A stretch of 52,138 nucleotides of DNA from a virus. Below the pieces are notes generated by a model. It did not search any database and was not told where the DNA came from. It saw nothing but the letters and a program-made list of their open reading frames with translations. The translations under genes and the position numbers were made by a program. How positions within the stretch are numbered: the first letter of the stretch is position 1; each line of letters opens with the position of its first letter. Of this stretch, positions 1-52,138 are shown piece after piece. The stretch spans positions 1 to 52,138 of IMG/VR virus record IMGVR_UViG_3300017969_000017. One strand, given 5' to 3'.

Positions 1-318
1 ACCGGATGGGCGCATATGTCCGATCTTAAGTTGCAGAGTTATATTTCTATTCATGCAGAGATTCATGCCCTTTGGAGGGCTAACCCTAAGTTCCTTGAAG
101 GAGCAGATTGTTTTCTTGTAACTCTATCTGCCAAGAGTAAGAATCGCACTAATAGCAAGCCCTGTAAGTCTTGTATGGCCCACCTTTACGATGCGGGTAT
201 TCGTAAGGTCTATTATTCTGTAAGTAATGATGAATATGGCGAGATTGATTTTAGGCATGGTTTTCCTGATATCAAGATGATTAAGGCTCGCACGGCAGAA
301 GATTGGAGTAATAATTAG
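1..318 (+). CDS. zinc-dependent nucleoside/nucleotide deaminase, 5' truncated
   Basis: Cytidine-deaminase-fold enzyme, probably acting on a cytosine-containing nucleoside or nucleotide. The visible protein has the zinc and proton-shuttle motif HAE (IHAEIHALW, about 14 residues after the first ATG) and the paired zinc cysteines PCKSC about 35 residues later, followed by a hydrophobic GIRKVYYS strand, which is the usual order for the fold. An ATG lies at base 16, but the frame is open to base 1 (codons T-G-W-A-H before the Met). The protein is short for the family in front of HAE, so the true start is probably outside the window. It ends with TAG directly against the ATG of the next gene, so the two are likely co-transcribed. 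Substrate cannot be told: dCMP deaminase-like, tRNA-editing-like and DNA-editing-like members share these motifs. Confidence 0.8.
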   Translation, partial: TGWAHMSDLKLQSYISIHAEIHALWRANPKFLEGADCFLVTLSAKSKNRTNSKPCKSCMAHLYDAGIRKVYYSVSNDEYGEIDFRHGFPDIKMIKARTAEDWSNN

Positions 319-1413
319 ATGTATGACTATCTAGTGGTTGGAGCAGGATTATTTGGAGCAACGTTTGCTCGCATCATGACCGATTCTGGAAAAAGTTGTT
401 TAGTAATTGATAAGCGAGAGCATATTGGCGGCAACGTATATACAGAAAAGCATGAGGGCATTCATGTTCATAAATATGGTCCTCATATTTTTCATACATC
501 AAATCAAGATATTTGGGATTTTGTAAATAAATATGCAGAGTTTAATAATTATACTCATAGGGTTAAGGCATTCTATAAAAGAAAATTTTATACTTTACCT
601 TTCAATTTAAAAACATTTAATGAAATTGCTAATGCTTCTAGTATTAAACAATTGCAAGGTTGGATTGAACAATGGAACGAACTACCAAACAAACAATCTA
701 ATTTAGAAACTTGGGCAATATCACAAGTAGGTCCAGAAGTTTATAAAACGCTTATTAAAGGCTATACAGAGAAGCAGTGGGGCAAACCTCCGTCAGAGTT
801 GCCAGCAGATATTATTAAACGTCTTCCTATTCGTATGACTTTTGATGATAACTATTTTAATGATACTTATCAGGGTATCCCAGTAAACGGATATACAGAT
901 ATGATATCTAATATTCTTAAAGATATTCCATATCTAACAAATATGCCATATGCTCATCATCTTAAAGAATTGGCTCATAAAGTCGTTTACACAGGACCAA
1001 TTGATGAGTTTTTTGATTATGAACTGGGTAAACTTGAATATCGTTCATTAGATCTTGTAAATGAAGTTTATGAGTCTGAATATTATCAAGGTTGTGCCCA
1101 AATAAATTATACAGAAAAGTTTATTCCTCATACGAGAATTGTTGAGCATAAGCATTTCTACCCCGGACTAAAAACAGACAAAACAATCATTACTAGAGAA
1201 TTTCCTACAAAGTTTGGCGAACCTTATTACCCAATAAACGATAAGAAAAACAACGATCTATATAATGAATATAGAAAAATGGCTAAAGTAAAAGCACCAA
1301 AAGTTATTTTTGGAGGTAGGCTTGGCAACTATAAATACTATGATATGCATCAAGTTATTGGACAAGCAATGAAATATGCTAAACTAGAAAAAGAAGAAAA
1401 AACGAACAATTAA
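319..1413 (+). CDS. glf: UDP-galactopyranose mutase
   Basis: Flavoenzyme that interconverts UDP-galactopyranose and UDP-galactofuranose in the cytoplasm, supplying galactofuranose to glycosyltransferases. The 364-aa length is normal for the family. The N-terminus has the FAD-binding GAGLFGA loop followed by DKREHIGGN. The KYGPHIFHT motif, a YTEKQWG segment, RIVEHKHF (family arginine and surrounding residues) and a late EFPTKFGEPYYPIN segment are all in place, and the C-terminal FGGRLGNYKYYDMHQVIGQA is typical. No key residue looks lost, so it is probably active. It starts immediately after the deaminase stop and ends 13 nt before the tmRNA, so it likely shares their transcript. Three glycosyltransferases on the opposite strand (27.8-29.8 and 38.2 kb) are candidate users of its product. 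That link is an inference. Confidence 0.96.
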   Translation: MYDYLVVGAGLFGATFARIMTDSGKSCLVIDKREHIGGNVYTEKHEGIHVHKYGPHIFHTSNQDIWDFVNKYAEFNNYTHRVKAFYKRKFYTLPFNLKTFNEIANASSIKQLQGWIEQWNELPNKQSNLETWAISQVGPEVYKTLIKGYTEKQWGKPPSELPADIIKRLPIRMTFDDNYFNDTYQGIPVNGYTDMISNILKDIPYLTNMPYAHHLKELAHKVVYTGPIDEFFDYELGKLEYRSLDLVNEVYESEYYQGCAQINYTEKFIPHTRIVEHKHFYPGLKTDKTIITREFPTKFGEPYYPINDKKNNDLYNEYRKMAKVKAPKVIFGGRLGNYKYYDMHQVIGQAMKYAKLEKEEKTNN

Positions 1414-1426
1414 ATAGTGGTTACTT

Positions 1427-1708
1427 GGGGATGAATTAGTTTCGACCTATAGAGAAGCCAAATCAATCAGCGGTTAGTTACCTCATAACTCCTGCTTGGA
1501 TAAGCAAATAAACATAAATGGCAACTTAAATGAAGTCATCGTTCCAGACACTTTCCCCGCCTCATGGGTAGAGGAATTTGCTGGAGTAGCCGCTTAGTCT
1601 ACAACTACTAAGCACAGTAGTAAACCGAAGTACAATGTAGTATAATATGCTGTATAAGTTGATTTGAGGGAACTATATGGGACACCGGGGCAGAGCCGGT
1701 CATCTCCA
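1427..1708 (+). ncRNA. ssrA: transfer-messenger RNA (tmRNA)
   Basis: Rescues stalled ribosomes by acting as tRNA-Ala and then as a short mRNA. The 5' end GGGGATGA...GTTTCGAC is the family signature. The first seven bases pair with CATCTCC at 1701-1707 (one G-U), with discriminator A1708. Helix P2 is visible as TATAG (1448-1452) with CTATA (1673-1677) and CAAATCAA (1459-1466) with TTGATTTG (1659-1666). A pseudoknot-like segment with small helices (1469-1506) is followed by an A-rich single-stranded linker (1507-1519) and then the tag frame. The tag stop TAG lies in the 5' arm of a P5-like helix, GCTTAG 1592-1597 with CTAAGC 1608-1613. No CCA is encoded. The T-arm has a stem ACCGG/CCGGT but the loop is GGCAGAG instead of TTCRANN. 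At 282 nt it is shorter than E. coli tmRNA. It is likely cut from a glf-tmRNA-tRNA transcript. Confidence 0.92.
1520..1597 (+). other. tmRNA tag-peptide reading frame
   Basis: Proposed resume codon GGC at 1520, reached after a 13-nt A-rich linker that follows the upstream hairpin TGCTT/AAGCA (1493-1497 with 1502-1506). This matches the 11-nt spacing in E. coli. Twenty-five sense codons follow, ending ...EEFAGVAA, with TAG at 1595-1597. The hydrophobic VAA end is the usual degradation signal for tail-specific proteases. The frame stays open upstream of 1520, so the exact resume codon is inferred from structure rather than fixed by a stop. Confidence 0.72.
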
Positions 1709-1713
1709 TACAA

Positions 1714-1786
1714 CGCGGGGTGGAGAAGTGGTTATCTCGTCGGCTTCATGCGTCGAAGATCGAAGGTTCGAATCCTTCCCCCGCTA
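1714..1786 (+). tRNA. tRNA with CAU anticodon, initiator-like (Met)
   Basis: Full cloverleaf: acceptor CGCGGGG/CCCCGCT, D-stem GAGA/TCTC with loop AGTGGTTA, anticodon stem TCGGC/GTCGA, loop TTCATGC (CAT at 1747-1749), variable AGATC, T-stem GAAGG/CCTTC with a normal TTCGAAT loop, discriminator A1786. No CCA is encoded. The 5' sequence CGCGGGGTGGAG and the unpaired C1 against T72 are hallmarks of bacterial initiator tRNA. However, the three G-C pairs expected at the base of the anticodon stem are only partly present (G-C, G-U, C-G), and position 37 is G rather than A. It could be an initiator mimic, an elongator Met or a tRNA-Ile2. It begins 5 nt after the tmRNA. Confidence 0.93.
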
Positions 1787-1814
1787 TATGTTACATAACA
1801 AAAATAAAATTAAG

Positions 1815-1845
1815 AAGGCCCGCATAAAGCGGGCCTTTATTTTTG
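1815..1845 (+). terminator. rho-independent terminator after the tRNA
   Basis: Perfect 9-bp stem AAGGCCCGC (1815-1823) / GCGGGCCTT (1829-1837) with a 5-nt loop ATAAA, followed by the T-rich run TTTATTTTT. It ends the deaminase-glf-tmRNA-tRNA unit. Confidence 0.93.
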
Positions 1846-1901
1846 GGTTAGTAACACTAATTGCAAACTTACTATATAAGAAAGGAGTAGTATATAAGAA
1901 G

Positions 1902-1994
1902 ATGATAGGACAGTTTATTATTATTTATAGCGCCGCTTTGCTTGACATACTGTATGGTGCTGCTGCTATAATACATAAAGGAAAGGATGAATAA
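1902..1994 (+). CDS. possible 30-aa hydrophobic small protein
   Basis: Small frame starting at ATG 1902, after a GAAAGGAG stretch about 14 nt upstream. It encodes a peptide with a hydrophobic stretch (IGQFIIIYSAALLDILYGAA) and a charged end (HKGKDE), which could be a single membrane segment. Its TAA overlaps the ATG of the next gene (TAATG), as in coupled genes. Against it, the purine-rich site is rather far from the ATG, and the strong promoter of the next gene lies inside the frame, so the coding look may be chance. The longer upstream extension of this frame runs through the tmRNA and tRNA and is not a gene. Confidence 0.3.
   Translation: MIGQFIIIYSAALLDILYGAAAIIHKGKDE
1942..1972 (+). promoter_or_regulatory. 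sigma70-type promoter with extended -10
   Basis: Perfect -35 TTGACA (1942-1947) and perfect -10 TATAAT (1967-1972), the latter preceded by TG at 1964-1965, giving TGCTATAAT. The 19-bp spacer is longer than optimal but the extended -10 compensates. It would start transcription near 1979, just before the gene at 1994. Confidence 0.78.
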
Positions 1995-2242
1995 TGGAAG
2001 TATGGATTAGAGATAATGAAAGTGTGGCTCTTTTATATAGAGTCCATGAAGAAGAGCGCACAATGTTTAAAGAATTTGCATTTGATTTTTACCAACGCTC
2101 ACCCCTCGGATGGGTAAAAATTGGCAACACGCATAATTTTTCATCAAAAAAGACCGCCATTAAAAGTTTGTCTAGAATGGGTTATCAGAAAGATCCTGAT
2201 CAGAAAGATCTATATCCAGTTGGGGATCTTCTTTCGCTATAA
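1994..2242 (+). CDS. hypothetical protein, 82 aa
   Basis: Not recognised. An 82-aa mixed-charge protein without signal peptide or membrane segment. Aromatic-rich stretches such as FAFDFYQRSPLGWVKIG and a basic KKTAIKSLSRMG patch suggest a small soluble alpha/beta protein. ATG 1994 has a purine-rich site AAAGGAAAGG at 1978-1987 and sits about 15 nt downstream of a predicted start point, so it should be well expressed. Its last 71 bases overlap the end of the convergent minus-strand gene 2172-2642. The overlap contains a direct repeat of TCAGAAAGATC. Both frames look coding by composition, but if one is spurious at its end it is more likely this one. Confidence 0.6.
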   Translation: MEVWIRDNESVALLYRVHEEERTMFKEFAFDFYQRSPLGWVKIGNTHNFSSKKTAIKSLSRMGYQKDPDQKDLYPVGDLLSL

Positions 2243-2642
2243 GAAGTTCAAGAGTTTGCTCTGATTCTTCCTCTACCTCTCTCATTATGGCTAAAATATT
2301 CTCTAAAGAAAAATCTATCTGGTCGTAAGAGGGGTTTCCAATAGATAGATGCATAATTTTTTTACACCATTCTATTGCCTCTTTAACATTATAACGATCA
2401 GATAGTTCCTTCTTAATACAGCGTGGGGGACGAACTCCAATAAAAAATGCATGAGTTCCTTCTTTGTCTTTTAGAAAGTCCTCAAGCATATCTGCTCGTA
2501 TTTCTTCTGTTTGGTTATTAGCAAAAGAAGAGATGAGTAAGTTGCCCTTACCCTTTGGTTCAATAAGATAAATACCTTTTTTATCTTCTATACTAAGTAT
2601 TTGTTCTTCTATTTCTTGAAAAGAACCATATTTAATAATCAC
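2172..2642 (-). CDS. hypothetical acidic protein, 156 aa, GTG start
   Basis: Not recognised. A soluble acidic protein with a beta-strand-like opening (KKGIYLIEPKGKGNLLISSF), a helical middle (KEAIEWCKKIMHLSIG) and a strongly acidic tail rich in D, E and S (LDIDLSDQDLSDNPF). The start is GTG at 2642: there is no purine-rich ribosome site in front and no later Met until well inside the protein. Directly upstream (2649-2657) is TGATATAAT, an extended -10 placed so that the transcript would begin at about the GTG itself, which suggests leaderless translation. It is the last gene of the long minus-strand block, following the tail-collar gene, and its 3' end overlaps the convergent plus-strand gene. 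Confidence 0.7.
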   Translation of the reverse strand: MIIKYGSFQEIEEQILSIEDKKGIYLIEPKGKGNLLISSFANNQTEEIRADMLEDFLKDKEGTHAFFIGVRPPRCIKKELSDRYNVKEAIEWCKKIMHLSIGNPSYDQIDFSLENILAIMREVEEESEQTLELLIAKEDPQLDIDLSDQDLSDNPF

Positions 2643-2648
2643 TATTAC

Positions 2649-2657
2649 ATTATATCA
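2649..2657 (-). promoter_or_regulatory. extended -10 promoter element, leaderless transcript
   Basis: Minus strand reads TGATATAAT followed after 6 nt by the GTG start of the 156-aa gene. The expected start point (about 7 nt after the -10) coincides with the start codon. No good -35 is seen, which is tolerated for extended -10 promoters. Confidence 0.5.
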
Positions 2658-3251
2658 TGTTTTAATAATATAATTCATTACTAGATAGGGTGGCATATTT
2701 GTGTGAGAAGATCCCCCACCAGTATTATTAATTGTCACATTTGCGTATCCAGTATTTGTTGTTAGCGACCCGTTTGCTCCATAAGTGGCAACATCAAATG
2801 CTCCAGTATCACCACCACCTAAACTATCACCACCAGCACTTGTTGGGTATGTATGAGTGTGACCAGAATCTGTTGCAACGTGAGAGTGAGAAGGTATTTG
2901 TGTTACATCAAGAGTAACATTTTCTGTTCCTCCAGCATCTCCTTCTGACCTTCCATTTCCCGTACCGATAGGCATACGAGTAGAAAGATCTGGAACATTA
3001 AAGGCAGTACCACTACCACCATAATTGTATTGAACAACTGCGAATAAATCTGGGTAATCTGCTGTACCGATAGATGCTCCATCGCACAATAAGTATCCAC
3101 TAGGGGCAGAAGTTCCCGCATAAGGTAAAACGGCTCCTACTGGGTTAGCGTAACTATTTAAATGGTTTAAATTGTCTCTTACTTCTGTATTCCACATTGT
3201 AACGGTTAAAGTTCCGTTACCAACGGCAGTAGATGGTGTTGTGTAACTCAT
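2655..3251 (-). CDS. tail collar / microcystin-dependent-protein-like fibre, 198 aa
   Basis: Short tail fibre or collar protein with the phage tail-collar (MdpB-like) fold, probably forming a trimer at the distal tail and helping in receptor contact. The diagnostic segment PYAGTSAPSGYLLCDGAS then YPDLFAVVQYNYGG then FNVPDLSTRMPIG lies at about residues 43-97. Histidine pairs follow in HSHVATDSGHTHTYP (known in relatives to bind metal along the fibre axis), and the end NMPPYLVMNYIIKT is the classic terminus of the family. It lies just downstream of the 1083-aa fibre gene in the same direction. A second collar protein occurs at 36.1-36.9 kb with the same core sequence. Confidence 0.92.
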   Translation of the reverse strand: MSYTTPSTAVGNGTLTVTMWNTEVRDNLNHLNSYANPVGAVLPYAGTSAPSGYLLCDGASIGTADYPDLFAVVQYNYGGSGTAFNVPDLSTRMPIGTGNGRSEGDAGGTENVTLDVTQIPSHSHVATDSGHTHTYPTSAGGDSLGGGDTGAFDVATYGANGSLTTNTGYANVTINNTGGGSSHTNMPPYLVMNYIIKT

Positions 3252-3272
3252 TTTTGTTCCTTAATATTTATC

Positions 3273-6200
3273 CTAATCATTACCAAAAGTAGACTCATCA
3301 AATATAGCCTGATCGAATATAATTCCTTGATTTGTATCTTCTGTTGCTGAAAAAGAATCGTCAACAGTAATTGATCTGCTAGACAATTCTCTTAATCTCC
3401 CCATCTTTGCATAATGAGGAATTATTTCATATCCATATATCCAAGCGTTTGTTGTGTATGCTCTTGCTCTAACTTTTAATTTATTATATTCAGAAATTGC
3501 TGCAATATAATCCTTATTTATTTCATTTTGATCAAGAACTTCTTGATGGATAGAGATATTATCTATGAATATAAACGGGTAGTCTGGATTAAAACTATTA
3601 AAAGTATTATGAGGAATAGTTGCTGTTGGTCCCGGTATTTTTAATTTATAATCAAAAATTAGATCTGATGACAAGTTTTCATTAGCGATCAAATCTCCAT
3701 CCCAGTATAAAGTTAAAATACTTCCGTGATAGTCATATGTAAAACATGCTGTATGCCAATTTTGATCGTTCCAAGTAGGAACAGTTGCAGTTACTGTTCC
3801 TACATTATTAGAAGTAAAGACTAAATTGTTTGTATTTTGAATTGAGAAAGACCAACTATTTGTATCAGAAGCAAGAGCATCTTGACAAGAAAGAATTGTA
3901 ATATCATTATTAATTGTGTCTGTATAAAATCTTATTGAACCAGTTATATTTGTTGCAGAACCCACTCCAATTCCAAATATTTCTCCTAAAGTTACAGTTC
4001 CTCTTGTTTCTAAATAACTTTCAGTACCTCCATAAATTGCAATTGCTTTGTTATTTTTAAACTTTTTAACACTTTCAGGAATATAATAATCATTTGCTCC
4101 AACAGAACCTACTCCAGAAATTGCAATTGACTCTCCTGTTGGAGATAACCAGCCGGGAGTATTCACAAGATAGTCATTTAGGCTACCAATACTTGTTGTT
4201 ATAAATTCTCCAACCGTATAACTAACGTCGTCTTTTGGCAGCACATATCCAGCATCCCCTGTATTAAATTCCCAAAGTATATAAGGATTTTTATTAATGA
4301 TTGATGTATAGTAATTTTGAGATGCAAAATTGATAGATTTGTATTCTCCATTGATTGCATCTAAAAATGGAACATAAGTTCTTCCGTCGTTATTTGATGC
4401 TTCCCATTCTACTGCCTCTAGCGTTAGTTGAACATCTTCAATCCAAAAATATCCATAGGGATCTGTAATGGGTGGGATAGGTTCTATTTCTCCATAATGA
4501 CCAATTTCTAAAACAAATTGATTATTATAAAGCACATTAGTTGATAATGGAATATCAACTTCATTCCATTCGTTTGGTACAAGATCGGGCAAATCTTGAA
4601 GATAAAGAACTCTTGTTTTATTTTCGTTCCAAAATACAATTCTAAAATCTCCAACATTTAATAAATCATTAAATCTTATTTTTGTTTTAAATATAAGTTT
4701 TGAAAAATCATTAATTTTTAATTTTGACTTATATTGAACAGCAGCAATTTTTGCATCTTCTTTTTTAATAATTTTAAGAGATTTTGATCTATAAAATATA
4801 TTTGTATCTTCTTCTACAACAACATCATCAATATCTGCATTTTGTGGATTTGCAATAAAGCCGCATTCTGTTTTTCCTGAAAAATTAAAATTGTTAGTAT
4901 TTTGTACTCTTTCAAAATCTTCAATATTTCCAGATAGTAATTCAATATCTGGAACAGAACTTGAAAATAAACTGACTGCTTTTACAGGACTATAAGAATT
5001 AAAAGTTTTAGATTCATATTCTGCAAGAACTGCTTCTTTTGAATAAATGTAATCTACATTAAATCCACCTACTTCAGAAGGTTTAAATTGATATCCTGCA
5101 TACCCTTTACCATAATCATCTAAATCTATATCTAAGACTTTGCCTCTAAGCCAAGGATTAGAAATATTTTGTTTTCCTGTTTCAATAATTCTTTCTTTTA
5201 CAAAACCAGAGCCATCTTCACTTGAAAATAATATTGATTCCCATTTATTTCCAACAAAGTTTGTTACAAAAAAATAATCTCCTTGCGTTATGGGTTCGTC
5301 GTGGATAATATTAAAAACTTCATTATCTAAATTACCTAAATGGTCTTCATACATTTTAATTTCTATATTATTTGATGTAATTAACAATTTAGAACGTAAA
5401 TATGAATTAGCGTCTGCTGCAATCGTAGGATAAAAAGCAGTCCCGGGATATACACCGCTGGTACTTGGATAAGTAACACTACCACCACTAATAGCCGCTG
5501 TTCCAAAAATAAAATCAGGATTTACTCTCCCAAACATGGAAAATTCTGTTGTTCCAGAACTCGGCGCAGTCTGCAAACTAATTTTTGCAACATATGTAAA
5601 ATCTTTAACTTTTAAACCATTTTGTATTAAAACAGGCATATCATTTTGAGATACAGTGGGCCAAGTTTCTCTACTCAAAACTCCAGTTTTATTATTTACA
5701 TTAGCATAAGAGTGTGAATATGTGGTTGGAACCATTTTTAGTTGACCAGTTCTAAATACAAAAGACCCACCATTGCTAACTATATTAAATTTAATTCTTT
5801 TTAAAGATGAAAGATCAACGACTCCAGAATCAGGAATTGATTGATTTGTCAAAACATTTCTATTAATTTTCCATAAATGGTCTGCGGTCCCAGCGTCAAT
5901 TATTGGTATCTCTAATTCGCTTGAATCAAATGGTATTGTAACAGTATTTGCAGGGTCTAGATTTAAAGAAGAACTAAAAGTGACAGTACTAGCGCTTAAG
6001 TCTATTGTTGTAGGATCTGCTGTACCCGGTAAGTCCCATAATGCCATTTGAAGGTAATGAGTTCCTGTACTAAAAGAACCTTCTAATAAATTATCATCAT
6101 AAATAGTTTCAAACTCAACTGTTCCATTAACTGGAACAGCAATTCCGTCGTCATAATTTCCATTAGCATTATTATTGATAGGGACTCCAGTTTCTAATTG

Positions 6201-6524
6201 AAATTGATTTTGAGAGTTTGCTATAAACTGAGTATAGTCATTTAAAGTTCCCTGATTTATTCCAGCATACACCCAATTTTCTTGGTTTTTTGTTAAAACA
6301 GTTCCTATTGTTGGGACAGACCCATTAGTAAAATAATATTCGTTACTAATTGCCCATTTTCCATCTACTTTTTGTTGGTAATAAGTATGGTACTGCTGAT
6401 CATAGTTAGAAATTGAAACTTCTTTTATAAAAAGATTACATGCTCTAACTGTATAAGAAGGATCAGAAAACAATTCCACAGTTCCACTACCATCTGAGAC
6501 TAATCCATATTCTAAATATGCCAT
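3273..6524 (-). CDS. large tail fibre / receptor-binding protein with LamG-like domain
   Basis: A 1083-aa virion protein placed at the end of the tail cluster, as expected for a fibre or adhesin. The N-terminal half has repeated beta-rich jelly-roll-like blocks with many Asn, Thr and Ser. Around residues 590-700 there is a segment resembling a carbohydrate-binding beta-sandwich (FSKLIFKTKIRFNDLL...EWNEVDIPLS). At about 860-1010 there is a concanavalin/LamG-like domain (ITGSIRFYTD, WSFSIQNTNNLVF, WHTACFTYDYHGSILTLYWDG). No transmembrane or signal sequence is seen. Its ATG follows the stop of the upstream gene at once (TTTTAAATG) without a clear ribosome site, so translational coupling is likely. 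The binding target is unknown, but sugar recognition is the best guess. Confidence 0.72.
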   Translation of the reverse strand: MAYLEYGLVSDGSGTVELFSDPSYTVRACNLFIKEVSISNYDQQYHTYYQQKVDGKWAISNEYYFTNGSVPTIGTVLTKNQENWVYAGINQGTLNDYTQFIANSQNQFQLETGVPINNNANGNYDDGIAVPVNGTVEFETIYDDNLLEGSFSTGTHYLQMALWDLPGTADPTTIDLSASTVTFSSSLNLDPANTVTIPFDSSELEIPIIDAGTADHLWKINRNVLTNQSIPDSGVVDLSSLKRIKFNIVSNGGSFVFRTGQLKMVPTTYSHSYANVNNKTGVLSRETWPTVSQNDMPVLIQNGLKVKDFTYVAKISLQTAPSSGTTEFSMFGRVNPDFIFGTAAISGGSVTYPSTSGVYPGTAFYPTIAADANSYLRSKLLITSNNIEIKMYEDHLGNLDNEVFNIIHDEPITQGDYFFVTNFVGNKWESILFSSEDGSGFVKERIIETGKQNISNPWLRGKVLDIDLDDYGKGYAGYQFKPSEVGGFNVDYIYSKEAVLAEYESKTFNSYSPVKAVSLFSSSVPDIELLSGNIEDFERVQNTNNFNFSGKTECGFIANPQNADIDDVVVEEDTNIFYRSKSLKIIKKEDAKIAAVQYKSKLKINDFSKLIFKTKIRFNDLLNVGDFRIVFWNENKTRVLYLQDLPDLVPNEWNEVDIPLSTNVLYNNQFVLEIGHYGEIEPIPPITDPYGYFWIEDVQLTLEAVEWEASNNDGRTYVPFLDAINGEYKSINFASQNYYTSIINKNPYILWEFNTGDAGYVLPKDDVSYTVGEFITTSIGSLNDYLVNTPGWLSPTGESIAISGVGSVGANDYYIPESVKKFKNNKAIAIYGGTESYLETRGTVTLGEIFGIGVGSATNITGSIRFYTDTINNDITILSCQDALASDTNSWSFSIQNTNNLVFTSNNVGTVTATVPTWNDQNWHTACFTYDYHGSILTLYWDGDLIANENLSSDLIFDYKLKIPGPTATIPHNTFNSFNPDYPFIFIDNISIHQEVLDQNEINKDYIAAISEYNKLKVRARAYTTNAWIYGYEIIPHYAKMGRLRELSSRSITVDDSFSATEDTNQGIIFDQAIFDESTFGND

Positions 6525-9278
6525 TTAAAACGCCACCCCATCAAAATTTTCAGATGCAAACTCAGGCATCACATTTTCTCCTGTAGAAATTAAAGAATCT
6601 GCGCTTAATGTCCATCTCCAATCGTTTGCAGAAAATTCATTTTTTTCAATAAAACTTTCGTCATTTAATGTAATTATATAATTTCTATCATCAAAAGTTT
6701 TAGTTTTATCTCTTTTATAAAATTTAATATCTTTAATTCCTACATAATAACCAACTTGTGCATTTCTTGGAGATTCGACAATTTTATAAGCATGACGACA
6801 TTTTTTCATAAACCACATATCGGGCCAATTTTTTTCTTCTTCAATAGGAACTCTATTTGATTTAGAAGAAACATTAACTAATGTTTTTGGCAGTATGTAA
6901 TTCTCTGTTTTCCAAGAATTTGTGTCTAAAGATTGCAACAATGTTTGAAACTTTGAATCAGAAACGCGATTTGTTACTGTTTGTAAAAGACTATTGTGAT
7001 ATAAGTTATCAACAGTATTTGGATAAAAATTAACATCAGATATTTGAGAACTACGACTAGTTTCTTGTTCTGGGTTTTTCCAGACCTGATATTCATCAAG
7101 TACTGTGCTTTTTACGTTTTCTTTAATAAAATCAACAACACTTTTTGAAATTTCAGAAGTTAATTTATCAGACTCTGGAGTTACAATTCCGGTATTAATA
7201 AAAGTAGTTTTTACTTCAGAATATTGATTAGAGTCCGTTGTTGGAGTGTTAACAACTGAGATAAAGTCTTTTGCTAGTTCTTCAACCCAAGTGGGAAATA
7301 ACCGATATTTTATTTTTTCTTGAGTATTTGGAAAATTGTACGGAGTTGTTGCGAGTTTAGAAAATTCAATTTTTATATATTTTGCATAAATAGTATTAGG
7401 TAATTGATAACTCTCTTTTGATAAAACATAATGACGAGGAATGGGATTCCATAATTTGTTTTCCCAACTAGTTAAAGAGTCATCAGTTGAATAATAAAAA
7501 TGCATTATACACCCGGGAGTGAGAGGATCAATAAAGATTTCATCTATTGCAACAGACTCCCCTGCCTGACTCACATCAAAGTAAAGCGCTTCAACAGCAA
7601 ACTTGTCTGGGTTAATCTGACTTTTCCAATACTTATTCTTTTTTGTTTTAAATCTGTTCTCTAGCGAATATTGATTTAAAGAAGTTCTATAAGAATTGCC
7701 TAACATATCAATAGTTTGCATAGCAACAAAATCATCAATAGACGCAATAGAGTATAAAAATCTTATATTTCTCACTTCAACTGACCAATCGAAAGGTATA
7801 GAGTTGTTAAACGGAAAAGCATCATTTCTTTTATAAAATTCAATTTTTATTTTATTTGTTTCTATTAATTCAAAGTATGGATTCATATACTGCCATGAAT
7901 AATTAAAAACATTTTGATAATAAACGGACAAATCAGTTTCTATATCCGTTCTATAGTTAACTTCAATCCAATCCAAAACATCTTGGGACCAATAATAGAT
8001 TTTTATATCAATAGGTTTTTGACAAATTTCAAACTCTATATTGTTTACAGGCTGATTTGTTAATAAATCAATTTCTAATGTCTCTGTTATTTCAGAGGGT
8101 TTTTCTTCTGAAGCCCAGAAGAATCTTTTTTGAACAGCATTTTGTTGATTAGCAAAATATCCTACAGGATAAGATCTATCTACAGTATAGATTCCTTTAT
8201 TTGTAGAAGATCTGTAAAGCCAAGGACTAAAAATGTAATTATTTTTAATTACATTCGTTAGCGCATTTTGTGGCGTGTAAGAATAATTTTTATTATCCTC
8301 TATTTCATTTAAATGTTCAAATAATTTTTTTTGTTCAAAGTTAAAAGCGCCAGTATGATAACTAGACCCAGTAATGTTAAAAATTGGAATTGTTTCTACT
8401 GTTTCACTTTTTGACTCAAAGGCAGCATACGGTGCGCTTTTTTCTTGACCCAATTCAATCCAATTGTTGGTAGATGAATAAGAGTAATCTAAAAGATTTT
8501 TACCAATTACTTTTTTATCAATATAAAAATAATTACTAGTAGATTCCATATTGTCTACATCAAAAGGCACTTCTGTTTGCAAACTTTCGCCAGAGTAAAT
8601 TGATACAATCGCATTTGAAGGAACAAATCGGTTTAGAGTTTCAGTAACTCTTCTTTTTTCTTCAATAGATAGAGTTTGCTCAGATTGTGGAATTATAATA
8701 ATTTCTTGAAAAGCGTTAGTTTTACTTAAATTTCGAATGCCGATTGGATCGTCAGATTGGATATCATCTAAGTATTTCCAATTTTCTTGTATATAACATT
8801 CATATCCAGAAGAGGCTCTTGAAAGAATTTTTATTCCATCGTAAGAATTTCCATACTGAAAAAATCTCATAAAATCTTGAGTTCTTGATTTAAAAGAAGC
8901 GTCTTTGTATTTAATTGAAGACCATTGTTGTTCTGTTAACAATTGATTATATGGATCATAATCATATAACTCTTTTTTTGCTCTAATTAAGCCAAATAAA
9001 TTAGAAAAAAGAGTATCTATATCATTAAAATTTGTACCGTTAAGAGTTGTATAAAGGCGAGGGGCTAACAATCCTTTTTTAACTCCAAGTACACCTGAGT
9101 CGCCTAATAAAGAATATAAAAATTTATATAAAGTACTGTTTTCATTTAAATTGTAAATTTCTTCAGGAAAAAATTTTCTAATATATTCCAAAAAATCTGA
9201 AGTTGGATTTAATCCTTCAACAATTTCTCTTTTTTCTACTAATTGACCATTTGAAAGAAGAGTAAAAATATCAGCCAT
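6525..9278 (-). CDS. large baseplate/tail structural protein, 917 aa
   Basis: Large structural protein directly downstream of the J-like baseplate gene, the position of the tail-protein-I-like baseplate component in other contractile phages. The first 170 residues (for example DFLEYIRKFFPEEIYNL and SLLGDSGVLGVKKGLL) look helical and globular. The rest is a series of beta-rich blocks with F5/8C-like character (IDEIFIDPLTPGCIMHFYYS...NTIYAKYIKIEFSKL at about 575-650, and a similar block near 350-530). It may link the baseplate wedge to the fibres. Start and stop are tightly coupled (TCTTAAATGGC). No enzyme motif was seen. Family assignment is by position and composition only. Confidence 0.6.
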   Translation of the reverse strand: MADIFTLLSNGQLVEKREIVEGLNPTSDFLEYIRKFFPEEIYNLNENSTLYKFLYSLLGDSGVLGVKKGLLAPRLYTTLNGTNFNDIDTLFSNLFGLIRAKKELYDYDPYNQLLTEQQWSSIKYKDASFKSRTQDFMRFFQYGNSYDGIKILSRASSGYECYIQENWKYLDDIQSDDPIGIRNLSKTNAFQEIIIIPQSEQTLSIEEKRRVTETLNRFVPSNAIVSIYSGESLQTEVPFDVDNMESTSNYFYIDKKVIGKNLLDYSYSSTNNWIELGQEKSAPYAAFESKSETVETIPIFNITGSSYHTGAFNFEQKKLFEHLNEIEDNKNYSYTPQNALTNVIKNNYIFSPWLYRSSTNKGIYTVDRSYPVGYFANQQNAVQKRFFWASEEKPSEITETLEIDLLTNQPVNNIEFEICQKPIDIKIYYWSQDVLDWIEVNYRTDIETDLSVYYQNVFNYSWQYMNPYFELIETNKIKIEFYKRNDAFPFNNSIPFDWSVEVRNIRFLYSIASIDDFVAMQTIDMLGNSYRTSLNQYSLENRFKTKKNKYWKSQINPDKFAVEALYFDVSQAGESVAIDEIFIDPLTPGCIMHFYYSTDDSLTSWENKLWNPIPRHYVLSKESYQLPNTIYAKYIKIEFSKLATTPYNFPNTQEKIKYRLFPTWVEELAKDFISVVNTPTTDSNQYSEVKTTFINTGIVTPESDKLTSEISKSVVDFIKENVKSTVLDEYQVWKNPEQETSRSSQISDVNFYPNTVDNLYHNSLLQTVTNRVSDSKFQTLLQSLDTNSWKTENYILPKTLVNVSSKSNRVPIEEEKNWPDMWFMKKCRHAYKIVESPRNAQVGYYVGIKDIKFYKRDKTKTFDDRNYIITLNDESFIEKNEFSANDWRWTLSADSLISTGENVMPEFASENFDGVAF

Positions 9279-11687
9279 TTAAGACACCCATGTACCCTTT
9301 GTCTTTTGAACAGGCTTTGTTCCATCAACAGGACCAATACCATAAAGTGCAGGCAGATCAATTTCATCTAATGTAAAATCATTAGTAAAAGTTTGTTTTA
9401 TACTTTCATCAGGATTAATTTCTTGAATTCCATAATAGGAAGAATAAGAAGTGCCCGCAACATCACTGGCAGTTGGAATTCTTGCATTTAAAACACCCGG
9501 AACATCATATACTAAAGCAACAATATCACTAAATTGTACAATTGCTCCAAATGGGTTTGAATTAAAATATGTACTTAATGCTGTAAATATGGCATTATTT
9601 GTCGCTTCTACATTAAAAGTATTATCATAGATAATTTCAAGATTTATAAGAAATTGTCTGAAATTAGCAGCATGAACAAGAACATCTTGATTTATTTGTT
9701 TGTGAGCGTCAATGACTCTGTTTGTCAATAAAGGCAATTTATTAAAGTAATATTCGACAGAATAAGAACTATTTGCCACAGCACTACCCATAGCAGCACT
9801 TATCTCAAGACCATCACGACAACGTTCACTATCTCTAATATTTGTTATATCCTTAGCAAGCCAATAGTCTTGATTTAATTCCCAAGTATAGCCATCTACA
9901 GTTATCTGTTCTGGAATTGAAACAACAGGAACCCATGTTAGATTTATTAAATAATTTCCATCAGAACAAACGCTACCACTAGATTGTCTAATATAGTTTT
10001 CATTATAATATGGATTATCTACTACAGTTACAAGCAAATTACCATACCCATAAATTACATCAGTAGCAAATTCTGTATTTTGACCTGAAATATAAATATC
10101 TATTTTATTTAGATTTGAATAATTTAAAGTTTCATCTAATATGTTTCTACTCCATTTAGAAATATATTCATGTTCTAGGAAAACGACTTTGCCTTCAGAT
10201 AACGCCTCGGTGGGAGGTTCAATAAAATCAGTAATTTCTATATTGTCATTAAATAAAGTTAATGCAGAAATAGCAGTTCCACTTGCTGCTGAGGCAGTTA
10301 TAACTGTTCCTGAAGAAGAGTAAGATATTGAAGAAGAACCTAGTGAATATATTTCATGAGTTCCATCTAAAGCAGTTCCAATTCCACTTAAACCAGTTAC
10401 TGTTACAGTTCCAGTTGTTGCAATACCTTCTGTACTAGCAGTTCCATTATTAAGAGTTAAAGTAACAATATTATTAGCATCTCTTGCTACAGTTGTAACA
10501 TCAAATACTGCTTCTGGAACAACACTTCCTATTTGATACCAAGTGTTGTCATATAATAAATCTCTTCTATAAACATTTTTATATTGAACAGTTCCCCCGG
10601 CAGAAGATGTTCCTGATGAATTTTCAATGTCTGTAATTGTTACAGAGCCTTGTTCTAAGACCGCAGTACCGCTTAATGGAGATAAAGAACTTTCTCCACC
10701 CGGATTATATTTATAAGTATAAGCATACTGGTATTCGCCAAAAAGATTACCACTATCTATATCTTCATAAGAAGTTAAAGACACAGTTCCGTTTGGTGCT
10801 GGATTAACTGCAAAACTGTCAACAGAAATGCTAGGATATTTTATGTCTCCCAGAGTGTTTCTAGTAAAAGTATAATCGCTATCTGGGCTATAGAATTTAG
10901 TATCGTTGTCTTTTCTGTCACTTAAATAATAATTTTGATTATAAATATATTTTGCATTTCTATTTTCAGAAACCGCAGTCCCAGATGCGTCAATTTGAAT
11001 GTATTCTTCAAATTTATTTGATGCTTTAAGAATAACTGCTCTATTTGTATATTGATTAGCAACAGATAACGCAAGAAACTGATCTTCAATTCCCGCAATA
11101 TTTCTAAATAAATTATTCTTAAATCTTATTTTAAGTTCGTCGTCTGTTTCTGAACTTGTTCCACCGTAAGTAGCAACTTCATTTGTGATTGAAGAAATAT
11201 TACTTAGGTTTCCAGTAGAAACTGTAATTTTATCTGCGGCAACGTTTCCGTTTCCTCCAGCAAAAGTAGCCTCAATTGGAACTTTAGCAAACAACTGATT
11301 TTCTGAGAGAGTTGCATCAACAGAGGTTATAAAATTAACAGCAGGAGAGGCTGCATTCGCAACTGTACTGAGTTGAGTTCCAGCAGGAATAAAAACTGGA
11401 ATGCCATTCGTTTGATTACGACTAAAAGTTACTTGACCAATTGCTCTTTTTGCAGTTTGTCTAGAAAACCCAAAAAGTTGAACAAAATCATCAAGATCAG
11501 ATCCAAATTTTGTATCAATATCAAATTGATAATCTTCTATAAAACCTTGAAATTGAGTTTCAGCAAGTGCTTGAGCAACTGCATCAATAATTTTTCTTTC
11601 AGGAGTTCCTAATTCGGCGGAAATTTCAGGATCTAATAGATACAACTGATCCCTCATTTTTTTACTAAATTCTTCTTGAGTCCACAT
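9279..11687 (-). CDS. baseplate J-like protein
   Basis: Baseplate wedge protein of the J-like/gp47 family, which joins gp25-like wedge subunits around the hub. The N-terminus (TPERKIIDAVAQALAETQ) then FIPAGTQLSTVAN, the FAGGNGNVAADKI turn near residue 142 and the TDDELKIRFKN segment near 182 are diagnostic. The C-terminal VVHAANFRQF-type region with FNSNPFGAIVQFSDIVALVYDVPGV is also typical. At 802 aa it is much longer than usual because a beta-sandwich domain is inserted at about residues 310-400 (YQYAYTYKYNPGGESSLSP ... KNVYRRDLLYDNTWYQIGSV), with more Gly-Thr-rich sequence after it. The same domain type is inserted in the tail sheath. The start overlaps the upstream stop (TGATG). Confidence 0.93.
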   Translation of the reverse strand: MWTQEEFSKKMRDQLYLLDPEISAELGTPERKIIDAVAQALAETQFQGFIEDYQFDIDTKFGSDLDDFVQLFGFSRQTAKRAIGQVTFSRNQTNGIPVFIPAGTQLSTVANAASPAVNFITSVDATLSENQLFAKVPIEATFAGGNGNVAADKITVSTGNLSNISSITNEVATYGGTSSETDDELKIRFKNNLFRNIAGIEDQFLALSVANQYTNRAVILKASNKFEEYIQIDASGTAVSENRNAKYIYNQNYYLSDRKDNDTKFYSPDSDYTFTRNTLGDIKYPSISVDSFAVNPAPNGTVSLTSYEDIDSGNLFGEYQYAYTYKYNPGGESSLSPLSGTAVLEQGSVTITDIENSSGTSSAGGTVQYKNVYRRDLLYDNTWYQIGSVVPEAVFDVTTVARDANNIVTLTLNNGTASTEGIATTGTVTVTGLSGIGTALDGTHEIYSLGSSSISYSSSGTVITASAASGTAISALTLFNDNIEITDFIEPPTEALSEGKVVFLEHEYISKWSRNILDETLNYSNLNKIDIYISGQNTEFATDVIYGYGNLLVTVVDNPYYNENYIRQSSGSVCSDGNYLINLTWVPVVSIPEQITVDGYTWELNQDYWLAKDITNIRDSERCRDGLEISAAMGSAVANSSYSVEYYFNKLPLLTNRVIDAHKQINQDVLVHAANFRQFLINLEIIYDNTFNVEATNNAIFTALSTYFNSNPFGAIVQFSDIVALVYDVPGVLNARIPTASDVAGTSYSSYYGIQEINPDESIKQTFTNDFTLDEIDLPALYGIGPVDGTKPVQKTKGTWVS

Positions 11688-12172
11688 CAGATTCCTCTAA
11701 CAGTTGCTTCGTTTTGTATTGGTATATTTAATCTATACAATTCACCGCTTATTGTTTCTAAATTAACAGAAATATATAAAGTATCATAATTTTTAATATA
11801 ATCTATATTAAAATTATTAATAATTTCATCCTGATCATAAGTAACGATTCTACCAAACTGGTTTATTTCTTGTTCTATCCTCATTCCTTGGTAAGACTGA
11901 TAATAACGAATAAGTCTATTTATTTCTGAAACAACTAAATCTTCGTATTCTTCAGGTAAAACAACCATTTCTTTATTAATCATATAAGTTTTACCTTGCT
12001 CTCCATATTCAATCAGAGAACCAAGATCTGGGTTCATAGGATCGGTGCCAACAGGATGACGAATCCAGCACATCAAATCTTGGACGACCTTTTCTGATCC
12101 CCTTACAACTTCTAAGTTATTATCATATCCTTTTGCTAAATCTCCGTTAGAGATTTTAAGGCTCCAAGTCAT
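11687..12172 (-). CDS. gp25-like (GPW/gp25 family) baseplate wedge protein
   Basis: Small baseplate wedge component, 161 aa, of the GPW/gp25 family that starts sheath assembly at the baseplate. Evidence: an N-terminal strand region with a short VVRGSEKVVQDLMCWIRHP helix, the typical GTDPMNPDLGSLIEYG turn, a helix VVSEINRLIRYYQ and a terminal beta segment (LYISVNLETISGELYRLNIPI). Length fits the family. It lies directly upstream of the J-like gene, with which it overlaps by one base, the conserved gene order for contractile tails. Ribosome site AGAGGA lies upstream of ATG 12172. Confidence 0.88.
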   Translation of the reverse strand: MTWSLKISNGDLAKGYDNNLEVVRGSEKVVQDLMCWIRHPVGTDPMNPDLGSLIEYGEQGKTYMINKEMVVLPEEYEDLVVSEINRLIRYYQSYQGMRIEQEINQFGRIVTYDQDEIINNFNIDYIKNYDTLYISVNLETISGELYRLNIPIQNEATVRGI

Positions 12173-12213
12173 TTTTTATATATTCCTCTATAATTAGGTT
12201 GCGCTATTCACCA

Positions 12214-13185
12214 CTATGTAGTCACAGTTATAGGTTCAATTCTGATCCATCTATTGAAGAAAGATGCTGTACCGGCAGGTGCATAATCTGGATCTTTTCT
12301 ATACTGAATAGAAAGTACGTCATTTTTATTAAAATCTAATTTATATGTAGTACTAACGGCCTCTGGTTTATCTTTTTGAGAAGCATAAATAGTTAGTGTA
12401 GCAGCAGGAGCGGAACCATTTACAGATAAGCCTAAATTAAATCCTGTATTGTTTGCATCTGATTGTGCTTCAGCCCCTCCTGAAAGAATATATGTTCCAT
12501 CATAGGGGACAGTAATTGCCGGTGCCGTTCCTACCCAAGCAGTTCCTGTGTTAGTGGTAGTGCCGGGAGTAAAGTGAACATGAGAGGGACCACCAATAAA
12601 GTTCCATTCTGTATTTAATTGATTATATCTAAATGACCAAATAAGCCTATCGTCATCATCTTCTAATAATAACTTTTCTTCTTGTCCATCAAGCAAATTT
12701 GCTGTAGAAAGTCCAGATACTAACGGTGATACTAATTTAGTTGTATAAATAAGAGTTCCTGCTGAAAATTGATTTAGAGTACCAGAACCAAATAGAGCCG
12801 TTCCGGGTAAAGTGTTTTCTTCAAGATTTCTCAAACTTGGAGCCGCTTTATTAAAATCCATAACTATTTCTTGATCTGCATCTACATAAAGAATATTTTT
12901 ACTTTCTATTCTAACATCCCCCGGACTAAGATCTGTAATTTTTCTTAACTGATCATCGCTTTCAAAACGAGCATATAGATTCCAGTTGTTGTCAATTTTT
13001 TTTACAATCCAGTATTCGTCTATTCTCGGAATTTGTATATAGGGAGAATAATAAAAAGAATAGGCAAGTCTAATAGATTGCCCATACATATCTATTCCTT
13101 CAATATATCCATTTAAAGGATCACATATAGTTATTTTTATTCTATTGTATATAACTTGAGAAGGAGAATTAATAAACTGTGCCAT
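12214..13185 (-). CDS. baseplate protein, OB-fold-like N-terminus and C1q-like C-terminus
   Basis: A 323-aa tail protein between the hub-lysin gene and the gp25-like gene. The first 110 residues alternate strands in a way that resembles the OB domain of gpV/gp5-type spike proteins (YIQIPRIDEYWIVKKIDN), which would suit a spike or hub cap. The C-terminal 130 residues resemble a C1q/TNF-like jelly-roll that forms trimers (ITVPYDGTYILSGGAEAQ, FNLGLSVNG, YKLDFNKNDVLSIQY, FFNRWIRIEPI). No enzyme motif. The combination suggests a trimeric tip or a small fibre anchored to the hub. Both domain calls are by pattern and need a profile search. Confidence 0.6.
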   Translation of the reverse strand: MAQFINSPSQVIYNRIKITICDPLNGYIEGIDMYGQSIRLAYSFYYSPYIQIPRIDEYWIVKKIDNNWNLYARFESDDQLRKITDLSPGDVRIESKNILYVDADQEIVMDFNKAAPSLRNLEENTLPGTALFGSGTLNQFSAGTLIYTTKLVSPLVSGLSTANLLDGQEEKLLLEDDDDRLIWSFRYNQLNTEWNFIGGPSHVHFTPGTTTNTGTAWVGTAPAITVPYDGTYILSGGAEAQSDANNTGFNLGLSVNGSAPAATLTIYASQKDKPEAVSTTYKLDFNKNDVLSIQYRKDPDYAPAGTASFFNRWIRIEPITVTT

Positions 13186-13186
13186 T

Positions 13187-16100
13187 TTAACTTATTCCAT
13201 CCAATTTATCCCATTGAGCCGCTAGTTTTTTTGTACTTTTTCTCCCATTGAGCCATTCCTTATAAGTTTGCTTTTTTCCTGTCGTACTTTTGTTCATAGG
13301 AACAACTGTCGCTGGTCGCGCTCCAGAAGGAGGTCTTACTGCGACCATACCAATAGGATCTTTTGTTTCGTCATAATCTGTCATTCCCGGAGCAATCAAA
13401 ACTGCTGAAGTACTAAATCCACTAGAATAACTAAATGTATGAGTTACATCTTGAACATAAAAAGTAAAACTTTTTATATTATTTTGATAATTAGGAATTT
13501 CAATAATCATGCCGGGAAATAGTTCAGGCATAAAAGTAAATTCTGCTCTTGAAATAAATTGTTCTGCCCATTTAGTCATAAAGGTATGATATGCGTAAAA
13601 AAATTCAACAATAGGATGACGAATAGTAAGATTACTTTCTGTGTAAGGTCTTGCTCCATATTTTTCTAGAAAATTAAGAGAAGATTCTTTTTGATTAAAT
13701 TCAAAATCTTCACCATCATCTGTTCTTTCTTCTTTATCTTTTTTTGTTTTATCTTTTGTCTTTTCTTCTTTATTTAATGGATAAAGAAAAGAATCTAATA
13801 TTCCTTCTTGTTCAATTGTAATTACTCCAGCACCTTGTAATTTTTCATACCAATCGGAATTAGCAGAGGGGAAATTGCCAATTCCGTAAGGGTTTCCCAT
13901 AATATAAACATGAGTAGTAAGATACTTATCAGAAAAATCAATTGTACATTTTTTAATTTCTAATTGACTAATTCTAAGCCACGGAGTTCTTTTTGCAATA
14001 TTAAAATAATCGGGATACCAAGCAATAAAATCGCCATTTGGAAGAGAAGCAAAATTACGCATTGAACCAATTGCTATATCTTTAACACTGTCAAATAAAG
14101 GAACGTCATTTTGTAATGCTCTTTTACCTCTCAACAAAAGTGAATCAACTAGACTTCCGGGGAATTGATAAGCAACATTAAAGGCTGCTCTATTAAAATT
14201 AATTGCATCTTGATAGTTTTTAGAATCATCATTTCCGCTACTAGAACCGCCAGACACATCTGTAGATGCGCCATCTAAAAATGGCATTGGGTCAATTCCA
14301 GCAGAATATGGTGCATTATATGAACCTTTTGCCATTCCAAAATGTAAATGGGGAGGACCAGCCTTACCACTTAAACCAATTTGTTGACCTCCAGTGACTT
14401 CATCTCCGACTTTTACAATTGTGGAACTCAAATGAGCAAGATAAGCAGAATATCCAGTATTTCCTTCTAAACCAACTCTAATCCCAGCCATTTTAGGATC
14501 GCTAGAATCAAGTAGTCCTTCTTTTACTATTTTCCCACTAAAAGGAGCAAAAACAGGAGTGCCTTCAGGGACTCCCATATCAACAGCATAATCGCTTTGC
14601 CAATTGTTCTCCGGTCTCGCTTTGTGACCAGCAACGCCACCTAAATTATTCCATTTTACACCGCCTAGCGGGTTAAAAAATTTTTCACTCCCCACGACGG
14701 AAGTTCCATTACCGCGATCAGTAGTATCTTCTTTATTTGGGTTTCCTTCAGCAATAGTTTTTTGAATTTTTCCTTTAGATTTCATTTTTATAGCATAATC
14801 ATAAATAGCAATTGCTATCTGCCATGCCCAATCATCGGTTTCAGGAATCCATTCTGAACTTTTATTTGGAAGTTGTAGATACGCACAAGTTGATGCCGCA
14901 GTATAGAAAAATCCGGGAATTGATCCGTTCCAAGAATTTTTTGCGGCCTCTTCTGAACTAAAACTTTGTGATCCTCTAATTGCAGTTAATCCATTGCCAC
15001 TCTTTTTTGAATTAGGATTGTTCTTTGCTTTTCCTAGTAAATTGATAAAATTATTAGAATTTTTTATTAAAGATTTGTCATTTTTAATTACGTCCCGTCC
15101 AAAGATACTTGAAGGTTTCTTCCAATCAGACCCATATTGACCCGTATTCAAAGGACCGCGATAACCCTGAGTAATGCTTGGATTAGTTAAATTAGGACTG
15201 CTACCCTTTGGTGTAACATAGTAACAAAAATCTTCATCTCTATCAGAATCAGTATGATCTATTGCTAAATACAAATCTCCTTTCCAACCTTTTGTAACAT
15301 CTGAATGATAAACTATTTTAATATCAATTGGATCAACTTCTTTAATTTTTTTTGATTTATTTATTCTATTTTGTGTAGCAATTATTTCATTTACTCTATC
15401 TTTAATTCTTTTAGCAATATCTCTATTTTTTGCCATTCTATTAATACTAGATTCTACTTCATATCCTCTTGCAAAAAAATCTAATTTTTGATATCCATTT
15501 AAAAACGTATCATTATTTGCTCCAGCACCAACTGCTTCTAAATACACTGTTAAAGTATTATTGTCTCTAGTCCCCGTTCCAGCGGCAGAGTTTCTTGTCG
15601 GGCTTGCAGCATCTTCTACTGCTTTTTCATATTTTGGACCACGAACGGGAAAATTAGGATTGGCTCCCATTTTTTCCATAAAACTCTTTACATTTTTAGG
15701 CCAATTTGCATTATCATTTCTAGGATCAGAAACAGGTGCCCAAACAGAACCAATTTCTTCAACAGTATATTTCCCATCATATTCGCTTTTCGATTCCCAT
15801 GTTATGGTAGCCATCTTGGGAATCGAAACTTCCCAAGAAGGATAAGAATAATCTGTTCCTAGACCTCCGGGATTATGTCTGTTTACAGCAGGTTGGTGTT
15901 TACCATAAGAAGTTTCTAATAAAGTGATTGCAATAAGAAATCTTGGATCAACTTTATGCTTTGTCCCAACATTGTAGTAAGTTGGCAATTGATCAATAAT
16001 CCATTGTGCTACATCAACACTTTTTAAATAATTCAAGACTTTTTCTTCGTCTACTAATACATGAGTTCCTGACCCTCCTACACCACCACCACCATCTCCT

Positions 16101-16807
16101 GACGGTTCAGCCCCAAGCCAAGCATCTAAAAATTCTTTTGCTGATTCCCAAGTTTGATCTTCTACAATAAAGTTTCTAAACATTGGCTCAACAGTGTCTA
16201 ACCATTCTTGAGGAAGAGGTTCAATGTAAACAGTATCTGGGTTCCAACCTCCCACATCAATTAAAAGAAAACTAAGTAGTTTAGGAAAACCTTGATCTTC
16301 AATGTCTCCAGTTCCTGTTGAATCTGCTCCGGGAGGCTGAAATACATTAAATCCACTATCATTATTTTGAACAATCATACCCATTTGCAAAAAAGCCTGC
16401 ATTACGTTGGGAAGAGTTGGGTCAAAGTAAGTATATTGCAATCTTTTTAGAGAACAACTTGCTTCGATAACAACTGGCTCTGGAACGAACTGAACTAAAG
16501 GTACTAAATCAATATAGCCAGAAAACACTAAAATTGGCTTCGTTTTTTTAAGATAAACTACGATCCTATCCATAGGACGAATTTTGCCTGATAATAAAAT
16601 AGAAGTAGTATTGTCTTCTGACCCACCAGATCTTCTACCTTGAAGAACAAACCTAGCAGTAGAAACGTCATTTGATCTTCTTTCTATTGACCCTTCAATT
16701 ATATCATTAGAAATATCAATAGGGGGGACTAATTTGCCCTCATCGTCTGTTTCATTAGGCTGTATATAAACACGAACTTCTGGAGAATAGGCGATTCGTC
16801 TTCCCAT
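13187..16807 (-). CDS. baseplate hub protein with inserted glucosaminidase and M23 endopeptidase
   Basis: A 1206-aa tail-tip protein. Residues 1-230 look like the start of a gpD/gp27-type hub (VRVYIQPNETDDEGK, IRPMDRIVVYLKKTKPILVFSGYID). After a Gly-rich linker (about 236-248), residues about 260-370 form a FlgJ/LytG-like glucosaminidase (FLIAITLLETSYGKH with catalytic Glu298, then NRHNPGGLG). Residues about 490-690 are unassigned. Residues about 707-845 are an M23 metalloendopeptidase (VPEGTPVFAPFSGKIV, YLAHLS with His792, PPHLHFG with His820 and His822). The first zinc ligand, usually His, appears as Asp739 in SDYAVDMG. The hub fold seems to resume after residue 880 (FIAWYPDYFNIAKRTPWL). 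The two enzymes cut glycan and peptide in peptidoglycan during DNA entry. Confidence 0.88.
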   Translation of the reverse strand: MGRRIAYSPEVRVYIQPNETDDEGKLVPPIDISNDIIEGSIERRSNDVSTARFVLQGRRSGGSEDNTTSILLSGKIRPMDRIVVYLKKTKPILVFSGYIDLVPLVQFVPEPVVIEASCSLKRLQYTYFDPTLPNVMQAFLQMGMIVQNNDSGFNVFQPPGADSTGTGDIEDQGFPKLLSFLLIDVGGWNPDTVYIEPLPQEWLDTVEPMFRNFIVEDQTWESAKEFLDAWLGAEPSGDGGGGVGGSGTHVLVDEEKVLNYLKSVDVAQWIIDQLPTYYNVGTKHKVDPRFLIAITLLETSYGKHQPAVNRHNPGGLGTDYSYPSWEVSIPKMATITWESKSEYDGKYTVEEIGSVWAPVSDPRNDNANWPKNVKSFMEKMGANPNFPVRGPKYEKAVEDAASPTRNSAAGTGTRDNNTLTVYLEAVGAGANNDTFLNGYQKLDFFARGYEVESSINRMAKNRDIAKRIKDRVNEIIATQNRINKSKKIKEVDPIDIKIVYHSDVTKGWKGDLYLAIDHTDSDRDEDFCYYVTPKGSSPNLTNPSITQGYRGPLNTGQYGSDWKKPSSIFGRDVIKNDKSLIKNSNNFINLLGKAKNNPNSKKSGNGLTAIRGSQSFSSEEAAKNSWNGSIPGFFYTAASTCAYLQLPNKSSEWIPETDDWAWQIAIAIYDYAIKMKSKGKIQKTIAEGNPNKEDTTDRGNGTSVVGSEKFFNPLGGVKWNNLGGVAGHKARPENNWQSDYAVDMGVPEGTPVFAPFSGKIVKEGLLDSSDPKMAGIRVGLEGNTGYSAYLAHLSSTIVKVGDEVTGGQQIGLSGKAGPPHLHFGMAKGSYNAPYSAGIDPMPFLDGASTDVSGGSSSGNDDSKNYQDAINFNRAAFNVAYQFPGSLVDSLLLRGKRALQNDVPLFDSVKDIAIGSMRNFASLPNGDFIAWYPDYFNIAKRTPWLRISQLEIKKCTIDFSDKYLTTHVYIMGNPYGIGNFPSANSDWYEKLQGAGVITIEQEGILDSFLYPLNKEEKTKDKTKKDKEERTDDGEDFEFNQKESSLNFLEKYGARPYTESNLTIRHPIVEFFYAYHTFMTKWAEQFISRAEFTFMPELFPGMIIEIPNYQNNIKSFTFYVQDVTHTFSYSSGFSTSAVLIAPGMTDYDETKDPIGMVAVRPPSGARPATVVPMNKSTTGKKQTYKEWLNGRKSTKKLAAQWDKLDGIS

Positions 16808-16808
16808 T

Positions 16809-17579
16809 TTAACTTCCTTTCGCTCCCTTTGTCCCGTCGTTTATTCCTGAAATTGGATCGTTATTAGAAGTGAACGGTTGTCTAGCGGGATTAAATGGTT
16901 TAATTGCTCCAGCATCTGTTGAAAAAATTGCAGGAATTTTTTGACCATCTTTTATTGTCGCCGTTTTATTAGTTGGGTACTTTATAAATTCACTAAATTT
17001 TGCATTTCTATTAAAATTAATATCATGAGGATCTGTCAAATCTCTAAAAATAACAAATTCAAAAACAAACTCTGGAGCAACTGGGATACCTTGATTTTGA
17101 ACAGATACTCCAGCCTGAAAACTCATAACTACTCCCAATGATCTAACTCCAGCCCCGGGAATTTCTAATAAAAATAAATTATTATGATCAATAGTTGCAT
17201 TAACTTGTTGTTCTCTAATAAATTTTGCTAATGCATTATATTCTGCTTCATCTTTACAAAGTCCTTTGATTTGAAAAGGATTTCTTTTAAAGTATTGAGG
17301 ATAAAATTTATTATAAAAACGAGAAACAGCATTTTGTCCAACTAAGCCATATCCATAATTTACTTCTAGTACCCATAAATCAAAAGAAGCAGTGTCTTGT
17401 GGTAAAGTAAACTTTCTATCTTCTTCTTTATTATCAGAAGCGGCTTGATTAAATCCTAATTGACCGCTTTGACTATAAGAGTCTGTTCCATAAGAAATTT
17501 TTTTAAGAAATGCTTTTCTTTCACCAGCATTTTTATTGATTAATTGTTGCTGTTTTGGAGTTATCTTTTTTTCAGACAT
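16809..17579 (-). CDS. tail tip/hub-associated structural protein, 256 aa
   Basis: Not firmly recognised. A soluble 256-aa protein between the amidase-tail protein and the hub lysin, so very probably a tail-tip component. The N-terminal 60 residues are basic and helical (KITPKQQQLINKNAGERKAF). The middle is alpha/beta (FDLWVLEVNYGYG, RNPFQIKGLCKDEAEYNALAKFI, SLGVVMSFQAGVSVQNQG, EFVFEFVIFRDLTDP), resembling small tail proteins that precede the hub in other large phages. The C-terminal 50 residues look disordered. The start overlaps the upstream gene by 8 nt; the stop is 1 nt before the hub gene. Confidence 0.62.
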   Translation of the reverse strand: MSEKKITPKQQQLINKNAGERKAFLKKISYGTDSYSQSGQLGFNQAASDNKEEDRKFTLPQDTASFDLWVLEVNYGYGLVGQNAVSRFYNKFYPQYFKRNPFQIKGLCKDEAEYNALAKFIREQQVNATIDHNNLFLLEIPGAGVRSLGVVMSFQAGVSVQNQGIPVAPEFVFEFVIFRDLTDPHDINFNRNAKFSEFIKYPTNKTATIKDGQKIPAIFSTDAGAIKPFNPARQPFTSNNDPISGINDGTKGAKGS

Positions 17580-19131
17580 TTATTCCAAACCTATCTTCAA
17601 TTACTTTTTGTACTTCTGATGTAACGTTCCTATCTATTACGTCTGGGGGATAGGTAAAACCTGCTTGCGAAAGTGCATCAGATTCAGTTATATCAAAATT
17701 GTTCACAAATTCAGCATATGAGGCTCCAAGTGACCGGGCTTCTTCGCTTACCGAAATATCACTTGTTGCAGTGGGATCAGACCATTGAATAAATTCGACA
17801 AAACCAATTCCACCTTTATTGTATTTAAGTTGATTTGTTGCTGCTGTAGTTGCTTTAGAAACAAAATGACTAGATAAATATTCTACTAAACTACATTCTA
17901 ATTCCCATTGAGGTAAAATCTCGTCATTTGCAATTCTGACCCTTGGAAATTCATAAGGAATTAATTTAATATCATTAGCCCCTTCCCAACCGTAATGAGG
18001 GTAACTAAATCGCATATTTTGATTAGAAAAAGATGACTGACTCTTAACTGTAAAGAAATCTCTAAAGAAATTAGCAAGATGCACTATTCCATTTTTGCGA
18101 GCATTTTCTTTATCTTCAAAAAAAGAAATATCATCGCTTTTATTATAATAATTGTTATTTATTCCCCAAAAACCGTTCGGCACATATCCGCTTAATTTGA
18201 AATTATCTATTTGAACGCCTAATATCTGTATTACTTGACCGCCGTAAGTATCTTCAACTTTTGTTCTTAATGAATAACTCCAAGAAATATTTTCTGGAGG
18301 AACTAAAAGCCATATACTTTTCTTTATTGGCTCTCCTTCTACAGTATTATCATAATAGGAAAAAGAACACATATTTCTTGTATCATAAACTCCACCTGAA
18401 AAATATGCTGAAGAATCAAGATATCTACTTGTATTACTTTTTTTAAAATTTGGATCTATAGAATTATAATATTTTTCTTTATTTGCAATTAAATTTGGAG
18501 AAAAAGGATCGTCCTCTGGCATTGGAACAATCCTAGTAACAGCGTTTGCGGCCACTCCTTTTGGAAAAGTATATCCACTAATATCTTTTGTTCCGTCATC
18601 AGAATCAGAACTGCCCTCTTTCCATGAAGGTAGTTTATTATTTTTTATGTAGGAATAGAATTCATCACCGGGGCAACTAACGCTATTGTCGCCATCTTTA
18701 TGACCTTGTAAATTATTCTGATCTAAATTGAGTTCATCAAGTAGCCACGATAAAGATTTTAACGCTGCTTCGGAGGGTAAATCATTGCTATAATCTCCAT
18801 CAATAGCAATTCCCGGCTCATTGTTATGACCTACACAATGTTGACCTTCTACTGCTTTCCCTCTTCCTTCATAAACATTTCCACTAGGCATTATTATATA
18901 ATGAAATCTAATATCATCTAACCCTTTGCCTGCGGGTCTTAAAGTCATATCTTCACTTTGTATTTTTTTTAATCTTAGATATTCATTAGAAGCGCTTTCT
19001 CCTGTTCCAAGGGTAACTTCTTGGGTATGGTGAATAAATACTTTAATTCCTTTGTGCCAAGAAGTTTTTTTTGTTTTTTTAGGAGGTTGAGCGCCCCACG
19101 TTGAGCGAGAAATAATTTTACGAATAGCCAT
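17572..19131 (-). CDS. tail protein with N-terminal PGRP-type amidase
   Basis: A 519-aa tail protein. Residues 1-175 are an N-acetylmuramoyl-L-alanine amidase of the PGRP/amidase-2 type: SRSTWGAQPP at the start, zinc His in FIHHTQ (34-36), FHYIIMPSGNVYEGRG, GHNNEPGIAIDGDY and the closing zinc His and Cys in GHKDGDNSVSCPG. All ligands are present, so it should be active against the stem-peptide linkage of peptidoglycan. Residues about 240-480 are a structural domain found near hubs (SIWLLVPPENISWSYSLRTKVEDTYGGQ, FKLSGYVPNGFWG), with a helical end. It follows the tape measure by 6 nt and overlaps the next gene by 8 nt. With the hub protein it gives three distinct peptidoglycan enzymes in one tail. 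Confidence 0.9.
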   Translation of the reverse strand: MAIRKIISRSTWGAQPPKKTKKTSWHKGIKVFIHHTQEVTLGTGESASNEYLRLKKIQSEDMTLRPAGKGLDDIRFHYIIMPSGNVYEGRGKAVEGQHCVGHNNEPGIAIDGDYSNDLPSEAALKSLSWLLDELNLDQNNLQGHKDGDNSVSCPGDEFYSYIKNNKLPSWKEGSSDSDDGTKDISGYTFPKGVAANAVTRIVPMPEDDPFSPNLIANKEKYYNSIDPNFKKSNTSRYLDSSAYFSGGVYDTRNMCSFSYYDNTVEGEPIKKSIWLLVPPENISWSYSLRTKVEDTYGGQVIQILGVQIDNFKLSGYVPNGFWGINNNYYNKSDDISFFEDKENARKNGIVHLANFFRDFFTVKSQSSFSNQNMRFSYPHYGWEGANDIKLIPYEFPRVRIANDEILPQWELECSLVEYLSSHFVSKATTAATNQLKYNKGGIGFVEFIQWSDPTATSDISVSEEARSLGASYAEFVNNFDITESDALSQAGFTYPPDVIDRNVTSEVQKVIEDRFGINV

Positions 19132-19137
19132 TTATTA

Positions 19138-21372
19138 TTATCCCGTTTCTCTCTTAGAGGCTTCTCTGTTAGGCAATAGTTTTAGAAGTTTTTTAGCGTC
19201 ATCAGTTAAGTCAACAAGTTGTCTACTTTGATCTTGTGTTTGACCAGCCGCAGTTCCAGCAATTCTTTTTTCAAATGCAGAAATATCAAATTCACCTTTT
19301 CTTACTAATTCAAGTTGTTTTTGATAGTATGGTTTTTTAATTAATCCACCCTCTAATGCTTTATCAAGAGTTTCAGTTCCCTTTTTAATATACTGATTCT
19401 TTTGAGCGGCACTTAATTTTTGCCAGTTCTGTTTTGATAATTCTTTCAATTCACTACTGACAAAACCTTTTTCCCCTCGCATTGGGTTTCCGCCAACTGA
19501 TATATCAAATTCTGAGGCTAACTTGCCAAAAGCATTTTTTGCGCCATCGCCTTCTGCTCTTCCTGCGGCAATATATAAATCTGCTGCTCTCTCAACTTGC
19601 TCTGGATCTAAACCAGCATCTTCTGCCATTTGATAAACTTCAGTAGGGTCTTCAGTTTTAAATCGTTTTGCTTGAATCATTCTATTAACATATATATTAA
19701 ATGCTTGATTATCTCTACCACTAGGATCAGCAAAAGTTATACCGGGAGAAGCCATACCCGGTAACATTGGTCCTCCACTTGCTGATTGTTTAAAACCCTT
19801 TCTCAATGTATCTAAAGCGCTTTTAACTTCTTTTGAAGGTTTACCTCCACCAAGTCCTAATGCTTGCTTTTGCATTCCTTTAACGCCAAATTTTTCTAAA
19901 CTTTTCATTTCATTTAAACTTTCTAGCGTTGAGGCTTGAGTTTTTATTTTGTCAGTTTGATTATAAATTCTTTGAGCAGTCATTGGTCCGTCTAGCCCAA
20001 AAGTTTGTGCTGCCATATTAAATGCAAAAGTTTCTTTTTCTTCTTTAGTTGATCCCGGAGCAGATCGCATAAACATATCAACTGTGCTTTTATATGAACT
20101 CAAACCTTGACTCATCATTTCAAGCGACTCTCTTCCACCCCCAGCAGAAAATGGATCGCCCATTGCCATTGCCATCATAGTTGACATACTAGCACCTTGA
20201 CCAGCCATGCTACCCATAGTTAGCCCAAGCATAGTAGGGCTATTTAGAAGATTAAATACACCTTGTCCTTGGACTTGGGGAACGCTGCTCATTAAGGCGG
20301 CGGCTTGTAATGAACCCGGACCTCTTGTGTTTTGCAAACTCATTTGATTTAGCACTTGAACAGTTTCTTGAGCAAATTGAGCAACACCTTTTCCTGCTCC
20401 CCTTGCCATTTTACCAAAAACTTCCATCTCTTCTTGTGCTTCTTTTGCGTCTAAGCCAAGCCTTTTTATAGAAAGATCAATAACATCTATCGCCGTTCCT
20501 GCATCAATTCCGACTTTTTGCATAATTTCTTTTGCGCTTTCAGAAACGTTATAAGTCTCTCCTAAACTTCTAAATCCTTTTGATCTTGACGCCTCTATAA
20601 GAGAAAGATTTTGTTTATAACCCATCATATCAAAAGGATTTATTGAACGCATAAATGCTTCTTTACGCATTTGATAACCTTGAGAAATAGCGGGAGCCAT
20701 TGATCCGCCAAACATACTAAACGGTTCTCCGGTTTTACTTGCAAATATAGAAGGAAAGGCTGTAAGGCTTGCAACATAAGATCCAAGTCCACTTGAAAAA
20801 CTGTCAATTCCCGGACCCATTGCTCCACCAAGCATACCCATCTGGTTAGGTTGTCCTAATCTTTGCCCAATTACTCTATTTCTTGCAAAGTCTAAACCTT
20901 GAGCGCCTAACCTTAGACCAGACGGAATTGTAAATGGACGAGAATAAGGACTACTAACTAGTCCAGAGGCAACCTGATATCCCGCTTGTTGGAAATGACC
21001 CTCTTGCAACATCCTGTGTGCTTCGGGAAGGTTTAATAAACCAACATTTCTTCTTAAGTTTAAATACCCATCTGCTACATCACCCTCTGCGTTTTTAACA
21101 CCGTAGGCAAACTGCGTCCTTGGCCGCGCTCTCACCTTTTCAGGAAGCGATCTGAATTCCTCAGCGCTTCTTGTAGCGCGAGTGTAAGCATTGCTAGATC
21201 TTCTTTGATCTGAATCCCCACCAGATCCCCCAGAACTTCCTGATAAAAGATTTTTAATTTCTCCTAATTGTTGAGATAGGGATTCATTATAGGCTTCTTG
21301 TGCTTTTACACCTATTCTCGTTGTTTCATGCAAACTTGCAATTGCTTCTACAATTTTATCAGAATCCGCCAT
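19138..21372 (-). CDS. tail tape measure protein
   Basis: A 744-aa, mostly helical protein with Gly, Met and Ala-rich hydrophobic stretches (LGLTMGSMAGQGASMSTMMAMAMG, QLGEIKNLLSGSSGGSGG). It lies directly downstream of the frameshifted tail assembly chaperone and upstream of tail-tip genes, the conserved place of the tape measure. It sets tail length and is ejected with DNA. At roughly 1.5 angstrom per residue it predicts a tail of about 110 nm, moderate for a contractile phage. No lytic or membrane-enzyme domain is seen in it; those functions are in the next two tail-tip genes. The ATG lies 1 nt after the stop of the frameshift product. Confidence 0.88.
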   Translation of the reverse strand: MADSDKIVEAIASLHETTRIGVKAQEAYNESLSQQLGEIKNLLSGSSGGSGGDSDQRRSSNAYTRATRSAEEFRSLPEKVRARPRTQFAYGVKNAEGDVADGYLNLRRNVGLLNLPEAHRMLQEGHFQQAGYQVASGLVSSPYSRPFTIPSGLRLGAQGLDFARNRVIGQRLGQPNQMGMLGGAMGPGIDSFSSGLGSYVASLTAFPSIFASKTGEPFSMFGGSMAPAISQGYQMRKEAFMRSINPFDMMGYKQNLSLIEASRSKGFRSLGETYNVSESAKEIMQKVGIDAGTAIDVIDLSIKRLGLDAKEAQEEMEVFGKMARGAGKGVAQFAQETVQVLNQMSLQNTRGPGSLQAAALMSSVPQVQGQGVFNLLNSPTMLGLTMGSMAGQGASMSTMMAMAMGDPFSAGGGRESLEMMSQGLSSYKSTVDMFMRSAPGSTKEEKETFAFNMAAQTFGLDGPMTAQRIYNQTDKIKTQASTLESLNEMKSLEKFGVKGMQKQALGLGGGKPSKEVKSALDTLRKGFKQSASGGPMLPGMASPGITFADPSGRDNQAFNIYVNRMIQAKRFKTEDPTEVYQMAEDAGLDPEQVERAADLYIAAGRAEGDGAKNAFGKLASEFDISVGGNPMRGEKGFVSSELKELSKQNWQKLSAAQKNQYIKKGTETLDKALEGGLIKKPYYQKQLELVRKGEFDISAFEKRIAGTAAGQTQDQSRQLVDLTDDAKKLLKLLPNREASKRETG

Positions 21373-21373
21373 T

Positions 21374-22143
21374 TTAACTCTTTTCTAAATCTTCAGCCTT
21401 CATTTCAAGATTTGTTAAAAACTTTTCAAGAGAAACAAAATCTTCCATTGTATCGGGGATAATTTGTTCGTAATTATCTCCTAATGCTTCATCATCTTTA
21501 TTATCAATTCCCCAGATTTTTTCAGTCATTGATGGGAAAGCCTGCATTAGTGATTGTTTAAACATTGTTTCTTTTTCTTCTGTTTGATCTTCTCTTTCCC
21601 AAACAAAAAGATGAAGATTTATTAAATTTGTTAAATGATTTAAGGGTTTTTTATTTATGACACCTGATCTGTCAAGGGATCTGAGAAAGAACTTGAATTC
21701 TTCAGATCCTTGCTTGATAAATTTTCAACCCTCTCTATTTCATCATACATAGATGCTAGAAGTTGTACATATTCACCATTTATTGATTCTATAATTATCC
21801 AATTCCAATTTTTTAATATATAATTAAACTTTTCTTTTATATTTATGTAAGCGCTTTTGTCATAGCGAGGCATAAATGGAGTGTTATTAATAGAAACAAT
21901 ACAGGCTGCCGCTATAGCAACAGCGGCAGCCTTCTCTTCAGCAATCGTATCTGTAAATTCTTTAACTATTTGACCTACTATTAGTTCTTCTTCCAATTTT
22001 AAAGTTCTTATTTCAAATTTATGATTATACCACTCAAAAGAACGAACAATATGACCTATATGAATCAATTCATTAAATTCGTCTGAATTAGTTATTTCTT
22101 CAAATAAATCCTGACTATTTTCTTCACTCAATTTAATCTCCAA
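21374..22143 (-). CDS. tail assembly chaperone, -1 frameshift fusion (gpGT-like)
   Basis: Predicted 256-aa fusion made when ribosomes slip -1 at A-AAT-TTA (minus strand, 21724-21718): 142 residues of the upstream frame, then 114 from the -1 frame. That frame is open without a stop from the slip site to 21374 and continues past the normal stop at 21655. The new part reads as a coherent protein (EEFKFFLRSLDRSGVINKKP then LINLHLFVWERED), a helical segment seen in chaperone T domains. A separate ATG at 21565 would give only 63 residues and lacks a ribosome site, so the frameshift explains the 90-nt gap between the two open frames. In lambda-type systems the fusion recruits tube subunits to the tape measure. 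Confidence 0.85.
21655..22143 (-). CDS. tail assembly chaperone, unshifted product (gpG-like)
   Basis: A 162-aa mainly helical protein between the tube gene and the tape measure, the conserved position of tail assembly chaperones. It starts acidic (MEIKLSEENSQDLFEEITN), with a helical core (LEEELIVGQIVKEFTDTIAEEKAAAVAIAAAC) and ends in a Ser-rich tail (NSSSFSDPLTDQVS) produced by the frame that is abandoned in the fusion. It is expected to coat the tape measure during tail assembly and be absent from the finished virion. The ATG lies 4 nt after the tube stop codon. Family membership rests on position, size and the frameshift signal rather than on sequence motifs. Confidence 0.8.
   Translation of the reverse strand: MEIKLSEENSQDLFEEITNSDEFNELIHIGHIVRSFEWYNHKFEIRTLKLEEELIVGQIVKEFTDTIAEEKAAAVAIAAACIVSINNTPFMPRYDKSAYINIKEKFNYILKNWNWIIIESINGEYVQLLASMYDEIERVENLSSKDLKNSSSFSDPLTDQVS
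21674..21724 (-). promoter_or_regulatory. programmed -1 ribosomal frameshift signal
   Basis: Slippery heptamer A-AAT-TTA, in the zero frame as gaA-AAT-TTA, at 21724-21718. A 6-nt spacer (21717-21712) is followed by a stem-loop AAGGATCTGA (21711-21702) with TCAGATCCCTT (21684-21674, one bulged C). Spacing, heptamer and structure all match the standard -1 frameshift layout. Confidence 0.88.
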
Positions 22144-22147
22144 TTAT

Positions 22148-22729
22148 TTAATTAACCCCCCAAACTGGGTCTTGTACTGGAATGCCTTCATTTGCATAAG
22201 TTGCTGTTGTTTCTTCAAGATTTGTGTACCAAACTGTAATTGATAAAGGATTAACAATAGAATCAACAGTTGCATTTTCATCATCTCTTACATCAACAAC
22301 TCTTGCGTTTTTAAAAGTTTTTACTCTCCAAGTAGTTGAATTTGGATTTCTAATTACTCTTTGTAAGGCAAACTTGCTTCCATTATCATCATTCATATCT
22401 GTGCTAGTCATCATCCAAGTAAAGAAATCCGCTAAATCGTTTATATCTTGAGGAATTCCACTAAACATATCTCTTAGTGTTTGCCAAATATTTTTATCAA
22501 AAGTTTCAAGAACGGTCATTGTAATCTCGCCGTGAGTAATTGCGCGAGGAACAATAATCTCAGTTGGCCTTACATAATTCAAAGGATGTACTTCAACGGC
22601 TCCAGTTACTGGCTGTGGAGAACGATGAGTAACTTCCTGACATAAGGCTAAAATTTTATTATTGCCTGCTCCATCTTTTAAAGTCCACGCAGTAAATGCG
22701 GAACCCGTTTGTCTTGCTCTAATAGCCAT
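22148..22729 (-). CDS. tail tube protein
   Basis: A 193-aa beta-rich protein immediately downstream of the sheath gene and upstream of the chaperones, the standard position of the inner tube protein of contractile phages. It shows strand patterns ending in a hairpin (NPLSITVWYTNLEET) and a long loop region (GEITMTVLETFDKNIWQTLRDMF). The protein would form hexameric rings around the tape measure. The ATG is preceded by a clear AAGGAG site. Sequence is not close to any tube family recognisable by eye, so the assignment depends on size, fold pattern and order. Confidence 0.8.
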   Translation of the reverse strand: MAIRARQTGSAFTAWTLKDGAGNNKILALCQEVTHRSPQPVTGAVEVHPLNYVRPTEIIVPRAITHGEITMTVLETFDKNIWQTLRDMFSGIPQDINDLADFFTWMMTSTDMNDDNGSKFALQRVIRNPNSTTWRVKTFKNARVVDVRDDENATVDSIVNPLSITVWYTNLEETTATYANEGIPVQDPVWGVN

Positions 22730-22744
22730 TATTTATTATTCTCC

Positions 22745-24580
22745 TTAAAGTATCAAATTAATATTGCCAGTAGTAATTCCGCCAGTTGTAAGATTAATAC
22801 CAAACGAAATTTGAACGTAATTAATTGTATAGAATGGACGATATTCCCAACGAACACTAATTACTGTAGGGTCGTTTGTTGAAAATCTTGCAGTAACTGC
22901 TTGATAGTCTCCAAGATTTCTAGTATTTACTAGATTATCTAAAATCTGAGAAACAACTAGAGAAACCTTTGAAGGTGCAGAAGTGTCTGCTAAGATTTTT
23001 CCAACGACTTGATTATCTAATTCTTGAGCAACAATATTAACCATATTGTTTCTTTGTAAAATAACTGGGTATTCTCTAGTGTTGATATCGCTAGGATCTG
23101 TTGTGATTTCATGACGAATTCTAATACTTCCGGTACTTGGAATTTGTTCAACAACAGTTAATCCTGCTTGTCCATCTTGATTTTTACCAACAGTAGTTCT
23201 TTTTTCTCCAACAGAGGAAATTCCTGCAATTTGTTTTCTAGTCAAAGACTCTGAAAGAGGTCTACTTGCGTGCATACCTGCAAGACAGGCCGCTACATAT
23301 TGACCACCAATTGGTACTTCTGTGCCTAAATAACTATTGTAATAGTTAAAGATTGTTGGTGATATTAAAGCCAAATCAGAGTTTGCATATGATTCGGCAG
23401 TTGCTCTTAAAGTATCTGCTGATACGGAATTTGAAGAACCATCCATTCCCAAGACTGCTGTTTTCCATACATTTCTTTGTTTTAATTTAGTAATGTGAGC
23501 AGAAACTAGCGAATGTACTGCGGTTCTTCCTGTTAATGGTACAATAACATTACCATCTTGATCTTCTTCTAGACGAAGCAATGCATTTTCCCAATTTGTA
23601 TTATTAGATTCACCATTCGCTGGGATTGGCGCAACAACTACAGTGCCTGCGCCATTTAGAATCGCTAGTTTTGCAGCAAAAGATGCTTCAGAATTAATTT
23701 CTCCTGTTGCAGTGAATGCATCACCATACTTTTCTACAACATCATTAAAATCTGAAAATAATGTTGGCTCCCAATAATTTACATCAGTATAATTATATTG
23801 GAAAGTAATTGTGTTGCCAGATTCAATTGGATCTAAAGCATTTGAATTTGCAGTTACATCAATTTCAGAATCTGTATATTCATCGTCGCCAATTGCAGCA
23901 CTTGCAGCAGTACCTGAAGTTACTTTATAATATGGACCCCAATTTGGGTTTGAATCCGTTCCTAAGTTAACAGATCTATAAATGTTTTTACCTATAGCAG
24001 CAATATCCGAAGGACTTGAATTTCCCATTCCAGAGATAACAACAGTACCACCAACTGATTCAGCCGCAGTTCCGGCGACAACATTTACAGTTCCATAAGA
24101 ACCGATTCCAGTTTCATAGATTGTAGTTCCTCCACCAGTCTCAATGTTAACTAAATATGAGACAGCATAACGATAGGTTCCTGCTGGAACGGCTGCACTC
24201 CCTGCGGTTCCCGGAGTAAGAGTAGGAGTACCGGGAATAGAGGCTCTTTTAACTGAATATTGTTCATCTCCAGTTGCTGTCCCAGAAGAAACCAGTTCTA
24301 CAATATAATTAGCAGGACTTACTGATTCAAAAGTTACAGGATTGGTTCCAGTAACAGCCAAGTTATAAAGAGCCGTTCCGTTTGTTGATACGTCTATGCC
24401 CTTTTTAGAAAAGTTTACAGCGGTAGTCCCACTCAATTGAATATTTTCACTAAAAGTTTGATAGCCGCTTGCTTCTCCTATGATAATAGGTACAACTTGT
24501 GATGTTACATTAGGAGCCTGTGGAGTTGATATTACCTCAATCGCTGGCAAAACTCCGGGCGGCACATAAGATAATGCCAT
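22745..24580 (-). CDS. contractile tail sheath protein
   Basis: A 611-aa sheath protein that contracts around the tube at infection. The N-terminus (YVPPGVLPAIEVISTPQAP) and the C-terminal half are typical: a Rossmann-like region with LTGRTAVHSLVSAHITKL, AACLAGMHASRPLSESLTRKQ, and a terminal domain with REYPVILQRNNMVNIVAQEL and WEYRPFYTINYVQISFG. A beta-sandwich domain is inserted at about residues 117-248 (YRYAVSYLVNIETGGG, KNIYRSVNLGTDSNPNWG), very like the insert in the J-like baseplate protein and probably exposed on the tail surface. An upstream in-frame ATG at 24589 overlaps the ribosome site AAAGGA; ATG 24580 has 8-nt spacing and is preferred. Confidence 0.93.
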   Translation of the reverse strand: MALSYVPPGVLPAIEVISTPQAPNVTSQVVPIIIGEASGYQTFSENIQLSGTTAVNFSKKGIDVSTNGTALYNLAVTGTNPVTFESVSPANYIVELVSSGTATGDEQYSVKRASIPGTPTLTPGTAGSAAVPAGTYRYAVSYLVNIETGGGTTIYETGIGSYGTVNVVAGTAAESVGGTVVISGMGNSSPSDIAAIGKNIYRSVNLGTDSNPNWGPYYKVTSGTAASAAIGDDEYTDSEIDVTANSNALDPIESGNTITFQYNYTDVNYWEPTLFSDFNDVVEKYGDAFTATGEINSEASFAAKLAILNGAGTVVVAPIPANGESNNTNWENALLRLEEDQDGNVIVPLTGRTAVHSLVSAHITKLKQRNVWKTAVLGMDGSSNSVSADTLRATAESYANSDLALISPTIFNYYNSYLGTEVPIGGQYVAACLAGMHASRPLSESLTRKQIAGISSVGEKRTTVGKNQDGQAGLTVVEQIPSTGSIRIRHEITTDPSDINTREYPVILQRNNMVNIVAQELDNQVVGKILADTSAPSKVSLVVSQILDNLVNTRNLGDYQAVTARFSTNDPTVISVRWEYRPFYTINYVQISFGINLTTGGITTGNINLIL

Positions 24581-24588
24581 TTTAACCA

Positions 24589-24594
24589 TCCTTT
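24589..24594 (-). promoter_or_regulatory. ribosome binding site deciding the sheath start
   Basis: AAAGGA on the minus strand, 8 nt before ATG 24580. It overlaps the earlier in-frame ATG at 24589, which therefore cannot be its start. Confidence 0.75.
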
Positions 24595-24656
24595 ATTGAA
24601 TCAATAATTAAATATTCTACTTATTAATGTGATAGAAATTAAATACTTTATAGCGG

Positions 24657-25295
24657 CTAAGGGACGTCTATTTCTATTGTTTCCCAAGAACCAACTGCTC
24701 TTGCGTCAAATCCAGATACAAAGTCATAATTATTCGTAGTTGAAACAAATCCACCCATACAACCAAATTCATAACCCGTAGTATAAATCCTCTGGTCGGT
24801 AAGACCCCAACTTGCTCCACTCATGGTTTCCTCACCGATAGGTGATAAAGAACCTACTGAAACCTGTATGTCAACCTGAGCATTATCTTCTATATAATCA
24901 CGAAATGGAAAATTTTCAATTCTTCCAAAAGACAACATATTTACTAGACTATCAGATATAAAATCTCTATCCATAGATGTTAACGCAAAGATTTCTATTG
25001 AAATAGAACCTTGAAATAACCATCTCTGAACAACAGAAGTCCCGTCAATGATTTCACTATGAGCAATTCCTGCTGATTTTAATTCTTTTTCTTTAAAACC
25101 GACAATCATAGAAGGATATTGTTCTGGTTTTTGTGGATATTCAATAGTAATGTGAGATTTTGTCATTAATTCTGAAGATTTATACTCCGGGAAATAATTT
25201 TCAGTATTATAAAAAACATTTTGAAGACTTTTAACAACAGCCCTTTTGATTTCCATTTTATAATTAATTGGGGCTTTAAGCGTACTTTCTGCCAT
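24657..25295 (-). CDS. probable tail terminator/completion protein, 212 aa
   Basis: Not recognised by motif. An alpha/beta 212-aa protein lying between connector-type proteins and the sheath, where contractile phages keep the tail-terminator or neck protein. It starts with a helix (YKMEIKRAVVKSLQNVFY) followed by a strand-rich part (SHITIEYPQKPEQYPSMIVGF, QRWLFQGSISIEIFALTSMDRDFISDSLVNML). This helix-then-strand order with a multimeric-ring look resembles the gpU/gp15-like terminator fold. The C-terminal 60 residues are loop-rich and contain GYEFGCMGGF. The ATG is 2 nt after the stop of the preceding gene. About 75 nt separate it from the sheath start; that stretch is AT-rich and I see nothing firm in it. 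Confidence 0.6.
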   Translation of the reverse strand: MAESTLKAPINYKMEIKRAVVKSLQNVFYNTENYFPEYKSSELMTKSHITIEYPQKPEQYPSMIVGFKEKELKSAGIAHSEIIDGTSVVQRWLFQGSISIEIFALTSMDRDFISDSLVNMLSFGRIENFPFRDYIEDNAQVDIQVSVGSLSPIGEETMSGASWGLTDQRIYTTGYEFGCMGGFVSTTNNYDFVSGFDARAVGSWETIEIDVP

Positions 25296-25297
25296 TA

Positions 25298-25936
25298 CTA
25301 TCCTATCGTAGTACCACTATTAATTTCAATATCATATAAAGGATCAGAACGTGGTATTCTAACCGCTTCAAAATTCTGAGAAACCATAATATCCGGGTTC
25401 TCTACATAATTTGTTTCTGAATTCATATATCCACGATTTAATTCTGCTCTAAGAGGAACTAGATATACTCTTTGTACCCTATATCTATCTCCAGTTCCTG
25501 TAATAACAACTTTATTATTAGAATCTAATTCTATTCTTGTTGATATAATCATATCTCCGTCTTGAATAGCAGGAGTCCACGGTGCGACTCCCGAAGTTAC
25601 AAATAACTTAAAAGCACCTGTTCTATTTGGAGTGTCATCGTCAATCATTATATTTCCATCACCTAAAGTGATGTAAGTAAAATATCCGTCATTCCACCCG
25701 GCACTAAATCCTAAATTATCTCCAATTGTAGAACTTTGCTCATAAACGTCATCAAAAGTGTTATCCCATTCTGTCGTTCCTGCTGCAACGTCATCTGTAT
25801 TATAAATACGTTTTATTACAACAGGATTGCCGTATCTAAATGTATAATCAAAAACAGATTGTCTTACATTCTTAACTTCAGCAGGAGTAGTTCCATCATC
25901 ATAACCATACTTAAACATCATGTTTTCAATTGCCAT
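25298..25936 (-). CDS. head-tail connector/neck structural protein, 212 aa
   Basis: Structural protein of unknown fold in the connector group. It is beta-rich, with GYFTYITLGDGNIMID, MIISTRIELDSNNKVVITGTGDRYRVQRVYLVPL and an acidic loop-rich region between. The longer in-frame reading up to 26140 would add 68 residues that lie inside the upstream gene and include an unusual Cys/Trp-rich stretch, so I reject it. ATG 25936 (MAIENMMFKYG) begins 8 nt after the upstream stop and is preceded by AGGATT. Its place between the 198-aa protein and the putative terminator suggests a neck or joining role. No enzymatic motif seen. Confidence 0.65.
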   Translation of the reverse strand: MAIENMMFKYGYDDGTTPAEVKNVRQSVFDYTFRYGNPVVIKRIYNTDDVAAGTTEWDNTFDDVYEQSSTIGDNLGFSAGWNDGYFTYITLGDGNIMIDDDTPNRTGAFKLFVTSGVAPWTPAIQDGDMIISTRIELDSNNKVVITGTGDRYRVQRVYLVPLRAELNRGYMNSETNYVENPDIMVSQNFEAVRIPRSDPLYDIEINSGTTIG

Positions 25937-25943
25937 AATAATC

Positions 25944-26540
25944 CTATCTGTAACCCATAAAGCGTGGGTAACGTACACGCATTGGAATTGGAACAAGACG
26001 ACCCTGCTTGCTGTCCACAAGACCGCGAGCCTTCCCAAGTTGCATGTAAGAACGCTTAAATACTCTACATTCGTTTTTAAAAAGTTCTTCTTCTGTTTTA
26101 TAAATTTCAGTCCATCTTTGTTGATAAGTAGTTCTATCAAGCAAAGTAATATTACCCGATCCTGTAGGCAATGGAATTTCTGAATACGATCTAATTAAGT
26201 GCTGAATAATTTCAAGAGTTAATCCTTGAGCCATTAAAGTGTGATGATCCCTCCACGGAAAACTTGTTAAATCAAAAGTTGGAGTTGAGGGATTTGGGAA
26301 AGTATAATTAATTCTTTGAAGAGCAAAAGGAAAAAGAAGTGCGGATTTTTGCTCACTAAAGTTTTTTCTTGTAATATCTAGTAGATAAGGTCCACCGGGT
26401 AAAGAGTCAAACCCATCTTCTACTTTTAACCACGCAAGATCAACAGCAGTCTGTTGTTCTGGAGTTAAATTTCCACTAGGAATGGTAGGATAAATTCCTT
26501 GCATTGTACTACTTGCAGTACCGGGTATTGTTAAGGCCAT
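25944..26540 (-). CDS. head-tail connector/adaptor-like protein, 198 aa
   Basis: Unrecognised virion-assembly protein, first of the connector group after a terminator. Helical N-terminus with PEQQTAVDLAWLKVEDGFDSL, a conserved-looking turn (LPGGPYLLDITRKNFS), a beta-then-helix middle (TSFPWRDHHTLMAQGLTLEIIQHLI) and a basic C-terminus ending RVRYPRFMGYR. The start is chosen at ATG 26540: the earlier in-frame ATG at 26555 overlaps the ribosome site AAGGAG, which has ideal 6-nt spacing to 26540. Proximity to capsid-decoration genes upstream and tail genes downstream fits a head-completion or adaptor protein. Function is inferred from order alone. Confidence 0.62.
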   Translation of the reverse strand: MALTIPGTASSTMQGIYPTIPSGNLTPEQQTAVDLAWLKVEDGFDSLPGGPYLLDITRKNFSEQKSALLFPFALQRINYTFPNPSTPTFDLTSFPWRDHHTLMAQGLTLEIIQHLIRSYSEIPLPTGSGNITLLDRTTYQQRWTEIYKTEEELFKNECRVFKRSYMQLGKARGLVDSKQGRLVPIPMRVRYPRFMGYR

Positions 26541-26546
26541 GTTTTT

Positions 26547-26552
26547 CTCCTT
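26547..26552 (-). promoter_or_regulatory. ribosome binding site deciding the start at 26540
   Basis: AAGGAG on the minus strand, 6 nt before ATG 26540. It overlaps the alternative ATG at 26555, whose use would leave no ribosome site. Confidence 0.75.
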
Positions 26553-26579
26553 CATAGTTTAAGTTAAAGAAAAAGGGCA

Positions 26580-26615
26580 TAAAAAAGGCCCAGCCGGTAA
26601 GACTGGACCTTTTTA
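26580..26615 (-). terminator. rho-independent terminator after the decoration genes
   Basis: Minus strand: 12-bp stem AAAAAGGTCCAG / CTGGGCCTTTTT (one G-T pair), 9-nt loop, with a run of T at its 3' side (stem halves at 26614-26603 and 26593-26582). It separates the decoration genes from the connector-tail genes. Because both arms carry A/T ends it could also work on the plus strand. Confidence 0.85.
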
Positions 26616-26634
26616 TTTAATACATATTCAGTTT

Positions 26635-27183
26635 TTAAATCTGGTCTGATCTAATTGAAATAGAAGCATTAGAAGCAGTACCAGAAATCGCTGCAACTTC
26701 TACTCTTAGATAGTCTCCTTTACCCCAAGTGGTATTTGTTACTGAACCACTTGAAGCAGCAAACTCACCAGCCCCAATTGTAGGACGGTCAGCGGTTACT
26801 GTTCCAAAAATAGAAATACCTGCTGCATTTGGTCCCTCTGCGGCAGTCATGTATTTAACGTCATATTGTACAGTCCCACCATTTGCTCCAACTGCTACAT
26901 CTACACCTTTAATAACCAAGTCTCTTGGAGCGCGAACAACAAGCCCTGAAGCAGTTCCTGAAGTTGCACTAAAGTCACCCGGCTGTGATAGATTAAAATA
27001 ATTATCAGATGCTGTGATAAAGCGACCTTCGCCTGAATTTCTTAAATGACGAAGAGTTTGTTGATCGTCAATATCAACAGTTACAATATCACTATATCTT
27101 ACTTTAACATCATTTACAGAATTAGTATCGCTTACACGAAATGGTCTTCTTGATAGTCCTCTTAGTCTTACATAGGTAGCCAT
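26635..27183 (-). CDS. virion decoration-like protein, paralogue 2
   Basis: A 182-aa beta-rich protein without recognised enzymatic motif, paralogous to the adjacent upstream 182-aa gene. Shared features in the same order: a short N-terminal VRG/RLRG basic segment, the TLRHLRNSGEGRF-type segment, ATSGTASGLVVRAPRD, AAGISIFGTV with a following PTIG, and GDYLRVEVAAISGTA. The high Gly/Ser/Thr content and lack of long helices suit a capsid decoration protein, head fibre or surface jelly-roll. It is followed by a strong terminator. Together with the capsid gene and glycosyltransferases nearby, it is a candidate for sugar attachment (inference). Confidence 0.62.
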   Translation of the reverse strand: MATYVRLRGLSRRPFRVSDTNSVNDVKVRYSDIVTVDIDDQQTLRHLRNSGEGRFITASDNYFNLSQPGDFSATSGTASGLVVRAPRDLVIKGVDVAVGANGGTVQYDVKYMTAAEGPNAAGISIFGTVTADRPTIGAGEFAASSGSVTNTTWGKGDYLRVEVAAISGTASNASISIRSDQI

Positions 27184-27192
27184 GATAGCCTC

Positions 27193-27741
27193 CTAGTATC
27201 CAAAGAATTGGACGGTTAGATTTCCACCGGCTACAGATGAGCCTACTTGTTCTACTTCAACTCTTAAATAGTCACCAGCAGCAAAACTCTGATTGTCTGG
27301 TACACCAGCGGTTCCATTAAGAGTAGAAGCAAAAGCACTAGTTGCAATGGTTGGTTTGTGTCCTGCTTCGGTAAATACGGAAGTTCCAGCAGCGGTAGGG
27401 GCTGAACCAGCACCAACACGCTTAACATCAAGGATTAAAGTCGCACCAGTAGGAGCAGTACCTACTTGAGCAACAACACCAGTTAGTTTACCGGCGCGAG
27501 GGGCACGCCATACTAGTCCTGAAGCAGTACCTGAAGTTGCAACTGCACCAGAAACTTGCATTACTGGGTAAAGATCTGGAAGAACAACAAATCTTGCTCT
27601 TTCATTTTGTAGCACTCTACGAGTTTGACCGTTATCTAGGTCAAGAGTAGCAACAGCGCTACCTGATACGGTTGTGGTTGAGGCTGAACCTGCACCAAAG
27701 GGTACACGCGCAATACCTCTTACATTTACTTCTTGTGCCAT
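27193..27741 (-). CDS. virion decoration-like protein, paralogue 1
   Basis: A 182-aa partner of the next gene downstream, from which it is separated by 9 nt. Matching blocks: QTRRVLQNERARFVV, VATSGTASGLVWRAPRAGKL, PTAAGTSVFTEAGHKPTIAT and FAAGDYLRVEVEQVG. The pair probably arose by tandem duplication and has diverged strongly between the blocks. The fold looks like all-beta. The ATG has an AAAGGAGTGACC ribosome site. A 100-nt gap upstream (27742-27842) contains a small hairpin but no clear promoter or T-run on this strand. Likely a capsid-surface protein, although a tail or whisker role cannot be excluded. Confidence 0.62.
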   Translation of the reverse strand: MAQEVNVRGIARVPFGAGSASTTTVSGSAVATLDLDNGQTRRVLQNERARFVVLPDLYPVMQVSGAVATSGTASGLVWRAPRAGKLTGVVAQVGTAPTGATLILDVKRVGAGSAPTAAGTSVFTEAGHKPTIATSAFASTLNGTAGVPDNQSFAAGDYLRVEVEQVGSSVAGGNLTVQFFGY

Positions 27742-27842
27742 TCTGGGTCACTCCTTTTTAGAATGTACAAAGGGGACGCAGACCTTATAGGCCCCAAACT
27801 ATCCTTTCTTATGGGGGAAGGTAAATCGTCTACCTTTTAAGG

Positions 27843-28538
27843 TCAAGCAGAGTGGTTTTTTACAGTTTCTATTTGTTTTTCTACATTAAAATGATCATAG
27901 GATTGTTTCATTAAGTTAAGACGATAATCTACATCATGATGCTGACCATGCCCATGAAAAGCCATAATTACAGGATTGGGAGAATCATTTACATTTAATG
28001 TAGAATTCCATTTATCATCAGCAATTTGAAACATATTCATCCATTTAAATTCTCTTAACAATCTATTAACAACATCTTGTTCATACCACGGAGGTCCAGA
28101 AAATCTATTGTTCCATACTTCATGAATGAATTCTTTAGTTCTATCCGTACATCTTAATAGAATAACACCCATATTAAAGTGTGCGCCCAGTTGAGGATGC
28201 CCCGGAACTCCGGGATGAAGAACTAAACCAAGATCTTTCCCTTCATCAAGACCAGTTCTAAGATCTGTAGAAAAATCTACTATTACACAATCATGATCAA
28301 TCCAAAAGATATATTCATATCTTTCTTCATCTAAAATATCCATCATTAATTTAATTCTATCCCACGCTGGATTATATTCAGGATCATCTGTTTCAATTAC
28401 TTGTTCTCTGTTAGCCAGATAATCCATATCCCAATTATCAGCGTAGGCTTGGTGAATAGGCTCTAGCCAATCTAGAGCCTTCACCATTTCTGCTTTCCAA
28501 TTAATACACGACTGAAGGATTAAAGCGTTATTAGCCAT
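27843..28538 (-). CDS. glycosyltransferase, GMA12/MNN10-like (GT-A)
   Basis: A 231-aa GT-A type glycosyltransferase. The metal-binding DXD-type motif is in YIFWIDHDCVIVDF, followed by the acceptor/donor motif FNMGVILLRCTD, the PPWYEQDVVNRLL segment and a late AFHGHGQHH motif, in the order found in the GT34-like alpha-galactosyltransferase family. No membrane segment, so it acts in the cytoplasm. It overlaps the upstream GT-B gene by 8 nt, so the two are probably translated together. Placement between capsid and decoration genes suggests that it modifies a virion protein. The donor could be a UDP-hexose; specificity cannot be read from sequence. Confidence 0.88.
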   Translation of the reverse strand: MANNALILQSCINWKAEMVKALDWLEPIHQAYADNWDMDYLANREQVIETDDPEYNPAWDRIKLMMDILDEERYEYIFWIDHDCVIVDFSTDLRTGLDEGKDLGLVLHPGVPGHPQLGAHFNMGVILLRCTDRTKEFIHEVWNNRFSGPPWYEQDVVNRLLREFKWMNMFQIADDKWNSTLNVNDSPNPVIMAFHGHGQHHDVDYRLNLMKQSYDHFNVEKQIETVKNHSA

Positions 28539-29787
28539 TCTTATTTGCCTTTCTCGCTTGCCTTCTACGTTGTGCGCGATTGCCCGCTCCAGTTCCTTTT
28601 GTTACAGGAACGCTAGCCTTGTTTTGACTAGCCTTAAATTCTACTAATCTATCTTCAATGACCTTAAGAGTAGGAACCCAATACTTTTCAGTAATCAGAT
28701 CTGCATCATACTGTAAAGCACCTTCTCTTGCAGTTTCGCGTAGTTTCATTCTGTCTTCATTAGGCATATCATATGCTTGCTCTAACTTATCAAGAATTGC
28801 ATCAACAGAAGGAACATATTGAGTTGCTGCCAACTGTGTGATATACGGAATTGCCTCCGAATAGCGATCTAACTTCCATCCAGCAAATACCAGTTCTTCC
28901 ATAGCAGTCCACCCACCAGCAATTACGGGAGTACCACATGCTTGCGCTTCAATAATTGGGATACCAAATCCCTCTCCCATAGTTGCAGACATAAGAACAT
29001 CGCTTGCATTATAAACTTCTGCTATAAACTCTGGTGGATATCCAGCAATATATTGAAACTGCTCTGGAACCACTACAGCGTCCTCTAAACCAAGCATCTT
29101 TACCAAATCCCAAATGTTATATCCACCAACTTCAGGTGTCATCAAAGTATGAAGATACAACTTTGAATCTGGATGTTTCTTATGAAACTCAGCAAAGGCT
29201 TGTAACTGTTGAGGCCATGCCTTGCGTGGAGGAATTCCCTTATTCATCGCAACAATAGAAGCAATAAAACAATCTTGAGGAAGACCAATCTGTTTACGAG
29301 ATATTTCACGCATTTTAGGCTTAAATAGATTTGTATCTACGCCATGAGGTACATACTCAACATCTAAACCTCGCTCTTTTGCTTCTCTTACGCCAGATTT
29401 TGAGTAAGCAATAGCCACCATCGCTCTTTTAAGGCGATCATAAACTCCCTGTGGCATAGGCTCATGATCTACAGGGAACCAAGGAACGAATGGAATTCCC
29501 TCCATATGTGGCCCATCTAAGTTCATTACCCAAGTATCATAGAGAGTAAGAAGGATATCTGCTTTCCACGCTTTTGCATAAAATCCCATAATATCTTGAC
29601 CATGAGGATCAAATGCACCAGAAAAGACGGGGACTCCATGCCAGTCAAGACGACCACCTTGGAGTCCCCAAAAAGCAGTTATAGACATTTCGTGCCCTAA
29701 TTCCTTAATTCTAGGAACAAATAGGGCGGTTTGATTTGAATAGCCTGACGGACCCCAAGGGGCATTGCTAAACCAATTAATTCTCAT
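28531..29787 (-). CDS. glycosyltransferase family 4-like (GT-B)
   Basis: A 418-aa retaining GT-B enzyme. The N-terminal domain begins INWFSNAPWGPSGYSNQ, with a Gly-containing loop for the acceptor. The C-terminal domain contains YVPHGVDTNLF, the nucleotide-sugar site GEGFGIPIIEAQACGTPVI (E-x7-E motif) and PVIAGGWTAMEEL. No membrane anchor. The end is highly basic (GNRAQRRRQARKANKNG), unusual for the family, and may bind nucleic acid, a capsid surface or the acceptor. Co-translated with the downstream GT-A gene. Likely transfers a sugar onto virion components or primes a glycan completed by the neighbours (inference). Confidence 0.92.
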   Translation of the reverse strand: MRINWFSNAPWGPSGYSNQTALFVPRIKELGHEMSITAFWGLQGGRLDWHGVPVFSGAFDPHGQDIMGFYAKAWKADILLTLYDTWVMNLDGPHMEGIPFVPWFPVDHEPMPQGVYDRLKRAMVAIAYSKSGVREAKERGLDVEYVPHGVDTNLFKPKMREISRKQIGLPQDCFIASIVAMNKGIPPRKAWPQQLQAFAEFHKKHPDSKLYLHTLMTPEVGGYNIWDLVKMLGLEDAVVVPEQFQYIAGYPPEFIAEVYNASDVLMSATMGEGFGIPIIEAQACGTPVIAGGWTAMEELVFAGWKLDRYSEAIPYITQLAATQYVPSVDAILDKLEQAYDMPNEDRMKLRETAREGALQYDADLITEKYWVPTLKVIEDRLVEFKASQNKASVPVTKGTGAGNRAQRRRQARKANKNG

Positions 29788-29810
29788 TTTTCTCCTGACT
29801 TAAATTAAAA

Positions 29811-30098
29811 TTAGATAATCAATTCACCGATAGTGTAAGGGGCAGCACCTGTGCTTGTCTTAACATATAATGGTCCTGTGTAGCCCCACACTTCTACTAG
29901 AGCAGTTCCACCATCAATATATAATGCGCTTCCACCTGCGACTTCAGCAGATGAAAAACCATAGTATAATCCAGCAGTACCTGTTTGAATATACAAATGT
30001 TGTCTATCCTTTTCAGCATCTACTGCTTGTGTTGTGACAGTTCCAGCAGTTCCTAGTGTAATTGTACCAGATCTTGTTCTATTTATCTTTGAACTCAT
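29811..30098 (-). CDS. small beta-rich virion-like protein, 95 aa
   Basis: Not recognised. A 95-aa Gly/Thr/Ala-rich, all-beta-looking protein (ITLGTAGTVTTQAVD, HLYIQTGTAGLYYGFSS, GTALVEVWGYTGPLYVKTST) of the kind found as capsid or fibre decoration. It lies between a 149-aa protein and the glycosyltransferase pair, and is co-oriented with the capsid genes. The strands are short and regular, as in small trimeric decoration proteins. It has several Thr/Ser-rich loops that could accept glycans (inference). The ribosome site AGGA lies close before ATG 30098. Confidence 0.58.
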   Translation of the reverse strand: MSSKINRTRSGTITLGTAGTVTTQAVDAEKDRQHLYIQTGTAGLYYGFSSAEVAGGSALYIDGGTALVEVWGYTGPLYVKTSTGAAPYTIGELII

Positions 30099-30099
30099 A

Positions 30100-30549
30100 T
30101 TAAATTCCTAGTTCAGCACTTACGTCTGGGTTGTCCATATTTTCTGCACGCATCTCTGATAGAGTCTTACCATCTCCTTCATCGGGACGGCTACCCATAA
30201 CTCTTTCAGCACCAGCAAAGCCAGCAGTGTCAACGGGGACACGAACAGCATCTTGTTCTATTTCCATTTCAACAGGTAATTGCTTTTCTTCGCCCTTACT
30301 GTCAACATGGAAAATCTCCTGTTGCTTAGAACTCTTAACAGGCTCATGCCATTTAGCGCTAATTCTTTCTTGATACTGTGCTTTCGTTATTTCTTCAACC
30401 AATAACCCGACTGAAGGAGCAAATTTAGCATTTTGAAATTGCTCATCAGAAACCTCTGCAACATCTCTTTGCCCTCTTGGGCCAAGATTAATATCTGAAA
30501 TTCTAACGGAATTTGGGGTGAGATTTCTTACATAATGTACTTTAGGCAT
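30100..30549 (-). CDS. hypothetical protein downstream of the capsid gene, 149 aa
   Basis: Not recognised. The N-terminal 60 residues look folded and beta-rich (KVHYVRNLTPNSVRISDINLG, PSVGLLVEEITKAQYQERI). The remaining 90 are charged and probably disordered (GSRPDEGDGKTLSEMRAENM). It follows the capsid gene across a strong hairpin, with a good AAGGAG ribosome site before ATG 30549. The N-terminal motif resembles small head-completion proteins that begin with a HYVRNL-type strand, but no family can be named. No promoter seen in the 106-nt gap beyond the hairpin. Confidence 0.6.
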   Translation of the reverse strand: MPKVHYVRNLTPNSVRISDINLGPRGQRDVAEVSDEQFQNAKFAPSVGLLVEEITKAQYQERISAKWHEPVKSSKQQEIFHVDSKGEEKQLPVEMEIEQDAVRVPVDTAGFAGAERVMGSRPDEGDGKTLSEMRAENMDNPDVSAELGI

Positions 30550-30575
30550 ATTTTCTTTCTCCTTAACCTTACTTT

Positions 30576-30618
30576 AAAGTAAATAGGGGGGATGATAGTT
30601 TACCATCCCCCCTACTTT
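30576..30618 (-). terminator. stem-loop terminator after the major capsid gene
   Basis: Very stable stem TAGGGGGGATG/CATCCCCCCTA (30614-30604 with 30594-30584) and a 9-nt loop, extended by AAAG/CTTT across a small bulge. On the minus strand it is followed by TATTTACTTT, a weak T-rich run, so it may act as a partial terminator or as a 3'-end stabiliser for the abundant capsid mRNA. Confidence 0.7.
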
Positions 30619-30655
30619 AACACATTTTATTAAAAATATCAAACAATTGCTACAA

Positions 30656-31621
30656 TTAAGCCTTGACAATCTTGGCAAGACCTCTGGGGTTGAGGATAAG
30701 CATTCCGATCAACTCATCCATTACCCATCCACGGTAGAATTGTTCAACTTGGTTGTTCTCTTCAACGTCAAGTGAGTACATGACGGGCATGACACCCAAG
30801 AAGTTGGGGTCTGGGACTAGGTATACGTTACCGGGTGAAATCATGATTGACTTCTGAATGGTGAACTCACCAAACTCAGTAATCATGCCACCACCGAATA
30901 CGGTGTCCTTGAATTGCCAACCAGTTACGTTAATGTCCCATGAGTAGAGGTCACGAACGTCAGCAGGATTCATAAGAATACGCTTGGTTTCGATTTGACG
31001 CTGCTCTAGGTTAGCAACTAGGTCGTAGAAGTCAACAACTTCTAGTGGGTTTCCAGCACCAATTGACTTGGTGGTTGAACCAGTACCACCAGAACCTGCA
31101 TAGCGGTTTGGTTCCTTGGCAGCCCAGTCAGTTACAGCGGTGTCAAGCAAGGTCAAGAGGCGTGAGTCTTCTTGACGCTGAATAGCCTGACGACATTCAT
31201 CTTGGGCATATTCAATTGCGTTTACGCGGAGGTAGTACAGGTCTTCCTTGCGAACGCGAGGGAACGCGGCGACTCTGAAGAGTCTTGGGTAAACCTGCTT
31301 ACCTTCGAAGGGAGTGATCTTGATTTCTGAGTCAGTCTGGTTAAGAATATAAGCCTGTCCAAAGTCATCAAGAACGTCGTAAGGCAAGAGTGGACCCTTT
31401 TCCAAGGTGTCTTCTACAAGCACGTTACGAACAATACCTTCGTAGCGAAGACGAATTTGAATTGGACCAATCATAGCGACACCAAGACGCTTCATAGCGT
31501 TTGATTTGTCTGAAAGAATGGTCTGTAGTTTTGCTTTCTTTTGTTCATTTGTTAATTTTGGCATACCAGCAAGTTTTTGAACGTAGTCACTGCTGTTAAT
31601 TGCCTGTCTTGCTTCATCCAT
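30656..31621 (-). CDS. major capsid protein (HK97-like)
   Basis: 321 aa from ATG 31621. It lies downstream of the protease-scaffold and decoration genes and has the sequence character of an HK97-fold capsid protein: an N-terminal helical arm, a long beta-hairpin E-loop region (EDTLEKGPLLPYDVLDD), the spine helix region (YYLRVNAIEYAQDECRQAIQRQEDSRLL), a P-domain loop (KRILMNPADVRDLYSWDINV) and C-terminal strands (FTIQKSIMISPGNVYLVPDPNFLG). Base composition of this gene is visibly higher in G and C than its neighbours, as expected for a very highly translated gene. A longer reading from GTG 31642 adds 7 residues but would consume the AAGGAG ribosome site, so it is rejected. The weakest point is that no residue-level marker is universal in this family. 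Confidence 0.88.
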   Translation of the reverse strand: MDEARQAINSSDYVQKLAGMPKLTNEQKKAKLQTILSDKSNAMKRLGVAMIGPIQIRLRYEGIVRNVLVEDTLEKGPLLPYDVLDDFGQAYILNQTDSEIKITPFEGKQVYPRLFRVAAFPRVRKEDLYYLRVNAIEYAQDECRQAIQRQEDSRLLTLLDTAVTDWAAKEPNRYAGSGGTGSTTKSIGAGNPLEVVDFYDLVANLEQRQIETKRILMNPADVRDLYSWDINVTGWQFKDTVFGGGMITEFGEFTIQKSIMISPGNVYLVPDPNFLGVMPVMYSLDVEENNQVEQFYRGWVMDELIGMLILNPRGLAKIVKA

Positions 31622-31630
31622 TATCATACT

Positions 31631-31636
31631 CTCCTT
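31631..31636 (-). promoter_or_regulatory. ribosome binding site deciding the capsid start
   Basis: AAGGAG on the minus strand, 9 nt before ATG 31621 and only 3 nt before ATG 31627. It overlaps the stop of the upstream gene. Confidence 0.75.
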
Positions 31637-32183
31637 AGACACTCAACAGTTCGATTACGATCTTGCTAGCACTTACATAGTCAATAAGTCTTGCAACGGC
31701 AGGGCCAGAATCTACTTCTGTGTCGTTGAGAAGACCGTTAGCGTCAGCATATAGTTTACGATTTGCATCAGTGTCTTCATCGGCAGCAGTAATGTTTGAG
31801 TTAAATGCTGGTGAAAGCACTTCAAACACGGCTGCTGGACCGCGCCAAACACCGACTTCGGTAAAGTCTCCAACTTCGTCAAATTCTCCACCGATAAAGT
31901 TACCAAATAGCCCGAATGGTGAAAGGGCAGTTCCACCGACTGATACACACACAACTTCGCCAGCGGGGGCGAGTGCGGCTACCATGCCGGGGAAGATTGG
32001 CCCGTTACCAAGAGTTCCGGGTGCAGTTCCAGAGCCTTTTGAAAAGTCTCCGGTAGCAGTACCAGCAGTACCGTAAGTGCTTGATGACAGAACTGCGGCG
32101 TATGGATACGCTTGAGTTTGTGCATACAAAGCGCGGAGGGTACGTTGCTGATTTGCTGCTGAAATATTTTGAATTCGAAGCAT
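31635..32183 (-). CDS. putative head decoration protein, 182 aa
   Basis: Directly upstream of the major capsid gene, with a very strong AGGAGG ribosome site 8 nt before ATG 32183. Beta-rich with Gly/Ala/Thr-rich loops (SSSTYGTAGTATGDF, GNGPIFPGMVAALAPAGEVVCVSVGG), a central negatively charged segment (GGEFDEVGDFTEVGVWRGP) and a helical C-terminus. Base composition is also relatively GC-rich, like the capsid gene, suggesting high expression. Position (protease, decoration, capsid) matches lambda gpD- or Hoc-like decoration proteins, but no family motif was recognised. A head-fibre base is an alternative. Confidence 0.68.
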   Translation of the reverse strand: MLRIQNISAANQQRTLRALYAQTQAYPYAAVLSSSTYGTAGTATGDFSKGSGTAPGTLGNGPIFPGMVAALAPAGEVVCVSVGGTALSPFGLFGNFIGGEFDEVGDFTEVGVWRGPAAVFEVLSPAFNSNITAADEDTDANRKLYADANGLLNDTEVDSGPAVARLIDYVSASKIVIELLSV

Positions 32184-32240
32184 TTAAATCTTCCTCCTAA
32201 AAACCTTTTGAATTAATCTCATAAATTGAGTTATGGCTAA

Positions 32241-34988
32241 TTAGCCAAAAATAGCATCGTCAGGGAGGCTACCAGCAGAACTTGTTACTGAAGATTCCTT
32301 GACGCCCTTCAATGAGGGAAAACTTGCCAATTTTTTATTAGAAGAAGCCTCTTTCTTTGTAAGGCCAGCCTCTTTAATCTTTGAAAGAGTCTCATACTTG
32401 GCCTGTACAATTGTTAGGTCTTCATTCTCTAACTCAGCAACTCTTGCATACTTCATCTCCGCGTCGTTTAAGCCTAGTTCTACTTCTAGATCTGCTAACT
32501 TAATAGCGGCTAGAACTGGAGATTCGACGTTGCTTTTGTGCAACTCTGCATGATGTTCCGAAATACCTGAAGTTCCCGGCTCATCGGAGTACTGCGGTTT
32601 GTCAACCGTTTTCTTAACCTTTTGATACTGTTCTGGCATCGTACTTGGGTTATGGTTTTTAATATCTTTCGTATAACCCTCGTCGGCATATTGAGGTTGT
32701 TCAACTTCTCGCTTTACACTCTGATATTGTTCAGCCATAGGTGATGGTTCGTGTTCAGAAATTCCTGAAGTTTGATTATTTTTATCACCTTTGTATTGCG
32801 GAGAAGAATCGCCACCATTCGGTTGTGGAATTTGTGGCAATTCACCTAAAGCGACCTTAGTAGTGCTTTCAACAGGTTTTTTCTGATCTGAAATCACTCT
32901 CTGCTCCTTTGGTCTATCAGAAGCGGATTGACCATCTTCTGCTACAGGAACCGTATTAGAAGCGACACCGGCCTCTTTTTCTGGAAGAATCCAACCAAGA
33001 TCGGCTAGTTTTTCGTCGCTTGGAACCTCTTCAACATTTGCCGTAAGTGTTATTTTTGTATTTTCATTCATCTTACTATTAACACTCCGTTTTTGATTTT
33101 TTGATAGTGTTCTCTTTAACTGATCAATAAGGTCTTTGGTTTCATCTCGGGTTTCATCTTTTTGTTCTTCCTTCTGACGATCAAAGTCCTTCGCTTTTGA
33201 TAAATCTGGATCATCTAGAGGCGCTGGTGGCTCACGATAACCACATTTCTCACATCTACCTGATTCATCATCAAGCCCACACTCTCCTGCTAGGCCGATA
33301 GGACAAGGTTTTTCAGTCTTGAGTGTATCAACCTTATTAGGAGCAGTTATAGAATCCGCCTGTTTTTCTACAGACGAAGCCTTAGAAAAAATTGTTTCTA
33401 CTTCTTTAGTTTCGGGATTGGCATCTTTTAAGCGATGACTGCTTTTATTTAATGAATTTGGATCAATTCCAGTATCCATTAAAAAGTCTAAATCTTCATT
33501 GCTTAAACTTCTGTCATAATTTTCTTGCATTTCAAGAAGTGAAGTCTCTTGTACTTTTTTAGCAGGATGTGCAAAAACTTTTACCCAATCGTTAAGTCTT
33601 TTGTGCCAAGTGTTTGCTAATTGATCATACATATCAAAGGCTTTTTTTGGCAATTCGTGCCAAGACTCTACTTTTTCAGCGACCTTTTCATAAAAATCTT
33701 TGTATCTTTTAAAAAGTTGATATACTTCATTTAATTCATAAGAACCTTCTAGATTTTTTAATTTATCAATTAAAATTTTAAAAGTTTCATCAAATTCTTC
33801 AATAAAAGGTCTTTCTTCTTCAAGAGTTAATGGATCTAACCCGGCTGTAATTTTATCTTCAACCATTTCTGCTTCTCTTCTAACAATATCCATCAAATCT
33901 TCAACCGCTTTTATTACTTCTGAGTGATGTTCTGGCAGATCCATTGCAGTTTTTGTATGACTTGTTTTAACAGGCTCAGTAAATAATGCAGTAACATCTG
34001 CTGGATCAAATACGGCAGATATTTCAAAGAAATTTACATTATAACAATCTTCGTAAGCGAGTTTGCTTACATTACCAGTTTTAAATGTAGTTCCCTTTTT
34101 CTTAATATGATTACAATATTCATCTACATTTGCTGCTTTATGGTTACAGACAGAACAAACAGTATATTCAACATTGCAACCCATTGAAACTGCATTGACT
34201 TTACCTTCAATAAGAGCGCTTGCTAGTTTAGGGAAAGACTTGGCATCAACCTCTAACAAAAGTTCAATCCAAGTTTCGGGTTTGTGGTTACTTGGCGCAT
34301 CTCCCCAGTATGAATCGCTAGAAATTTTATGTGCAGGTTCAATATGTAGCATTGCATCTACAATAACGCCTCTTGTTCTTTCAGGATCAGAATTATTGTG
34401 ATCAATAAAAATTGGTCGTCCAATAAAGGTTCTAAATCCATAATCGCCTTTAGATTTGATTGCGCTATCTTTGGTAAAAGTTAGACGATCTAAAGAAGCG
34501 TATCTCTTACCTTTAAATACAAAGCCCTTCATTTCTTTTGGAAACTTCTTGGCTAAAATTTTTGTAGTATTATCAATTTCATGCTCTTCAACAGTCGGAG
34601 TACTAGCCATCACAACATTTTTACCTGCTGGATGATCTTGGTGAGTTATCTTTATGTGTCCACCACCACTTTTGTTAAAAGAAAAACCTCTACCTTTTAA
34701 TTCTTTTTGCCATTTCTTGAGACTGCTTCCTGCTTCTTTTTCTATTTTAGAAGTTAACTTTCTAAACTCTTCCTCATCCATCCCAGCAAGTTCATTAACC
34801 GGCCAACCATCAAAGTTTTTATTTACTCTTGAGGAAATAGCCCTAACTTTAACATAAACATACCCATCGTTCGTTCGATAAGTATCTTTAGGAATATGAT
34901 CAAAAGAAGAAAACTTTGTATTCCCTTCTATTTTTTCATCTGCACTCTTAACTTCAATAACTTCACAATTTGTATATTTAGTTATCAT
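32241..34988 (-). CDS. prohead maturation protease fused to scaffold-like tail, with inserted HicA-like domain
   Basis: 915 aa. Residues 1-85 and about 150-330 form the protease, with a candidate catalytic His197 in FIGRPIFIDHNNSDP and Ser268 in KVNAVSMGC, as in gp21/assemblin-type head proteases. Zinc-like clusters follow: CSVCNH...YCNHI near 278-294 and PCPIGLAGEC...CEKC further on. Residues about 88-148 are a foreign-looking domain (SLKKWQKELKGRGFSF, GGGHIKI, STPTVEEHEI) that matches HicA-like small toxins. After about 345 the protein is acidic, helical and disordered, with a degenerate repeat (SPMAEQYQSVKREVEQPQYADE and STMPEQYQKVKKTVDKPQYSDE), and looks like scaffold. A nested start at ATG 33071 (276 aa, weak ribosome site) could give a separate scaffold. 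Confidence 0.85.
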   Translation of the reverse strand: MITKYTNCEVIEVKSADEKIEGNTKFSSFDHIPKDTYRTNDGYVYVKVRAISSRVNKNFDGWPVNELAGMDEEEFRKLTSKIEKEAGSSLKKWQKELKGRGFSFNKSGGGHIKITHQDHPAGKNVVMASTPTVEEHEIDNTTKILAKKFPKEMKGFVFKGKRYASLDRLTFTKDSAIKSKGDYGFRTFIGRPIFIDHNNSDPERTRGVIVDAMLHIEPAHKISSDSYWGDAPSNHKPETWIELLLEVDAKSFPKLASALIEGKVNAVSMGCNVEYTVCSVCNHKAANVDEYCNHIKKKGTTFKTGNVSKLAYEDCYNVNFFEISAVFDPADVTALFTEPVKTSHTKTAMDLPEHHSEVIKAVEDLMDIVRREAEMVEDKITAGLDPLTLEEERPFIEEFDETFKILIDKLKNLEGSYELNEVYQLFKRYKDFYEKVAEKVESWHELPKKAFDMYDQLANTWHKRLNDWVKVFAHPAKKVQETSLLEMQENYDRSLSNEDLDFLMDTGIDPNSLNKSSHRLKDANPETKEVETIFSKASSVEKQADSITAPNKVDTLKTEKPCPIGLAGECGLDDESGRCEKCGYREPPAPLDDPDLSKAKDFDRQKEEQKDETRDETKDLIDQLKRTLSKNQKRSVNSKMNENTKITLTANVEEVPSDEKLADLGWILPEKEAGVASNTVPVAEDGQSASDRPKEQRVISDQKKPVESTTKVALGELPQIPQPNGGDSSPQYKGDKNNQTSGISEHEPSPMAEQYQSVKREVEQPQYADEGYTKDIKNHNPSTMPEQYQKVKKTVDKPQYSDEPGTSGISEHHAELHKSNVESPVLAAIKLADLEVELGLNDAEMKYARVAELENEDLTIVQAKYETLSKIKEAGLTKKEASSNKKLASFPSLKGVKESSVTSSAGSLPDDAIFG

Positions 34989-35000
34989 ATTTTCCTCAAT

Positions 35001-35258
35001 CTATACAACGGTTCCCGGTAAAACTTCAATTTTTTCATTTTGATACCTAAATTGAGCAGAACCGGCAGAATGTTCAATCAATTGAGCAAGAGTATCTTGC
35101 GTTTGATATGAAAGTTGTTTAATTAAAGCAATTGCTGCGCGTTCTTGTTTTTCAGGCAGATGCATTCCTTCCACTACAGAACACATTTTACCTCTCAAAC
35201 TATTCATTTCTCTTATAACGAATTCCGATGCAGGAACCCATTCATTTCTTTGAATCAT
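35001..35258 (-). CDS. hypothetical small helical protein, 85 aa
   Basis: Not recognised. An 85-aa mostly helical protein (RGKMCSVVEGMHLPEKQERAAIALIKQLSYQ...LAQLIEHSAGSAQF) between the acidic scaffold-like protein and the protease. Its ATG lies 2 nt after the upstream stop (TAAGCATG). It resembles small assembly proteins of the head cluster, but no motif supports a specific role. Confidence 0.6.
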   Translation of the reverse strand: MIQRNEWVPASEFVIREMNSLRGKMCSVVEGMHLPEKQERAAIALIKQLSYQTQDTLAQLIEHSAGSAQFRYQNEKIEVLPGTVV

Positions 35259-35260
35259 GC

Positions 35261-35887
35261 TTACTTCTTAACAAGTTTTGCAACAAAACTATTTTTCTTT
35301 TCTTCAATTCCTGCTAATTTGTATCCTCTAAATTCTCTTTCTCTTCTAATTAGTTGTTCTACTTCTCTAGAGGCAGTTTTTAGAGTTACACCGGCTTCTT
35401 TTTCTCTTGCGATGGTAAGAGGCATTTCTTTTTCAATACCTTCCATCTCTTCAACATCTTCTTCTAGATCCAATTCGTCATCCATCTCTTCTGGAGTGTC
35501 AAATGGTCTAACCTCTTCTTCATCTTCTTCAGAATCTTTAATTTCAGAAACTAGACGCTCTACTTCATCAAGAGCCTCTTCTAGTTTTTCCATAAGCCCT
35601 TCTTGCTTTTCTTCTTCTTCGCCATAAGTTTCTTTTGGACCTTCGCCAATTTCAACTTCTAGCATTTCAGAATCAGCGCCGGGACTTGAAAGTTCATCCA
35701 TTTCAGCAGGAACGCCATCTTGAACATTTTGATCTTGATATGCTTCTTTTTGAATAAAGGCAATCCAACCATAATTAGATTGCTTAACTGCTCTAACATC
35801 GTATGTTGGATAAGCAGTTTTAAAATTATTTAGAGCCTCATCGTATGAAAGTTCACCTTCAACGTGAGCAATTGCAGTTTTGTACAT
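35261..35887 (-). CDS. acidic coiled-coil scaffold-like protein, 208 aa
   Basis: Head-assembly protein with three parts. The N-terminal alpha/beta piece (HVEGELSYDEALNNFKTAYPTYDVRAVKQSNYG) is followed by a long, extremely acidic coiled-coil (LMEKLEEALDEVERLVSEIKD, then EEDEEEVRP...DELDLEEDVEEMEG). A basic C-terminal tail (LIRREREFRGYKLAGIEEKKNSF) ends it. Acidic helical middle plus basic end is the usual plan for scaffold proteins that bind capsid through the C-terminus. It contains LKTASREVE, one of the recurring K-T-A-S motifs near the acidic/basic boundary, a possible cleavage site. It lies just upstream of the protease. Function is inferred from composition and position. Confidence 0.65.
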   Translation of the reverse strand: MYKTAIAHVEGELSYDEALNNFKTAYPTYDVRAVKQSNYGWIAFIQKEAYQDQNVQDGVPAEMDELSSPGADSEMLEVEIGEGPKETYGEEEEKQEGLMEKLEEALDEVERLVSEIKDSEEDEEEVRPFDTPEEMDDELDLEEDVEEMEGIEKEMPLTIAREKEAGVTLKTASREVEQLIRREREFRGYKLAGIEEKKNSFVAKLVKK

Positions 35888-35947
35888 TAAATATACTCCT
35901 TGTTCTAACTGTAACCTACATATTATTCTTAAGGTACAGGCAAAATT

Positions 35948-36082
35948 CTAGTTTTTTATGTTTTTAGATTCTAATTCGGCAATTTTTTGTTCTAGTTTTT
36001 CTACATAAGATTGTAAATCTAGGATATTTAATTGCAATTGCCCGATTAGATTTGCTACTTTTTCTATAGTTAAGTGTTCCAT
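35948..36082 (-). CDS. small coiled-coil protein, 44 aa
   Basis: A 44-aa frame starting at ATG 36082, 2 nt after the stop of the collar gene. It is an almost perfect amphipathic helix (LTIEKVANLIGQLQLNIL then YVEKLEQKIAELESKN) with heptad spacing of Leu/Ile, so a coiled-coil that likely trimerises or caps the collar-type fibre. Codon use is like neighbouring genes. No clear ribosome site, which suggests coupling to the upstream gene. Confidence 0.55.
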   Translation of the reverse strand: MEHLTIEKVANLIGQLQLNILDLQSYVEKLEQKIAELESKNIKN

Positions 36083-36084
36083 AT

Positions 36085-36876
36085 TTAAACTTTAATAATG
36101 TAGTTCATAACCATTGTTGGTTGTACGTTGTTGTGAGCATTTCCGCTACCAACAGAATTGGTTACAATATTTCCAGAGACATTGTGAGTGTGGCTTCCAA
36201 CAGAAGATGTTGAGGCTACAAAAGTATGTGTGTGATTTAATGAAGCCGCCTGATTAAGAAGATTTACACTCATACCTCTTGATCCTTGGCCCAATGTTGT
36301 ATATCCGGGACCAGAAGCACCACTTGAATATAATCTAACGTATTCAGATGGAGAAGTTGGTCGTAAGAAAACATGATCAACTCCTGCTCCGGGAACGACA
36401 TTGTGTGTGTGACTTAAATCTGTAGATCCAGTATTACCACTTACAGAGTGATTGTGCCCACCAGTAGCATCTGTTACTCCTGATGTTAAAGCACTTGTCC
36501 CATGAGTGTGCGCTGGCATTTCTCCAGTTCCTAAAGTGTGTGTTTCAGCACCCCCAGCAACAGCACTTACCGTTCCACCACTGCCCATTGTGCTTAATCT
36601 TCCAGCAGTGCCAGAACCATTATCTATGTCTCTACCAGCAATTACACGACCTCTAAGATCAGGAATGGTAAAAGACGCTCCACTCCCGCCATAACTATAT
36701 CCAATTACTGCGAATAAATCTGGATAAGTTGCTGTTCCTACAGAGGCGCCATCACAGAAAAGCCAGCCAGCCGGGGCACTTCCTGTAGCAGTCCCCGCAT
36801 AAGGAAAGATAGTTGATGGTGGTATATAATAATAATCTTTAAGTTCGTCTGAGGAAATATCTCCAAATATAGCCAT
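36085..36876 (-). CDS. second tail-collar (MdpB-like) fibre protein, 263 aa
   Basis: Collar-type fibre with the same core as the 198-aa protein at 2.7 kb: IFPYAGTATGSAPAGWLFCDGAS, YPDLFAVIGYSYGG, FTIPDLRGRVIAG at residues about 22-85, metal-type His pairs (MPAHTHGTSAL, GGHNHSVSGN, SLNHTHTFV) and the end QPTMVMNYIIKV. It is longer, with an extra beta loop region between about 160 and 210. It lies directly behind the tail-repeat protein and before a small coiled-coil gene. Unlike the first copy, it lies in the head region rather than the tail region, so it could be a head fibre, a whisker or a second receptor-binding module. Confidence 0.9.
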   Translation of the reverse strand: MAIFGDISSDELKDYYYIPPSTIFPYAGTATGSAPAGWLFCDGASVGTATYPDLFAVIGYSYGGSGASFTIPDLRGRVIAGRDIDNGSGTAGRLSTMGSGGTVSAVAGGAETHTLGTGEMPAHTHGTSALTSGVTDATGGHNHSVSGNTGSTDLSHTHNVVPGAGVDHVFLRPTSPSEYVRLYSSGASGPGYTTLGQGSRGMSVNLLNQAASLNHTHTFVASTSSVGSHTHNVSGNIVTNSVGSGNAHNNVQPTMVMNYIIKV

Positions 36877-36877
36877 T

Positions 36878-37756
36878 TTATGCCCCTAAAATTCCATAGT
36901 CTCTTAATGCAACAATAAGATTTCCTAATGTATCAGCAAGTTCTCCGATACTAACAGCATTTGCATCATAAGTTTTTGTTCCTGCACTGACGTTGCTTGG
37001 TCCACTTCCCCATCCTATAGATTGGACAGAAGCGGAACCAAAGACTCCAAATTTATTGCCAGTTAACTTAACATTAGAATAAAAAACAGTTGTTCCTCCA
37101 GTGCCAGATGTTGAACTTATTCCGTTTGTTGCAAAAACTCCGTTTGTTGCAATTGTACCAACTCCTAGCCTGTAGAGGTTAACATCTGTTGCAGCAACTC
37201 CGCTACCCCAATCAACACTTCCTGCTGTAGTAATAGAAAATCTATTATCTGTGTCTCCTGTTACTGAAGATTGAAGAAAAGAATCTGATGCTAAACTGGC
37301 TTCAGTTTGACTAATATTTCCTCCAGTTGGAAGTCCAAGTGAATCAACACTTAAAGTTCCTGATAATGTAAGAGCGCTTCCACCACTTCTGTATAAAGAA
37401 ACGTCAGTAGTAGTTCCACCACTGCCCCAATTTACAGTACCTCCAGTTAAAATATTAAATCTATCATGAGTATCGGCAGCACTTAATGTCCCCGGAGATG
37501 AAGTCCCTGCTCCAGTTACTGTTCCTGATCTAACAGAAATAGCGCTTGAACCTAATCCGGCAGTTCCTGCAAATCTTATATCTTCAGCATAATCACCATA
37601 AGTAAAGTTTGCAGTTCCTCCGTATTTCTTTTTTACAAGAGCAGCATCTACAACTAACCAATTATTATATAGTTCAATATGATTATAAAAATCTGATAAG
37701 TCTTCCCAATAGTATAAATTTAATTGAGAGGTTCTTTCAGCACCGGCTGTACCCAT
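36878..37756 (-). CDS. fibre protein with phage tail repeats, 292 aa
   Basis: Elongated fibre subunit upstream of the second collar gene. It carries two clear copies of a tail-repeat unit: DRFNILTGGTVNWGSGGTTTD then VSLYRSGGSALTLSG (about 96-135), and NRFSITTAGSVDWGSGVAATD then VNLYRLGVGTIATNG (about 171-211), consistent with a triple beta-helix or beta-prism shaft. The N-terminus (LYYWEDLSDFYNHIELYNNW) is a typical attachment region. The C-terminal part is a Ser/Asn-rich shaft plus a helix. The ATG has TAGGAG. It probably forms one fibre with the 263-aa collar protein and the 44-aa coiled-coil. Confidence 0.75.
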   Translation of the reverse strand: MGTAGAERTSQLNLYYWEDLSDFYNHIELYNNWLVVDAALVKKKYGGTANFTYGDYAEDIRFAGTAGLGSSAISVRSGTVTGAGTSSPGTLSAADTHDRFNILTGGTVNWGSGGTTTDVSLYRSGGSALTLSGTLSVDSLGLPTGGNISQTEASLASDSFLQSSVTGDTDNRFSITTAGSVDWGSGVAATDVNLYRLGVGTIATNGVFATNGISSTSGTGGTTVFYSNVKLTGNKFGVFGSASVQSIGWGSGPSNVSAGTKTYDANAVSIGELADTLGNLIVALRDYGILGA

Positions 37757-37800
37757 TTTATCTCCTAGATGTTTCTATAATTAATCTATCGCTAATAGGA

Positions 37801-38214
37801 CTAATCAAGTTCAAAACGAACATCAGTTATATCATCTTTAATTATATAGCCAGTTTGTTCATATTTATTGTGAATTTTTTTGCAAATATCTTCAGCAGAA
37901 TTACTTGCTATAACAAAAGGTTTGCCAATGAAAAATGGTTCATGAAAATTTTTAAAACTCATGTGTACTAACCAACTTTCAGAAAATAAATCAAATTTGT
38001 CTAAAATTTCTTCTTCAAAAAACATTTTTATATCTCTATCTTTGAAAAATTGTAAGACAAATTGATCTTTGTTTTTATCTGAAATAGCAATAACCCCAAT
38101 CACGATGAGGTTTTCACGTTGATTGGGGTATCTTGCATAAACTAAAGAGTAAGCATATTTTTTATCTATATTTACTGTTGGAAAGTAACAATAATACTCA
38201 CTCTTTTCATCCAT
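37801..38214 (-). CDS. hypothetical protein, 137 aa
   Basis: Not recognised. A soluble alpha/beta protein with aromatic-rich strands (YYCYFPTVNIDKKYAYSLVYA, ENLIVIGVIAISD) and helical parts (DKFDLFSESWLVHMSFKNF, SAEDICKKIHNKYEQ). The start is taken as ATG 38214, 1 nt after the stop of the glycosyltransferase; a longer form to 38238 would overlap that gene. Context with fibre and glycosyltransferase genes suggests a helper in fibre assembly or glycosylation, but this is only position. Confidence 0.6.
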   Translation of the reverse strand: MDEKSEYYCYFPTVNIDKKYAYSLVYARYPNQRENLIVIGVIAISDKNKDQFVLQFFKDRDIKMFFEEEILDKFDLFSESWLVHMSFKNFHEPFFIGKPFVIASNSAEDICKKIHNKYEQTGYIIKDDITDVRFELD

Positions 38215-38215
38215 C

Positions 38216-38983
38216 TTATAGCCATTCTTCTTGAACAAACTCTTTCATTAGCCGCTCTTCCCAATTCTCGCCCATCTCAATAGATAAGGCTTGATCCATA
38301 GCGTTTCTTGCTAATCTAGTTCTTTCAGCAGGATCAGATTCAGGAGCGCGGCCAAGTTCAAACATATTATTATTATGACGATGCATTTCTAGCCCCTCAT
38401 GGACATAAATGCCTCTTCCATCTTTTCGTGCTTGCCAAGAGTAGTAAAGATCAGTTCCATGAATTAATAACAGAGGGTGTAGCCAGTTAGATTCATCAAA
38501 CCAGTCTGCTCTAAATAAAGCACAAGAATGTTCCATCATCCAAGTTTGGCGAGGCTGACCCGTTCCTCTATTTCTAAGATGCTTCCAAAATCCAATTGAA
38601 GACTCATCATGAGCGGCTTGCACAATAACAGCATTATCATTTTCTTTTAAGAAAGTGTAAAGAGGCAATAAAGGATCTGTTCCCTCAACAAGTTGCCCTG
38701 TAGTTGTCATAATAAAATAGGCAAAATAATTTTCCCAATTTAATGCTTCAAGGGACTTTGCATATGTTAAACCCATTCTATAGCCATGTGTGGCTCTCAA
38801 ATTATAATCCAAATAAACCATATGGATATCGTCGTCGTTTGGAGCAAACATCCACTCTTCATCTGAACCATTTTCAACAACAATAATATCCATCGGCACT
38901 TCTGATGTTTTTAACACTTTTATATTATGCTCAATAATTTCGGGCATATTATAATTTAACATAACTACTGCAACTTTATCCAC
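38216..38983 (-). CDS. family 2-like glycosyltransferase, DXD motif not evident
   Basis: A 255-aa GT-A protein. The N-terminal Rossmann-like segment (VAVVMLNYNMPEIIEHNIKVL, MDIIVVENGSDEEW) is typical of family 2 glycosyltransferases. The second half has ALFRADWFDESN and a final HGTDLYYSWQARKDGRGIYV followed by a His in GLEMHRHNN, comparable to the family's acidic and His motifs. However, where the metal-binding DXD is expected the sequence is YFIMTTTGQLV, without aspartates. It may be inactive, use a different metal site or be a divergent branch. No membrane segments. It sits beside the fibre island, so fibre glycosylation is a reasonable inference. Confidence 0.82.
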   Translation of the reverse strand: MDKVAVVMLNYNMPEIIEHNIKVLKTSEVPMDIIVVENGSDEEWMFAPNDDDIHMVYLDYNLRATHGYRMGLTYAKSLEALNWENYFAYFIMTTTGQLVEGTDPLLPLYTFLKENDNAVIVQAAHDESSIGFWKHLRNRGTGQPRQTWMMEHSCALFRADWFDESNWLHPLLLIHGTDLYYSWQARKDGRGIYVHEGLEMHRHNNNMFELGRAPESDPAERTRLARNAMDQALSIEMGENWEERLMKEFVQEEWL

Positions 38984-39021
38984 ATTAATCTCCTAACTTT
39001 ATACTAACATAATATCATATT

Positions 39022-40314
39022 TTATGATTTCTTTTTCTTTTTTCTGTGGTTATCACATTTTTCACAAGAGCCGGGAGCGCAAGGCTTTGTTCCGGGCACT
39101 CTTTTATACCCATCCCAACAATTACATTTACTCTTTGCCTCTTTGTTTCTTTGAATATATTCTTTTAAGTTTTTAATTGATTTTAACACAGCATTAATTT
39201 CTTTTGGATTTCTGCTACCATCTAGCGTCATCCTATATTCTTCTAAAAGCCTTTCGGCTTCTTTAAAATTTTTATTATCAACAGCGTCTTTAATTCTTTG
39301 TGGGCTAAACATAAAACCCCGTTTTTTCTTAGAAGATTCTTTACTTCTTTCCATTTCTTTAACTTTAGATGCAGCCCAAGATCTTCCTGCATTCCCGCCC
39401 CAAGCCAGCCAAGCAACATCCCAAGGTGTAACTTCGCCTTTGCCAGCCTTTTCTGAGCGACCTCCAGCGTGTCTTTCAAAGAAAGAGTGCATACGCTTAA
39501 CATGCTCTGGGGTTAATTCTTTTCCTTCTGCAATCTTGCGAGCGCGAGTGAGAGTCGCAGATTCAAAGCCTTTACCCGCTTTTCCTTCAGAATGATATTT
39601 AATACCTCTACGAGCAGCAGCACGAACGCCCTCTGGGGGAGTTAAGTCAACAGATGATTTCTTTTTTCTTTGTTCAGGTTTATCCATTGTTTTAGTACCC
39701 GTAGGATCTGCTTTTTTTAATTCTTCATTTGCCCACTCTTTTAATTCTTTTTCACTTTTTGGGGGGCTATGATATTTTTCTATATATTGCTTACCCATTC
39801 CCGGAGAAATACTTTCCCAAAGATCAATCATTGCATTGTTGTATTCTTCATCATCTTTTTCTTTAAGTGCTTCTTTTACTCTATCAACTTTTTCATTACT
39901 ACTCATAATAAACCTTTCACTAGAACGACGTATGATATGAATATCTACTGGCTCTCCTGTTGTTATATCAACACTTCTCATTCCAGTAGGCTCTGCTCTT
40001 AATGCTCTTTTTAATTCTTCATTTGCAAATGCAGCATAGTAAGGTTGCGGCAAGTTTTTTCTTATCCATTTAAAAATTTCTACACTAAGACGAGGATATT
40101 TACTTTTAAGTTCTTCTATTTCTTTTGTATTTTCATAAGGATGAAGTTTGTCGCCATATCCCAAATAAAAAATTGCAGTTCCGTCGCCGTTAGGTACAGG
40201 GGCATAGTAAACAGAACCAATAATTTGATCTTCGTCTTTTATTAAGAAATATTCACTGACATTATCTGATCCATGCTCAACGTTAAATTCTTCAAAATAA
40301 GATCGCTTTTTCAT
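39022..40314 (-). CDS. head-associated protein with recurrent phage head domain and zinc-ribbon end, 430 aa
   Basis: Unknown virion-type protein. The N-terminal 110 residues are GNAT-like in look (QIIGSVYYAPVPNGDG, LSVEIFKWIRKNL). Residues about 225-320 contain a domain found in many phage head-associated proteins: PPEGVRAAARRGIKYHSEGK, TPEHVKRMHSFFERHAGG and VTPWDVAWLAWGGNAGRSWA. The end has a cysteine cluster (CNCWDGYKRVPGTKPCAPGS then CEKC), a likely zinc ribbon, and a Lys-rich tail. Start ATG 40314 overlaps the upstream stop (TAATG); an alternative ATG at 40323 would overlap by 10 nt. It is probably packaged in or attached to the head, but the precise job is unknown. Confidence 0.68.
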   Translation of the reverse strand: MKKRSYFEEFNVEHGSDNVSEYFLIKDEDQIIGSVYYAPVPNGDGTAIFYLGYGDKLHPYENTKEIEELKSKYPRLSVEIFKWIRKNLPQPYYAAFANEELKRALRAEPTGMRSVDITTGEPVDIHIIRRSSERFIMSSNEKVDRVKEALKEKDDEEYNNAMIDLWESISPGMGKQYIEKYHSPPKSEKELKEWANEELKKADPTGTKTMDKPEQRKKKSSVDLTPPEGVRAAARRGIKYHSEGKAGKGFESATLTRARKIAEGKELTPEHVKRMHSFFERHAGGRSEKAGKGEVTPWDVAWLAWGGNAGRSWAASKVKEMERSKESSKKKRGFMFSPQRIKDAVDNKNFKEAERLLEEYRMTLDGSRNPKEINAVLKSIKNLKEYIQRNKEAKSKCNCWDGYKRVPGTKPCAPGSCEKCDNHRKKKKKS

Positions 40315-43300
40315 TATTCCCATCTTTTCTTAGGAAAATCTTCTTCAGTTGCCCATTCAAGTTTTTTACCCGGCTGCACTTTCCACTTATCTCTAATGTT
40401 TTTACGATGCTTTCTTGCTTCATTTTGATCAGTTTCTTCAGGCCCAAGCCATTCTTCTTCTCTTTTTGAAACAGGTTCAGCATACCATTTAGACATATCA
40501 GCACTGTAATCTGGATTTGAAGCGCCTAACCCTTGTGCAATTATTTCGTCAGCGTTGTTAATAACTTCACGAATTTGTTTATCTAGTTCTCCTTTTATCC
40601 ATGCAAAGTTAGGATCATTTGCATACATCAATTCTGCTTTATCATAAATTTCAGAATAATAACGTTCAAAAATCCAAAGTAAATGTCCTAATCCCAATTC
40701 TTTAGTTTTTTCTATTGTATTTTGAAAACTTTCAATTGCTCCTTCTTCTTGCCACGGCCAGTCTTTTATTATTGCCTCATATATAGGTTCATCTTGTAAA
40801 TTCTTTTTAATGTCATATTTGAGTGCTTCTATATAATTTTGCCAATTTTTATTAGTTTCTTCCCAAAAACCATCATAAAAAGAATCTTGGTATTCCTCAT
40901 CAAGAACCCAACTTTCTTCAGATCCTGCAAATATGTCTATTAAATCTTCTGAAGCGCCGTCTATAAAATTATCATAAAAATCTTGAGTTTTACTAGCAGC
41001 ACCCACTTCGCGGTAAAGGCCGCCATAACTAGAAATGCTTTGAGATTGCATAAAATTAGGAACTATTGACAAATTATACATGGCTGCGGCTTGACCTTCC
41101 CATTTAGCCTCTTCTTGAGTGTGTTCTTCGTGTTCTTCGTTTTCAATATCATCCCAATTATCAACTGAAGTCTTTTTCCATTTAGAAGTCCTTCTCCACT
41201 TAGACAGAAGTGAAAGTTGTTGCTCATCAACTCTAGTGGGCAATTGTGAAATACCTTCTCCCTTATGTAAACCTCGTTCAAATCTTTGACGATAATCTGA
41301 AAAGTCTGTTTCATCAAACTCAGACCAATTTAATAATTCGTCTTCTTCTGGATTAAACATTGAACGCAATTGATTCATTGAATTATATTTGTTTATAATT
41401 TTAAGAATACTTGTTGCACGACTTTCATCTTCAGATCCTGATTCCCCCCAATTTTGATTTATTTTATTAACTTCAACAAGATTTTTTGCCAATTGTTTAG
41501 GATCTTCGCTCCAAATAGAGGATAGCCACTCGTTCCATTTTTCTTTATAATTAGGATCATTTGGATTTGTCATAGTCATCTTTTCAAAAGCATCTCTCCA
41601 TCCCCCACGGCGTTGATCTTCAAAACTAGGAATTATCAATAAGTCTTGATTTCTTGTTTGTTGACTTTGCATTATTTTAGCAAGTTGATCTACTTGGCCC
41701 GTTCTTCTTGCATAATCTAATAGTTTTTGAAGATCTTCTTGAGAGATATCTTCTGGCAAAGAGGTTAATAATCTTGCCATATCAACAGGCTTATCTGGGC
41801 TTGCTTCTGGCGGATAGATTCCATAATGCTCTGGTCTATAGTTTCTATCAAACCCCCCGGGACCGGCGTAAGGGTGTCGCCTCATATTTTCGTCATATTT
41901 TGAATCAAATTCTTCTTCTTCATCAATAGCAATCATACTTGGATCATAGTTAGACTCTCCATCCATATTTCTAAACTCTTGCCATTCGGTTATATTGCGA
42001 CCCCCGGGAAGAGTCGGTTTTTTATTAAAAAGTCGTTCAAACCCGTTGGGATCTGTCATAAATTGACGAATTCTTTTTCTATATTTTGCAAGAGGGTGAA
42101 GGTTTTGTTTTCCTTGAATTTGTTGAATAGAGCCGTCTTTATTTATTTCTAAAGTAGCGTGAGGTTTATTATTTGGACTTCTTAAAGAAACAATTTTTAT
42201 TAGACCTTGTTCTATTCTGTCTCCATATCCTTGACGACGAACACAGTGTTGCATAGTTTGACCTTCATAATCACACTCTTCTGGTGAAAGATCCCTTATA
42301 AACCATCCATCGGGCCACTCATAAATAATTTTTTCGTCTTTTTTCTTTTCTTCATCTAAAGAAACTCCTTGAGACAGAAGTTCTAAGTCCCATTCTTGGA
42401 TTTTATCAAAAATATCTTTTACTGAAAATTCCATGATGTTAACGCCACGACGAGTAGGAGAATTACTTCCATACCAATCTGCCCAATGAGAAAGAGTTGC
42501 TTCGTCTAAAAATCCTCTAAATTCAGTTCCTTCAATGGGAGTAGTTTGCATCAGTTCCACAAAAGCATCTTCGCCTTCTCCAACCATTGAAGGTTCTAAT
42601 CTTTTCTTTTTATATTCTCTTACAATCCAAGGCAGAAAGTCATCAACTTTTTCGGGAAGACCTTTCATCCAGTCAAGAACCTTTTGCCCCTCTTCTGTTC
42701 TAAGCACTTTAGGATCGTCTTTAATAATCTTATCTAGTTTAGATGCGGTTACTTGTTTCCACTTAGATTGTTTTTGTTCTGGTCTATAAAAACCACAAGT
42801 GCATGGTTTCCCTGTATGAACATTTTTATGAAGAGTAGACTTTGCAATTTTTTCACTTCTATATTTTTCTTTAGGTTTCATTTTTTTATCGCCAAGTATT
42901 TCTGATGCAGAAGGTACATAGTCGCCAGAATAGGGGCTTGCCCAATTCATTTGAGGAATAAATGGGACTTCTCCACTTTCTTCTAATTTCTTTCTTTCAT
43001 TAATTTCGTCTTGTAATTCTTGAGGGAGTTCATCTATTAATAAATCATGATCTGTTTTTAATTTAAAATTAGGAAGAGTATCTGGTCTTTGTTTTTTGGG
43101 TACAAGAAGTTTTTTTTGTTTTCTGTTTGGAACACGCTCCCGAATTGGCGGCGTTTGTTTTTTTGTTTTTGGATGAAGCCTATGCTCCTTAAGACTTCTA
43201 GAAGGAATATTGTTTTCTTGTAAATAATTTTTAATTGCATTTGTAGAAACATTATATTTTTTTGCAAGTGATGCTACGCTTTCTCCCCCAACGTATTCAG

Positions 43301-43769
43301 CGATAATATCTCTTAAAAACTCAGAACCTTTTGTGTCGCGGATTGATGGGCGCGCTGATTTTTTATCCGGCAAACTTTTATAATTTTTTTGTCCTTCAAC
43401 GTATTCACAAGCCTTAGCGCGAGTCATCCCCTTTGGAGGCTCAATAGAGCCATTACAAATACCTTGCATATATCTAAATTGGGCTTTACTACGAGCGGGC
43501 GCTTCTTTTAAAAGATAAGATTGTTTTTGATTTTGTTTCATAGAAAAAGAATAGGCAGGATACATACTCTGAAGTTCAGCAATAAGTTGTTCTCTAATTC
43601 CACCTTCGCGCCAATACTTACGAGGAATATAGATATAATCTACAATAAGATTTTTATTATTATTATCAACTTTATAAAACAATTGACCTACCGGAAGTTG
43701 GTCTTCTTCTAAGACCGCAAATAGTTTACCATTTTGTCCTTCTTCTATGTTTTGAAAATCAACTTTCAT
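40314..43769 (-). CDS. multidomain virion protein: GNAT-like, DUF3008-like, HTH, PcfJ-like, and modular tail
   Basis: 1151 aa. Order: residues 1-85 GNAT-like (VGQLFYKVDNN, VDYIYIPRKYWREGGIREQL); about 92-135 DUF3008-like (ARSKAQFRYMQGICNGSIEP, SLPDKK); about 150-195 a helix-turn-helix (SVASLAKKYNVSTNAIKNYL); about 490-600 a PcfJ-like domain (DGWFIRDLSPEEC, GQTMQHCVRRQGYGD, LEINKDGSIQQIQGKQN); then a long acidic helical part; and at the end the LGPEETDQNEARKHRK...EEDFPKKRWE module that recurs in the giant upstream protein. Such collections are known as polyvalent proteins, thought to be delivered with DNA to counter host functions. No signal peptide. It contains K-T-S and K-Q-V-T-A-S sites like the presumed processing motif. 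Confidence 0.75.
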   Translation of the reverse strand: MKVDFQNIEEGQNGKLFAVLEEDQLPVGQLFYKVDNNNKNLIVDYIYIPRKYWREGGIREQLIAELQSMYPAYSFSMKQNQKQSYLLKEAPARSKAQFRYMQGICNGSIEPPKGMTRAKACEYVEGQKNYKSLPDKKSARPSIRDTKGSEFLRDIIAEYVGGESVASLAKKYNVSTNAIKNYLQENNIPSRSLKEHRLHPKTKKQTPPIRERVPNRKQKKLLVPKKQRPDTLPNFKLKTDHDLLIDELPQELQDEINERKKLEESGEVPFIPQMNWASPYSGDYVPSASEILGDKKMKPKEKYRSEKIAKSTLHKNVHTGKPCTCGFYRPEQKQSKWKQVTASKLDKIIKDDPKVLRTEEGQKVLDWMKGLPEKVDDFLPWIVREYKKKRLEPSMVGEGEDAFVELMQTTPIEGTEFRGFLDEATLSHWADWYGSNSPTRRGVNIMEFSVKDIFDKIQEWDLELLSQGVSLDEEKKKDEKIIYEWPDGWFIRDLSPEECDYEGQTMQHCVRRQGYGDRIEQGLIKIVSLRSPNNKPHATLEINKDGSIQQIQGKQNLHPLAKYRKRIRQFMTDPNGFERLFNKKPTLPGGRNITEWQEFRNMDGESNYDPSMIAIDEEEEFDSKYDENMRRHPYAGPGGFDRNYRPEHYGIYPPEASPDKPVDMARLLTSLPEDISQEDLQKLLDYARRTGQVDQLAKIMQSQQTRNQDLLIIPSFEDQRRGGWRDAFEKMTMTNPNDPNYKEKWNEWLSSIWSEDPKQLAKNLVEVNKINQNWGESGSEDESRATSILKIINKYNSMNQLRSMFNPEEDELLNWSEFDETDFSDYRQRFERGLHKGEGISQLPTRVDEQQLSLLSKWRRTSKWKKTSVDNWDDIENEEHEEHTQEEAKWEGQAAAMYNLSIVPNFMQSQSISSYGGLYREVGAASKTQDFYDNFIDGASEDLIDIFAGSEESWVLDEEYQDSFYDGFWEETNKNWQNYIEALKYDIKKNLQDEPIYEAIIKDWPWQEEGAIESFQNTIEKTKELGLGHLLWIFERYYSEIYDKAELMYANDPNFAWIKGELDKQIREVINNADEIIAQGLGASNPDYSADMSKWYAEPVSKREEEWLGPEETDQNEARKHRKNIRDKWKVQPGKKLEWATEEDFPKKRWE
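40317..40462 (-). repeat. linker module type A (in the 1151-aa gene)
   Basis: Encodes EEEWLGPEETDQNEARKHRK ... DKWKVQ ... EWATEEDFPKKRWE at the end of the 1151-aa protein. The same module occurs three times inside the giant upstream gene. Confidence 0.85.
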
Positions 43770-43806
43770 AATTATCCAATCTTTCTATTCTATTATTAAA
43801 ACTTCG

Positions 43807-46800
43807 CTATACACATATTTCTTTTAATTTAGATTCTTTATATCCTTTTCTGTAATTTATTGCTTCTTTTAGCGAAGATTCAAAAACATCAGGGTAAATT
43901 CCTAGTTCTTCGTATTCAGGATTAAAGTCTGGATCGTGTTCTTGAAGTATTTCTTCTACAGGTCTAAGACCATCTCCATCTAATCCTTCTCCAGTTTCGG
44001 GATTAATTAAGAAAAAGTGCCACGCCCCGTCATTTGGCCCTTCAGCAATTTTATAGATCGGCCAGCCTGTTTCTTGATGTTTTTTTATTGCAAAAAGGTC
44101 GCAGTCTCCGTGTCTCCAATTATTATTTGATTCTTTATATCCAACAGGCTGAATGATAAGATCATATGGATGCTTGCCATGATCAAAGTGGAATGACCAG
44201 CGCTTCTTTTCTTCGTAAAGTTTTAGATCTTCCATTGCATGCCCGTCTTGCTCTTTTGCTTCGGAATCAATCTTTTCATTATCATGAGGATTTTCTTTAT
44301 TTATATATCCGTCTTTAAGTTGTTTAAGCCACTTGAGGGTTTGTTTTTTTACTTCTTCCCAACTTCCAGTAGTGAGGATATCGTGGCCCATCTCTCCATC
44401 AAGAACGGCTTCCCATGCGTCTTTTTTATTTGCTGAAGTTTTGTTACCATTAAATAATCTTTTAAACTCTTCGTGATAAGTATTTTTAAATATAAGATAA
44501 AGATTATTTTTATCATCATTTGATAAAGAATTCATCAATTCTTTTTCTGCTTGATCCATTTCATAAACAGGCATTGTATTATTAAAAAGATGATTCCACA
44601 ACGCTTCTTTTGCTATTTGTAGAAGATAATAAATATAAAATTTTTCAATTGAAATTCCTTTTTCAAAAAGTTGTTTTAATCTTTTTTCTCTAAAAATGTC
44701 AACTTGGTTTGGATCATAAAAACGATTATTAAGAGTTTCTTGAGTTATCCCAGATGAAGATAGATCTATATCATCTACAAGATATTTTAATTGTTCATTA
44801 CTACTTCCGGGAATTGCATTTCCAAATGGGTGATTTTCAAATTGTTCCCATATTTGTTTTGCTTTTCTAATCGCTTCTTTTTTTGTAACTTCTGGGAGAG
44901 ATTTTCTTGCAGGAATAAGTTTTTCTCTAACAAAAGAGTCTGTAAATTCACTATTTTCAAACATAGCGGTTTTTGAATACATACCCCATTGTCCCTTTGG
45001 TCTTGCATATTCTGCTGGTTGTGGATTATGCTTAGGACGAACTATTTTCCATTTTTTATTATTAATGACTTTTTCTTCAGGCTTGTCATCTTCTTCAATA
45101 GAATCTGGAATTCCTTCAAAGGTTGTTTCTGCAACTTCATCTCCAATTGCCATTTGTCTTTGCCCATGAGAACTTGTTTTCTTTGCAATATTAATTATTT
45201 CTTTATTATTAAGTTTATTAAAATCTATGTAGTTGTGAACTATGCCATATTCCCAACCAGCCTTATAACTCTGTTCTAGTATTTCCCAGAATTTTTCCCA
45301 GTCATCGTTGGGAATATCTGTTTTTTCAAAAAAATGAGTATAATTTTTAACTATAATACGAACGCCTTCTCCAACAATTATTGGTTCAAAATTATTTCTT
45401 AATCTCTCTCTAAATAATTCTAATTGGTTTGGATTGTAATGTCTATCTGGTTCAACATAATCGTCTGATTTATTAAGTTCATTATAATTAATTCTGGCTA
45501 ACGCTGTTTGTGCATTATGAAATCCATTAACAACACCTTGAAAACGAATATTATCAGCAACTAAAGCATTTTTTGAAGATTTTAAGTCTTCCGACTCTTC
45601 AATTACTTGATCTTCGTGGTCATTAAGCAAAAAGTCTATTTGAGCCTCTTCTTCATCCCAGTCAGATGAAATAATTTTCCATTTAGATAATTTTGAAGAT
45701 GTTTCTTCTTTAAATGTCTCATCCCACGCTTTATAAAAAGCATTATTATAAATTAATTCATTTTCTTTTGTGTTTGTAATATCAAATATGTCTTTTAATA
45801 TAATCTTTTTTTCTAAATATCCTAACTCTAACATATAATATTCTATTCGATCCAGAATAAGCCATTGAAGTTCTGTTTTAAACGATCCAACCCAATAAAC
45901 TTCATCTTTCAAAACATTATCTGCCATAGTTCTGAGTTGTTCAATTCCTAATCCTAATTGATTTTTATTAATTAAACGATTTTCTTCCGTTTGATGAAAA
46001 TGAATCATTTTTTCTTCATATGTATTTAAAGGAGAAATTATCTCACCATCATCGTCCAACCATACTTTTTTTTCTTTATCGTAATGTTTATTTAATCTAT
46101 CAGTGTTATATCTATCAATCCATGCTTTTAAAATTCTAGAGGCTTCCCACCCGGCTCTTTGAGGTAATAGAACAGGAACTTCTTCTATTATTTTATTTAT
46201 AATTTGTTTTGTACTGTCAGTATAGTCGTCATGAGAAGCGATCTTACCACGATATTGAAGATCTTCTTTTACCCAGTCATAAATTTCTTGCCAATTTATA
46301 TTTTCTACTTTAAGTAAATATCTTTCAATATCTTCTGGCTCTGGTTCTCCAAAGAAACCAAATTGCATCTGTTCCATCTCTTGAACATATTGCTTTTGCT
46401 TTTGCAAACTAAACGGAAACTGTTTTCTTGCTTGCTGTTTCCATGTTTTTCTAAGTTCATTTTTTTGGGCTTCTACATCTTGTTCGTCTGATATATTTTC
46501 CCAATTTTGAGCAATTCCTTGATTATAAGGATTAAGCACATTTTCAATCATCCAATTAGCAAGGTCTTGAACAGAGCCACCTTGACGAACAATCTTTTCC
46601 ATTGTCTTAATAGAAGGACGCAATATTCTTGAGTCCGATAATATTTGTTCAACTAAAATTTCTGTTTCTGGAGTAGACCAATTTTCATATTGAGAAGCAG
46701 TTTTAGATTGTTGCCTCATCCAATCAACAACTTGTGGACTTGGAGAAGCAGGTTCTGGCTCGGGCAACTCACCCTTTACGTTATAAAGATCCATCATTTC

Positions 46801-49800
46801 TTGATCGGGGTGAATGTTACGATCATTTTGCTCTCTCTGTCTTTGCTCTTTCCATTTTTCAAAAAATGCTTCAGCAATGTTATAACCACCTAAAACATGG
46901 TTTATTTCTATTTCTGCTCGTCTTTCTAGTTCTCCAGTATAATCATGTGCTTCATCCCACAAATATTGTCTTATAGTATCTTCTATGTCTGCCCAATGTT
47001 CTTCATATTCTTCTGTAGTTAACTGATCTTCAATATTTATATAAAAATCAATTGCTGTTTCTACAAAATATTCAAACCAACGTCCCGCCTCTTCTGTTGC
47101 CCATTCTATTGCAAGATTTTCTTCAGGATTTGAATTATTAACTAAGGAGTTAACATATTTTTTAAAAATTGCCTCGTCAGACCACACACCTAATGGTACT
47201 AACTGCTCAAAAACTATATCTTCCCAGTCATAATCTTCAAGAAAAGAGGTAACAATCGAATCTCCATCTATAGTTTGAACTTCTTGAAGAATCATCCAGT
47301 CAATTTCTGACCAGTCTCTAATATCTTTTTCCTCTTCTTCCTCTTCTTCTTCATCCCACTCATCTGCTGCAACAATCTTCCTTTTAGAACCCTTCCACCA
47401 ACTTTCAGGTTCCCATTTGTCAAGATTTTTATATCTTCTTAACTCTTCTTCTTCTTGTTCATTTCTTTCTGGTTTATTTTCATAAAAGTCTACAATATCA
47501 GAAGGAGTCCACTTGGGGTGATCTTGATGGTCTAACTCGTATCCAGTTTCAGTATAAACTTCGTACAAAGCGTTATTAATAGCATAAGGACCGCCAAATG
47601 CAGTTTGACGAACATTATTATGCATTATTTCAAACTGACTATGTATTTCATCATCATCTATATACATCAATGATTCAAATATTGGCGTAAAAATATCAAT
47701 AAATGCATCTTGGATAAATGAATCAAGATCATATGCTGGGCCATTGTAACCACTTTCTTCTTTGATTTCATCAATATAATCATACCAATTATATAATATT
47801 TCGTAAGCAACTTTAACCTTTTCAAATACAGTTGCTTCAGATTCCCAATCAAACGTCGCAGTTTTCTTAAGATTTTCTATCATTGTATGATAAAGGCGAG
47901 GCAGGAACTGATTGGGCATAGCAGAAACTTTTGTTTGAAAATGTTTTTCATATCCTGCTCTAATCTCATCATCCGATTCTCCACTTAAACGCCCTTGAGA
48001 GATATAATTATACATGCTTTCCATTTTTTGAAGCAAGTCGGGCATTTTATTGTTAATAAATTCTTCAATTGCTATAATTCTTGTTTCGCTGAAAGAATAA
48101 TAACTTTTCTTCCAATCAGGGAATAGTGATTCTAATAATTTTTGATGATTTGTAAAGTCTATCCACGAATCATGAAGCCGTTCCATTTTTAATTGATTGG
48201 GAACAACTTCCATTCTATCTGGATATTTTTCAACGGTAAAACCGCTTCCCATTGATGGAAGATCTTCTAAAACAACATCAAATGCATATTTTTCAATTAA
48301 TTGCTTAGTTTGATTTTCGTTTTGTTCTAATTGATTGTAGTATTGAGTATATAAATCTTCAAATCCCCCTGCAATCTTCCATTTAGAAGTAAAATCCCAA
48401 GGCTTTTTAGGAAAGTCTTCTTCAGTTGCCCAATTTAAAGGCTCATCAGATCCACGCAATGTCTGAATCTTCCATTTATCTTTAATTTTCTTACGATGCT
48501 TTTTAGCCTCGTTCTCATCTGTCTCTTTGGGACCAAGATAGGCTTCGGCGTCTGAGTCTACTGGGTCATAAAAACGTTCAATGTTGTTTATTACAGTAGG
48601 CCATAAACTTAAAACTTTACTATCATTTAATAAATCTTGAGCGTATTTGTTTAACTCGTTATACACATAGTTATTAATAGGTTCATATACACTTATCAGT
48701 TTGTTAAGTTGATCGGATAAATCATCCCAACCATTAAGCGCTTCGTCTAAGAATCCTAAAAAGTCTAAACTATTCATTTCGAAAGAAAGATACCTTTCAA
48801 GAAGCATATCTTCTTCTAACCAAATTATTTTATCATTTGTTAAATTTGTTAAATCATTGCGAATTTTTTTAACAAAATGAAATATGTCGCCTCTAACTTC
48901 ATCAATAGCCTGATTTGCAAAATATCTATTAGTGTCTTCCCAATCTACATGCTCTCTTGCTAAATCTTCTATATCATAAATTAAATCTGTATCATTATCA
49001 TATAATTCTCTTAATTCTGGAGAAACGCCGCTTTGAGGGCTTTCAAGATAATCATAAATGTCTCTCCAAATTGCTTCTGATATGCTATCTTCGGCAACAT
49101 AAATTGCATCTCTATAAGTAGAGTCTTGCACAAATTCTAAATCAGAATAAGCGGTATCTTTATAAGCATCCATATAATCTATGGGATATGGAGCAACATC
49201 TTTTGCTAGTTCTTCTATTTCTTTTTGAATTTGAGTAGAGTAATCAGATGCTACCTTACTCTCCCATCTTTTTTTAGGAAAGTCGTCTTCGCTAGCCCAC
49301 TCAAGTTTTTGCCCCGGCTTGCGTTCCGTTTGGATTTTCCATTTATCGGCTATATTTCTGCGATGTTTTTTAGCCTCATTTTCGTCTGTTGCTTCAGGGC
49401 CAAGATAGGGTTCTCTACTTTCTGGCACAGGATTATATAATTCGGAGATATTTGCACTCTCTGAGAATGCCGCTCTTAGCCTTTCTTCATCAATATTTTC
49501 CCAAAATCCTTCATCAACGTCAAGATAAAATTCTTCTATAAGAAAATAAGGATCTTGAATATAGGGATTAGGTTCTCCTTCTTCAATATAACCTGTTGCA
49601 GCACGAAGTTCATTGTATGCATTAGATTCATAAATATGATCTTCTATTAAAGAAGTCTTTCCTTCTTTAAGGTTTTCTAAGTAATCAATTCTATCTTTAA
49701 CAGACCAGTACCTAACAGAATTTTCAGACAGATCCATTACATATTCAGCAAAATATTTACCCTCTTGATATCCTGCCTGATTAACAGATTCTTCAATAAT

Positions 49801-52137
49801 CTGTGCATATTCTATTCCAAGATTCCGAACAGACTGTTCAATATACTCAAAAAATTCCCATCTGTTTTCTTCAGTTCTTAGTTCTTCTGGGACTGTATTA
49901 TAAAAATATCTTTCTGCTTCATCAATAAGGCTTTGTTTTAGCCTTTCATACATTCCAAGGAATTGCGCTCTTTCCCAGTATGCTATATTTTTTGGATTTA
50001 ACCCAAGAGATTTTCCTGCAAGATTGGCATATTCTGCTAATAAATATTCTTCTGGATCATAAAAATTATTATTTATTCTGTCGTTTGATTGTTTAGTATG
50101 AGAGCCTTTCCACCATTCTTCGGGTTCCCATTTTTCTTTTACTTCTTCTGTTTTCTTTTTACGTTCATCTTCGTTAATTTCTTGATGAAGTACTTCGTTG
50201 GCTTTTTCTTGACGCCGATCCCACTCTTCTGAAGTTTTTGCACCAGTTTCTATAATTTTTTCAAAATATTCAAAGATATCTGTTTTATTGCCAAACCAAT
50301 CTTCCATAAATTGAACTTCTGGGTATTTATCAACCCATTTTTTTAATTCGTTTAAAACTTTTTGAATTTTAGGAATAGCGGAAGGAAAATATGAAAGCCA
50401 TTCTTGTTTATCATATTGGCGATTAGCAAGTTGATCGTTTATACTATCAAGAATTGGATGTAAACTTTTTTTAATTTCTTTTTCAGTAGGTTCCCAATTT
50501 TTGTTTATATTTTTACCACATTCATCACATTGCTTCCACCAATCATCTTCATCGGGATATTCATCTTTAAATAACGAGGGGTAAGAACCACCTTCAAAGT
50601 CAATATAATCTCCGGGTTTTAGATACTGCATATACTTTTGGGCACAATCTTTACATATGTCAGACCCATAATCATCTTGATTTTTAAATATAACGTAGTG
50701 TTCGTCGCGTGAGTCTAAAGGGCTACTTGTTTTAGAGGTAAAGTCCCAAGGTTTTTTAGGGAAATCTTCTTCTGTTGCCCAGTTTAATCTGTCTCCCTTT
50801 GATCGGTCGTAATCAACCTTCCATTTGTCAGCGATATCTCTGCGATGTTTCTTGGCCTCATTTTCGTCTGTCTCTTCTGGGCCAAGGTACGGCTCTCGTG
50901 AGGGGTCAACAGGTTCATACAAATGTCTTGCGTCTGCTCCCAAAGAGTCTTCCATCTTTCGCACACTAATATTACTCCGAAATCCTTCGTCTAACCCCTC
51001 GCTCCAATCATCGTATCCGCTGTTTAGACTGGCTTCCTGAAGAACTTCAGCGGCATTGTGAAAAGAATAAACTTCATCAAAGTCCCACATATTTGCATAT
51101 TCAAGAAGATTAGAATGTCCTTCTTCGATATTTTTTATTTCGTCCAGTCTAGCCGCAATCGGCCAACTTTTTACTTCAGCCGGGTCAAAATCCATAAAGT
51201 AGGAGGCAATTGTTTTTCCCACTCTTTTTGCATCTTCATAAATTGCATCATAGATATCCCTTGAATATCTATCAATAATTCCGTAAATTTCTTCTTCGAC
51301 GGCTTCAATAAACTTTTCTTTTACTACTTGTTCATCTTTAATATTATATCGTTTAACAAAACTATCGGCAAAATTATGTACTTCGTCTTCAAGATAAAAA
51401 AGATCGTTAGAAAGAAGTCTTTTATCTGTCACCAAATCACTAATAATATCGGCCTTTTCCCAGTACCGTAGATTGGTAGGGTTAACAGTTATGCTTTTGT
51501 TTTTCTGCTGCACATAACTTTCAACTATAACTTGTTCAAGATCATAGAACTTATCTTTCATCTCTTGAATTAATTCAGGGGTGGCTGCAATAACCCTTTT
51601 CCGTTTAGAACCCTTCCACCAGTCGGCTGGTTCCCATTTGTCAATAATTCTTTTACGGTGCTTTCTGGCTTCGTTCTTATCTGTTGCCTCTGGCCCCAGA
51701 TTAGTTTCCATATTTTCTGGGAGTGGGTTATATAAGTCATAGAGATTAGAAGGAATATAACCCATATCATCTGGTTCTGGCTGCTCAGATTGGTATTCGA
51801 ATCCCCATTGATCCCAAAGTTCTTGATAATCAACATCTTTGCGTTCAATTAAATTGACAGCATCATTTTCTTCTTCGTTCATACGATCAATAACTTTATT
51901 TATTTCTTGAACAAAATAATCAAACGACTGGCCGTTTTCCATTATATTAAAAAATCTGTCGTAATCGTCATCATCATCGTAAGTTTCAGACCAGATTCTT
52001 TCTTGAATGTCTGGGTTGCGAGCAGAACCTTTCCACCAACTTTGCGGCTCCCATTTGTCTTGAATATTTTTTTGACGTTTTTTATTATTTTGTATATCAT
52101 ATTCTTCAGAACTCATATCTTCAGGCGAAATAGAAAT
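43807..52137 (-). CDS. giant modular repeat protein, cut by the right edge
   Basis: At least 2776 aa. The first ATG seen is at 52116, but the frame stays open to the edge and the visible start aligns with the inside of a repeat module, so the true start is outside. Rich in W, E, D, K and N, largely helical. Paralogous blocks (FYDPxQ...NPxNxxYWExA...MDxxxxxxW) alternate with linker modules of two types: LGPExTDENEAKKHRxxIxDKW...EEDFPKKxW and DKWEPxxWWKGS. A CKDC...CDEC zinc-ribbon-like pair lies near 50.5-50.7 kb. The last 130 residues hold a papain-like candidate (GDCDLFAIKKHQ, AWHFFLINP, GLDGDGLRP). Repeated K-(T/V/I)-(A/S) sites occur between blocks. Probably a head-packaged, possibly processed multi-protein; function is unknown. 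Confidence 0.75.
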   Translation of the reverse strand: MSISPEDMSSEEYDIQNNKKRQKNIQDKWEPQSWWKGSARNPDIQERIWSETYDDDDDYDRFFNIMENGQSFDYFVQEINKVIDRMNEEENDAVNLIERKDVDYQELWDQWGFEYQSEQPEPDDMGYIPSNLYDLYNPLPENMETNLGPEATDKNEARKHRKRIIDKWEPADWWKGSKRKRVIAATPELIQEMKDKFYDLEQVIVESYVQQKNKSITVNPTNLRYWEKADIISDLVTDKRLLSNDLFYLEDEVHNFADSFVKRYNIKDEQVVKEKFIEAVEEEIYGIIDRYSRDIYDAIYEDAKRVGKTIASYFMDFDPAEVKSWPIAARLDEIKNIEEGHSNLLEYANMWDFDEVYSFHNAAEVLQEASLNSGYDDWSEGLDEGFRSNISVRKMEDSLGADARHLYEPVDPSREPYLGPEETDENEAKKHRRDIADKWKVDYDRSKGDRLNWATEEDFPKKPWDFTSKTSSPLDSRDEHYVIFKNQDDYGSDICKDCAQKYMQYLKPGDYIDFEGGSYPSLFKDEYPDEDDWWKQCDECGKNINKNWEPTEKEIKKSLHPILDSINDQLANRQYDKQEWLSYFPSAIPKIQKVLNELKKWVDKYPEVQFMEDWFGNKTDIFEYFEKIIETGAKTSEEWDRRQEKANEVLHQEINEDERKKKTEEVKEKWEPEEWWKGSHTKQSNDRINNNFYDPEEYLLAEYANLAGKSLGLNPKNIAYWERAQFLGMYERLKQSLIDEAERYFYNTVPEELRTEENRWEFFEYIEQSVRNLGIEYAQIIEESVNQAGYQEGKYFAEYVMDLSENSVRYWSVKDRIDYLENLKEGKTSLIEDHIYESNAYNELRAATGYIEEGEPNPYIQDPYFLIEEFYLDVDEGFWENIDEERLRAAFSESANISELYNPVPESREPYLGPEATDENEAKKHRRNIADKWKIQTERKPGQKLEWASEDDFPKKRWESKVASDYSTQIQKEIEELAKDVAPYPIDYMDAYKDTAYSDLEFVQDSTYRDAIYVAEDSISEAIWRDIYDYLESPQSGVSPELRELYDNDTDLIYDIEDLAREHVDWEDTNRYFANQAIDEVRGDIFHFVKKIRNDLTNLTNDKIIWLEEDMLLERYLSFEMNSLDFLGFLDEALNGWDDLSDQLNKLISVYEPINNYVYNELNKYAQDLLNDSKVLSLWPTVINNIERFYDPVDSDAEAYLGPKETDENEAKKHRKKIKDKWKIQTLRGSDEPLNWATEEDFPKKPWDFTSKWKIAGGFEDLYTQYYNQLEQNENQTKQLIEKYAFDVVLEDLPSMGSGFTVEKYPDRMEVVPNQLKMERLHDSWIDFTNHQKLLESLFPDWKKSYYSFSETRIIAIEEFINNKMPDLLQKMESMYNYISQGRLSGESDDEIRAGYEKHFQTKVSAMPNQFLPRLYHTMIENLKKTATFDWESEATVFEKVKVAYEILYNWYDYIDEIKEESGYNGPAYDLDSFIQDAFIDIFTPIFESLMYIDDDEIHSQFEIMHNNVRQTAFGGPYAINNALYEVYTETGYELDHQDHPKWTPSDIVDFYENKPERNEQEEEELRRYKNLDKWEPESWWKGSKRKIVAADEWDEEEEEEEEKDIRDWSEIDWMILQEVQTIDGDSIVTSFLEDYDWEDIVFEQLVPLGVWSDEAIFKKYVNSLVNNSNPEENLAIEWATEEAGRWFEYFVETAIDFYINIEDQLTTEEYEEHWADIEDTIRQYLWDEAHDYTGELERRAEIEINHVLGGYNIAEAFFEKWKEQRQREQNDRNIHPDQEMMDLYNVKGELPEPEPASPSPQVVDWMRQQSKTASQYENWSTPETEILVEQILSDSRILRPSIKTMEKIVRQGGSVQDLANWMIENVLNPYNQGIAQNWENISDEQDVEAQKNELRKTWKQQARKQFPFSLQKQKQYVQEMEQMQFGFFGEPEPEDIERYLLKVENINWQEIYDWVKEDLQYRGKIASHDDYTDSTKQIINKIIEEVPVLLPQRAGWEASRILKAWIDRYNTDRLNKHYDKEKKVWLDDDGEIISPLNTYEEKMIHFHQTEENRLINKNQLGLGIEQLRTMADNVLKDEVYWVGSFKTELQWLILDRIEYYMLELGYLEKKIILKDIFDITNTKENELIYNNAFYKAWDETFKEETSSKLSKWKIISSDWDEEEAQIDFLLNDHEDQVIEESEDLKSSKNALVADNIRFQGVVNGFHNAQTALARINYNELNKSDDYVEPDRHYNPNQLELFRERLRNNFEPIIVGEGVRIIVKNYTHFFEKTDIPNDDWEKFWEILEQSYKAGWEYGIVHNYIDFNKLNNKEIINIAKKTSSHGQRQMAIGDEVAETTFEGIPDSIEEDDKPEEKVINNKKWKIVRPKHNPQPAEYARPKGQWGMYSKTAMFENSEFTDSFVREKLIPARKSLPEVTKKEAIRKAKQIWEQFENHPFGNAIPGSSNEQLKYLVDDIDLSSSGITQETLNNRFYDPNQVDIFREKRLKQLFEKGISIEKFYIYYLLQIAKEALWNHLFNNTMPVYEMDQAEKELMNSLSNDDKNNLYLIFKNTYHEEFKRLFNGNKTSANKKDAWEAVLDGEMGHDILTTGSWEEVKKQTLKWLKQLKDGYINKENPHDNEKIDSEAKEQDGHAMEDLKLYEEKKRWSFHFDHGKHPYDLIIQPVGYKESNNNWRHGDCDLFAIKKHQETGWPIYKIAEGPNDGAWHFFLINPETGEGLDGDGLRPVEEILQEHDPDFNPEYEELGIYPDVFESSLKEAINYRKGYKESKLKEICV
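47387..47440 (-). repeat. linker module type B
   Basis: Encodes LDKWEPESWWKGSKRKI. Confidence 0.75.
48388..48542 (-). repeat. linker module type A (giant gene copy 3)
   Basis: Encodes AYLGPKETDENEAKKHRKKI ... DKWKIQT ... NWATEEDFPKKPWDFTSK. DNA identity to the other copies is visible over the AAGTCTTCTTCAGTTGCCCA stretch. Confidence 0.85.
49256..49412 (-). repeat. linker module type A (giant gene copy 2)
   Basis: Encodes EPYLGPEATDENEAKKHRRN ... DKWKIQT ... EWASEDDFPKKRWESK, followed by VAS. Confidence 0.85.
49400..50105 (-). repeat. large helical repeat R2 of the giant gene
   Basis: About 235 codons. Landmarks in order: NFYDPEEYLLAEY, NPKNIAYWERAQ, AEYVMDL, WSVKDRIDYL, YLDVDEGF, YNPVPESREPY, each matching the same landmark in R1. 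Confidence 0.78.
50096..50143 (-). repeat. linker module type B
   Basis: Encodes KEKWEPEEWWKGSHTKQ. Confidence 0.75.
50740..50892 (-). repeat. linker module type A (giant gene copy 1)
   Basis: Encodes EPYLGPEETDENEAKKHRRD ... DKWKVD ... NWATEEDFPKKPWDFTSK, followed by TSS. Confidence 0.85.
50885..51600 (-). repeat. large helical repeat R1 of the giant gene
   Basis: About 235 codons. Landmarks in order: KFYDLEQVIVESY, NPTNLRYWEKAD, ASYFMDF, WPIAARLDEI, EGLDEGF, YEPVDPSREPY. It aligns along its length with the block at 49400-50105, so the two are duplicated. Confidence 0.78.
51598..51704 (-). repeat. linker module hybrid (type A start, type B end)
   Basis: Encodes LGPEATDKNEARKHRKRIID, then KWEPADWWKGSKRKR. 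It joins the first half of type A to the KWEPxxWWKGS half of type B, showing that the halves have been recombined. Confidence 0.8.
52028..52078 (-). repeat. linker module type B at the visible start of the giant gene
   Basis: Encodes QDKWEPQSWWKGSARN. Confidence 0.75.
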
Positions 52138-52138
52138 A

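Follow-up and report, generated by a model that had tools for sequence, protein, structure and literature searches.

The head maturation protease of one lineage of environmental tailed phages contains an insertion in a loop of the enzyme, and both sequence profiles and the predicted fold support assignment of that insertion as a divergent HicA-like domain. This is a new setting for the HicA family, which has hitherto been represented by the toxins of toxin-antitoxin pairs and, recently, by a few defence-type fusions. The window analyzed here is the whole 52,138-nucleotide stretch of IMG/VR record IMGVR_UViG_3300017969_000017; features discussed below are collected in Table 1. An earlier note, made from the sequence alone, had placed a HicA-type domain in this ORF, and its frame and residues were found as claimed (SSLKKWQKELKGRGFSFNKSGGGHIKI...ASTPTVEEHEI corresponds to residues 88-138 of the 915-aa ORF).

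Table 1. Features of the insert-bearing protease gene and its neighbors (window coordinates).
Feature	Position	Strand	Details
Head maturation protease with long C-terminal scaffold-like region	32241..34988	(-)	915 aa; PHROG and fold matches
N-terminal protease strand and motif, residues 37-67, YRTNDGYVYVKVRAISSRVNKNFDGWPVNEL	34788..34880	(-)	Kept in all homologues; precedes insert
Inserted stretch, residues 87-165 (~79 residues)	34494..34730	(-)	Absent from all homologues outside the insert-bearing lineage
HicA-like core, residues 88-148	34545..34727	(-)	AlphaFold2 model, profile match (residues 89-131), hhalign, Foldseek
Gly109-Gly110-His111	34656..34664	(-)	Aligned with Gly22-Ser23-His24 of Burkholderia HicA
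Ser129-Thr130-Pro131	34596..34604	(-)	Aligned with (S/T)P(S)D motif of phage HicA-like proteins, past third strand
Remaining protease core, residues 181-345	33954..34448	(-)	His197 (34398-34400), Ser268 (34185-34187), CxxC..CxH cluster (278-294)
C-terminal scaffold-like region, residues 346-915	32241..33953	(-)	Acidic, hydrophobic tail DDAIFG resembles that of most relatives (tails of 33 relatives compared)
Cement-protein homologue	31635-32183		After protease gene; PF23968, E 3.6e-16
Major head protein	30656-31642		After protease gene; phrog_2522, E 6e-97

Membership of the ORF among head maturation proteases is indicated by its fold and conserved residues, and by its position beside head genes. 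The PHROG families hit over residues 181-346 are phrog_18299 (head maturation protease, E 1.1e-24) and phrog_2774 (E 1.1e-55), and a BFVD fold search with its predicted structure retrieved viral prohead proteases, COG3740 and XkdF-like proteins. Related proteins are annotated as "prohead protease" (gp77 of Rhodococcus phage E3) and "capsid maturation protease" (Gordonia phages). Insert-free homologues share 47 protease positions at a conservation of 95% or more; the insert-bearing protein keeps 46 of these (His197, Ser268 and 44 others), and the remaining one is an indel column; the protease core therefore looks functional. Conservation and knowledge of the family suggest that His197 and Ser268 are the catalytic residues. 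Just past the conserved serine, a CxxC...CxH cluster (Cys278, Cys281, Cys292 and His294; window 34107-34157) is invariant in the protease group and is likely a metal site. The long C-terminal region would play a scaffold role. Most of these protease-scaffold ORFs (window 32241-32340 and the ends of 33 relatives) terminate in a tail that is both acidic and hydrophobic (DDAIF, DDSALF) and that may bind the capsid.

The insertion is evident from comparison with homologous proteases, in which a loop separates the motif AIS(S/A)RVN(K/Q)N.DGWP..EL from a second, downstream motif, TF.G(K/R)P.F..H, with an invariant His. Measured from the start of the first motif, the second lies 23 residues away in the shortest homologues, 47-50 away in many, 63 away in the closest relatives and 137 away in the window, and it is in this loop of variable length, after the N-terminal strands and ahead of the conserved His197, that the insertion is found. 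Aligned with 53 insert-free homologues, residues 87-165 fall in empty columns save for a stray alignment of residues 106-109, and the core is otherwise intact, bearing out the earlier description of a protease split at this point. In the nearest insert-free homologues (L004, L005, L006 and L011; 73-75% identical), ...SKLAKTSETGG runs directly into ISKLTFTGDSAEIKSKGDYGF. An assembly artefact of the window was rejected, because the same insert (99-100% identical) occurs in three other contigs, L001-L003, from three different metagenome accessions; no further relative among the 80 best loci carries it. Its frame is open, with neither stop nor frameshift, in all four contigs. Across the 915 codons these four gene copies differ at three amino acids and at no synonymous site, numbers from which selection is not measurable, and two of the three lie in the insert, which is possibly under relaxed constraint. 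No foreign base composition was seen: G+C and third-position G+C of the insert match the rest of the protease gene, which argues against a very recent arrival from a compositionally different source. DNA repeats were not found at the insert borders. Presence of the insert in Mycobacterium and Gordonia phage proteases, suspected from tblastn ranges, was rejected on reading the sequences. Two long homologues (L088:4001-5251 and L097:4001-5497) owe their extra length to inteins at the serine motif: each has an intein-like insertion, one short and one long, directly after that conserved motif (GCFV..SDGT / GCFVPGT..ADGT ... VHN-C).

Because single-sequence searches of Pfam, NCBIfam, PADLOC and the PDB with the insert returned nothing significant, profiles were built. 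A HicA-like family was assembled without the insert from phage proteins, viral contigs and bacterial genes, its phage members including E3 gp189.5, the "HicA-like toxin" of Arthrobacter phage Ottawa, the "hicA toxin superfamily" protein of Nocardia phage NTR1 and a protein of Pseudanabaena phage Pan1. The profile of 16 such proteins, one of them a domain (L047) from the phage record G031, matched residues 89-131 in the insert's own record with E 4.5e-6. A model excluding the G031 domain was used to rank 10,445 ORFs from related loci; the insert, scoring 18-20 bits, came immediately behind the true HicA-like proteins, and the first decoy below it scored 12 bits. By hhalign the insert reached 94% probability and a score of 38.2, as against 18.1 for the best of 300 shuffles and 16.1 for the best of 234 segments of other window proteins; its resemblance to HicA is above chance. 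The family profile itself, compared with the PDB, found five sequences, all of the HicA family (6g26, 4c26, 1whz, 9svk and 4p78; E 0.03-1), of which 1whz was deposited as a hypothetical protein and has been assigned to HicA (PMC3969222).

The similarity proposed earlier was thus upheld by profile comparison, with Gly-x-His kept in the hhalign alignment, but the single sequence falls below the Pfam threshold for HicA. With PF07927 the window sequence alone gave no match over the curated cut-off of 27 bits, and two natural insert variants reached E 0.093, also below it; the "toxin" family phrog_353 matched the excised insert with E 0.0054. Free-standing phage HicA-like proteins are about equally weak in Pfam, the first member of the assembled family scoring E 0.073. 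A tblastn search of phages with the insert found only Pseudomonas phage NoPa-type structural proteins (E about 2), judged to be chance matches. Nothing significant was found among plasmids, nor any relative in a genome-collection scan with the insert.

The predicted fold adds to this evidence. AlphaFold2 was given residues 1-350 and 56 sequences, the insert being represented in only three near-identical rows. In the resulting model, helix 72-98 (fused with the preceding loop helix) is followed by strands 102-107, 111-116 and 124-128 and by helix 135-148, with pLDDT mostly 70-87; residues 161-178, past the domain, have low confidence. The alpha-beta-beta-beta-alpha order predicted for the insert is that of HicA, as described for the Burkholderia protein (PMC3969222) and by Gerdes (PMC10865869). 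Foldseek comparison with the PDB ranked HicA 1whz first, 6g26 fourth and fifth, and 4c26 twenty-third, with weak E-values of 0.46 to 3.3. Modeled alone, however, the insert gave a poor structure (pLDDT 60.6) that lost the third strand, and the Foldseek list for this isolated model contained no HicA. The fold evidence is hence supportive, short of decisive: the HicA order was recovered in the protease context and not in isolation.

Residues characteristic of HicA are also retained. The insert has GGGH at residues 108-111, and profile alignments equate Gly109 and His111 with Gly22 and His24 of Burkholderia HicA, in which mutation of either residue abolishes toxicity (Butt et al. 2014, PMC3969222). 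The core (residues 88-150) carries a net charge of +5. Neither PF15919 nor PF05534, the HicB families searched, had a match in the window or in the three sister contigs, all of which are fragmentary records. We use the name HicA-like, rather than HicA toxin or HicAB, because the insert is below the PF07927 cut-off, is embedded in a 915-aa ORF instead of forming a free-standing small toxin gene, and has no HicB encoded alongside in these records. Judged by these sequence features, it is not a HicAB toxin-antitoxin module.

Potential sources of such a domain are present in related phages. HicA-like matches were detected in 11 of 50 phage records (nearly all with the same protease), four of them representing the insert-bearing lineage. 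Small free-standing HicA-like frames occur in five records whose protease is without the insert (G026, G031, G042, G054 and G058), and matches lie within longer frames in G033 and G052. The free-standing gene of G042 is identical to the insert at 17 of 44 positions in a local alignment. The closest phage sequence relatives found for the insert are orphan HicA-like proteins of phrog_2089 and phrog_353, exemplified by Rhodococcus phage E3 gp189.5, Arthrobacter phage Ottawa gp35 and LeBron gp82. These share the G-x-H and (S/T)P motifs with the insert and likewise have no HicB, as far as two Pfam families searched in related phages indicate; they differ in being free-standing genes of 58-100 aa, and in most of them the third strand is followed by TPSDHR...N, which is replaced by STPTVEEHEIDN in the insert.

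Embedded modules were also seen elsewhere in these phages. In G031 (contig 3300023184_000079), which also has a free-standing HicA-like gene (L145), an 854-aa head-region protein encoded upstream of the protease (L147:4905-7466) has its own embedded HicA-like domain near residues 709-777. This domain matches phrog_2089 with E 1.8e-10; it scores E 4.4e-23 with a profile whose query alignment contains the domain itself, and E 4.7e-11 with a profile excluding it. A phrog_2859 module is found inside the L036 protease ORF (residues about 267-381) but in a separate gene (39022-40323) in the window. On the strength of the G031 domain and the L036 module, exchange of modules among the head-region proteins of these phages looks usual.

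The reading we favor, with a probability of about 60%, is that an orphan phage HicA-like domain was captured in frame and has been retained by the protease as an accessory module, probably one that binds RNA. Its source would most plausibly have been a free-standing orphan gene like those of related phages, and it would have entered a surface loop of the protease already variable in length. In favor of capture are the range of loop lengths, the absence of the insert from other homologues, the retention of conserved protease positions, the free-standing HicA-like genes in phages with the same protease, the traffic of modules, and the failure to find HicB. The insert would fold as an independent surface appendage and would not act as the toxin of a toxin-antitoxin pair. 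We infer, as the earlier note had proposed, that it may be a domesticated toxin and may bind RNA; with the positive charge of its core, it could have retained the nucleic-acid binding of HicA while serving as an accessory module in prohead assembly. As part of the protease-scaffold polyprotein it would be confined inside the prohead, and it may be removed or released as the protease processes itself at maturation. A stronger proposition, which we advance only tentatively, is that a HicA-derived RNA-binding or RNase domain is a working part of the head maturation protease and ties prohead maturation to RNA, within a wider traffic of HicA-like domains among head-region proteins. If true, the link could consist, for example, in the clearing or sensing of RNA in the prohead, or in delivery of an RNase with the virion.

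Other explanations must be weighed against capture as an accessory module. The domain could be an active effector, a working HicA RNase carried on the protease whose targets would be host or trapped RNA late in infection, or which would reach the next host together with the virion, by a logic comparable to that of the toxin domains borne by phage MuF head proteins (PMC5576092). Both residues matching those needed for HicA toxicity are kept (PMC3969222), and a phage HicA-like protein, Adephagia gp91, is strongly toxic (PMC11373665). However, another orphan of this type, LeBron gp82, is non-toxic (PMC13148394), and no HicB-like antitoxin was found in the insert-bearing records; moreover, the domain lies in the middle of the protease and is not a releasable C-terminal toxin, and the MuF study places toxin domains on temperate, not virulent, phages (PMC5576092). 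We consider an effector of this kind unlikely.

Improbable, too, is a neutral passenger, that is, a recent in-frame insertion without selected function, tolerated by a permissive loop. Restriction of the insert to one near-identical lineage, the location within it of two of the three residues that differ between copies, and the large length changes accommodated by the loop would all be expected of such a passenger, but the HicA fold and Gly-x-His motif are still recognizable, the frame is uninterrupted in four contigs, and the matching composition speaks against very recent arrival from a compositionally different source. The assignment itself might be mistaken, the insert being an unrelated alpha/beta structure with a coincidental likeness to HicA, for example one elaborated from the loop of the protease itself. 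The lack of a Pfam match over the cut-off, Foldseek E-values all above 0.4 and the isolated model devoid of HicA matches are compatible with such a coincidence; nevertheless, independent lines of sequence and fold evidence concur, and the loop of relatives contains no related sequence, and we hold a chance resemblance to be very improbable.

The insert can be set beside several known systems. With the HicA toxin family (PF07927; 1WHZ, 4C26, 6G26) it shares a predicted dsRBD-like fold, a Gly-x-His past the first strand and a length of ~60 residues, but it differs in its place within a head protease, its score below the Pfam cut-off and the lack of a detected HicB. Concerning precedent, our searches of the open-licence literature turned up no HicA domain described in a head protease, in agreement with the earlier note; fusions of HicA to other proteins are nonetheless known (Gerdes 2024, PMC10865869), and to that extent the note's statement that there was no precedent must be narrowed. 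Those fusions (classes 11-14, including HicB-HicA and SMC-HicA) also place a HicA domain within a larger protein, but join it to HicB or to an SMC-like C-terminus, and neither interrupt an enzyme nor involve a virion-assembly protein (PMC10865869). The MuF polymorphic toxins of temperate phages similarly display a toxin-type domain on a head-region protein, but as C-terminal extensions of a portal-associated protein rather than an internal insertion in a protease, and HicA does not appear in the text describing them (PMC5576092). Head maturation proteases of Caudoviricetes, in Bixzunavirus and E3-like phages, agree with that of the window in protease core, gene order and the positions of His, Ser and CxxC..CxH, and differ in that the insert is missing from every homologue examined; two of these relatives have inteins at the serine motif instead.

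A HicA-like domain in a virion-assembly protease shows phages putting toxin folds to new use as building blocks, and the 75%-identical proteases without the insert provide a natural comparison of the enzyme with and without it. Should the domain prove active or RNA-binding, a testable link between head maturation and RNA would arise, one not described as far as our searches of open-licence papers show.

Two further large proteins are encoded in the window. One, a 1151-aa head-region protein (40314-43769), combines a PcfJ-like domain (PF14284, E 9.5e-11) with a DNA-binding-like segment (phrog_1303). The other, of 2769 aa (43807-52116), contains many repeats of a module like LGPEATDENEARKHRRNIADKWK...FPKK(R/P)W, one copy of which is also located at the end of the 1151-aa protein.
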